A DNA stretch of 35,015 nt. Source: a virus. The notes under the pieces were generated by a model that was not told the DNA's origin, did no database searches, and was given only the letters and a program-made list of their open reading frames with translations. The stretch lies in the IMG/VR virus record IMGVR_UViG_3300025000_000275, positions 1 through 35,015 of that record. One strand, 5' to 3'. Made by a program: the position numbers and the translations under genes. Below are positions 1 through 35,015 of this stretch, in pieces; within the stretch, counting starts at the first letter, position 1, and each line of letters opens with the position of its first letter.

Positions 1-1
1 C

Positions 2-148
2 GTAGAGCAGAACGGCTACGCGCTCCGGTACGTGAAGGAGCAGAGCGAGGCGGTGTGCCTCAAAGCCGTAGAGCAAGACGGCGACGCGCTCCAGTACGTC
101 GACATTCGACTGTTCGAAATCGACGTGGAAATTACTTACCGGAAATAA
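2..148 (+). CDS. DUF4116-repeat protein, C-terminal end only
   Basis: The frame is open from the window edge to a TAA at 146-148 and gives 48 residues. It contains one and a half copies of a repeat with the pattern A-V-x-Q-x-G-x-A-L-x-Y-V (VEQNGYALRYV, then CLKAVEQDGDALQYV), which is the signature of DUF4116. Proteins of this family are arrays of short helical repeats, often found in large paralogous sets, and their function is not known. The 5' part lies outside the window. I cannot tell whether this gene belongs to the phage or to flanking host DNA. Confidence 0.6.
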   Translation, partial: VEQNGYALRYVKEQSEAVCLKAVEQDGDALQYVDIRLFEIDVEITYRK

Positions 149-441
149 TCCGGCCCGCATGGGCTTGATATAAACGCGGCCCACCGGCGCATGGGTGGGG
201 CAATATGAACACACGGTAGTAGTAGAGACCGACGCGGAGAGCCCGGGCAGTCGCGGAGATCCACCTGCGACAAGCCAAGAACGGGAGTTTCCAAGCCCCC
301 GGCGAACTGGGGGCACGAGGAAGCGAGGGCTTTGCGGGTTCGACTCCCGCCGCTTCCAGTGTTGCAGTACGGTGTTTCGGCCCGGCTGTCTTGATACCGA
401 CTGGCCCCCGTAAGGGGCTGAATCAAAGCGGGGGGCGGGGG
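149..441. other. Structured non-coding stretch
   Basis: No convincing gene is present between the DUF4116 stop and the ATG at 442. Several inverted repeats are visible: CCGGA-AATAA-TCCGG at 139-153, spanning the upstream stop; a 6-bp GCCCCC/GGGGGC hairpin at 295-314; the tRNA-like minihelix at 319-358; and GCCCC/GGGGC around 402-417. A TATAAA-like element near 166 could be part of a promoter for the early operon, but I see no matching -35. The density of hairpins suggests a structured leader or small RNA. That is inference. Confidence 0.4.
319..358 (+). other. tRNA/tmRNA-like acceptor-T-arm minihelix
   Basis: GGAAGCG at 319-325 can pair perfectly with CGCTTCC at 351-357. Between them are eight linking bases and a perfect T arm: GCGGG, loop TTCGACT, CCCGC (334-350). 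An unpaired A follows at 358. This is the acceptor and T-arm half of a tRNA or tmRNA without D and anticodon arms. I found no second 5' acceptor strand upstream that would complete a normal tRNA. It could be a decayed tRNA, an attachment-site relic, or a tRNA-mimic RNA. The TTCGACTCCCGCC core also occurs at 11014-11026 on the opposite strand. Confidence 0.5.
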
Positions 442-822
442 ATGTTTAGGGATAAGGAGAAGGAGAAGGCTTACATGGAAGCCTACCGCGAGGCCAACCG
501 CGAGAAGATATTGGCTGGACGAAAAGCCTACTGCGAAGCCAACGGCGAAAAGATAGCGGCTAGAGATAAAGCCTACCGCGAGGCCAACCGCGAGAAGATA
601 GCGGCTAAAGATAAAACTTACTACAAAGCGAACCGCGAGAAGATAGTGGCTAGAAGAAGAGAAAACTACAAAGCGAACCGCGATATTAGAATTGTCGGAA
701 GGTACGTTAATAAATTAGGCCTTTCCATCCGCTCCGTCCCGAAAGAATATATAGACCTTAAAACATTACACCTATCTCTCGTACGAGAGATTAAGAGAGT
801 TAAGGAGGCACTGAATGGCTAG
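442..822 (+). CDS. Small phage protein with 15-residue charged repeats
   Basis: The protein has 126 residues from the ATG at 442; an upstream in-frame ATG at 391 is also possible. Residues 14-88 are five imperfect copies of a 15-residue unit of the type AYREANREKIAARDK, strongly charged and predicted to be helical or coiled-coil. The C-terminal 35 residues (from about LGLSIRSVPKEYIDLK) resemble a short conserved tail seen in many phage proteins with the same repeats, some of them linked to HNH endonucleases. No HNH motif is present here. This is the first gene of the early operon and overlaps the next by 8 bases. Function is unknown. Confidence 0.7.
   Translation: MFRDKEKEKAYMEAYREANREKILAGRKAYCEANGEKIAARDKAYREANREKIAAKDKTYYKANREKIVARRRENYKANRDIRIVGRYVNKLGLSIRSVPKEYIDLKTLHLSLVREIKRVKEALNG
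481..705 (+). repeat. 45-bp in-frame tandem repeat, five copies
   Basis: Units start at 481, 526, 571, 616 and 661. Each is exactly 45 bp and encodes one 15-residue repeat. The first and third copies are almost identical for their first 30 bases, and the last copy is the most diverged. The exact multiple of three and the conservation of the protein pattern show that this is a coding repeat rather than a regulatory or CRISPR-type array. Confidence 0.85.
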
Positions 823-1030
823 CGAGAAGAGCCCGAAAGAAATTGGCGAAATCCTTGCGGGGCAACTGGACAACCTGAGTAAGCCGGGCGTTACGCTCGA
901 AGATATTCGCGTTTCCGACGCCATGGCGAACATCGTCGGGAAAATCTGGAAACAGGCGGCGCTGGAAATGCTATACGCCACCGCACGCAAACAACCACTC
1001 GGGACACTTCCGAGCCTTGAGCGAAAATAA
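815..1030 (+). CDS. Small hypothetical early protein
   Basis: The product has 71 residues, starting MASEKSPKEIGEIL. A good ribosome binding site (AAGGAGG) lies 6 bases before the ATG, and the start overlaps the end of the repeat-protein gene by 8 bases, so the two are probably translationally coupled. The sequence is helical and contains no cysteine and no recognisable motif. A small helical gene in this position, just upstream of the replication gene, is common in phage early operons. I do not recognise a family. Confidence 0.65.
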   Translation: MASEKSPKEIGEILAGQLDNLSKPGVTLEDIRVSDAMANIVGKIWKQAALEMLYATARKQPLGTLPSLERK

Positions 1031-1055
1031 CTAGCATTTCCAAGCGGGGGACATC

Positions 1056-3626
1056 GTGAGCGCATCAGACATCTTTGACCAAGCACGCTCCGCCGTCTCC
1101 CGCCTGCTTATCGAAAGCATCGCGCCCGGCGGCGAGTGGAAAGCGGACGGCGAGTATTGGCCTATTTCTCCGCTTGGGAATCATTCTAAAATAGGCGCTT
1201 TCCATATCAGTGAATCAGGGGTGTGGTTTGATTTTGGTGCTTCGTCGAATAGTGAGGAATCGGGAGATTTCATAAAACTTGTTCAACTTGTCCATAATTG
1301 CACGCCGAAAGCCGCCGCCGAATGGATCTTGACGCAGACCGGCCGCACCATCGATAAACCGAAGCCCGCGAAAAAAGCAAAACCGAAAGCCGTCTACCCT
1401 ATCCCCGAATCCGCGAAGCTCGCCCTGAACGCCGAAATCGTCAGCGACTACGCCAAGCGCGAACACGGGAAACCTGCGGGCGGGTGGCGGTATCACGGCG
1501 CAGATGGCGGGTGGGCCTTCGCGGTGGTGCGCTTCGACAAACCCGATGGCGGGAAGGACGTTATCCCGTACTACTTCGACGGTGCACGCTGGAGGGAGGG
1601 TCAAGCCTTCGCCGATGGCCGCCCGCTGTACAACCTGCCCGCTTTGCTTGCCTCCCCGGAGCTTCCGGTGCTGGTGGTGGAAGGCGAGAAATGCGCCTCT
1701 GTGCCCGTGCCCGGCTACGTGGTGACGACGTGGAGCGCGGGGGCATCCAGCGTAGCGAAAACCGATTGGAAGCCGCTGGAAGGCCGTAGCGTGCTGGTAT
1801 GGCCGGACGCGGACGAACCGGGAGCCAAGGCGGCCGCGAAGATCGCCGCGCTTTGTCCTGGGGCCGCTGTCCTCGCAATCGAGGGCCGCCCGCATGGCTG
1901 GGACATCGCCGACGCGGTGGCCGAGGGCATCGATCCCGCCGCCTTCATCGCCGAATGCCCGCGCATCGGTGCCGCGCCTGAGCCAGCCGAAGAGGCCCCC
2001 GCCGAGGCTGAGCCCTTCCGTGTCCTCGGCTACGACGGGGAACAGTATTGGTTCCTTCTCGGAAGTCAGCGCCAGCCGTTTTCCATCGGCAAGGGCGGCT
2101 TTACCGGCTCGAAGCTGGGCGAGCTTGCTCCGCCTACGTGGTGGGGCGAGCATGGCGCGATAGGCGACAAGGGGTCAATCGACGTGACACGGGCGCAGCA
2201 GATCGTTATCGACCGGCAGAACAAACGCGGCATTTTTGATCCGGCTATCCTTCGCGGCGCAGGGGTATGGCTTGAGGAATCCGGCGTTGTCATAAACGAC
2301 GGCGCTCGCATCGTGGAAGCCGACGGGAAAACAACGCCGCTGTCCGAGTACCACGGTTCCGCCGAGTACGTCCGTTCCCGCGTCCACTTCGGCGACATGA
2401 CCGGCGACGAGGCGACGGCGGAGGAAGGCCGGAAGCTGTACCAACTCGTAAAGGCGCAGCAGTGGAGCCGGAAAAATGACGCGGTCGCCGTGCTGGGGTG
2501 GAGCCTCATAGCGCCCTTCGGTGGCCTCCTTGAGTTCCGGCCGCACCTTTGGATATCAGGACGGAAGGGCACGGGAAAAACCTTCGCCCTTGAAAATATC
2601 ATCCGCGAAGTCTGCGGACCTTTCGCGCATCAGGGGTCAGGTAAGGACACGGAAGCGGGCATCAGGCGCACGCTGAACATGGACGCGCGGCCGGTCATCC
2701 TTGACGAGATGGAGCCGAAGGGGAAGGCGCGGGAGAACATCGTAAAAATCCTTGACCTTGCCCGCAATGCCTCCAGCGACGGTTCCGGCCGTGTCACGAT
2801 GGCCGACGGAAAAGGGACCGTCTCTTTCCTTATCCGCTCCTGTTTCTGCTTCGCGTCGGTCAACACTTCGGCGGGGGAAGGCGCGGCGATTGCCTCCCGC
2901 ATCATATCCGCCGAGCTTGTCGCGCCGAAATCCAAGGGCGATGAAATGGCAAAAATAGCCCTGTCAAAAAAGCTGTACGGCGAGGCCATGGCAGACCCCG
3001 CCCGGTATCGCCGCCGCATGTTCCGCGCCCTGCCCCGGATAATCGATGACATCGCTTCCATCCGCGAGGTCTTGCCTTCGTTCCTCGGGGGCTCCCGTGA
3101 GGCGGACCTGTGGGCGCCGATCTACGCGGCGGCATGGGCGGCGCAGAGTGATGAGAGGGTCACGGAAGCGGCGGGGCTGAAATGGCTTGAAAGTGTGGTC
3201 AGCGAAGAGACGGCGACGCGGGAAGAGGTGCCGGAGGATGAGGACCGGGTTATCGAGCATATCCTCGGGGCGTCGATAGAGAGCGACGACCGGAAGCGGC
3301 GGACTATCGCCGAGTGGCTGTGCATGGCGCAGGAGACTGACGCGGGTTTCAAATACGCGGAGGAATTGCTGTCACGCTTCGGGCTCCGGGTCATGAGCGT
3401 GAAGGAAAAGAAGGTGCTCGCAGTGGCGACGAAATCCGACGCGCTGGGGAAGCTCCTTAAAGATACGCCCTACGAAGTCGGCTACGACTCGCAGGTGAGG
3501 CGGAATAAAGTCTGCCTGAATCCTGAAAAGTCTGATCGGCAATGGATGGCTGGGCGGCTGATATCGGTCCGCTTGCTGGACTGGGCGGGCTTCAAGACGG
3601 TGTACATGGGGGAGGCGCAGGCATGA
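1056..3626 (+). CDS. Primase/helicase-type replication protein (TOPRIM + DUF927)
   Basis: This 856-residue protein starts at GTG 1056 behind GCGGGGGA. The N-terminal 100 residues look like a primase-associated domain. A TOPRIM-like domain follows, with VVEGEK at about 207-212 and VWPDAD at 248-253; these Glu and Asp residues are the expected metal ligands. The C-terminal half resembles the DUF927 ATPase family, with Walker A GRKGTGKT at 502-509 and Walker B PVILDEME at 546-553. Proteins of this type prime and unwind DNA at a phage or plasmid replication origin, so this is the probable replication initiator of the phage. The gene is co-transcribed with its neighbours and ends in an ATGA overlap with the next gene. 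Confidence 0.85.
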   Translation: MSASDIFDQARSAVSRLLIESIAPGGEWKADGEYWPISPLGNHSKIGAFHISESGVWFDFGASSNSEESGDFIKLVQLVHNCTPKAAAEWILTQTGRTIDKPKPAKKAKPKAVYPIPESAKLALNAEIVSDYAKREHGKPAGGWRYHGADGGWAFAVVRFDKPDGGKDVIPYYFDGARWREGQAFADGRPLYNLPALLASPELPVLVVEGEKCASVPVPGYVVTTWSAGASSVAKTDWKPLEGRSVLVWPDADEPGAKAAAKIAALCPGAAVLAIEGRPHGWDIADAVAEGIDPAAFIAECPRIGAAPEPAEEAPAEAEPFRVLGYDGEQYWFLLGSQRQPFSIGKGGFTGSKLGELAPPTWWGEHGAIGDKGSIDVTRAQQIVIDRQNKRGIFDPAILRGAGVWLEESGVVINDGARIVEADGKTTPLSEYHGSAEYVRSRVHFGDMTGDEATAEEGRKLYQLVKAQQWSRKNDAVAVLGWSLIAPFGGLLEFRPHLWISGRKGTGKTFALENIIREVCGPFAHQGSGKDTEAGIRRTLNMDARPVILDEMEPKGKARENIVKILDLARNASSDGSGRVTMADGKGTVSFLIRSCFCFASVNTSAGEGAAIASRIISAELVAPKSKGDEMAKIALSKKLYGEAMADPARYRRRMFRALPRIIDDIASIREVLPSFLGGSREADLWAPIYAAAWAAQSDERVTEAAGLKWLESVVSEETATREEVPEDEDRVIEHILGASIESDDRKRRTIAEWLCMAQETDAGFKYAEELLSRFGLRVMSVKEKKVLAVATKSDALGKLLKDTPYEVGYDSQVRRNKVCLNPEKSDRQWMAGRLISVRLLDWAGFKTVYMGEAQA

Positions 3627-3847
3627 AAAACCCCGCCGAGCTTGAGACCATGCTGATTTTCTGGGGAGCCGTGGCGAAAGACCGCGGCGATATCGAGAGG
3701 CTGAAATCCCTGTGGCGCATCCTTGACGCGTTGGCGGGAATGAGGACGGCGGAGGCAGTTGCGGCCGACTTGGACGCGCTGAAGCAAACGGACATCGTTG
3801 CCGAGATACGGCAGGCGGTGAGGATGAAGGGGAGGAAAATAGCATGA
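3623..3847 (+). CDS. Small hypothetical protein
   Basis: The 74-residue product starts MKNPAELETMLIF. The ATG overlaps the primase/helicase stop as ATGA, and GGAGG lies about 7 bases upstream, so translational coupling is likely. The sequence is helical and charged, ending MKGRKIA. I recognise no family. A longer reading of the same frame from 3542 would lie inside the primase gene and has no support. Confidence 0.6.
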   Translation: MKNPAELETMLIFWGAVAKDRGDIERLKSLWRILDALAGMRTAEAVAADLDALKQTDIVAEIRQAVRMKGRKIA

Positions 3848-4158
3848 GTGGATTTACGCCGGGACCGTGGAGGGTTGGAAAATGTAAATCAGTCGTTGCC
3901 TGTGATGCCATAATCGAAGGCGCGATTGCGACCGGGCACAATGCCAGAGATGAAAAAGAATGGGATTATTACGGAGGAAATCTTATAGCGGAAAGCATCT
4001 TCCGCATCGAAGACGCTTGCTTAATCTCTGCCGCCCCCGACATGTACGCCGCGCTAAAAAAAATTGCCGAGTCATGGGCCGACGGATTTTCAACAGTCGC
4101 CCGAGCTGAGATAGAGGCCGCCCTAGCAAAGGCCGAAGGCTTCGACCATGGCCGCTGA
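3844..4158 (+). CDS. TPGPW-motif phage protein
   Basis: The 104-residue protein starts MSGFTPGPWRVG and overlaps the previous stop as ATGA. Three short signatures occur in order: FTPGPWRV (residues 4-11), GGNLIAE (about 44-50) and CLISAAPDMYAALKKIA (about 59-75). This combination is widespread in tailed-phage early regions and is often annotated as Ead/Ea22-like or hypothetical. Its biochemical role is unknown. The gene is 10 bases into the next one at its 3' end. Identification of the family is fairly sure; function is not. Confidence 0.7.
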   Translation: MSGFTPGPWRVGKCKSVVACDAIIEGAIATGHNARDEKEWDYYGGNLIAESIFRIEDACLISAAPDMYAALKKIAESWADGFSTVARAEIEAALAKAEGFDHGR

Positions 4159-4561
4159 ACATGAAACCGTGGTTGAACTTGCGCGCATCGAAATAACGCG
4201 GCAAGGCGGCAGGCTTTTCAAAAACGCGCAGGGCTCCGGCTGGGTCGGCGGCAAGACCTTGAAAACAGAGCCATGGTCAACAGGCTTGCACGTTGAGCTG
4301 GTAGGCGCGCGGCGGGTGAAATTCGGCGTGCAGAATCCCGGCGGCTCCGACCTGATCGGATGGCGGCCGCTGGTCATCACGGCGGATATGGTCGGGCAGA
4401 CTGTCGCGCAATTCCTCGCCGTGGAAGCGAAGACGCCGAGCTACGACCGGGCAAGCGTGGACCAAAAAAGGTTTTTATCGCAAGTGGCCAGCGCGGGAGG
4501 GTCGGCGATGATCGCAAGGCAGGAAGGGGATGGGTTGGCCTTCGCGGAGGTAATTAAATGA
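4148..4561 (+). CDS. VRR-NUC domain nuclease
   Basis: This 137-residue protein matches the stand-alone VRR-NUC fold, a PD-(D/E)XK nuclease family common in phages. The pattern is GGRLFKN (20-26), then GGSDLIGW with D68, then FLAVEAKT with E93 and K95, and a Gln (Q106) in the following helix. Stand-alone VRR-NUC proteins cleave branched DNA such as Holliday junctions in the cases I know of, so a role in resolving replication or packaging intermediates is likely. It overlaps both neighbours and belongs to the early operon. Confidence 0.8.
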   Translation: MAAEHETVVELARIEITRQGGRLFKNAQGSGWVGGKTLKTEPWSTGLHVELVGARRVKFGVQNPGGSDLIGWRPLVITADMVGQTVAQFLAVEAKTPSYDRASVDQKRFLSQVASAGGSAMIARQEGDGLAFAEVIK

Positions 4562-4875
4562 GCATTAAAAGAGGGGAATATTATATTCCGTTTGGCGGAA
4601 ATATTCCGAAAGGTTGTAAAGGAAACGGCCTTGGTCCTGTAGGGCCAAAAGAAATTGACAGGCTAGTATTTGATTTAATTAAAGAAATCAAAATATTCCC
4701 TTTTGCGGTAACAACGACAGATATAGATATGAAATTACTTAAAAATGGTATTCACGGTTTTAATCATAATCAAATCGGGTTTTCATTAAAAAGGCTTGGA
4801 GGAAGCCTAGTTAATCGTGGTTCAAACGGCAGGTGGTGGGTTTTTTTCAGCTCGCCCGCCGAGGTCTCCCCATGA
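4558..4875 (+). CDS. A+T-rich small gene of unknown function
   Basis: The 105-residue product begins MSIKRGEYYIPF and overlaps the nuclease stop as ATGA. Its base composition differs sharply from its surroundings, with many AAA, ATT, AAT and TTT codons in a genome that otherwise prefers G and C at third positions. The protein is basic; residues 30-95 look like a helix-turn-helix-sized alpha/beta domain ending GRWWVFF, but I cannot name a family. The composition suggests recent acquisition, for example as a moron or anti-host gene. That is inference. Confidence 0.65.
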   Translation: MSIKRGEYYIPFGGNIPKGCKGNGLGPVGPKEIDRLVFDLIKEIKIFPFAVTTTDIDMKLLKNGIHGFNHNQIGFSLKRLGGSLVNRGSNGRWWVFFSSPAEVSP

Positions 4876-5081
4876 ACGACGGCACGCCATGCGCATGCAT
4901 CTACCGTGAGCCGTGCTGGCTCGGTGACGTATGCGGGACGAAATCGAAGGGCGCTGAAAATCGCCCGCTATGTTTCAGGCAAAGGAGCGAACACGATGGA
5001 CGAGAAGAGCAACGAAAAGAAACCGAGCGAGCGGCTATCGGACATAGTGCGGGAGCGGTGCAGGGAATCCTCGGATTCTAG
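4872..5081 (+). CDS. Possible small Cys-rich protein
   Basis: The ATG at 4872 overlaps the upstream stop as ATGA, which is the usual way genes start in this operon. It opens a 69-residue frame with cysteines at positions 7, 9, 15, 20 and 34, followed by a charged tail, which could suggest a metal-binding knuckle. Against it, the last 86 bases overlap the gene at 4996 in another frame. It is either a real short coupled gene or a translated leader for the next one. Confidence 0.45.
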   Translation: MNDGTPCACIYREPCWLGDVCGTKSKGAENRPLCFRQRSEHDGREEQRKETERAAIGHSAGAVQGILGF

Positions 5082-5181
5082 CCTCGTGGAAGCGGCTATA
5101 GCGCTGGCTGATTGCTTCGATGAAGCGGTCGCGCAGATGGACCGGCTTTTCCAGGCTTTCGATCCGAAGCAGGCGATGTGA
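4996..5181 (+). CDS. Small hypothetical helical protein
   Basis: The 61-residue product starts MDEKSNEKKPSERL. The ATG at 4996 has a clear AAAGGAG ribosome binding site 8 bases upstream, which favours it over the in-frame ATG at 4906. The first 20 residues are highly charged and the remainder is an amphipathic helix-rich segment. I recognise no family. The stop overlaps the start of the following membrane protein (TGATG). Confidence 0.6.
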   Translation: MDEKSNEKKPSERLSDIVRERCRESSDSSLVEAAIALADCFDEAVAQMDRLFQAFDPKQAM

Positions 5182-5360
5182 TGAAGCGGCTTGCTGGCAT
5201 TTTCATTTTCATGACGGCGCAATACATGGTCGTAGCCGGGACCGCTTGGGTGTGGGTTCTTGGTGCAAAAATAAGCTTTTTCAGATTGCTTTGCATTGGG
5301 ATGCTTCAAGCGGTTGTTGTAATTCTTCAACTCGTTTTATTCAATAGGAAAAATCATTGA
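5181..5360 (+). CDS. Small two-helix membrane protein
   Basis: The 59-residue product starts MKRLAGIFIFMTAQ. Two hydrophobic segments are visible, at about residues 5-27 and 32-54, each long enough to span a membrane, with a short basic tail (NRKNH). The ATG overlaps the previous stop as TGATG; a GTG one codon upstream is also possible. Small membrane proteins in early operons often act in superinfection exclusion or host modification, but nothing here proves such a role. Confidence 0.6.
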   Translation: MKRLAGIFIFMTAQYMVVAGTAWVWVLGAKISFFRLLCIGMLQAVVVILQLVLFNRKNH

Positions 5361-6844
5361 TCTACTCCCTCCGCCCGTATCAGGCCGCTGGACTCCGCGC
5401 GATCCGCTCCGCTCTCGATGGCGGCGCGCGCTCGGTGCTGTACGTCCTGCCGACGGGCGGGGGAAAAACCGTCATGTTCTCCACGATGGCGGACGCGATG
5501 TCCTCCCGCGGTGAGCGCGTTTTAATCCTCGTCCATCGCCGGGAAATCCACGAGCAAACCCTTTCCAGCCTTTTTCGCCTCGGTGTCACGGCCGGACAGA
5601 TCGTGGCCGGTCAGCCTACTACGCAAAACGCGGTGCAAGTGGGCATGGTTCAAACCGTCGTCCGCAGGCTGAGCACGATGCGGCGCCCGGACCTGATCGT
5701 TACCGACGAAGCGCATCACGTGCTGGAGGACAATACCTACGGGTCAATCCTGAAATACTGGAAGGACGTTCCCGTTGTCGGCTTCACGGCGACGCCTGAG
5801 CGGCTTGACGGGCGCGGGCTTCGTGAGAGCTTCGAGGTCATGATCCAAGGCCCGACCATCCGCGAACTTGTCGCCGGTCGCTTCCTTGCCCCGCCCGTGC
5901 TGTACCGGCCGCCGAATGAACTGCTCCCGCAATACCACGTGCGGCGCGGCGACTTCGACGAGGGCGAGCAGGAACACGCTATGAGCGGCAGGAAGATAGT
6001 CGGCGACGTGATCGAGCATTACCGCATGCATCTTGACCGCCTTCCCGTGGTGGTTTTCTGCGTGTCGATCCGGCATTCGCACTTGATGGCTGCCCAGTTC
6101 AAAGCGCACGGATACGAGGCCCGCGCGGTCTGGGGAAACATGCCGAAGGTCGAGCGCGAGGCGGCAATCAAGGGCCTTGCGGACGGCTCGGTGCAGGTGG
6201 TGACATCCTGCGACGTGATCAGCGAGGGCGTTGACGTGCCGGTGATGGCGGGAGCGATCCTGCTACGTCGGACCCTAAGCCTCGGGCTGTACCTTCAGCA
6301 GGCGGGCCGCGCGCTTCGCCTGTCGCCGGGAAAATCGCAGGCTATCATTCTTGACCATGCCGCGAATTATCAGCTCCACGGCCACGTGTTGCAGGACCGC
6401 ATCTGGACGCTTGACGCTTGCTCTAGGCGCGAGAGGGGGGAGGAACCGCCGACGGTGTCCACCTGCCCCGCCTGCTTCGGCGTATGGCCCGGCAGGCCCC
6501 GCACGTGCCCGGCTTGCGGCTTCGACTTCTCGGAGGCGCAGGGCAGCGCGGAAAGGTCGGCTGACATAAAGGTTATAGCCGGGGAGCTGGTGCAGGCCGG
6601 GCTACCGGGTGAGGAAGTTGACGACATGGCGGCGCTGTACGCGGACGCCATGAAAATGGGACCTGCCGAGCGGGCGCAGATGCTTGCGCGGCGGGGCGTG
6701 GAAATGCTGGGGAAGGCCGTACGGTTTTCGGAGCGGCCGACAGATGAGGCTTGGAGATGGCGAAGCGGCGGGGAAAGGCAGGCAACGTCATGGCAGGATG
6801 TTTCGGGAACGACTGGGAAGACCGGCAAAGGGAACGCGAATTGA
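5357..6844 (+). CDS. DEAH-box superfamily 2 helicase
   Basis: This 495-residue protein has the ordered motifs of an SF2 helicase of the RecG/UvrB-like or ResIII type: the Q-like RPYQ at 6-9, Walker A PTGGGKT at 32-38, DEAH at 117-120, FTATPERLDG at 143-152, and QQAGRALR in the C-terminal RecA-like domain. A CPAC...CPAC zinc ribbon lies near residues 375-395. The start is TTG at 5357, overlapping the upstream stop as TTGA and preceded by AGGA; the next in-frame ATG would be inside the first helicase domain. The likely role is in phage DNA replication or recombination together with the YqaJ and RecT genes downstream. Confidence 0.85.
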   Translation: MIYSLRPYQAAGLRAIRSALDGGARSVLYVLPTGGGKTVMFSTMADAMSSRGERVLILVHRREIHEQTLSSLFRLGVTAGQIVAGQPTTQNAVQVGMVQTVVRRLSTMRRPDLIVTDEAHHVLEDNTYGSILKYWKDVPVVGFTATPERLDGRGLRESFEVMIQGPTIRELVAGRFLAPPVLYRPPNELLPQYHVRRGDFDEGEQEHAMSGRKIVGDVIEHYRMHLDRLPVVVFCVSIRHSHLMAAQFKAHGYEARAVWGNMPKVEREAAIKGLADGSVQVVTSCDVISEGVDVPVMAGAILLRRTLSLGLYLQQAGRALRLSPGKSQAIILDHAANYQLHGHVLQDRIWTLDACSRRERGEEPPTVSTCPACFGVWPGRPRTCPACGFDFSEAQGSAERSADIKVIAGELVQAGLPGEEVDDMAALYADAMKMGPAERAQMLARRGVEMLGKAVRFSERPTDEAWRWRSGGERQATSWQDVSGTTGKTGKGNAN

Positions 6845-6924
6845 ATCGCTACCTTGCCAGCCTTGAGCCGCAGGAAGACGACGATGAAGAGGAAGAGAGG
6901 CCCGAAGATGACCCGCTATACTAA
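6790..6924 (+). CDS. Very short acidic protein
   Basis: This 44-residue frame runs from ATG 6790 to TAA 6924, overlapping the helicase end by 55 bases and the exonuclease start by 17. The N-terminal half has the motif CFGNDWEDRQRERELNRYL and the C-terminal half is almost wholly Asp and Glu. The conserved-looking motif, the strong acidic bias and the way it bridges two real genes make it more likely than chance. It may be a DNA mimic or regulator. Function is unknown. Confidence 0.5.
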   Translation: MAGCFGNDWEDRQRERELNRYLASLEPQEDDDEEEERPEDDPLY

Positions 6925-7954
6925 AATACGCGACTTCCACGGAGCGCGCTCCCTCGGCATCGGGTCAAGCGATATCCCCATCCTTGCGGGCTTCGGCAAG
7001 CAGTACGGCGACACGCCCTATACGCTGTACCTCCAAAAGATCGGCGAGAAGGCAGGCAGGGAAGCCGGGCCGCGCGCCGAGTGGGGGAATCGACTTGAGC
7101 CGCTGGTACTCTATATCTCCCGCCACTTCGGCGAGGACGTTGCGCTTGACTACATGGCCGCCGCCATTCGCGGGAAATCCTCCGGGCCGTTCAAGACCTT
7201 GACCGAGGCGCGGCGGAAGGATAAGCGCTTTGCCCTTGCCCACGCGGACTTGGTGATCGATCCCGGCGATGCGCTGGAAATCGTGGAGGCGAAGACGACC
7301 GGCTTTTTCGCGGGGAAGCGGCGGGAGGGGGAGGCGTTCATGGGCTACGACCCGGACGACCTCACGGAAAACGGAATCCCCGATCCGGTGTACCTCCAAG
7401 TGCAGTGGCAGATGTACGCCTACGATATCCCGCTTGCGCACGTCGCGGTCCTGATCGACACGGGCGACTACCGGGAATACGGGCCGATCATCGCGCGCCC
7501 CAGGACGCAGGAAAAATGCCTGGCGCTCGCTGAACGACTTTGGAATTGCGTCGAATCCCGCACGCCGCCAAAGCCTGAGACGTGGAGCGACGTCTCCGCC
7601 ATGTGGCCGCTCCCGAACGAATCGGCCGCGATGCTTGGAGGTGAGGAAGAATTGAAGGCGCGGGCAATCGTAGATGAATACTGGAAAATCGGCGAGCGGT
7701 TGAAGCGCGATGAGGAAAGGCGCGCGGAGCTTAAAAACGCGCTGGGGATTTACATAGGTGAGAATTCCATTCTCACCACGCCGGAAGGGATCAAGCTTGC
7801 GTCCTCATGGGTGCAGGCGAACCCGGCAAGCGTGGATCTTAAAGGGCTCAAGGAAAAGGAACCGGATTTATACGCCAGCCTTTTAATGGGCGGGTACGTC
7901 AGGCAGAGCGAGCGCAGGGAATTGCGGCCCGCGAAGATCAAGGGGGAAGTATGA
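6908..7954 (+). CDS. YqaJ-type viral recombinase (5'-3' exonuclease)
   Basis: This 348-residue protein, beginning MTRYTKIRDFHG, fits the YqaJ/lambda-exonuclease family. GIGSSDIPILAG near residues 16-27 and EWGNRLEPLVL near 60-70 are the family's N-terminal motifs. AHADLVID followed by EIVEAKT supplies the Asp and Glu-x-Lys of the PD-(D/E)XK active site. The enzyme would resect double-stranded ends to leave 3' tails for the RecT partner encoded at 8494. I chose ATG 6908, preceded by GAGG, over upstream ATGs at 6854 and 6884 because the family begins close to this point. Confidence 0.88.
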   Translation: MTRYTKIRDFHGARSLGIGSSDIPILAGFGKQYGDTPYTLYLQKIGEKAGREAGPRAEWGNRLEPLVLYISRHFGEDVALDYMAAAIRGKSSGPFKTLTEARRKDKRFALAHADLVIDPGDALEIVEAKTTGFFAGKRREGEAFMGYDPDDLTENGIPDPVYLQVQWQMYAYDIPLAHVAVLIDTGDYREYGPIIARPRTQEKCLALAERLWNCVESRTPPKPETWSDVSAMWPLPNESAAMLGGEEELKARAIVDEYWKIGERLKRDEERRAELKNALGIYIGENSILTTPEGIKLASSWVQANPASVDLKGLKEKEPDLYASLLMGGYVRQSERRELRPAKIKGEV

Positions 7955-8181
7955 CAGGCAGGAAAATTGCGCAGATTCGCCGGACGGTGATCCGCTTCCG
8001 CGATGAGCTGGACGAGGAAGCGCAAAGAAAGAAGCGCATGCCGTGGTGGGCGCGGGCCGCGCTTTTCATCGGGCTTGACGCGCCTTTTCATGCGTGGAAT
8101 ACGCGTTGGGAACGCAGGCACGCGGCGGCCTTGCAGATAGCGACGAGGAAAGCGGCCGCAATGATGGCGGCGAGGGGGTAG
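7951..8181 (+). CDS. Small basic hypothetical protein
   Basis: The 76-residue product, starting MTGRKIAQIRRTVI, overlaps the exonuclease stop as ATGA. It is rich in Arg and Lys. A short hydrophobic stretch (WWARAALFIGL) near residues 32-42 could be a membrane-binding or interaction helix. I recognise no family. It lies between the exonuclease and annealing protein genes, so a recombination-linked role is possible but unproven. Confidence 0.55.
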   Translation: MTGRKIAQIRRTVIRFRDELDEEAQRKKRMPWWARAALFIGLDAPFHAWNTRWERRHAAALQIATRKAAAMMAARG

Positions 8182-8183
8182 GG

Positions 8184-8309
8184 GTGGACGCGCTGAAATG
8201 GGCGATGGCCTTCGGTTTCGCGGGAATCATGTTCGAGGCGGGGCGCGGCCTGATGTCGTTCGTGATCGACATGATCGGCATAGCGGCCCTAGAGCGGAAG
8301 GGGAAATAG
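8184..8309 (+). CDS. Small hydrophobic protein
   Basis: A GTG at 8184, directly behind GAGGGGGTAGG, opens a 41-residue frame. The product is mostly hydrophobic (AMAFGFAGIMFEAG and LMSFVIDMIGIAAL) and ends with a basic ERKGK. One or two membrane segments are possible. The gene sits two bases after the preceding stop. Its small size makes the call tentative; composition and the ribosome binding site are the only support. Confidence 0.45.
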   Translation: MDALKWAMAFGFAGIMFEAGRGLMSFVIDMIGIAALERKGK

Positions 8310-8310
8310 C

Positions 8311-8490
8311 ATGCAGGTTTTGACTGTCGTCATTGACGAGCTACACCGCCGCGTTGACATACGGGCTGACCCAAGGCCGGACGCGACGCCGATGGAAATC
8401 CACCTCGGAAAGTCGCTGGAAAATCTCTTGAAGGCGCAGATGGTGAAAGCCATACAGGCGACTTGGCCGCCGGATATCAAAAGGAGCTAG
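8311..8490 (+). CDS. Small hypothetical protein upstream of recT
   Basis: The frame from ATG 8311 to TAG 8490 gives 59 residues, beginning MQVLTVVIDELHRRV. It fills the gap between the previous gene (stop at 8309) and recT exactly, and its end contains the AAAAGGAG ribosome binding site of recT. The codon pattern matches its neighbours. No family is recognised. Confidence 0.55.
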   Translation: MQVLTVVIDELHRRVDIRADPRPDATPMEIHLGKSLENLLKAQMVKAIQATWPPDIKRS

Positions 8491-8493
8491 AAT

Positions 8494-9345
8494 ATGGGAA
8501 ATCAAACGGAACCGGAGTTTTTTGCGCTTGTCGCCACGGGGCGGAAGGGCGTGGAGGACATGCTTGAGAAAATGGGCGGGGAGATCGCGAAGATCGCGGC
8601 GCCGAACGTCGGCGGCGCCTTCGACGTATGGAAGACGCGCGCGCTGGTCGAGGTGTCAAACCGCGATGAGCTGAAGGACGTGCTGGCGACGAAGACGGGG
8701 ATTTTCTCAGTCTACAAAGCCCTCACGAAAGCGGCGACCATGGGGCTGCAGATCGGCGGGCAGTTCCCGCATGCGTACTTGGTGCCCTTCCAAGGCAAGG
8801 CGCAGTTGGTGGCCACGGCTGAGGGGTACGCCTTCGCCTGCGCGCATGGGCCGGGCGCGGTGCTGTCGAACATCCCGAAGCTGGAGCATGTGCACGAAAA
8901 CGACAAATTGCACGTGGACGCTGCGGCCGGGAAAGTCAAGCACGATTTCGAGCCCTTCGGTGAACGCGGAAAGCTGGTCGGGTACTACATGCGGCTGGAG
9001 TACCTTGACGGGCACGTCGAGATAGCGACCATCCGGCAAAACGAAGTTGACGACATCGAAAAGGTATACTCCCGAAGCGACGGACCTGCCTTCAAGAAAT
9101 CCCCGCAGGCCATGCACGACAAGACCGCCGCAAAGCAACTCCTTAAAAAGCCGGTGAAGGAATCCGAGGGCCTCGCGATGCTTCTCGCGGCCGACGAGTA
9201 CGAGGCTCCGGAGCCGCGCCAAGCCCCGCCACGCGACGTAAGCGAGCGGGTGGGCGGAAGGCTTGACCGCATCGCTGAAAAGGCCGAGGCGGTCGAGGTG
9301 GAAGAGGTAGAGGAAGTCGCCGAAGAGGCGCAGGCACTTTTTTAA
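8494..9345 (+). CDS. recT: RecT-family single-strand annealing protein
   Basis: This 283-residue protein carries the RecT core: FSVYKALTKAATMGLQIGG (residues 70-88), QFPHAYLVPFQGKAQLVATAEGY (89-111) and a later YLDGHVEIATIR segment. The C-terminal 60 residues are acidic and low-complexity, rich in Glu, Ala and Val. RecT proteins coat 3' overhangs and anneal complementary strands, working with a 5'-3' exonuclease, here the YqaJ-type enzyme at 6908. The ribosome binding site AAAAGGAG lies about 7 bases upstream of the ATG. Confidence 0.9.
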   Translation: MGNQTEPEFFALVATGRKGVEDMLEKMGGEIAKIAAPNVGGAFDVWKTRALVEVSNRDELKDVLATKTGIFSVYKALTKAATMGLQIGGQFPHAYLVPFQGKAQLVATAEGYAFACAHGPGAVLSNIPKLEHVHENDKLHVDAAAGKVKHDFEPFGERGKLVGYYMRLEYLDGHVEIATIRQNEVDDIEKVYSRSDGPAFKKSPQAMHDKTAAKQLLKKPVKESEGLAMLLAADEYEAPEPRQAPPRDVSERVGGRLDRIAEKAEAVEVEEVEEVAEEAQALF

Positions 9346-9354
9346 GGGGATAGA

Positions 9355-9666
9355 ATGGCATCACGAAAAATCCACGATCTGTGCGTTTCGGTCGGGAAGT
9401 ACAACGGGAGCGACGGAAAGGAAAAGAACCGCTATCAGACCGTCGGCGTCATGATGGAGACCGACGCGGGAGGGCGCTTCATCCTCCTTGAGCCGTGGTT
9501 CAATCCGGCAGGGATCGCGCATGATCCGGGGAAGTCAATCATGATCTCCCTCTTCGACCCGAAGCCGCACGACGGCGCCGGTCAGTCCGCTCCGCCCCCC
9601 GCTTCCTCCTCCGCCCCCGCGTCTCCCCCGACCGCTCCCGGCAACCCGGACGATATCCCGTTTTGA
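9355..9666 (+). CDS. SSB-like protein with acidic tip
   Basis: The 103-residue protein has a compact beta-rich N-terminal part (residues 1-67, with NRYQTVGVMME and FILLEPWFNPAGI), a Pro/Ser/Ala linker, and the C-terminal sequence DDIPF. DDIPF is the classic protein-docking tip of bacterial single-strand binding proteins. The N-terminal part resembles a short phage protein family found near recombination genes rather than a standard full-length SSB. The last 85 bases overlap the integrase gene on the other strand. A role in covering ssDNA beside RecT is likely. Confidence 0.7.
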   Translation: MASRKIHDLCVSVGKYNGSDGKEKNRYQTVGVMMETDAGGRFILLEPWFNPAGIAHDPGKSIMISLFDPKPHDGAGQSAPPPASSSAPASPPTAPGNPDDIPF

Positions 9667-10901
9667 GCCCCGCCGATTTCCGCGATGAGCCGGGCCTGAG
9701 CGTCGGCGACTTCGCGGAAGTCTTCCTCCCTCCACGCCGTGTAATGCTCCGTCATCGCCTCCGTCTCGTGCCGCGTTATCGCGCGGACCTTTGAGTCAGG
9801 GACGCCCTGATTGCGGAAATAGGTGTTGGCGAAAGCTCGCCAAGAATGGAAGCTTAACTTCCTTTTCTGCCGTAAGTCGTCGCTTATGCCGATTTTCTTG
9901 AGGGCGTCGATCAAGGCGTCGTTGCACCTGTTCGCAGTCGCCGGGCGCTTTCCGTCGGTGAGGGAAAAAAGATAGTCGCCAGCCTTGCAGATGTAGGCGC
10001 GGGATAGCAGCCGGTCAGCGAGGAAGCGCGGTATAGGTATGAGATCCGTACCGCGCTTGGTTTTCTGCCCTCCCTCCCCGTACTTGATGTTCCACGAGTG
10101 GGCGATGGTGATATGGGTATGGTGGATGTCGTCAGCATGCAGTGCAAGGCATTCCCCCATCCGAAGGCCGGTGAGGCTGGCAAGCAAGTTGATATCGTAG
10201 TAGATGAGCGGCCGCCGTGCGCTTGACCATACCGCGACCGAGGTTTCCGGGTCCATGAGCTTTTTATACTCTTCCAGGGTGAGGATCCCCTTTCCTCCTG
10301 GCCCTGGTTGGTAGCCCTTCACGCTTGCCCAGGGAGACGCTACGACGAATCCAAGCCGCGCCGCTTCCTTGAACATGACGCGGTAGACGCTGGAAAAGTT
10401 GTTTATCGTCTTGTTCGATGCTCCCGCCGCCGCCCATGATGACATGAGGTCTTCACAGTCGAGCGGGGATATCTGGTCCAGCCGCTTGCCGCCGTGCGCC
10501 GGCTCGATCTTGTCGCGGAAGACGCGAGCGCATTCGTCCGCGTGCCGCCGCTGGATCGCCGGTTTCCCCTCCGCGCTCCGCTTGAGTTCCCCCTTGCAGT
10601 ACTCGCAGACCGGGCCGTCGTCCGTCCACTCCCACCAGTGCCGGGCCTTGGCGAATTCCGACAGCGTGAGGAAGCGCCGCCGTGGAGCGCCTGCGGGCTT
10701 AGGGGGCTTCGGACCGGGGATCAGCCTGCCCTCTGCCGCAAGGGATTCACAGTGCCGGTACGCGGCCGCCTTCGAGGTTTCGCCGGTGGATCGCGCGTTG
10801 GTCCGCTTGCCTTCTGCCGTATAGGTCCGGTAATACCAGACCTTGCGGCCGTCTTTGAGCCGGTTGGCAAGCAGGGTAAAGGGTTCCTTGTGGTATGCCA
10901 T
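9582..10901 (-). CDS. int: Tyrosine-recombinase integrase with zinc-type insert
   Basis: This 439-residue protein has the catalytic set of a tyrosine recombinase: R247 in TGLRMGE, H352 and R355 in FHSWR, H378 in TRHET, and the nucleophile Y387 in EHYTAW. An N-terminal arm-binding region (1-60) precedes a core-binding domain. Within or just before the latter is a Cys/His cluster, C99-x2-C102-x17-H120-x3-C124, which could bind zinc; I associate similar inserts with spirochaete phage integrases. The last 25 residues are Gly/Ala-rich and overlap the SSB-like gene in antisense. It would integrate and, with an excisionase not seen here, excise the phage at the att site at about 11007-11029. It is driven by its own leaderless promoter. 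Confidence 0.93.
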   Translation of the reverse strand: MAYHKEPFTLLANRLKDGRKVWYYRTYTAEGKRTNARSTGETSKAAAYRHCESLAAEGRLIPGPKPPKPAGAPRRRFLTLSEFAKARHWWEWTDDGPVCEYCKGELKRSAEGKPAIQRRHADECARVFRDKIEPAHGGKRLDQISPLDCEDLMSSWAAAGASNKTINNFSSVYRVMFKEAARLGFVVASPWASVKGYQPGPGGKGILTLEEYKKLMDPETSVAVWSSARRPLIYYDINLLASLTGLRMGECLALHADDIHHTHITIAHSWNIKYGEGGQKTKRGTDLIPIPRFLADRLLSRAYICKAGDYLFSLTDGKRPATANRCNDALIDALKKIGISDDLRQKRKLSFHSWRAFANTYFRNQGVPDSKVRAITRHETEAMTEHYTAWREEDFREVADAQARLIAEIGGAQNGISSGLPGAVGGDAGAEEEAGGGAD

Positions 10902-10907
10902 GAGGTA

Positions 10908-10936
10908 GGTATAGTGTGCGGTTTAGCACTTGTCAA
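10908..10936 (-). promoter_or_regulatory. Integrase promoter, leaderless
   Basis: On the minus strand a perfect TTGACA (10936-10931) and TATACC (10913-10908) are separated by 17 bp. The usual start distance places +1 on the A of the integrase ATG at 10901, so the transcript would have no 5' leader. No Shine-Dalgarno sequence fits between the -10 and the ATG. Confidence 0.8.
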
Positions 10937-10963
10937 GATGTTGGTCAGTTTTACATTATTTCT

Positions 10964-11001
10964 AAAATAGAAAAGCCTAATTCCTTGCGGAATATAGGCT
11001 T
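10964..11001 (-). terminator. Rho-independent terminator between att and int
   Basis: Reading leftward, AAGCCT and AGGCTT close a stem whose inner part is ATTCC-GCAA-GGAAT, followed directly by TTTTCTATTTT. It starts 6 bases after the tmRNA/tRNA-like 3' end, exactly where the terminator of such an RNA gene would be. It would also keep leftward late transcripts out of the integrase gene. Confidence 0.75.
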
Positions 11002-11006
11002 AGAAA

Positions 11007-11029
11007 TGGAGGTGGCGGGAGTCGAACCC
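11007..11029 (-). other. Candidate attP core: copy of a tmRNA/tRNA 3' end
   Basis: On the minus strand the stretch reads GGGTTCGACTCCC followed by GCCACCTCCA. This is the T-loop and 3' acceptor strand of a tmRNA or tRNA; TTCGACT between GGG and CCC is especially typical of tmRNA. No matching 5' acceptor strand (GGAGGTG) is seen within tRNA distance, so only the 3' end is present. Lying about 100 bp from the integrase start and beside direct repeats, it fits an attachment site that rebuilds the host RNA gene on integration. Confidence 0.65.
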
Positions 11030-11060
11030 ATGCCCGGCGCTATCTGTAGCGGCGGTGTTG

Positions 11061-11090
11061 GTGTAACCATGCGGCGCTATGTGTAACCAT
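11061..11090 (+). repeat. Paired direct repeats beside attP
   Basis: GTGTAACCAT occurs at 11061-11070 and again at 11081-11090, exactly 20 bp apart, or about two helical turns. Position and spacing fit arm-type integrase sites or a cooperative repressor operator. The GTAACC core recurs with the same 20-bp spacing at the late promoter near 32528-32553. Confidence 0.55.
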
Positions 11091-11145
11091 GACATGCGCT
11101 AAATGACGTGTATACGTGAGTTATGAAGCCGCGCGCATATAAGTT

Positions 11146-11158
11146 GTTACGGGGTAAC
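11146..11158. promoter_or_regulatory. Small palindrome GTTAC-GGG-GTAAC
   Basis: Two perfect 5-bp arms flank a 3-base centre about 60 bp upstream of the -10 at 11217. It shares the GTAAC sequence with the direct repeats at 11061-11090 and may be another binding site of the same protein. Short palindromes can occur by chance. Confidence 0.3.
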
Positions 11159-11213
11159 GTAGTGCCGGTCAGATGGTCGGGTTTTGAAATCAGTCGGATT
11201 TCTGGGCGGCCCA

Positions 11214-11222
11214 TGGTATAAT
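11214..11222 (+). promoter_or_regulatory. Extended -10 promoter, leaderless
   Basis: TGGTATAAT is a perfect extended -10 element. The ATG of the following gene begins at 11229, seven bases after the last base of the hexamer, which is the expected transcription start. There is no convincing -35 at 16-18 bp and no Shine-Dalgarno sequence. The integrase promoter shows the same geometry. Confidence 0.7.
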
Positions 11223-11228
11223 CTCCCC

Positions 11229-11843
11229 ATGAGCATGATCCGCATAACGTCCAATTCAAAGCAATACCTCGCCGCCCTCGCCGCGATCCCGAAGGCGATG
11301 CAGGAAGTTACCGCGCAGACCTTGACCGATACGGCCCGCGCAGTTACTATCCGAGGCGAACGGAATATAAAAAAAGAGATGATCGTCCGCACGCCGTACA
11401 CGACGAAAAGCCTTCGGACCTTCAAGGCTTCGCCCTCGCGGCCCATCGAGCGGCAAGACGCAGTGAGCGGGGCGGTGAGCCCCTACCTGCCCATACAGGA
11501 CGAGGGCGGGACCATAAAGGCGAGGAAGCAGAGGATAGCCGTACCGACTAACCGGGTAAGGGGGAAGGACAGGAAGCGGAAGGTGTCGGGCCGGTATAAA
11601 ATCGAAGCCATGAAAGGGAAGTCTTTCGTCATGGGGCCGGGAAAACTACGGACGCGGGCGGGGCTTTTCATCAGGACCGGCAAGAAAGGGAAAATCGTAA
11701 AGGTGCGCGACCTGGGGGAGCAGTCCTTCAAGCTGAAGGCGAGGCGATGGCATACCGAAGCGGTCGAGAAGTACGGAAACTATGAATTCATGGCGCGGCA
11801 ATTCGCAAAGAACGCCCGCCACTTCCTGAAAAACTACTTGTAG
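11229..11843 (+). CDS. Basic protein resembling minor tail protein Z
   Basis: This 204-residue protein, starting MSMIRITSNSKQYLAALAA, is strongly basic. Its layout recalls lambda gpZ-type minor tail proteins: an N-terminal helical segment with LTDTARAVTIRGERNIKKE (about 33-51), an IPIQDEGG-like turn (PIQDEGGTIKARKQRIAVPT), then a Lys/Arg-rich beta region. The resemblance is weak and I may be wrong. It is the only + strand gene in the late region, has its own leaderless promoter, and ends by overlapping the metallophosphoesterase gene tail to tail by 10 bases. Such an independent unit is typical of a lysogeny-expressed moron. Confidence 0.6.
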   Translation: MSMIRITSNSKQYLAALAAIPKAMQEVTAQTLTDTARAVTIRGERNIKKEMIVRTPYTTKSLRTFKASPSRPIERQDAVSGAVSPYLPIQDEGGTIKARKQRIAVPTNRVRGKDRKRKVSGRYKIEAMKGKSFVMGPGKLRTRAGLFIRTGKKGKIVKVRDLGEQSFKLKARRWHTEAVEKYGNYEFMARQFAKNARHFLKNYL

Positions 11844-12787
11844 AACGGATAAAACGTCGCCGAAAACCGCACGATCTGCGCGTCCTTGATCCGCGCATTG
11901 ATGATGTGAAACCCGGTATGGCATGCCTTCCGCGTCGCACGCATCCATGCGCTCTGGTACGACAGCGCCCCTCCTGAAACCGCGTGGACGTTACGCTCGA
12001 AAAAGTACCCCTGTTTATGGGTATGCCCGCATAGCAGTACGTTCGGCTTGTCGCCTCCGGTGAAGCTCTCGATGATCTTTTGGATCCGGTAGCTGGTCGC
12101 GTAGCTTGACCCGTCCTCCCCGTGCCAGAGCATCCAGCGCGTGCCGTTGATGACCAGGTCCCCCACGTCGGAGCCGATGTACTCCACGTGATTCAAAGGC
12201 TGGACCATATCGCGGACCATGAAAAGCCCGTTTGACTTCACGCCCCATCGGTCATGATTTCCGTCTATGACCTTGATCGGGATTTCCGTCATGGCGAAAA
12301 GGGCGCGGGCATGCTCCATCTGCGCCGATACGCCGAGGTCGGTGAGGTGGTAGACCTGATCCGGGCGGTTGCTCATGCCTTCGTGGACATCGCCCGCATG
12401 CAGGATAAGCTCTACGTCTTCCCGGTCGCACTCGGCAAGGAAGGACCGCCATAGCGATTCGTCGAAAGAGACCTCCCCGATATGGGTATCGGTGATGAAG
12501 CCGATGCAGACCTCTTCCCCGTCGAAATCGAGGACCGGCCGCGCGATGCCTGCCGGGTTCAGGGCCTTCCCGTTCGCCATGGCGGCGAGTTCGCCGGAGG
12601 AAAACCGCGCCTTGAGCTTTTCGTACACTCCGTCATCCGGCAGCGGAGCGGCGTCGTCTTTTGGCTTCGAGGCGCGACAAGCACGGCGGACGGTTTCGCG
12701 GGAGATACCGAGCTTGGCGGCGGCGGCCTCGTAGCCGACTTCGGCGGAGACCGCGGCTATTTCATCGGCGCGTTTTTTGCTTATCAA
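11834..12787 (-). CDS. Calcineurin-like metallophosphoesterase with N-terminal HTH
   Basis: This 317-residue protein is read from TTG at 12787, which overlaps the upstream TGA as TTGA and has GGAGG about 5 bases before it. Residues 7-38 form a helix-turn-helix (AAAKLGISRETVRRACR). The rest has the metallophosphoesterase motifs in order: DTH at 100-102, GDVHE at 132-136, GNHD at about 192 and GHTH near 260. Such phage enzymes may act on nucleic acids or cyclic nucleotides; the substrate is not evident here. The HTH fusion suggests DNA targeting. This is the last gene of the leftward late operon. Confidence 0.8.
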   Translation of the reverse strand: MISKKRADEIAAVSAEVGYEAAAAKLGISRETVRRACRASKPKDDAAPLPDDGVYEKLKARFSSGELAAMANGKALNPAGIARPVLDFDGEEVCIGFITDTHIGEVSFDESLWRSFLAECDREDVELILHAGDVHEGMSNRPDQVYHLTDLGVSAQMEHARALFAMTEIPIKVIDGNHDRWGVKSNGLFMVRDMVQPLNHVEYIGSDVGDLVINGTRWMLWHGEDGSSYATSYRIQKIIESFTGGDKPNVLLCGHTHKQGYFFERNVHAVSGGALSYQSAWMRATRKACHTGFHIINARIKDAQIVRFSATFYPFYK

Positions 12788-13020
12788 ATGCCCTCCGCTT
12801 CCTTGCGCTTGGCGATTTCGCGCTCGATGTACCATCGCGCCTTTTCAAGGTCTTCGATGGCGTCGTTTTTAAGGTCCGCGCGCCAGATGTACTTGACGGC
12901 ATTCCCGAGGCAAAAGCCCATGTGTTCGGTGATCTGGATGCACTCGATGCCGGAGGGGTGCATGGTGTAGTGCGGCGGATGGTTTACGACGTCCGCCGCT
13001 TCGCCTGTCTTAGTTGAAAT
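12784..13020 (-). CDS. DUF3310 protein, probable ATT start
   Basis: The frame encodes the DUF3310 signature: VNHPPHYT (12-19), SGIECIQIT (23-31), CLGNAVKYIWR (37-47) and IEDLEKARWYI (55-65). An in-frame TGA stands three codons upstream of residue 1. The only possible start codons are ATT at 13020, with AAGGTGA 7 bases before it, or ATG at residue 20, which would remove the NHPPHYT motif. ATT is therefore the better start, giving 78 residues. Family members occur near phage nucleotide-metabolism genes; the activity is unknown. The stop is coupled to the metallophosphoesterase TTG. Confidence 0.75.
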   Translation of the reverse strand: MSTKTGEAADVVNHPPHYTMHPSGIECIQITEHMGFCLGNAVKYIWRADLKNDAIEDLEKARWYIEREIAKRKEAEGI

Positions 13021-13450
13021 GGAGGTTCACCTTTGCAAGCCCTGCCGCGCCGATGGTGGTGACGACGTGCCCGATTTCGCAGAAATGTTTGTCGGTGTCG
13101 AACGGCGGAGCGGGGAAGGCTTCGGAAACCGCTTTCCCCGCTTCGAAGTTTCCGTCAGCCGCGACAAAGGTACGCGCGAGGTGCCCGGCTGTGGTGCCTG
13201 CGACGAATAGGACATCCGCGACGCCGGAGACTACGACGAGGACTTGAGCCCCTGCCGCGATCCCGTCCTCGTAAACCACGCCGATGCAGTCGGGCACGCC
13301 CTGCGCGGCGAGGCCGACGGAGGCGGGGCCGGTAATGCGCACAACCGAGCCCTTGACGGAGGGGGCGCCGGTCCCGTTCGTGTAGGGGACCGCTATGCCG
13401 CCTTCGGGGGTCAGCACGGCGCGGCCGGTTTTCGCCCATGCGCCGCTCAT
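13010..13450 (-). CDS. Beta-rich structural protein (DUF2190-like)
   Basis: The 146-residue protein is rich in Gly, Ala and Val with alternating hydrophobic strands. Phrases such as GSVVRITGP, GVVYEDGIAAGAQVLVVVSGVADVLF and TTAGHLARTF resemble the beta-barrel DUF2190 capsid-associated proteins. Its position after the lysis genes, far from the head block, is unusual for that family, so a fibre accessory or virion surface protein is also possible. It starts in an ATGA overlap with the preceding gene. Confidence 0.55.
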   Translation of the reverse strand: MSGAWAKTGRAVLTPEGGIAVPYTNGTGAPSVKGSVVRITGPASVGLAAQGVPDCIGVVYEDGIAAGAQVLVVVSGVADVLFVAGTTAGHLARTFVAADGNFEAGKAVSEAFPAPPFDTDKHFCEIGHVVTTIGAAGLAKVNLHFN

Positions 13451-13791
13451 GCGTTGGCGTCCACGATGGTCAGCGTGATGCGCGGAGTACCTGCGGCGCG
13501 GACGACGCGCAAGGCGGTAAGGCCCTTGCAGGCGTTATCCGTGGTCACGGCGACGATTCCGGCAGGCCAGAGCTTCCATACGGCCGTGCCTGCGATGACA
13601 GCGGCGTGCGGGCTGTTCGTGCCTTCGATGCTCGCGGTTCCTGCGGCGTCGAAAGACAGCACGGCGAGGACTTCGCAGGTGGGGATGAGGATCGCGTCTT
13701 GCGCGGCTCCGGCGGCGTAGGCGACCGACAGGGGAGCGCGGGCGGACTCGCCGTAGACGCCGGAGGGGGTGAGAGTTTCATTTACTGCCAT
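13447..13791 (-). CDS. Hypothetical beta-rich protein
   Basis: The 114-residue product begins MAVNETLTPSGVYG and has no predicted signal or membrane segment. Alternating hydrophobic strands and small residues suggest a beta-sandwich virion protein. It partners the gene at 13010, to which it is coupled by ATGA. Its start overlaps the end of the Rz1-like gene by 14 bases. I do not recognise the family. Confidence 0.55.
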   Translation of the reverse strand: MAVNETLTPSGVYGESARAPLSVAYAAGAAQDAILIPTCEVLAVLSFDAAGTASIEGTNSPHAAVIAGTAVWKLWPAGIVAVTTDNACKGLTALRVVRAAGTPRITLTIVDANA

Positions 13792-14071
13792 TTACAAGCC
13801 TTCCTTCGCGGTCTAGGGCCGCGCGGACATCATCGACGGCCCGGATGTAGCCGACGAGTTCCGTCCAGTAATCGAGGGGGACGACTACCGCCCCCGCTTC
13901 GTCAAGTACGATCCCGTCCGGCGGCGCTGCCAAGATCGGCCAAGCCAGGGGCAGGGGCTCGGGGGGCGGCTCCGGTCTTGGCGGACACGTCGCGCAGGAC
14001 ATCGAGGCCAGCGTCAAGGCGATCAGCAGGAGGACCGGAGCGAAGATGCGCAAGATCTTTTTCAAGGGCAT
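13778..14071 (-). CDS. Rz1-like outer-membrane spanin lipoprotein
   Basis: The 97-residue protein begins MPLKKILRIFAPVLLLIAL, a basic N-terminus plus hydrophobic signal, and reaches a cysteine at residue 26 in SMSC, a non-canonical but plausible lipobox. A proline-rich segment follows (CPPRPEPPPEPLP), the hallmark of Rz1-type o-spanins. The gene starts inside the Rz-like gene in another frame and overlaps it by 170 bases, the classical spanin arrangement. It would link the outer membrane to the inner-membrane Rz partner and fuse the two membranes at lysis. Confidence 0.7.
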   Translation of the reverse strand: MPLKKILRIFAPVLLLIALTLASMSCATCPPRPEPPPEPLPLAWPILAAPPDGIVLDEAGAVVVPLDYWTELVGYIRAVDDVRAALDREGRLVNGSK

Positions 14072-14252
14072 GACGGGCGGCCTCCATATTTCGGAATTCG
14101 GCGGCTTGGGTGGCGAGTCGTTCGGCGGCGAGTAAGTAGCGCTTATGCTCGAAGTCGGCATCCTTGCGCGCCATGAAGGCGACCTGCGCGAAGTAGTACG
14201 CGGCGAGGCAGGCGGCGGCGAGCAACACCAGCAGGACGACATACCCGGTCAT
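13902..14252 (-). CDS. Rz-like inner-membrane spanin
   Basis: The 116-residue protein has an N-terminal transmembrane anchor (residues 2-24, VVLLVLLAAACLAAYYFAQV), then a charged helical region predicted to form a coiled coil (about 28-85), and a Pro/Ala-rich tail. Size, layout and the out-of-frame overlap with the lipoprotein gene at 13778-14071 match i-spanin/o-spanin pairs. The ATG overlaps the holin stop as ATGA, so this is part of the lysis cassette. Confidence 0.72.
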   Translation of the reverse strand: MTGYVVLLVLLAAACLAAYYFAQVAFMARKDADFEHKRYLLAAERLATQAAEFRNMEAARHALEKDLAHLRSGPPADRLDAGLDVLRDVSAKTGAAPRAPAPGLADLGSAAGRDRT

Positions 14253-14488
14253 TCCGCGCCGCCGATCTTGCGGCCGATGCCTTCCAGCACGCCGACGCCG
14301 AGAAGGGCCGCGCCGGTGATGATGAGAGCCTTTCCGGATGCAAGGGCGGTCGCAGGATCGACGACCTTGCGGAATATGGCGACGATGCCCACGGCGAGCA
14401 ACAGGACGCCGCCAGAGCCCACCAGAGCCGCCCCGAACGTGCGCTTGGATGATTTCACGCCGGGGGATTCTTCGAAGATGTCCGTCAT
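14249..14488 (-). CDS. Putative holin
   Basis: The 79-residue product begins MTDIFEESPGVKSSKRT. Two hydrophobic segments, about 18-37 and 47-67, are separated by a short loop, and the C-terminus ends GRKIGGAE. Size, two membrane spans and position between the peptidase candidate and the spanin genes fit a class II-like holin. ATG 14488 overlaps the upstream stop as ATGA and is preceded by GAGGAAAG. No conserved holin family is recognised, so the call rests on context. Confidence 0.6.
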   Translation of the reverse strand: MTDIFEESPGVKSSKRTFGAALVGSGGVLLLAVGIVAIFRKVVDPATALASGKALIITGAALLGVGVLEGIGRKIGGAE

Positions 14489-14901
14489 GCTTCTTTCCTC
14501 TTGAAAATGCGCTTGGATACCAAGGCTCCGTCGCGTACCGTGCGGCTTACACCGTAGGGGTCGAAGGCTACCGCGCCTTTCCCGTCGCCTACGACAAAAT
14601 GGGAATACGTCATGCCGGGAGTGACACGCTCGAACCGAAGGATTTCCAGCTCGCCGGGCTTCGGGAGGTATTCCGGTGTGGCGTGGAATACTTCCCACTT
14701 GTCCCGGTTGAAGAATCCCAACACGGCGGCGGGGTCGAGGATGTAGCAGTCCTCCCGCATGTAGCCGCGGGCGGTGGCGATGTTGTAGGCGTCGAAGGGG
14801 TCAACGCTTCCGCCGTCGATCAGTGATTCGAGGTGCAGGATGGAGAGGAAATAGCATCCTGATGCGCCGATGGCTTCGGCTATTTTCTGCGGGGCTTTCA
14901 T
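14485..14901 (-). CDS. DUF261-like papain-type peptidase, candidate endolysin
   Basis: The 138-residue protein contains ASGCYFLSILHLESL with C16, YSHFVVGDG with H101 and AFDPYG with D114, an order and spacing like the Cys-His-Asp sites of C39/NlpC-type cysteine peptidases. The segments ATARGYMREDCYILDP and SKRIFKRKE resemble the DUF261 family that I know from Borrelia and Treponema replicons. No other murein hydrolase is seen in the lysis region, so it may be the endolysin, although a protease role is equally possible. It is coupled to the holin gene by ATGA. Confidence 0.65.
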   Translation of the reverse strand: MKAPQKIAEAIGASGCYFLSILHLESLIDGGSVDPFDAYNIATARGYMREDCYILDPAAVLGFFNRDKWEVFHATPEYLPKPGELEILRFERVTPGMTYSHFVVGDGKGAVAFDPYGVSRTVRDGALVSKRIFKRKEA

Positions 14902-15134
14902 GCGTCCGCCTCTATTTCGTGCACGGTCTCGATCTTCGTCAGGCGTACGCTATGGTTCTCAAGCTTGACGCCGTGGGTATCGACGATTTCCATGATGTGG
15001 TTCATGGCGGCCGTGTTGTTTTCGATGACGACTTGAAGGGGCGCGACGGTCGTCTTGATAGCCCAGAGGACGAGGGCGGAAAGCGGAAAGACAACGGCGA
15101 GGATTATCCCTACCGCCTCAGGGGTTATGTTCAC
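14898..15134 (-). CDS. Membrane-anchored coiled-coil protein
   Basis: The 78-residue product has one hydrophobic span (residues 8-30, VGIILAVVFPLSALVLWAIKTTV) followed by a heptad-like helix to the end (NHIMEIVDTHGVKLENHSVRLTKIETVHE). This resembles small XhlA-type lysis accessory proteins and some holin regulators. It is coupled to the peptidase gene by ATGA and belongs to the lysis cassette by position. The exact role cannot be read from the sequence. Confidence 0.6.
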   Translation of the reverse strand: MNITPEAVGIILAVVFPLSALVLWAIKTTVAPLQVVIENNTAAMNHIMEIVDTHGVKLENHSVRLTKIETVHEIEADA

Positions 15135-15784
15135 GGAGCCTCCGGCGGGGTGTAGATCGCCCCCGAAATTACATATTCCCCGTTGCCGTCGAGGCGCGCC
15201 TGCCGCTGGTAGATGTCCAAGCGGTCGGCAAAATGCGCGTCTATGGTGGCGTAGTAAGAGGCGTCGGTTAGGTGTTCTTCGAATATGATCGAACCGTCTG
15301 CGGCGATGAGGTAAAGCGCGTATTTTTCATAGTCGCTTCGGGTGTCGATGATGACGACGGGTGGGGGGGGGATGTTGTCCACGTAGAGTATGGCGGTTCC
15401 ATAACTATCGGTCTGCCGCCGCCACTGGTCGCGCCGCTCAGTGAGGTCGGCGCGCTCGATGCCGTGGTACTCTTCGATTATTTCGTGCGTGTCGGCGTAG
15501 ACGATATATGCATCGGCGGAAGGGGAAAGCTCGATCGGCGGGACCTCGCCATAGATGACCGTCCACTGATCGTCAGTGTGCGCGGCATTGTAGGCGGCCG
15601 CCTCTGCTTCGAGGGCTTCGGCGGTGTCGAGGGCGCGGGCGCCGATGGTCGCCTCGGCTACGATGCGCCACGCTGAATCGACGGCGTGCACGTTCGGGCG
15701 CTCGGTCTGGATGACGGTTTCCACGGGCGGAGTGCAGGCGGCCAAAGCGAAGGCCGCGATGATGGCGAGGATGCTACGCTTCAA
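15131..15784 (-). CDS. Phage-encoded lipoprotein
   Basis: Read from TTG 15784, which has a strong GAGGAGG site 6 bases upstream, the product is 217 residues and begins with a signal of the form MKRSILAIIAAFALAAC. The lipobox LAAC with C17 is canonical. The mature part contains many Tyr, Asp and Ile and a proline run (IPPPPVVIID). It could be a superinfection-exclusion or lysis lipoprotein, or part of the fibre locus. A longer reading from 15856 would hide the signal peptide and is unlikely. Confidence 0.65.
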   Translation of the reverse strand: MKRSILAIIAAFALAACTPPVETVIQTERPNVHAVDSAWRIVAEATIGARALDTAEALEAEAAAYNAAHTDDQWTVIYGEVPPIELSPSADAYIVYADTHEIIEEYHGIERADLTERRDQWRRQTDSYGTAILYVDNIPPPPVVIIDTRSDYEKYALYLIAADGSIIFEEHLTDASYYATIDAHFADRLDIYQRQARLDGNGEYVISGAIYTPPEAP

Positions 15785-15977
15785 TCGGGGCCTCCTCGGG
15801 GACGGGGAAAGCGAAGGGGACGGGGCCGATATACGGCTTCCATGCGCTTCCGCCACGGTTGCAACGGCATTCGATTTCGTAGGATTTCAGGCGGCGGCGG
15901 GCCTCGGTTTCGGAGCTGTAGGATTCCGCGCCTTCGATTTCGAGGGTATCGGGGTTGTAGATGCAGACGTGATACAT
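15774..15977 (-). CDS. Small hypothetical protein
   Basis: The 67-residue product starts MYHVCIYNPDTLEIEGAE, behind a strong AAGGAGG site. It has an Arg/Lys-rich middle (ARRRLKSYEIECRC) and an acidic, proline-rich end. It lies directly after the tail fibre gene and could be a fibre assembly factor, but I recognise no family. It overlaps the lipoprotein gene by 11 bases. Confidence 0.6.
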   Translation of the reverse strand: MYHVCIYNPDTLEIEGAESYSSETEARRRLKSYEIECRCNRGGSAWKPYIGPVPFAFPVPEEAPIEA

Positions 15978-15986
15978 GGTGCCTCC

Positions 15987-16967
15987 TTATGCGACGTAGA
16001 TACCGGCCCAGGTGTAGAAGTACTGGCCAGCAGTTCGGGGGTCGGTGGTTTTGCCGGTGCGGGGGGTGCCGTTGGCGCCGTCGGTGGTGGGGTCGCCTGT
16101 AGTAGCCGAAAGCGTTGAGGTTGACGCCCCGCTTGGAGAGTTGGTGGATGACCCACCTAATCCAAAATACCCTGTAGACGGAGATAGAGGCCCCATCCTG
16201 TGCCCCTGCCCCCTGTCCATCTTCCTGAACCCACCGACGACTTCGCCGTCCGCTTCCCCTGCGGCCACGCCGACAAAGCCCGCGATCTTATGGAGCCTTG
16301 CCGTGGTGGTGGAGCCTGCGACGCGGTAGGTGTAGACGCTCGCGGTCTGTGCGCCGGTGGTGGGGGTGCCGGAGACGGTGACGACGCGGGAAACGGTGTT
16401 AATCGCGGTGATGGCGTAATCTGTGCCTGCGATGTTCACACATCGGCGGGTGGCGGCGGTGGTGTAGTCTGCGGAGAAGGTCGCGGCCTGCGCTCCGTTC
16501 AGCCATCCGGAAACGCCCGCGTCCTCGGAAAGGATGTCAAGCAGATTTTGCGCGGCGGTGGTGGCGGGGAAGGTGATGTTCGAGCCGGAGACGGTCACGC
16601 TGTGGTCGGTAACGCCGTTGACTTTCGCCTTGACGGCGCGGAGTTTGGTCACGAGCGCGGGGTAGTTCGCGGAGGGTACGTCCGTGTCCACGTTGCGGGG
16701 GATCGCGGGGAAGTAGACGCCGGGGGTCTCTTCCGTCTCGATCATCACCAGTTCCCCGACGACGTGCGAGAGGGCAACGATTGCCTGCCGAAGTTGGGAC
16801 TGGTTCGCGCCGGAAAGAGTCAGGCCCGCACCGAGGATGGCGTTGGCGAGTTCCTCTTGGTGGTTGTTCATGTCGGCGGCTTGCAGGGTGGTTCCGACGG
16901 TGGATCCTCCGCCCGACTCGTCTACAAAAAGTCCCGCGCTGGAATTGGGGGCGCTGGTTCGTACCAT
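15987..16967 (-). CDS. Tail fibre / receptor-binding protein
   Basis: The 326-residue protein starts MVRTSAPNSSAGLFVDESG. The N-terminal part (about 30-75) resembles the head of many phage fibre proteins (TTLQAADMNNHQEELANAILGAG...LRQAI). The middle is a threonine- and alanine-rich beta region. The C-terminal 100 residues are Gly/Ser/Thr-rich, with FRKMDRGQGHRMGPLSP and a final AGQYFYTWAGIYVA strand typical of fibre tips. It follows the gp48-like baseplate gene, as expected for a Mu-type tail locus. Its ribosome binding leader is nearly identical to that of the tail tube gene. Confidence 0.78.
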   Translation of the reverse strand: MVRTSAPNSSAGLFVDESGGGSTVGTTLQAADMNNHQEELANAILGAGLTLSGANQSQLRQAIVALSHVVGELVMIETEETPGVYFPAIPRNVDTDVPSANYPALVTKLRAVKAKVNGVTDHSVTVSGSNITFPATTAAQNLLDILSEDAGVSGWLNGAQAATFSADYTTAATRRCVNIAGTDYAITAINTVSRVVTVSGTPTTGAQTASVYTYRVAGSTTTARLHKIAGFVGVAAGEADGEVVGGFRKMDRGQGHRMGPLSPSTGYFGLGGSSTNSPSGASTSTLSATTGDPTTDGANGTPRTGKTTDPRTAGQYFYTWAGIYVA

Positions 16968-16981
16968 TTTTTAGTCTCCTT

Positions 16982-17566
16982 TTACGATGCCAAGCCGCAA
17001 CGGGCAAGGCCGGACGAAGCCACGCCGCAACGGGCGAAGGCGTTGGTGGACAGGATTGATGCGTTGTCTATGCCGGGGACGGGAGGGACCGGGTTCGGGT
17101 TTCCTGCTGTCGCGGCGGTGTATCCGAAGACGGTGGGCACGAGGTGGAGCGGCGCGAAGTGGGCGAGGATGGCGCCGACGCGGCGGGCGTCCTGCGAGCG
17201 GTCAACGGTGCCGGTGATTTCCACGGAAAAGGCGGAGGGCTCGCCTACCGTGAGGCCGGGGTACTCCTTGCTGAGCTGTAGCGCGAGGCCGTCACGCGTG
17301 CTGTTCCCGGTGGCGGTTAGCATCGCTTCGAGCATCGCGCGCTGTCGGTCAATGGGAAGCGTCGGATCATAGGCGAGGCCCATCGCGGCGTGCCACTCGG
17401 GGAGGGTGTCGAGCGCGGTTCCGGGGTAGGCTTCGGCGCGGATTTGGTCGATCTTTTCCTTGGCCCGGTCCAGCCCGATGGCGATGCCGTTGAAGAGATT
17501 CTGCGCGTCGGACTGGAAGCGCCATATCGGGCCGCGAGGGAAAAGCAGGGCAAGGGTGCGCGCCAT
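16982..17566 (-). CDS. Mu gp48-like baseplate protein (DUF2313)
   Basis: The 194-residue protein begins MARTLALLFPRGPIWRF, with the LLPRG-x-x-W-like opening usual for DUF2313/YmfQ proteins, followed by a helical region and a C-terminal beta part. The C-terminus has a short repeat (ARCGVA...LARCGLA). It would help connect the baseplate wedge to the fibres. ATG 17566 shares its A with the preceding TAA (TAATG); an ATG three codons earlier is possible. The position directly after the gp47-like gene supports the call. Confidence 0.8.
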   Translation of the reverse strand: MARTLALLFPRGPIWRFQSDAQNLFNGIAIGLDRAKEKIDQIRAEAYPGTALDTLPEWHAAMGLAYDPTLPIDRQRAMLEAMLTATGNSTRDGLALQLSKEYPGLTVGEPSAFSVEITGTVDRSQDARRVGAILAHFAPLHLVPTVFGYTAATAGNPNPVPPVPGIDNASILSTNAFARCGVASSGLARCGLAS

Positions 17567-18657
17567 TATGCCCATGTTACCGTCCCGATCTTGCAGATAT
17601 CCGAGTTGGCCAGCGTGTACGCGGTCACGGCTCCCGTGCCTGAGACGGTCATGACGACGGAGGCGGCGGTGGCTCCTGCGGCAAGGATAGCGGCCCATAC
17701 GGCGGCAACGGAAATTACGTTCGTCGGGTTTTCTTCGTCGGGGTACTGCTTCGGATACGCGGCGTAAAGGTATCGCTCAATTTCGGCGATGATCGCGGCC
17801 TTGGTGGTGGCGTCGCCGGGTGACAGCGTGGTGATGGTAAGGTCTACCGTGCGCTCCGTCATGGCCACGGCCAGCACGGTCGCGCAGAGGGGGCGGCGGC
17901 TGGGGTTGTCGATGTACGCGAGGACTTCGGCGAGCTTCCCGGCGGCTGGTATGCGGGCCGCTCCGGTGGTGGCTTCCAGCGGGTAGACGGAGACCTCTCC
18001 GGCGTCGGTTCGGAAGGCGAAGGCCTTGACGATGCCGGGGACTTCAAGCGCCCACCGCACGTAATCGGCGGCGCTCCCGCCCTGCGGCTGGCCCGCGATG
18101 CGCTGGAGGACGCGGACTCGGTATTGCTCCGTCGTCTCTTCGTCTTCGCCCTCGGTCTGGATGGCGAGGACCGAGGCCCCGTCAACGCCGGAGACGGGGG
18201 ACGCGGCTTCCAAGGTGTTGCCGACGCCGAGGGAGCCGAGGGAGCCGCCTTCAAGACACTCCACGCGGGCCTCTGCGAGGCCGGTACCGGCGATGACGGC
18301 AAGGGCTCGTTGAAGGTAGGTCAGGCCGTTCGTGCCGCGCCATACGGTGGCGGCGGGGACTTCGGAGCCTTCGGCGCCTACGATCTGGATATCGATGACG
18401 GCGGCCACGGCGGGGCGCTGGCCTATGCCGTACTGCGAGCCGTAGCGGGTCAGGGCGTCGGCTGAGGCGGTCGCGGGAAAAATCTGATCGTACGACCATC
18501 CAATCACGCGGTAAAGCCCTGCGAAGGCTCCGCCGAGGGCACGGGAAAGGACGCGGATAAAAGCCTTCGGGAGGATCGGGGAGGACTGGCCGATGGCGCC
18601 CTCTATGTCGGAAAGGACCTGCGTACTAAGGTCGGCTTCTTTCGGTATGGTGATCAT
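17566..18657 (-). CDS. Baseplate J-like protein (Mu gp47 type)
   Basis: The 363-residue protein matches the baseplate J family. It has an N-terminal helical region with GWSYDQIFPATASADALTRYGSQYGI (about 53-78), a central part with EDEETTEQYRVRVLQRIAGQPQGGSAADYVRWALEVPGI-type motifs, and a beta-rich C-terminal domain. Members form the wedge of contractile-tail baseplates. It sits between gp46-like and gp48-like genes exactly as in Mu and overlaps both by 1-4 bases. Confidence 0.88.
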   Translation of the reverse strand: MITIPKEADLSTQVLSDIEGAIGQSSPILPKAFIRVLSRALGGAFAGLYRVIGWSYDQIFPATASADALTRYGSQYGIGQRPAVAAVIDIQIVGAEGSEVPAATVWRGTNGLTYLQRALAVIAGTGLAEARVECLEGGSLGSLGVGNTLEAASPVSGVDGASVLAIQTEGEDEETTEQYRVRVLQRIAGQPQGGSAADYVRWALEVPGIVKAFAFRTDAGEVSVYPLEATTGAARIPAAGKLAEVLAYIDNPSRRPLCATVLAVAMTERTVDLTITTLSPGDATTKAAIIAEIERYLYAAYPKQYPDEENPTNVISVAAVWAAILAAGATAASVVMTVSGTGAVTAYTLANSDICKIGTVTWA

Positions 18658-19943
18658 GCGGCGCCCTCCTTCATGGCGATGTACTGAGACTGCCAGTTGA
18701 CGGTATAGCGGAAGGTCGCGGGGGCCTTCTCCGGCTGGCGGATGAGGATGGCGAGGTCGAGCCGGCCGACGCTCGGGATGGTCGCAGTGGGCTCAACGGA
18801 GGTAGCGATGCCGGAAGAGACGAGCCACGCGAGGGAGGCGCGGGCGGCTTCGATTACGTCGAGGCGCGCTTGGTTGGAGAGCGGGACGCGGAGTGAGGCG
18901 AGGAAGCCGGAGCCGACGGCCTCGGCTTCGGGGGCGGCCGCGTTGCCCCAGTATTCGCCCTCGGAGAAGAGGCTGATATTCACCGCGGTTTCCAAGCCCT
19001 CGTCCATTTCAGGCTGTCCGCCGCGTATTTTTATTATGCCGCCGTCGGCAGAGAGGGAGAGGCGCACGTCTCCGTCCAGGCGCCGGATGAAAACCGGGAG
19101 GCCCTTGACATCGATCGAAAAGATGTAGACGGCTTCACCGGTGATGTCCACGCCGCCTTGGAAGGCCGCTACGTCCTTGTAGTCCGCGTAAAGGTCCGCG
19201 GGGGTGCCGGATAGGGTCGCCTCGCCGCCCATGGCCCCGAAGATTTCGATGGTGTAAAGCGCGAGGCCCGAGGTGGAGGCGGATCCGGAGGACGGAGGGT
19301 GGTACTCGATTTCGGCGTCGGCGTCGGAGTCGCCTGCGGTGGCCACGGGGCCGCCGGAAGCGGTGTCGCAGTAGTCTATGACGACGAGAGCGGAGCCGGA
19401 GAGGCTGGCGGAACCGGTGAAGGAAAACGCGAATTCGGGGAGGACGACGGCGGCGCCTGCGAAGTCCATGCCGCCGGAAGCGGCGCCGGAGAATGCAATG
19501 GCGAGACCTGCGGCGCCGGAGAGCGAGGCGGATCCGGAGGGCACGGGGATGAAGTCGGCAAGAAGGTACGCGTCTCCGCCTGAGACGAGTCCGCCGGTTA
19601 TCGCGGGGGCGATGTAGTTGGCGGACCATAGGACGGTAGCGGCTCCCCCAGTCGCCGTGCCTCCGCCTGCGGTTATGACCTTGACATCGAGGGCGACGCT
19701 GATAGCGCCTTCCACGATCCCTATGCCGGAGCAGACGGGGGACATGGAGACGCTGGGGGAGGTGTCTCCGGAGAGGGAGGCGCCGCCTGTCATCGTGAAG
19801 ACGTAGGGGTCCACGATGACGAGGGCGACGCCTGAGAGGGTTGCGGATCCGTCGGCGGTATACTCGACCTCGCCAGCGTTCAGCCGGGCAAGGCCGACAC
19901 GGGCGACGTTTGCGCGGGCGATGTTGACGAGGTCGAGTCCCAT
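18654..19943 (-). CDS. Mu gp46-like baseplate protein with N-terminal repeat domain
   Basis: The 429-residue protein has two parts. Residues about 26-278 hold around ten copies of a 20-22-residue unit with a GSASLSG-A core (for example at 137-144, 177-184, 219-226 and 239-246), predicted to be beta strands. Residues about 290-429 look like the GP46 baseplate family: DGDVRLSLSADGG, LETAVNISLFSEGEY, AARASLAWLVSSGIA, and the final WQSQYIAMKEG. GP46 proteins are normally only the second part, so the first is an added domain, perhaps surface-exposed on the baseplate. It is coupled to the gp47-like gene by ATGA. Confidence 0.8.
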   Translation of the reverse strand: MGLDLVNIARANVARVGLARLNAGEVEYTADGSATLSGVALVIVDPYVFTMTGGASLSGDTSPSVSMSPVCSGIGIVEGAISVALDVKVITAGGGTATGGAATVLWSANYIAPAITGGLVSGGDAYLLADFIPVPSGSASLSGAAGLAIAFSGAASGGMDFAGAAVVLPEFAFSFTGSASLSGSALVVIDYCDTASGGPVATAGDSDADAEIEYHPPSSGSASTSGLALYTIEIFGAMGGEATLSGTPADLYADYKDVAAFQGGVDITGEAVYIFSIDVKGLPVFIRRLDGDVRLSLSADGGIIKIRGGQPEMDEGLETAVNISLFSEGEYWGNAAAPEAEAVGSGFLASLRVPLSNQARLDVIEAARASLAWLVSSGIATSVEPTATIPSVGRLDLAILIRQPEKAPATFRYTVNWQSQYIAMKEGAA

Positions 19944-19955
19944 ACTGCTACGTCC

Positions 19956-20354
19956 TTACGCGAGCTGGATGCGCGGGGTACACTTCACGGAGCCGCCGCC
20001 TGACGGAATGTTGAAAGGCGCGCCGGTGAAGAGTTCCGCCCAGAGAAGGGAGGTCGCGGCGGAGTCGGTCACGTAGTAGCCGTAGACGACCTGCGAGGCG
20101 GTGAAGGTGAAGGTCTGCTCCGCGTAGACGGCTTCGGTGGTGCCCGTGGTGGTGGTGACAGTCCAAGAGGCTCCGGCGAGCGTCTTGACCGCGTAGCCTG
20201 CGGCGGAACACGCGGTAAAGTTCGCAAGAAGCGAGCCTTCAACAGGCGTGTAGTTGTTGGCGTAGAGGTGGAGCTTGACGTCTCCGGTCGCGGCTTTGTT
20301 GAGCATGCGGGAAAGGAGGATGACCTCTCCGCCGTCTGGTACGAGTAAGGCCAT
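19956..20354 (-). CDS. Conserved phage structural protein, beta-rich
   Basis: The 132-residue protein begins MALLVPDGGEVILLSRML and contains LHLYANNYTPVEGS, WTVTTTTGTTEAVYAEQTFTF and YGYYVTD...LLWAE, ending in IPSGGGSVKCTPRIQLA. I recognise this layout as a small structural family recurring in phage tail and fibre regions, usually annotated as hypothetical. It interrupts the Mu order between gp45-like and gp46-like genes, so it may be an extra baseplate or fibre component. GGGGG lies 5 bases before the ATG. Confidence 0.65.
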   Translation of the reverse strand: MALLVPDGGEVILLSRMLNKAATGDVKLHLYANNYTPVEGSLLANFTACSAAGYAVKTLAGASWTVTTTTGTTEAVYAEQTFTFTASQVVYGYYVTDSAATSLLWAELFTGAPFNIPSGGGSVKCTPRIQLA

Positions 20355-20410
20355 ATCGGCCCCCTTATGTCCGTCATCACGACGGTCAATTCCTGTCCGC
20401 TATACGGCGG

Positions 20411-20914
20411 TCAGTTTTTCAAAAGCAATGCAAGATTCGCCTTGTCGGCGTTCAGCAGCGCCACGGTCGCCGGGCTTATGGTCTGCGTCGCGGCGGTTCC
20501 TGTGGTGATCAGGCCGTTCAGGTGCGTTATGAGCGAGTCGAGGATTACCTTTAGGGATTTGGTTTCGTTGCTGATCCCGATGAGGCCGTCGGCGCCGATG
20601 TCAACGCGGGCCTTCACGTTTTTTCCGGTCGCGTCGGTGGAGTACAGGATGGTCTGGCCGTCCACGCAGTCGATGACGACTTGGTAATTCGCGGAGCCGA
20701 GGATTACGCGGGTTCGTCCGCCTCCGAGCGGGACCATGACGACCTTCGAGCCTTTCGGAGGGCGGGAGAACATGCCGCACGGTCCGTATACCTCGGCTTC
20801 CGTGCTGGTGCCGCCGATGCCCTTGCCGGTTGATACGACTTGACGGCCGGGGGCTCCGGTGCGCGCTCGGAGGGCGGAAGATGCGACGGTTACGAGTTCG
20901 GCGATCATGCCCAT
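20411..20914 (-). CDS. Baseplate assembly/spike protein (Mu gp45, GpV-like)
   Basis: The 167-residue protein has a central OB-like beta region (VYGPCGMFSRPPKGSKVVMVPLGGGRTRVILG, about 43-74, then ARVDIGADGLIGISNETKSLKVILDSLITHL). This matches the gp45/GpV class that forms the hub spike of contractile tails. The C-terminal part is shorter than in spikes with a long beta helix. ATG 20914 has AAGG at a better distance than the ATGA-coupled ATG at 20908, but either could be used. Confidence 0.72.
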   Translation of the reverse strand: MGMIAELVTVASSALRARTGAPGRQVVSTGKGIGGTSTEAEVYGPCGMFSRPPKGSKVVMVPLGGGRTRVILGSANYQVVIDCVDGQTILYSTDATGKNVKARVDIGADGLIGISNETKSLKVILDSLITHLNGLITTGTAATQTISPATVALLNADKANLALLLKN

Positions 20915-21927
20915 GGGGTGGCCTTCGGCGCTTCGCCTGCGTAGGTTTCAGGGAGGACAAGCCGGAGGGCCGTCGTCTGCCCTTGGGCGGTGAGGGATAG
21001 GGCACACTCGGCTATGATGTACTTCGCGCGGGTCTTGAGCATCGCGGAGGGGGCGACGAGGGTAACGGCTTGACGCTCGGCCCACCGTGCGCCGTCGGGG
21101 CGCCTCCAGCCGGAGAGGACGACGGAGACGGAGAAGGCGGCCGCTTCGGCTTCGCAGCGGAGGCGGCGGGCGGTGGTGTCGGGGCCTTGGTCGGTCTCGC
21201 CTACGGATACGAGGCGCGGGCGGTAAAGCTTGACGGAGGGGTCTCGGGACTGGCCTACGATGTCCGCTTCGCCCGCAAACTGGGTTGCGGCCTTGTAGAC
21301 GCTGAAAAGGCGGGTATCGTCGAAGGTGGATTCGATGGAGATGATGCCGCCTGAGCCCTCGGTCAGCTCGGCTACGACGGGCTTGTCCTTCAGGGTCTTC
21401 CCCCAGGATATGACGAGCTGGCCGGAGTAGGACGAATTCAGGAGAAGCAGGCGGGGAGCGGCGAGCGAATTCAGGAAGTCGGCGACGGTCTGGCCGTACT
21501 CTGCGCGGGCGAGGTCGAGCGGGTTCGTGTCGTTGTCGGCGCGGATGGAGATTCCGAAAGGGCTGGCGAGCTGTCGGGCGATGGTGGACAGCGCGAGGCC
21601 TGAATACTCAAGCGGGCCGTCAATCGAACAGTCCACGAGCTGGCCGGGGAGGCTCCGGCCTTGGATGGTGATCATGCGGCCGCCCTCGGAAAGGGGCGCG
21701 GAAATATGCTCCGCGTAGCCGGTCATAACGAGGTCATCGCCGATGTAGACTTGAGTTTTCGGGTACGTGCGCGGCTTGATCGCGGAGAACGCGGGGTCTG
21801 CGGGGTCGTAGGGCGCGGAGACGGAAAAGGCGTCGGCGATCTGGTCAATGGCCATGGATACGGTGGCGCCGGTCCAGCCTGAGTACTCCTTGCCTGCGAT
21901 GACGAGGCGGACGGCATCACTCGGCAT
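20905..21927 (-). CDS. Baseplate hub protein (Mu gpP/gp44, late-control D-like)
   Basis: The 340-residue protein matches Mu gpP-like hub proteins: VRLVIAGKEYSGWTGATVSMAIDQIADAFSVS at 6-37, a central DDLVMTGYAEHIS...ITIQGRSLPGQLVDCS section (about 64-101), and a C-terminal ERQAVTLVAPSAMLKTRAKYIIAE region. Such proteins form the trimeric hub that carries the spike. It lies between the gpN-like and gp45-like genes as in Mu and overlaps both. Confidence 0.85.
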   Translation of the reverse strand: MPSDAVRLVIAGKEYSGWTGATVSMAIDQIADAFSVSAPYDPADPAFSAIKPRTYPKTQVYIGDDLVMTGYAEHISAPLSEGGRMITIQGRSLPGQLVDCSIDGPLEYSGLALSTIARQLASPFGISIRADNDTNPLDLARAEYGQTVADFLNSLAAPRLLLLNSSYSGQLVISWGKTLKDKPVVAELTEGSGGIISIESTFDDTRLFSVYKAATQFAGEADIVGQSRDPSVKLYRPRLVSVGETDQGPDTTARRLRCEAEAAAFSVSVVLSGWRRPDGARWAERQAVTLVAPSAMLKTRAKYIIAECALSLTAQGQTTALRLVLPETYAGEAPKATPWA

Positions 21928-23128
21928 AGTAGCGGACCTCGGTACCGGCGGGGACGATCAAGAGGAAGTCGCCTGAAAACTCGTTTTGAGCGCAAAGCTC
22001 ATCCGTGCGGCCGATATCTCGGTAGAAGCGGAAAGCGAGTTCCACGGGGGAGGCGGCGCCGTCGATGATCTTTCGGCGCTCCACGCGGAGGGAGAAGGAG
22101 GTTTCAAGGAGGTACGCGGCGGCGGCGGCGGCGGCGGCGGCCTGCGCTTCCATGGCTTCGGGGTCGGCGGTGATCCCGCCGGATGCTTCGGCGTTTTCGA
22201 TCTGGGCGCGGGCGAAGTCGGCGAGGGCGACGAGGGAGTCATGCGCGGCGATGGCTTCGGCGCGGGATGCGAAGCCGCCGGAAGTTGACGCCTCGGTCGC
22301 CGATGAGGATATGAGGGCTTGGGTCAGGATGGCGACGGCGGCTTGCGCGGCGGTGGCGGGGACGGTGCCGATGGAGCTGGCGAGGTCGGAGTACGCGGCG
22401 AGGCTGTCGGCGATCTTGAAGGGGGCGGACGCGGCGGCGGAGATTACGGAGCCGAGGGCGTCGGCGAAGTCCTGGGGGAAGGCTAAAAGGGCATCGAGGT
22501 CTGAATCAATGGCGATGATTTCGGCGTTGATGCGCTGGGAGATTTCCTTGACGGAGCCGGTAAGCTTCAGCATCGTCCGCTTCGTCTCGCGGAGGGTCTT
22601 GCGGATCTGGTCCTTCGTCTCCATGAGGTCGCGGAGCTTCGGGGAGCCGAAGTCTTTGGCCATGGCGGCTTGAGCGCGGACGCGGGCGGCCTGCGAGGAT
22701 GAGGCTACGGCTGGGGCGGTTGCGGCGGAGGAAGCAACGGCGGCAGTTCCGGGGGCGTAGACGAAAGAGACATCGAAGATAGCCTCACCGAGGCCGTCCA
22801 CGAATTGCTCGGACTGGCTGTAGGTGGTGGCGAGGACGGAGACATCGCCCCATCGTGGGTGAGAGAGGAGACCGGGGCCTTTTTCAGCGAGGCAGGCGAA
22901 AAAGGAATCGGCTACGGTGTCGTAGTCGGGGCCGGAAAAGTAGATTTTCAGGGGGAACTTGACGGCAGTTCCGCCGAGGTCTTGGACAATGGCGGCGTCC
23001 TGCTGGGGTAGTTCGTGGACGGCGGATTTCTTTCCGCCTTCGCGGCCGAGTTCGTCAAATTGAAAATCGAAGGTGATGCCGGAAGGGCAAGTGTAGCGGC
23101 CGATGCGGAGGCGGTCGAGGTGGCTCAA
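21917..23128 (-). CDS. Mu gpN-like tail protein (DNA circularisation N domain)
   Basis: Read from TTG 23128, which overlaps the tape measure stop as TTGA, the protein has 403 residues. Residues 8-130 match the DNA-circulation N-terminal domain of Mu gpN: RIGRYTCPSGITFDFQFDELGREGGKK, FPLKIYFSGPDYDTVADSFFACLAEKGPGLLSHPRWG, and a FVDGLGEAIFDVSFVYAPGT end. The centre is Ala-rich and helical, with a run of nine alanines near residue 345 encoded by a GCG/GCC triplet repeat around 22111-22141. It is part of the baseplate/tail tip. Longer readings of the frame run into the tape measure gene. Confidence 0.8.
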   Translation of the reverse strand: MSHLDRLRIGRYTCPSGITFDFQFDELGREGGKKSAVHELPQQDAAIVQDLGGTAVKFPLKIYFSGPDYDTVADSFFACLAEKGPGLLSHPRWGDVSVLATTYSQSEQFVDGLGEAIFDVSFVYAPGTAAVASSAATAPAVASSSQAARVRAQAAMAKDFGSPKLRDLMETKDQIRKTLRETKRTMLKLTGSVKEISQRINAEIIAIDSDLDALLAFPQDFADALGSVISAAASAPFKIADSLAAYSDLASSIGTVPATAAQAAVAILTQALISSSATEASTSGGFASRAEAIAAHDSLVALADFARAQIENAEASGGITADPEAMEAQAAAAAAAAAYLLETSFSLRVERRKIIDGAASPVELAFRFYRDIGRTDELCAQNEFSGDFLLIVPAGTEVRYYAE

Positions 23129-24462
23129 TGGGCGCCGCCTGCGGCGAGCGTACGGCCTTGGTTGATGCTGATGCCGGGGGCGGCGCCGGTCTGCCGCATC
23201 GTGGTGCCGGAAGGAAGGCCCGCGAAGTTTACGGCGAGTTCCGAGCGGGAGACGGTGGAGGACGAGGAAGATACGGGGGCTATGGGGGTGCCTTCGTCGG
23301 TGCGGCCGGAACCGGGGACGGGGACGCCCCATGCATCGGTCTCGGGGGCATCGGCGGAACCGATGGAGGAGGGGGCGGCGTTCGCCATTTTGTCGAAGAA
23401 GCCGGTGATCTTGTCCCAGTTGGAGACGATGAGCATGATCAGACCGGCGACGGCTCCGACGGCGAGCATGCCGGGGCTGAGGCCCAAAGCGGTAAAGGCG
23501 GCAGTCAGGCCGCCCATTGACTTCGCCATTTTGGCGACGGCGAGGACGGCGGAGGCTCCGGCAAAAACCTTCATGGCCAGCCCTGCGGCGAGTAGGGCGG
23601 GGACGATGCCGGAGTCAAGAAGGAACCAGAGGGCTTCGAGGGTCTTCGTAATCGCGGCTATGGCGGAGTCGATTTTCTGGCCGATTACTTCGCGGTTGGC
23701 CTGAGCCCATGCGGTCAGGCGCTCGGCAATCGGGGCGAGCTTTTCGGCGACGGCGGCAAGGGAGGAATTCGCGAGGGAAAGGCCGGTTGCTTTCAGGCGC
23801 TTCAGGGCGTCGTCTAGTTTCGAGGCGGCGGCTACGTCGGCCTCAGAGATGATGGTACCTGAGTCCTGCGCTTCCTTGCGGGCGGCGGCGAGGCTTTCCA
23901 TCATGGGGATAAGGTCTTGCGCGCCCTTGCCGAAAGCGGCTTGCGCGAGGGACGCGCGTTTCTGGACGTTCGTTTCTTTGGCGATGGCGGCGGCCATGAG
24001 GGTGAAGGCGTCGTCAGTGGATTTCGCCGCGCGGAGTTGGCGGGCGAGCTGGGGATTCGTGCGCTTGAGTTCGGTATACAGGGCGCCGGTGCCGCTTTTT
24101 AGCTGGCCTAAATTGTTGTTCAGCTTTTTCGTTGCGGCGGTCATGGCTTCTTGCTCCACGTCGGCGAGGTTCGCGGCGTAGGCGAGTTCCTGATATGCGG
24201 TGGTGGACAGGCCGAGGATCGAGGCGTTGCGGGCGATGTCGTCCCCGCGTTCGGCGAAGGCGACGGTAGCGCGGCCCACGGCGGCGCCTGCGGCCACTGC
24301 GGCGGCGGCCACGTATGCGGCGGCCTTCGCGGCGGCCGCTCCCATCTTGGCTACTTTCCCGGTGGCGACGTTGAACTTTTCCATTTTGTCGGTGATCGTC
24401 TTGACCGGGCCGGACATCTGGTCAACGGCGGAAAAGACGGTTTTAAGGGTAAGATTCGCCAT
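23125..24462 (-). CDS. Tape measure protein
   Basis: This 445-residue protein, MANLTLKTVFSAVDQMSGPV, has the usual tape measure build: a helical N-terminal half full of Ala and Lys, a Mu/P2-type segment GLSTTAYQELAYAANLADVEQEAMTAATKKLN (about 84-115), and two or three hydrophobic stretches (about 283-305, 311-331 and 340-365). It is short for the class, so the tail is probably short too, if length scales as in other tails. The ATG shares its A with the TAA of the frameshifted chaperone (TAATG). Confidence 0.85.
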   Translation of the reverse strand: MANLTLKTVFSAVDQMSGPVKTITDKMEKFNVATGKVAKMGAAAAKAAAYVAAAAVAAGAAVGRATVAFAERGDDIARNASILGLSTTAYQELAYAANLADVEQEAMTAATKKLNNNLGQLKSGTGALYTELKRTNPQLARQLRAAKSTDDAFTLMAAAIAKETNVQKRASLAQAAFGKGAQDLIPMMESLAAARKEAQDSGTIISEADVAAASKLDDALKRLKATGLSLANSSLAAVAEKLAPIAERLTAWAQANREVIGQKIDSAIAAITKTLEALWFLLDSGIVPALLAAGLAMKVFAGASAVLAVAKMAKSMGGLTAAFTALGLSPGMLAVGAVAGLIMLIVSNWDKITGFFDKMANAAPSSIGSADAPETDAWGVPVPGSGRTDEGTPIAPVSSSSSTVSRSELAVNFAGLPSGTTMRQTGAAPGISINQGRTLAAGGAH

Positions 24463-24991
24463 TATTTCACCCTCTCCCCTCGCGCCATGGCCTCATGGCC
24501 TAAGTACCAGAATGACAGGCGGGAAATGGGCATTGCCATTATCTCCGCCTCCGTAAAGCCGTACTGTGCCGCTACCGACCAGAGCATGCGGTCAAGCGGC
24601 GCGGCGGCCGCTAGCCAAAAAAACCGACAAGCTCGGAAAGGAGCATCACGTCCCGCTGCTTGAGCCGGTCGATGATGGCGAGCGGCTGGCCGGACACGCC
24701 GGAGAGCAGACGCATGGCCGTATCCATCGGGTCGCGGTTCGCCTTCGATGCCTCGCGGAGCTGGGCGGCCGTGGGCTCCGCGATGTCCAGCTTCTCCACC
24801 TTCCCGCCGTTTTCGAGGGCGACGGGGGCGGCGAGGATGTAAGAGAATTTCGCCCCGTTGTAATCGAGGCGGCCGGACATGATCGCGCGGATGATGCGCG
24901 CCCTGCCGTCGTCAGAGAGGACCACGTCAAGCGACGCGGCCCAGTCGGATACCATGCCATCGGCTACTTCGCGGGCGATGACTTCGGTCAT
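24462..24991 (-). CDS. Tail assembly chaperone, long form by -1 frameshift
   Basis: Decoding from ATG 24991 up to the T-TTT-TTT run at 24623-24617, slipping back one base, continues for 51 codons to TAA at 24464-24462. This gives 176 residues. The extension (WLAAAAPLDRMLWSVAAQYG, then FTEAEIMAMPISRLSFWYLG) looks like the second half of Mu gp41'/lambda G-T chaperones. The extended frame ends exactly on the tape measure ATG. This pair binds the tape measure and recruits tube protein during tail assembly. Confidence 0.75.
24611..24991 (-). CDS. Tail assembly chaperone, short form
   Basis: The zero-frame product has 126 residues, from MTEVIAREVADGM to GFFG, and stops at TAG 24613-24611, six bases past the slippery run. 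Location between tube and tape measure genes, size and the presence of a frameshift signal match Mu gp41 and lambda gpG. The protein is rich in short helices and has no catalytic motif. ATG 24991 overlaps the tail tube stop as ATGA. Confidence 0.8.
   Translation of the reverse strand: MTEVIAREVADGMVSDWAASLDVVLSDDGRARIIRAIMSGRLDYNGAKFSYILAAPVALENGGKVEKLDIAEPTAAQLREASKANRDPMDTAMRLLSGVSGQPLAIIDRLKQRDVMLLSELVGFFG
24617..24623 (-). promoter_or_regulatory. Slippery heptamer T-TTT-TTT
   Basis: Seven T residues lie in exactly the X-XXY-YYZ register of the chaperone frame (GGT TTT TTT GGC TAG). This allows both tRNAs to re-pair after a -1 slip. GC-rich sequence follows and could form the stimulatory structure. 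Confidence 0.8.
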
Positions 24992-25371
24992 ATCTGCTCG
25001 AACCTTTCACCCAAGAGGGAGATTTCGACGGTGCCGTCTCCGGTGCTTTTGCCCAGGTCTTCGGCCACGAGGACGAGGGGGCCGGAGTAGGCGATACCGG
25101 AAGCGAGGGTCATCGTGACGGGCACGGCCTCGCCGTCGTTGGCGATAGTCTGCAGTTCTTCGAGGTCTTGGCGGCTGTCATCGATGGAGATGGACAGCGC
25201 GTCAATCCCTGCGTTCGTGCGGGCCTGCTTGACGTGGAGCGTGCCGTTCCCGTTGCGGGCAACTTCGTTTTTGAAGCCGCCGGGCTTGACGGTGCAGGAG
25301 GACTCGGGGGCTACGTCGTATTCCCGGCTGTCGATTGTGAGCTGGCGGATATCGCCTGCGCGGACTACCAT
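24988..25371 (-). CDS. Tail tube protein (Mu gp40-like)
   Basis: The 127-residue protein MVVRAGDIRQLTIDSREYDV fits the Mu-type tail tube family: an N-terminal strand, SSCTVKPGGFKNEVARNGNGTLHVKQART-type loop (about 24-52), and ISIDDSRQDLEELQTIANDGEAVPVTMTLASG (about 61-92). It polymerises as the inner tube of the contractile tail. The gene lies between sheath and chaperone as in Mu and has a strong AAAAGGAG leader shared with the fibre gene. Confidence 0.85.
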   Translation of the reverse strand: MVVRAGDIRQLTIDSREYDVAPESSCTVKPGGFKNEVARNGNGTLHVKQARTNAGIDALSISIDDSRQDLEELQTIANDGEAVPVTMTLASGIAYSGPLVLVAEDLGKSTGDGTVEISLLGERFEQI

Positions 25372-25385
25372 TTTTCAGTCTCCTT

Positions 25386-26864
25386 TTACGCGGCCGCGAA
25401 GGCCCATTGATACAGGATGGCGACGATGCGCAGGCCTGCGGCGAGGTTATCGGTAAGCTGGATATTGATCCGGCCGGGGTTCGTGGGGTCGATTTCGGCG
25501 ACGATGGAGGCCATGATCGAATCCCGGTCCTTGCTCCACGCGGAGGCTATCCAGAGCTCGTCGATGAGCTGGCGAAGGAAGGCTTTGACGCGCTTCGGGC
25601 TGATCGCGTAGCTGATCCCGGTCACGTCGGTATCGAGGATGACGATGCCGCGGTCAAAGGGCTTGCCTTTGAAAAGGTTGTCGAGGCTGTACACCTTCGC
25701 TTGGATGTTCGCGATGGTTTCCGGGTAGCGCCATGCGTCGTCAGCGGCGCCGAGGCCGTTGGTCTTGTACGAGGTCACGAGGTCATGGATGGCGACCGTG
25801 CCATCGAGGTTGCCGTCCGTGGTGCCGCCTCCTGCGCGTTGCATGGCGTCATGCTCGGTGTAGGTGAGGGCGGGATAGCCTCCGGCGCGGATGCCGGGGA
25901 GTACCAGGGTCTTCCACGGGCGGGCGGGGTTCGCGGCGGCGGAGCGGGCGCAGACTCCGACGGCCGACGCGGCGATTTCCAGCGCGAGGGAGGGGGAGCC
26001 TTCGGCGAGGATGTACGACTCAGCCGGGGAGTTGCGCGGGGTGACATGCGCAAGGAAATCGGCGCGGAGGCCGGTATAGCCGATCAGCGCGAGGAAGGGC
26101 TTCTTGACCTCGGGGGCAACGCGGGCAGTGAAGGCGGAATCGAGGCTTATGAGGGCGTCGGCGGAGGTGTAGGGGAAGGCGATCTGCGTGAAGAACGCGG
26201 CGCCGAGGGCTTCGAAGGCGGGGCCGGTGTCGGGGTCGGTGGCGCCTCGTGCGGGCTGGGAAATCAGTACGGTGATCCCGGTGGGTTCGCGGAGGTCGTC
26301 GCCGTCGTCGATGTCCTTCTTTATGGTGATCTGATTCGCGGACTCGCCGGACCACTTCGACACGATGGCCACCACGGGGCCGGAGGGGGTGGCGGTAACG
26401 GGGGTATTGACGGCGGCGGCGATGGCGTTCGAGACGGCAGACGCGATGGCGTTCGCTCCGTCGCCGAGTGTTACCTTGACGGAAACCTTTTGACCGCCGA
26501 TGGCGAGGGAGATGGTGCCGCCGGAAGTCGCGGTGCCTTCGATGGTGATCGCGCCGTCGGCAGCGGTCGCGGAGCCGTCGGGAGGGATCGGGACGGCGTA
26601 GACTTCGACGGTGCCGGAGCCGAGGAAGGTCTTGCGGGCCATGAGGTGGAGCATGGAGCCGACGCCGTAAAGGCTTGCGGCCTCATCGGGCGAGGTGATC
26701 AGGCGCGGGGTGTACGCGGTGGGGGACTTGCCCGCGTTGTACTGGCCGAAAAGCGCGATTTTCTGCGGGATGACGAGACCGCCGACGCCGGTACGGACGT
26801 TTTCTTGCTCCACGAATACGCCGGAGGCTATCGCGGCGCTGGGGACGAGGGAGAAACCGATCAA
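25386..26864 (-). CDS. Tail sheath protein (Mu gpL-like)
   Basis: This 492-residue protein has the typical opening IPSAAIASGVFVEQ-like (here LVPSAAIASGVFVEQENVRTG), a variable beta-rich middle (about 95-215), and the conserved C-terminal domain with AISPKRVKAFLRQLIDELWIA and GRINIQLTDNLAAGLRIVAILYQW. The size matches Mu gpL. It forms the contractile outer sheath and proves the myovirus morphology. The start overlaps the preceding stop as ATGA-like spacing. Confidence 0.92.
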   Translation of the reverse strand: MIGFSLVPSAAIASGVFVEQENVRTGVGGLVIPQKIALFGQYNAGKSPTAYTPRLITSPDEAASLYGVGSMLHLMARKTFLGSGTVEVYAVPIPPDGSATAADGAITIEGTATSGGTISLAIGGQKVSVKVTLGDGANAIASAVSNAIAAAVNTPVTATPSGPVVAIVSKWSGESANQITIKKDIDDGDDLREPTGITVLISQPARGATDPDTGPAFEALGAAFFTQIAFPYTSADALISLDSAFTARVAPEVKKPFLALIGYTGLRADFLAHVTPRNSPAESYILAEGSPSLALEIAASAVGVCARSAAANPARPWKTLVLPGIRAGGYPALTYTEHDAMQRAGGGTTDGNLDGTVAIHDLVTSYKTNGLGAADDAWRYPETIANIQAKVYSLDNLFKGKPFDRGIVILDTDVTGISYAISPKRVKAFLRQLIDELWIASAWSKDRDSIMASIVAEIDPTNPGRINIQLTDNLAAGLRIVAILYQWAFAAA

Positions 26865-27418
26865 GAGGGGCCTCCTAAGGGATAGAGCGCGGAGAAGCGC
26901 CCGATAAGCTCAATGGAAATTTCTTCAAGCGGGGTGCCTGATATGTCTGCGGCTTCATATGCATAGGTCACTTCTACGGACCATGAGCCTGCGAGGATGG
27001 TCAGCGATAGGTCGTCATCTTCAAAGGTGGCGCGCGTCCAGGTGGGGCGCTTGATGCTGGATATGGTGCCGCTGATCTGGCCCACGTCGTAATCGGCGCG
27101 GTCGGTGAGGGCGCGGCGGACCTGTTCCTTCAGGACGTAAAGGCGGGCTACGGCGGTGGCGTCGTCATCGAGGGTGGGGACGAGGCAGGAGACGCGGAAG
27201 CGGGCGACGTACTCGCGGGATCGGTCGGGGGTGTCAGTCTCTTCGGTGAGGTTGACGAGGGGGGCGGTGAGGTCTTGATACGGGGTGGTGCTGTCGCGCT
27301 GGACGTCGTAGGAAAACGCCGAGGATATGAGGGCGTCGGCGTCGCGGTGCGCGGCGATCTTGCCGACGAGACCGTCAAGGATGAGGTCATCGAGGGAGCG
27401 CGGCAGGGAGGGGGGCAT
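26861..27418 (-). CDS. Tail completion/terminator candidate
   Basis: The 185-residue protein lies directly before the sheath gene, where tail terminator or neck proteins are usual in Mu-like phages. It has mixed alpha/beta content with REYVARFRVSCLVPTLDDDATAVARLYVLKEQVRRAL (about 68-104), and a FEDDDLSLTILAGSWSVEVTYAYE strand pair near 133-156, which fits the general shape of gpU/DUF1834 type proteins. No diagnostic motif is present, so the call rests on position. Confidence 0.55.
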   Translation of the reverse strand: MPPSLPRSLDDLILDGLVGKIAAHRDADALISSAFSYDVQRDSTTPYQDLTAPLVNLTEETDTPDRSREYVARFRVSCLVPTLDDDATAVARLYVLKEQVRRALTDRADYDVGQISGTISSIKRPTWTRATFEDDDLSLTILAGSWSVEVTYAYEAADISGTPLEEISIELIGRFSALYPLGGPS

Positions 27419-27771
27419 TATGCGGCGCTCCTTTTCAGGGTGATCGTTGCTTGGCCGATGGTGTAGTCAATCGGGCAGGCATCGAGACGGTAAAGGACGC
27501 CGTTGACTAGGGCGGTCCAGCCTTTCTGCTTCAGGACTTCGGGGTCAGCGATGCCGACGAAGGCGAGGGCGACGAGGGCGACGGAGAGGGAAGCGGAATC
27601 AGCGATTACGGCAAGGCCTTCGGCGTCGAGGGACTGGCCGCGCCGGACGAACTGGCAGGGGACGACATATACGGCCGAGTCTAGCGAGGCGGGCGCGGTG
27701 AGGGTGGCGCTGTCGCAGTCGGCGGCGCCACTTGTCGCAATGTCGGCCCGTGCCAGTTCGGAAATGCTCAC
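27418..27771 (-). CDS. Head-tail joining protein candidate
   Basis: The 117-residue protein, MSISELARADIATSGAADC, is beta-rich with EVLKQKGWTALVNGVLYRLDACPIDYTIGQATITLKRS at the end. That ending looks like small head-closure proteins such as lambda FII-type folds, where a barrel begins by describing value limits and an inter-strand loop. Its place between the capsid and tail genes supports this. The family is not recognised directly. It shares TAATG with the next gene. Confidence 0.5.
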   Translation of the reverse strand: MSISELARADIATSGAADCDSATLTAPASLDSAVYVVPCQFVRRGQSLDAEGLAVIADSASLSVALVALAFVGIADPEVLKQKGWTALVNGVLYRLDACPIDYTIGQATITLKRSAA

Positions 27772-27998
27772 TTCGCGGCCTTGACCCTTTCGACAAGTTC
27801 GGGATCGGAGAGCGTGGCGATGAATTCGGGGGTGCCGATTCCAAGGCTCAGGGCTTTTTCTTCCAGTTTTTCGCGGGCTTTTTCCGAAATCTTTTTTTCG
27901 TCGCCAACGATCGAATGGCCGGGGCGGCTCGCAAGAATCGCGGCCACCTTATCCGATGCGGCTCCGGTTTTCCCGTTGGGATATCTGATCATCTTCAT
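27768..27998 (-). CDS. Small protein after the capsid gene
   Basis: The 76-residue product, MKMIRYPNGKTGAASDKVAA, is highly charged and helical, with KKISEKAREKLEEKALSLGIGTPEFIATLSDPELVERVKAAK at its end. The latter part looks like a small HeH/SAP-type helical domain. Such a protein between capsid and connector genes could assist DNA end handling or capsid assembly. AAGGAG lies about 9 bases upstream of the ATG, just past the hairpin that follows the capsid gene. Confidence 0.55.
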   Translation of the reverse strand: MKMIRYPNGKTGAASDKVAAILASRPGHSIVGDEKKISEKAREKLEEKALSLGIGTPEFIATLSDPELVERVKAAK

Positions 27999-28018
27999 GG
28001 GCGGGGCTCCTTCAGGGT

Positions 28019-28040
28019 AGCCGGGGATTGCTCCCCGGCT
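28019..28040 (-). terminator. 9-bp hairpin with GCAA loop after the capsid gene
   Basis: On the minus strand AGCCGGGGA, loop GCAA, TCCCCGGCT form a perfect 9-bp stem with a GNRA tetraloop, 7 bases after the capsid stop. No U-run follows, so it is more likely an mRNA-stabilising or processing element, or a weak terminator, than a full terminator. Confidence 0.65.
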
Positions 28041-28046
28041 GGGTTA

Positions 28047-28970
28047 TCAGCCGACGGCGGAGACGACTTTCGCGGCCATGATCGGGAGGCCGTAGCCCAC
28101 GTTCCCCCGGAACTTCGCGCCGAAAGCGAGACGGCCGTTCACATTTTCCCCGGTATCGTCGAGGAAGGTTTTCACGTCGGAACGTTTCTGCTTGATAAGC
28201 GGGCCGACGGGGTACTTCGTGGCCAGCGCGTAGAAGTCGTTAAAGTCGGTCAGACCGGGATCGACTACGATCCGGATCGGCATGCCCTGAAAGGGGTTCG
28301 CTACGGCCGAGTTGGTGCCGCTGCCGTCGGTGGGCGACAGGAGGGCGCGGCGGAAGGTGGTCGCGGCCTTCATGCTTACGACGAAGGTATCGGGCACGAT
28401 GCCGACGATTTCGCCGCGAGTGTTGACGAAGGCGCCCATAGCCTGCATGACCGTATCCACGTCGGCGAGGACCTGCGCGATGGTGGGTGTCGCGGCGCTG
28501 ATGGTTCCGGCCAAGAGGTTGTCGTTCAGGCGGACGCCGGAGGCGTTGGAGAAGAACGCGATCCCGTCGAAGGCAAGATTGGTCGTTCCGTTGACGAGAA
28601 GCGTATGGAGCATCTTGCCCCACTTGCGTTTCTCGCCGCCAGCCATGCCACGGATGCGGGAAAGGATGAGGTCATCCTTGTCGTCTTCGATTTCGTCGGT
28701 GTGAACGCCGACGGCGGCCGCGAAGGGTTCGTTGGTGATCGCGTACTTGTATTCCGCGAGGTCGCCAACGTTCAGGTCGCCGATCCACTGTTCGAATTCG
28801 GGGGTTTCCTGAAGCCAGCGGTAATCTTCGCTGGAGCCGTTGGAGGGGATTTCCGTACCGATATCGGACACGGCATCCCATGCGGAGGTGTTCGAGTAGG
28901 CCTCAACGGCCGCGTTGTACTCTTTGCGAAAAAGGGTCTGGAGAGCAACGATGCTCATGCCTTTGACCAT
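28047..28970 (-). CDS. Major capsid protein (Mu gpT-like)
   Basis: This 307-residue protein matches the Mu-type major head subunit gpT: MSIVALQTLFRKEYNAAVEAY near the start, EDYRWLQETPEFEQWIGD (about 48-65), KYAITNEPFAAAVGVHTDEIEDDKDDL (about 75-101), and a VDPGLTDFNDFYALAT section near 237-252. It has tandem stops (TGA then TAA). ATG 28970 has AGGAG 6 bases upstream. Strong hairpins flank it on both sides. It assembles into the icosahedral shell with the decoration protein and is probably trimmed or aided by the protease/scaffold gene. Confidence 0.9.
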   Translation of the reverse strand: MVKGMSIVALQTLFRKEYNAAVEAYSNTSAWDAVSDIGTEIPSNGSSEDYRWLQETPEFEQWIGDLNVGDLAEYKYAITNEPFAAAVGVHTDEIEDDKDDLILSRIRGMAGGEKRKWGKMLHTLLVNGTTNLAFDGIAFFSNASGVRLNDNLLAGTISAATPTIAQVLADVDTVMQAMGAFVNTRGEIVGIVPDTFVVSMKAATTFRRALLSPTDGSGTNSAVANPFQGMPIRIVVDPGLTDFNDFYALATKYPVGPLIKQKRSDVKTFLDDTGENVNGRLAFGAKFRGNVGYGLPIMAAKVVSAVG

Positions 28971-28983
28971 GTAGGACTCCTGT

Positions 28984-28997
28984 ACGTCTCACGACGT
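28984..28997 (-). promoter_or_regulatory. Hairpin with GUGA tetraloop next to the capsid RBS
   Basis: On the minus strand ACGTC-GTGA-GACGT is a perfect 5-bp stem with a GNRA loop, ending three bases before the AGGAG ribosome binding site of the capsid gene. It could protect the 5' end of the mRNA or modulate ribosome loading. Confidence 0.55.
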
Positions 28998-29011
28998 TCA
29001 TCGAAAAGTTA

Positions 29012-29048
29012 CCCGGCGCCATGCTGTCTCACGACATGAGGCGCCGGG
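29012..29048 (-). promoter_or_regulatory. GC-rich hairpin upstream of the capsid gene
   Basis: CCCGGCGCC and GGCGCCGGG form a 9-bp stem around 19 bases that themselves fold as TGTC-GTGA-GACA. The apex repeats the GTGA loop of the hairpin at 28984-28997; the ten bases GTCTCACGAC (plus strand) occur in both, 40 bp apart. No U-run follows. It may be a processing or stabilising element between decoration and capsid genes. Confidence 0.6.
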
Positions 29049-29056
29049 GCTGAGGG

Positions 29057-29476
29057 TTAAGCCAGAGCGGTTACGGGGATGCCCTTGGTGAGGTCCACGA
29101 GCCACGCGACGCCGACGCGGACATCGACGATCATGCCGCACGGGTTGGCGGCGTTCGCGGCCTTGGCGATGGTGTCGTCTGCGGTGGCGTAGCAGTAGTC
29201 TCCCACGTCAGCCTGAGCGGCCGCGGCGTCGGGGATCCAGACCTTGCCGGTCTCGCATTCGAGGTATTCCGTCTTGCCGGTGTTGTCGAGGTACTTCGTG
29301 GCGATGAAGGTCGGGTTTCCCTGGGCGGCGGTATTGCTGGCCACGACTCCGAGGCCCCCGGCGGCGGTCAAGTTGATCAGCGCGCCTTTGAAGTAGATGT
29401 CGTTCGTGGTCATGAGGATCCGGACCGACTGCATCGGGCCGGAAGTCTCATAGGGGCGATCTGCGGTGAGGGCCAT
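29057..29476 (-). CDS. Capsid decoration-type protein
   Basis: The 139-residue protein, MALTADRPYETSGPMQSVRI, is beta-rich with DIYFKGALINLTAAGGLGVVAS and a CGMIVDVRVGVAWLVDLTKG ending, and lies between protease/scaffold and capsid genes, as decoration proteins do. The pattern (ring of strands, Gly-rich turns, YCYATADDT) recalls DUF2190-like and Mu-like head decoration proteins. GTAAGGAGT precedes the ATG. Confidence 0.65.
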   Translation of the reverse strand: MALTADRPYETSGPMQSVRILMTTNDIYFKGALINLTAAGGLGVVASNTAAQGNPTFIATKYLDNTGKTEYLECETGKVWIPDAAAAQADVGDYCYATADDTIAKAANAANPCGMIVDVRVGVAWLVDLTKGIPVTALA

Positions 29477-29478
29477 GC

Positions 29479-29865
29479 TTACTCCTTACCGGCGCGGGGG
29501 CCGTTGGCTTTGATCTGTTCGAGGGTCATCCCGGCCTTGACGCAGTCGGCGACATCTTTGGCGGACATGCCCGTCACGGAGGCGCCGCCGGACGCGGACT
29601 CGGGTACCGTGGTGCCGACAGTGGGGGCGTTGTCGCCGTCGGCGTTCGGGCTGTTGCCCTTGGCGATGGCGGCCATGATGGCGGGGGTCGCTTCCATGGC
29701 GGCCTTGCCGGAGGTGATAGCCTCCTCGGTGGCGCGGTCGCCGTCGGGGTTCACCCCCTTGAAAGCGATGAGGGATTCGCGGCGGGCGCGTTCCTCGGCG
29801 ATTCCTTCCGCTTTCGCGGCGGTGTATGCCTCGGGATGCTCGGCCTTGAGCTGGGGAAGGTCCAT
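29479..29865 (-). CDS. Nested scaffold protein (Nu3-like)
   Basis: ATG 29865 is in frame with the protease gene (codon 226) and has a near-perfect AAAGGAGG site 5 bases upstream, far stronger than expected inside a coding region. The 128-residue product, MDLPQLKAEHPEAYTAAKAE, is helical and charged, like phage scaffolds. This is the lambda C/Nu3 arrangement, in which the scaffold is made in excess from an internal start. Confidence 0.8.
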   Translation of the reverse strand: MDLPQLKAEHPEAYTAAKAEGIAEERARRESLIAFKGVNPDGDRATEEAITSGKAAMEATPAIMAAIAKGNSPNADGDNAPTVGTTVPESASGGASVTGMSAKDVADCVKAGMTLEQIKANGPRAGKE

Positions 29866-30540
29866 AGGGGCCTCCTTTGAAGGGATAGGGGCCGCCGAGG
29901 TGGCAGCGGCCGAGCTGGCGACGCCAGCGGGAGATACGGGGAGAAGGGCGGCGATCTTTGACGCGCTGTCCTGATCGGAGAACTTGCGCACGGTCTCGTC
30001 GCAGGCGGCGCGGGCGGCTTTCGCGGTGGAGATGGCGGAGGCCTTTTCAGTGGAGGGCTCGCCGATTATCTCATCGATAAAACCGGCATCCTTGCCTTCG
30101 GAGCCGAATAGGAAGGTTTCCTCATCCATCATGGTGCGGATTTCTTCGACGGTCTTTCCGGTCTTCGCGGAGTAAGCGGCGGCAAGCATGATGGAAAAGC
30201 CTTCGAGGATGTCGGCGGTCTTGCGGAGTTCTTTATGGTTTCCCAAAGCTCCGCCGAGGGCATTATGGATCATGAAAACGGAGTTGGATTCGGCGGTGAC
30301 TTTGTCTCCGGCGAGGGCGATGTACGACGCCATTGAGGCGGCAAGGCCCATCAGGTGGGTAGTCTTCGCGCCCTTATAGCCCTTGATCAGGTTGAATATT
30401 TCAAGGCCGTCTACGACGAATCCGCCCGGGGAGCTGATCTGGATATCGACCGGCTCCCCGTTCGCTTCGGCGAGTTGCTTGCGGATGTCAGCGGGGGAAA
30501 CGTCCCAACCGATGACGCCGGAGATTACTACCGTTTTCAT
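29479..30540 (-). CDS. ClpP-like head maturation protease (lambda gpC type)
   Basis: The 353-residue protein begins with a ClpP/S49-type fold: ISSPGGFVVDGLEIFNLI (36-53), the nucleophile S69 in GLAASMASYIALAG, H92 in MIHNALGG, and D139 in MMDEET, followed by GFIDEIIG. A linker (about 170-225) leads to a C-terminal scaffold region. The full-length product would be incorporated into the procapsid through the scaffold part and cleave the scaffold and itself, as lambda gpC does. It overlaps the portal gene by 4 bases. Confidence 0.88.
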   Translation of the reverse strand: MKTVVISGVIGWDVSPADIRKQLAEANGEPVDIQISSPGGFVVDGLEIFNLIKGYKGAKTTHLMGLAASMASYIALAGDKVTAESNSVFMIHNALGGALGNHKELRKTADILEGFSIMLAAAYSAKTGKTVEEIRTMMDEETFLFGSEGKDAGFIDEIIGEPSTEKASAISTAKAARAACDETVRKFSDQDSASKIAALLPVSPAGVASSAAATSAAPIPSKEAPMDLPQLKAEHPEAYTAAKAEGIAEERARRESLIAFKGVNPDGDRATEEAITSGKAAMEATPAIMAAIAKGNSPNADGDNAPTVGTTVPESASGGASVTGMSAKDVADCVKAGMTLEQIKANGPRAGKE

Positions 30541-32228
30541 TCGTCGCCCTCCTCGGGCTTGTCGTCTTCGTCTTCAGGGGCGGGCTTCGCGCCGGGCTGG
30601 GCGGGGGCGCCGAACGCGGTGGGGGGCGGGGGGATGACCTTGCGTTCCGCTTCCTGCCGGGCGGCGTTGTCGTAGAAGTCCGAGCCGTTGTATTTCTGGG
30701 CGACGCGTTCGCGGGTGGTGGCACCCTGCTCGATGCGGGTGTCGTCAGCCTTCGCGTCCTTCACGGGGTCGATGCTGGGCATGGACTGGCCGATCCAGTC
30801 GCAGGCGAGCCATGCGCGCTTTACCACGGGGTCAGCGCTGTCGTAGCCGGGGGCGGCGATGCGACGGGCGGCGACTTCCTCGGTAAACCACGCTTCATAA
30901 ACCGGCTGGAGGAACTGGGAAATCAGGTGCACGCGCCAGCGTTCAACGACTTGCCAGAAAAGGATCAGGCTCGCGCGGCTCGCGCTGTAGTTGCTTGAGA
31001 AGGTCATTTCAAGGACTTCGACGGGGATGGACATGGAGGCGGAAAGGCTCCGCATGATCGACTTCACGAAGGCGTCGAAATTAACGTTCGGGCGCTTGGT
31101 GTCGAAGGATACGAGGTCTTCCCCGGCTTTAAGGTTGCCGACGATCATGCCGGGTTTGTCGAGGCGTACTTCCTGCCCGGTCTTTGCGGTGGCGTCGGAT
31201 GAGCCTTGAGCGTCGCGGCGGATCGCTCCGCCTCCGACTGCTTGGGCGAGGTTCGTCCTGGTGTCGTTGATTTCGCCGGGCTTGATGTAGGCGGCGAAAA
31301 TGGCGTTGATGACGGCGGCTTCGATTTCGGCGCCGGTGTAGTCGGTCAGCTTTTGGATTTCGTGGATGAGGGGGGCGAGGGGGCCGACTCCGCGAATCTG
31401 GCCGGGAAGGTCGAGGATGGCGGGGATGACGACGAAGCGGCGGCCGGAGGGGCCGGAGGCGGGGACGCGGGTCGTCTTGCGGGTGATCGGGTCGCAAAGG
31501 AAGACGGCGATGAGTTCACCGGCGGGGGACAGCTCGAAGCCGTCCTTGACGACGTTTCCCCGTGCGTTCGCGGCGACGGCGAGGCATACGCGGTCGGGGG
31601 TGCCGTGGGTGGTGACTTGGGTATCGATCTGGTCAGGGTCGAGGATCTGGATGGACAGCGGGGAGATACGGCCGGGCTTGCCGGAATAGCGGAGGATGGC
31701 GATGGTCTCGCCGTCGCGCAATTCGTTGGCGAAGGCGAAGGATTGAAGCTCGGAAAGCGTGCGGCGGCTGGCGGCGTCGGCTTCGTGTGAGGTGGCCCAA
31801 AGGTAGAAGCGCAGCTCCACGTTGCGCTGGAAAGCGCGGCGAGCTTCGGGGGCCATGCTGGATCCGATAAGCTCCCACGCGGGAGAGCATTGCGGGGTCA
31901 GGCCGGTTCCGATTACGCTATCGACAAGGCGGGTCAGGAGGGCGCGGGCTTGGGTGCTTTCCCAGTAGGCGACGCGGGAGCGGGATCGCAGGGTTTCGGC
32001 GTCCAGTTCGTAGCCGGAAGCGTAGGCGGAGCGGAGGGCGCCGCGAAACTTTGCGCCGTCGAAGCGGGGAGCGTTGGAGTAGCCGCCGCGCGAGTTCCAT
32101 GACGCGGAGGGCTTTCCGGTATTCTTGGGGGCTATCCCGAGATATTCGTCAATTTCTTTCAGAGCATTTTTATAATCGGCGGTCTGCCTTAGTGCGGCTC
32201 GCGCTATGGCGTTTGCGATGCGGCCCAT
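30537..32228 (-). CDS. Portal protein (lambda gpB type)
   Basis: This 563-residue protein has lambda-type portal features: RSRSRVAYWESTQARALLTRLVDSVIGTGL (about 81-110), GPLAPLIHEIQKLTDYTGAEIEAAVINAIFAAYI (about 280-313), and SSNYSASRASLILFWQVVERWR (about 412-433), ending with a Pro/Glu/Asp-rich tail. It forms the dodecameric vertex for DNA entry. The ATG shares TAATG with the gpW-like gene. The C-terminal PEDEDDKPEEGDE is highly acidic. Confidence 0.9.
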   Translation of the reverse strand: MGRIANAIARAALRQTADYKNALKEIDEYLGIAPKNTGKPSASWNSRGGYSNAPRFDGAKFRGALRSAYASGYELDAETLRSRSRVAYWESTQARALLTRLVDSVIGTGLTPQCSPAWELIGSSMAPEARRAFQRNVELRFYLWATSHEADAASRRTLSELQSFAFANELRDGETIAILRYSGKPGRISPLSIQILDPDQIDTQVTTHGTPDRVCLAVAANARGNVVKDGFELSPAGELIAVFLCDPITRKTTRVPASGPSGRRFVVIPAILDLPGQIRGVGPLAPLIHEIQKLTDYTGAEIEAAVINAIFAAYIKPGEINDTRTNLAQAVGGGAIRRDAQGSSDATAKTGQEVRLDKPGMIVGNLKAGEDLVSFDTKRPNVNFDAFVKSIMRSLSASMSIPVEVLEMTFSSNYSASRASLILFWQVVERWRVHLISQFLQPVYEAWFTEEVAARRIAAPGYDSADPVVKRAWLACDWIGQSMPSIDPVKDAKADDTRIEQGATTRERVAQKYNGSDFYDNAARQEAERKVIPPPPTAFGAPAQPGAKPAPEDEDDKPEEGDE

Positions 32229-32446
32229 TAGGGGGTATACCTTACGAAAACGGGACCGTTGCTGGTCGCGTCGTTTAGTTCGGCTTCGAGGACGCGGATG
32301 GTCCTTTCGATGTTGACGAGGGAGCGGCGGACGGACTGGCGGCCTTGACCGGAATCAATGCTGTACTCCTCGGCTTCCAGCGCTTTCCGGCGGGCGGCGT
32401 ATGCGGCGGCAAGGTCAAGGCTAATGTCCGTTACCGATCGCGCCAA
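32228..32446 (-). CDS. gpW-like head-completion protein
   Basis: The 72-residue protein lies between the large terminase and portal genes, exactly where lambda W stands. It is a helix-rich sequence (LDLAAAYAARRKALEAEEY, then RQSVRRSLVNIERTIRVLEAEL) separated by a short strand segment, like the gpW fold. The start is TTG 32446, with AAGGAG 6 bases upstream. gpW sits at the connector and is needed to hold packaged DNA and attach tails. Family assignment by sequence alone is moderate. Confidence 0.65.
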   Translation of the reverse strand: MARSVTDISLDLAAAYAARRKALEAEEYSIDSGQGRQSVRRSLVNIERTIRVLEAELNDATSNGPVFVRYTP

Positions 32447-32465
32447 ATGTACTCCTTGAAAGAAA

Positions 32466-32507
32466 GGGGCCGTCCGCTTTTTTGGTTCCGGAGGTGCGGG
32501 CGGCCCC
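32466..32507 (-). terminator. 12-bp GC-rich hairpin in the head-operon leader
   Basis: GGGGCCGTCCGC (32466-32477) pairs with GCGGGCGGCCCC (32496-32507) over 12 bp with one G-U, around an 18-base loop. In minus-strand sense it is followed by TTTCTTTC, so it could act as a terminator of the terminase transcript or an attenuator in the leader of the promoter at 32534-32563. Confidence 0.65.
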
Positions 32508-32533
32508 TGCGGAGGGGCCTCTATTTCGGTTAC

Positions 32534-32563
32534 ATCTTAACCACTCTGGTTACGTTCTGTCAA
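32534..32563 (-). promoter_or_regulatory. Candidate late promoter with paired GTAACC sites
   Basis: On the minus strand TTGACA (32563-32558) and TAAGAT (32539-32534) are 18 bp apart. GTAACC occurs in the spacer (32553-32548) and just after the -10 (32533-32528), exactly 20 bp apart, with an inverted TAACC/GGTTA between. It would start a transcript near 32527, into the gpW-like and portal genes. The GTAACC sites may bind a repressor or activator. Confidence 0.55.
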
Positions 32564-32567
32564 GTCG

Positions 32568-34535
32568 TCATTTTTTTCCGACGATGCTCCAGAATAGCGG
32601 CCAGTCTACCTCGCCGGTCTTGTCGTCGTCGCTCGCGGTGATTGCGGAGGCTACGACGTACAGGGCGCCGAGGGCGTAGACGCGGCAGTCAAGCGCCTCG
32701 TTACGGCCGTTCACTTTCCAGCGGCGATGTATTTTTCCATAGCGGTCGGTCTCGGTCACGAGGTCCTCTGAAAAAAGCTTTTCAAAATATCGGCGGTCGT
32801 AGTCTGCAGGGAAATGACAATAGCCGGGCGGGAGGTCGGCGCCTGCGGCTGGGGCGTCAATCGGTCCGACCTTCGTCTGAGTGTAAAACTCCTGCTTGAG
32901 GTCGCTGGTTGCGAGGTCGATGCGCTTGCAGGTTTGGCCGGTGACATCGCGGAGGGCGAAGATGCGGCGGCCTGAGTCGAGGCGGTCGGAGCCTTTGGAG
33001 GGGAGGACGCCGCCCGCGTACTGATCGCAGAAAGCATAGACGACGGCGGTCTGGTCGCCTGAGTCGATGAGAGCGAGGGAGAGGGGGATGCCGCCATGCT
33101 GGGGGCGGGATAGGATTTCGTCGAGCATGCACCATACCGGGGCGCGGGGGTCGGACGTGTCTCCGTTCAGGACGTGGTAGCCGACGCTCCATGAGGTTTT
33201 GCCCGGTCCCCATGCGACTATTTCAACTTCGATACGGTCATGCTGGACGTCTGCGCCGATGGTGACAACGAGGGGGCCTGGTGGAAGGGAGGCGTCGGTC
33301 CAGAAATGCGAGCCGTCGGCGCGCATGGTCAATAGTTCGGGGAAGTAGTTTTCACGGCGAAGCATGACGCGCTCCGGGGCGGGGGCTTCGCCGCGCTCCT
33401 CGTAGGCTTCCCCAAGGACGGTGTTGACGAAGACGCGGAGGCGGCGGGGGTCGCCGTGGGCCTTGATCCACTCCTCGCAGATGTCTTCCCATGAGCGCAT
33501 GCCGACGGGGGAATAGAGCGAGGACAGTGAGTAGCTTCGGACCTGGGGGCGGCGCGGCTCGCGGGTCGCTCTCCATTCGCCGCGGGTGAGGAAAAAAGCC
33601 TTGTCCGAATTCGTCCACGCTCCGGCGCAGGCGGTGCATTCGTAGTGGACGGAGGTATAGTCAAGGCGGCCTTCGGCGTCCTTGGAAAACTTGATGCCTT
33701 TCCACTCGATGATTTGCATTTCCCCGCAGTGCTTGCAGGGGACGAAGTAGCGGCGGGCGTCGCCTTCGTCGTGCAGGGAGGTTATGCGGGAGGTCTGCTT
33801 GATCAGCGGAGTTGACCCGCCGAGGATCTTGCGGATGGCTTCAAAGCTGTCCGTGCGGCGTACGGCGAGGCCCCACGGGTCGCCCTCCATGGCGGTGATC
33901 GCTTCGCGGGTCTGCCCTCCGACCTCCTGCGGCATCGCGTCCAACTCGTCGCCGAGTAGGTAGCGGATGGAAAAGGAGCGGAGCTTTCCGCCTGAGTTGG
34001 GGCCGACGGCCATGAGGAAGCCGCCGGGGAATTCCTTTTTTGATTTCGAGTCGCCGGTTTTTTTTGAGTGCTTTTTTTCGGACTGGGAAAATATTTTGTG
34101 TTGCAGGCCGGCGGATTGGATCATGCGGTCTACGCGAAGCTCAACGGACGCTTCGGCCACTCCGGCATCGGCGGATATCATCATGGACGGGCCGGGCTCG
34201 CAGGCGATGATATACCCGATAAAGTTTTCAAGGACGGCCACGGTGTAGCCGACCTGCGCGCCCTTGCGGACGTATACCTCGCGGACGGCTGAGGTGGGGG
34301 CGAGGCAATCGAGGACTTCGCGCCAGTAGGGGGTAACGTCCCAGCGGAAAGGGCCGGGCATCGCAGTCAGGCCCTCGGGGAGGATGCGATGGTCGGCGGC
34401 CCACTGGGAGGGTAGTACGTGGGTTATCTGGGTATGGATGGTGGCGACGATCATGCCCTTGAGCCATTCGAGGGAGGCGGCATCGTCGGCGGCTGTCCAT
34501 AGCCTGCGCTTCCGGCGTTCTGCGGCGCCTGTCAT
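32568..34535 (-). CDS. terL: Terminase large subunit (lambda gpA family)
   Basis: This 655-residue protein has the GpA-type ATPase: adenine-binding region with LPSQWAADHRIL (41-52), a Walker A variant RKGAQVGYT at 90-98, and Walker B YLLGDELDAMP around 192-202 with D196 and E197. A zinc-like cluster follows, C267-x2-C270 and C300-x2-C303. The C-terminal nuclease domain has TIGADVQHDRIEVEIVAWG near 432-450 and LIDSGDQT. The family usually makes cohesive (cos) ends. It starts in an ATGA overlap with the small terminase gene. Confidence 0.93.
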   Translation of the reverse strand: MTGAAERRKRRLWTAADDAASLEWLKGMIVATIHTQITHVLPSQWAADHRILPEGLTAMPGPFRWDVTPYWREVLDCLAPTSAVREVYVRKGAQVGYTVAVLENFIGYIIACEPGPSMMISADAGVAEASVELRVDRMIQSAGLQHKIFSQSEKKHSKKTGDSKSKKEFPGGFLMAVGPNSGGKLRSFSIRYLLGDELDAMPQEVGGQTREAITAMEGDPWGLAVRRTDSFEAIRKILGGSTPLIKQTSRITSLHDEGDARRYFVPCKHCGEMQIIEWKGIKFSKDAEGRLDYTSVHYECTACAGAWTNSDKAFFLTRGEWRATREPRRPQVRSYSLSSLYSPVGMRSWEDICEEWIKAHGDPRRLRVFVNTVLGEAYEERGEAPAPERVMLRRENYFPELLTMRADGSHFWTDASLPPGPLVVTIGADVQHDRIEVEIVAWGPGKTSWSVGYHVLNGDTSDPRAPVWCMLDEILSRPQHGGIPLSLALIDSGDQTAVVYAFCDQYAGGVLPSKGSDRLDSGRRIFALRDVTGQTCKRIDLATSDLKQEFYTQTKVGPIDAPAAGADLPPGYCHFPADYDRRYFEKLFSEDLVTETDRYGKIHRRWKVNGRNEALDCRVYALGALYVVASAITASDDDKTGEVDWPLFWSIVGKK

Positions 34536-35015
34536 AGGCGGTACTCCTTTGCCGCGTCCACCGTCCGGGAAAGCGCGAAAGTGATTTCCTCTTCTATCGC
34601 CGCTTCCAGCGCTTGGACGCCGCCGGAAACCGCGATGGCGTGAAGGCGGGCGGCTGATCGGCGGGGGAGGTCGTGAAAATTGGTTTTCATCGCGGCATCG
34701 AAAACGGAGAACATGCGGCCTACGATTTCGCGGGATATGAGTTCCTGCTTTTTTTCGGAGATGGCGAGTTCGTGCCGCTCCGCCTGCCGCCGCTTGAGTT
34801 CGATGTTTGCGATCTTGGCCGAGCGGTCGAGGTTCCCACCGTAGCCGCGCAAGGGCTCGCCTTCAGGGGCGGGGGGTGAGGTTAGGGCGCTGGCCTTCGG
34901 GGGCTTCGGGGGAGGCGGTGCCACGGTGGCACTTCGCAGGCCCGCTTTGTGCATGGCAAGCCAGCCAGCATTGACAGGGTTCGCGTCGTCGATCATGCCT
35001 TCGGCCGTCTCGATG
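34532..35015 (-). CDS. Terminase small subunit candidate, 5' end cut
   Basis: The visible part has 154 residues from ATG 34996, but the frame stays open through IETAEG to the window edge, so the real start probably lies outside. The visible region has a Pro-rich linker (PPPPKPPKA), a charged helix (IELKRRQAERHELAISEKKQELI) and an Ala/Glu-rich C-terminal part like Nu1/DUF1441 proteins. The N-terminal DNA-binding domain would be in the missing part. Position just before the large terminase supports the call. Confidence 0.65.
   Translation of the reverse strand, partial: IETAEGMIDDANPVNAGWLAMHKAGLRSATVAPPPPKPPKASALTSPPAPEGEPLRGYGGNLDRSAKIANIELKRRQAERHELAISEKKQELISREIVGRMFSVFDAAMKTNFHDLPRRSAARLHAIAVSGGVQALEAAIEEEITFALSRTVDAAKEYRL

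Follow-up and report, generated by a model that had tools for sequence, protein, structure and literature searches.

A DUF261-family protein as the predicted endolysin in the lysis cassette of a probable spirochaete phage

The window analysed here, a linear virus record of 35,015 bases, carries on its minus strand (13778-15134) a gene cassette that is very probably the lysis operon (holin, endolysin and spanins) of a phage that has a Mu-type tail and, most likely, a spirochaete host; a protein of the DUF261 family would be its endolysin. A sequence-only reading of the window had proposed this role for the DUF261 protein; at the level of sequence comparison it is supported by slot exchanges with CHAP endolysins and by the repeated linkage of the family to holin and spanin genes. 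The assignment is new in that the family is not recorded as an endolysin in the open-access papers searched. Neither DUF261 as a whole word nor PF03196 was mentioned in these papers, and the apparent literature matches turned out to be DUF2612 or DUF2614 and were rejected as false.

Results

Organisation of the lysis cassette

All five genes listed in the sequence-only reading are present on the minus strand in the order given there. The first encodes a TM/coiled-coil protein (14898-15134; 78 aa, with a GTG start and a single TM segment at the N-terminus), of a type that also stands ahead of the endolysin/holin pair in L005, L012, L014, L002, L260, L262, L273 and L274. It is followed by the DUF261 protein (14485-14901; 138 aa), the proposed papain-like cysteine endolysin with the residues C16-H101-D114, in which no signal peptide was seen. 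The holin candidate (14249-14488; 79 aa) has a first TM segment that begins near residue 21 and a second that begins near residue 54, and matched no Pfam or PHROG family. Next come an Rz-type inner-membrane spanin (13902-14252; 116 aa), with an N-terminal TM segment and a charged coiled coil, and an Rz1-type outer-membrane lipoprotein spanin (13778-14071; 97 aa), which is proline-rich, carries a lipobox and is read in another frame than Rz. The claimed overlap of 170 bases between the two is exact (13902-14071) and lies in the 3' part of Rz. The pair has the features of a two-component spanin, namely a TM and coiled-coil protein, an overlapping out-of-frame lipoprotein gene, and homology to the corresponding pairs of L014 and L005.

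Stop/start overlaps of 4 bases (14898-14901, 14485-14488 and 14249-14252) chain the TM/coiled-coil, DUF261, holin and Rz genes together. Directly upstream lies a gene for a putative lipoprotein (15131-15784, minus strand; probable TTG start, lipobox LAAC), which overlaps the TM/coiled-coil gene by another 4 bases (15131-15134); a lipoprotein of 219 aa holds the same place in L014. This lipoprotein may stand outside the lysis cassette proper, and the chain of overlaps, its gene included, fits one translationally coupled operon.

According to gene scans of the window, the surroundings are the late region of a myovirus with Mu-type tail proteins: a gpT-like capsid protein, a lambda-type portal, a GpA-type terminase, tail sheath, tape measure, and GpP-, Gp45-, Gp46-, J- and Gp48-like baseplate proteins. 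An integrase and RecT are also encoded. Relatives fetched via the baseplate J protein lacked DUF261 and were of no use as swap tests.

Search for another murein hydrolase

No lysozyme, amidase, transglycosylase, M15, M23 or CHAP domain was found in about 37 genes of the linear window record (scanned with Pfam and partly with PHROGs, some small early ORFs being left out), which upholds the earlier remark that no such enzyme is visible. A second endolysin elsewhere in the phage, which would have spoken against the proposed role, was likewise absent from these genes and from the 25 top families listed for each of two phages with a DUF261 cassette, G003 (45 kb) and G004 (35 kb). As the window record is linear and possibly incomplete, one might suppose that the real endolysin is encoded in a genome part that the record lacks. 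We consider this the least probable of the alternatives, since DUF261 fills the slot in related cassettes as well and no other hydrolase appears among the families listed for G003 and G004. As a separate observation, G003 contains two diverged copies of a stretch comprising the small terminase, the large terminase and the start of the portal gene (L098:127-3978 and L100:5976-9221), as if two related phages had been joined, in the assembly or in tandem.

Family assignment, active site and predicted fold

The window protein belongs to PF03196 (E 4.5e-19; 69.4 bits against a Pfam gathering cut-off of 26.1), the match spanning positions 9-136 of the 137 of the profile. Relatives occur in 480 plasmid records, nearly all of them from Borreliella and Borrelia. 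In viral contigs a scan with the single DUF261 protein matched nothing, and alignment-based queries were needed. The active site, previously given as possible, is borne out by conservation: the cysteine is kept in 49 of 51 aligned relatives (the exceptions being a serine in L241 and a gap in a short ORF), the histidine in all 51, and the third position holds Asp, Asn or Glu in 50 (D 38, N 9, E 3, H 1). Papain-type enzymes accept Asn as the third residue.

The AlphaFold model, computed from a 17-sequence alignment, has a mean pLDDT of 91.4 and a pTM of 0.86. In it C16 opens a helix (16-29), H101 lies in a strand (97-105) and D114 follows directly after a strand (111-113). The predicted structure is papain-like in layout and has the papain-type order of catalytic elements. 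Structure prediction had been named as a check for a papain-like fold, and a fold without a Cys-His site as evidence to the contrary; the model agrees with the former and has C16 and H101 in the papain-type order. Fold matches in the PDB were weak (staphopain, TM score 0.54, probability 0.80; the C39 peptidase domain of PCAT1, TM score 0.47) and none reached E<=0.001, so that the relationship to papain rests on topology, residues and weak matches. A viral structure library gave one strong match, the best, to an unnamed protein (TM score 0.82) and another to a phage protein that carries the annotation wall hydrolase (TM score 0.54, E 0.011). By sequence, the CHAP profile (PF05257) did not match the window protein up to E 1, and a PDB sequence search yielded no convincing relative among solved structures.

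Related cassettes

A Spirochaetaceae MAG (L014) contains the cassette of the window gene for gene. Its DUF261 protein is 59% identical, and the other genes in the same order are related as well (shuffle z of 40 for Rz1, 18.1 for Rz and 17.6 for the holin). This suggests a spirochaete host for the window phage. In L005, where DUF261 shows about 35% identity, the order is TM protein, DUF261, an extra two-TM protein of 58 aa, holin, Rz and overlapping Rz1 (z of 3.5 for Rz, 8.3 for Rz1 and 6.0 for the holin against the window). In PHROGs, the L005 Rz finds Rz-like spanins with E down to 1.1e-4, and the L005 Rz1 the Rz-like spanin family phrog_456 (E 0.0021). The holins are related across the window, L014, L005 and vir526 (L005 to vir526, z 11.0). 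The same cassette type was found in L014, L005, L012, the vir526 group, G378, G341, G037, G132 and many prophages, among which G234 has the exact order of the window including the overlapping Rz/Rz1 pair.

In G004, a near-complete Mu-like phage, DUF261 is flanked by the early region on one side and by the gp27-like gene and terminase on the other. The lysis region of Mu has the layout lys, Rz, Rz1 before gp27/gp28, and the DUF261 site in G004 corresponds to the place of the Mu lysis genes.

The phage vir526 (L002, BK063670.1) is recorded as infecting Methanomicrobiales, which have no murein. Its DUF261 copy, with this host label and a tail-module setting, had to be considered as evidence against an endolysin. 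Yet its neighbours, a TM/coiled-coil protein, a holin homologue and an Rz-like gene, make up the same cassette, and this weakens the objection. The Rz-like gene suggests a diderm bacterium as the host, and the host label may be wrong.

At the spanin position of L002 and L012 we also observed two out-of-frame ORFs with near-total overlap (L002:9594-9974 with an ORF ending at 9993; L012:8420-8803 with 8427-8837). One has an N-terminal TM segment, the other a signal-like N-terminus, a coiled coil and a C-terminal TM segment. This overlap is unusually deep even for Rz/Rz1.

Exchange with CHAP endolysins

A motif scan with the L005/vir526 holin identified phages that carry a close homologue of it. 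Two of these, L182 and L173, have a CHAP protein in the position of DUF261, before the homologue of the L005 holin. The CHAP protein of L182 matches PF05257 with E 4.4e-10, and that of L173 is 79% identical to it. Even the small gene between enzyme and holin has its counterpart, a two-TM gene of 61 aa in L173 and the two-TM gene of 58 aa in L005. A second, independent exchange involves another holin: that of the DUF261 cassette of G642 has a homologue in G659 that stands beside CHAP (E 3e-8 for the CHAP match); the gene after CHAP encodes a coiled-coil protein whose C-terminus holds a TM segment. Two further homologues of the G642 holin, in G686 and G626, both stand in cassettes with DUF261. 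DUF261 and CHAP occurred together in none of 66 loci, with three CHAP hits. As judged from gene content, the case for DUF261 having the function of CHAP rests most strongly on its exchange with this known endolysin. DUF261 both adjoins holin and spanins in a late region and exchanges with CHAP at the same locus, as expected for an endolysin.

Beside the same holin, L278 (G790) encodes another protein, one that shows a TWC/GHV pattern. It was considered as a further exchange but has no Pfam family, and was therefore not counted. In the CHAP-type relatives L171 and L173 (5860-6399, minus strand) the gene immediately after the holin is one for a Lipase_3 (class 3 lipase) protein, and a homologue lies elsewhere in the L005 phage (L100:4168-4782); its product is possibly an envelope lipase.

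Alternatively, the DUF261 protein of the cassette could be a cysteine protease that acts on a protein, such as an antiholin, a spanin or a host envelope protein, the murein being cut by an enzyme of the host or the virion. The papain-like fold is common to proteases (staphopain, C39), members of the family outside lysis cassettes may point to proteolysis as the ancestral activity, and a host without murein is claimed for vir526. However, DUF261 replaces CHAP endolysins and accompanied them in none of the 66 loci, and no other hydrolase was found among the scanned genes of the window or the families listed for G003 and G004. We therefore regard a protease of this kind as unlikely, and the cassette members of DUF261 as, with high probability, an endolysin family of a known kind with the predicted activity of a cysteine amidase or peptidase.

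Other genomic settings of DUF261

Among the Spirochaetota, DUF261 profiles matched 46 of 274 genomes of one family; for a second and a third family the figures were 21 of 200 and 2 of 30. A non-random sample of 51 loci was classed by eye, lysis type meaning holin-like and spanin-like genes within about three genes. Twenty-four loci (the window and 23 more) were of lysis type, 7 lay beside a portal gene, 12 were of a chromosomal DUF2589 type, 3 came from Borrelia and 5 were other or truncated. In the tree the lysis-type members are spread across the family and the DUF2589 type forms one clade; thus the lysis setting does not go back to one recent event.

Members of the DUF2589-linked clade are found on Treponema-type chromosomes (L084, L086, L240-L242, L245-L247, L265 and L266). 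There DUF261 is preceded by two or three DUF2589-like proteins and followed by one of 300 aa that has about four TM segments; L241, in which Ser replaces the catalytic Cys, belongs here. DUF261-like stretches were also seen within ORFs of about 1,100-3,300 aa (G359, G179, G556, G206, G686:C208, G618 and G183), possibly polymorphic-toxin proteins. Because of the DUF2589 clade, these giant ORFs and the Borrelia plasmids, we limit the endolysin assignment to the cassette members.

The same settings could suggest that DUF261 is a passenger, i.e. a gene for a toxin, immunity or host-takeover protein that came to lie near lysis genes by chance: giant toxin-like ORFs contain it, Borrelia copies lie away from the holin and some phage copies adjoin the portal gene. 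But the linkage to holin and spanins recurs in lineages mostly only 22-38% identical to the window DUF261, the gene is joined to its neighbours in the window by 4-base overlaps, and its replacement by CHAP is specific. A passenger role is thus very improbable.

In the Borrelia plasmids, DUF261 has DUF244/integrase (cp32) or dbpA (lp54) as neighbours. On cp32-1 a blyA-blyB-blyB-lipoprotein cluster occupies 15.2-16.4 kb; DUF261 stands at 24.6 kb, which leaves about 9 kb between it and blyA. In L005, the Rz1-like lipoprotein (L005:9029-9301 = L099:7548-7820) matches Pfam Borrelia_orfD with E 9.6e-5, just under the cut-off; this family is the BBA14/OrfD lipoprotein, which is encoded after BlyA/BlyB in Borrelia. 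Pairwise comparisons of the OrfD type, into which L104:2088-2441 and L003:454-819 also entered, gave z of 3.3-4.1. The similarity suggests that, among the lysis genes of cp32/lp54, OrfD is the one for the outer-membrane spanin. Tentatively, and with somewhat less than even probability, DUF261 may be the missing endolysin of the cp32 prophages of Lyme Borrelia (phiBB-1), whose lysis genes would be split between a cluster of BlyA, BlyB and an Rz1-like lipoprotein of the OrfD/BBA14 type and DUF261 some 9 kb off.

Discussion

The proposed course of lysis in the presumed spirochaete host is the following. Lacking a signal peptide, the DUF261 enzyme would accumulate in the cytoplasm. At a set time the two-span holin would open the inner membrane, and the enzyme would pass through the holin into the periplasm. 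There the thiolate of Cys16, activated by His101 and Asp114, is predicted to hydrolyse an amide bond of the murein, the likely target being the peptide cross-link or the stem peptide rather than the sugar chain. As the last step, Rz and Rz1 would bring about fusion of the inner with the outer membrane.

Pfam lists the function of DUF261 as unknown, and the endolysin assignment gives the family a testable function, for which the CHAP exchange partners are natural positive controls. The main texts of a paper on 38 Treponema prophages (PMC11144348) and of the phiBB-1 genome paper (PMC11008901) name no endolysin or holin; the spirochaete phages thus gain a candidate lysis enzyme. The exit of cp32 prophages from Borrelia cells becomes directly testable as well.

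Among known systems, the lysis region of phage Mu resembles the cassettes of the Mu-like phage G004 and the prophages G037 and G132 in position and content, but Mu has an enzyme of its own where these carry DUF261. The DUF261 proteins of Borrelia plasmids belong to the same family (PF03196) by the curated cut-off and have the same triad as the window protein; unlike the latter, they are encoded outside the BlyA/BlyB cluster. Peptidases of the C39/staphopain type share with the DUF261 model the arrangement of Cys at a helix start, His in a strand and Asp or Asn in the next strand, yet the structural similarity is weak and no convincing sequence match to solved structures was found. The CHAP fold is itself papain-like. 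CHAP endolysins (PF05257) are, like the predicted DUF261 enzymes, small single-domain proteins with a Cys-His site, and both take the same place next to holins of the same families (L182, L173, L280). The two are nevertheless different sequence families with no cross-match in Pfam, and most DUF261 members, unlike CHAP, have a conserved C-terminal S-x-R-I-F motif.
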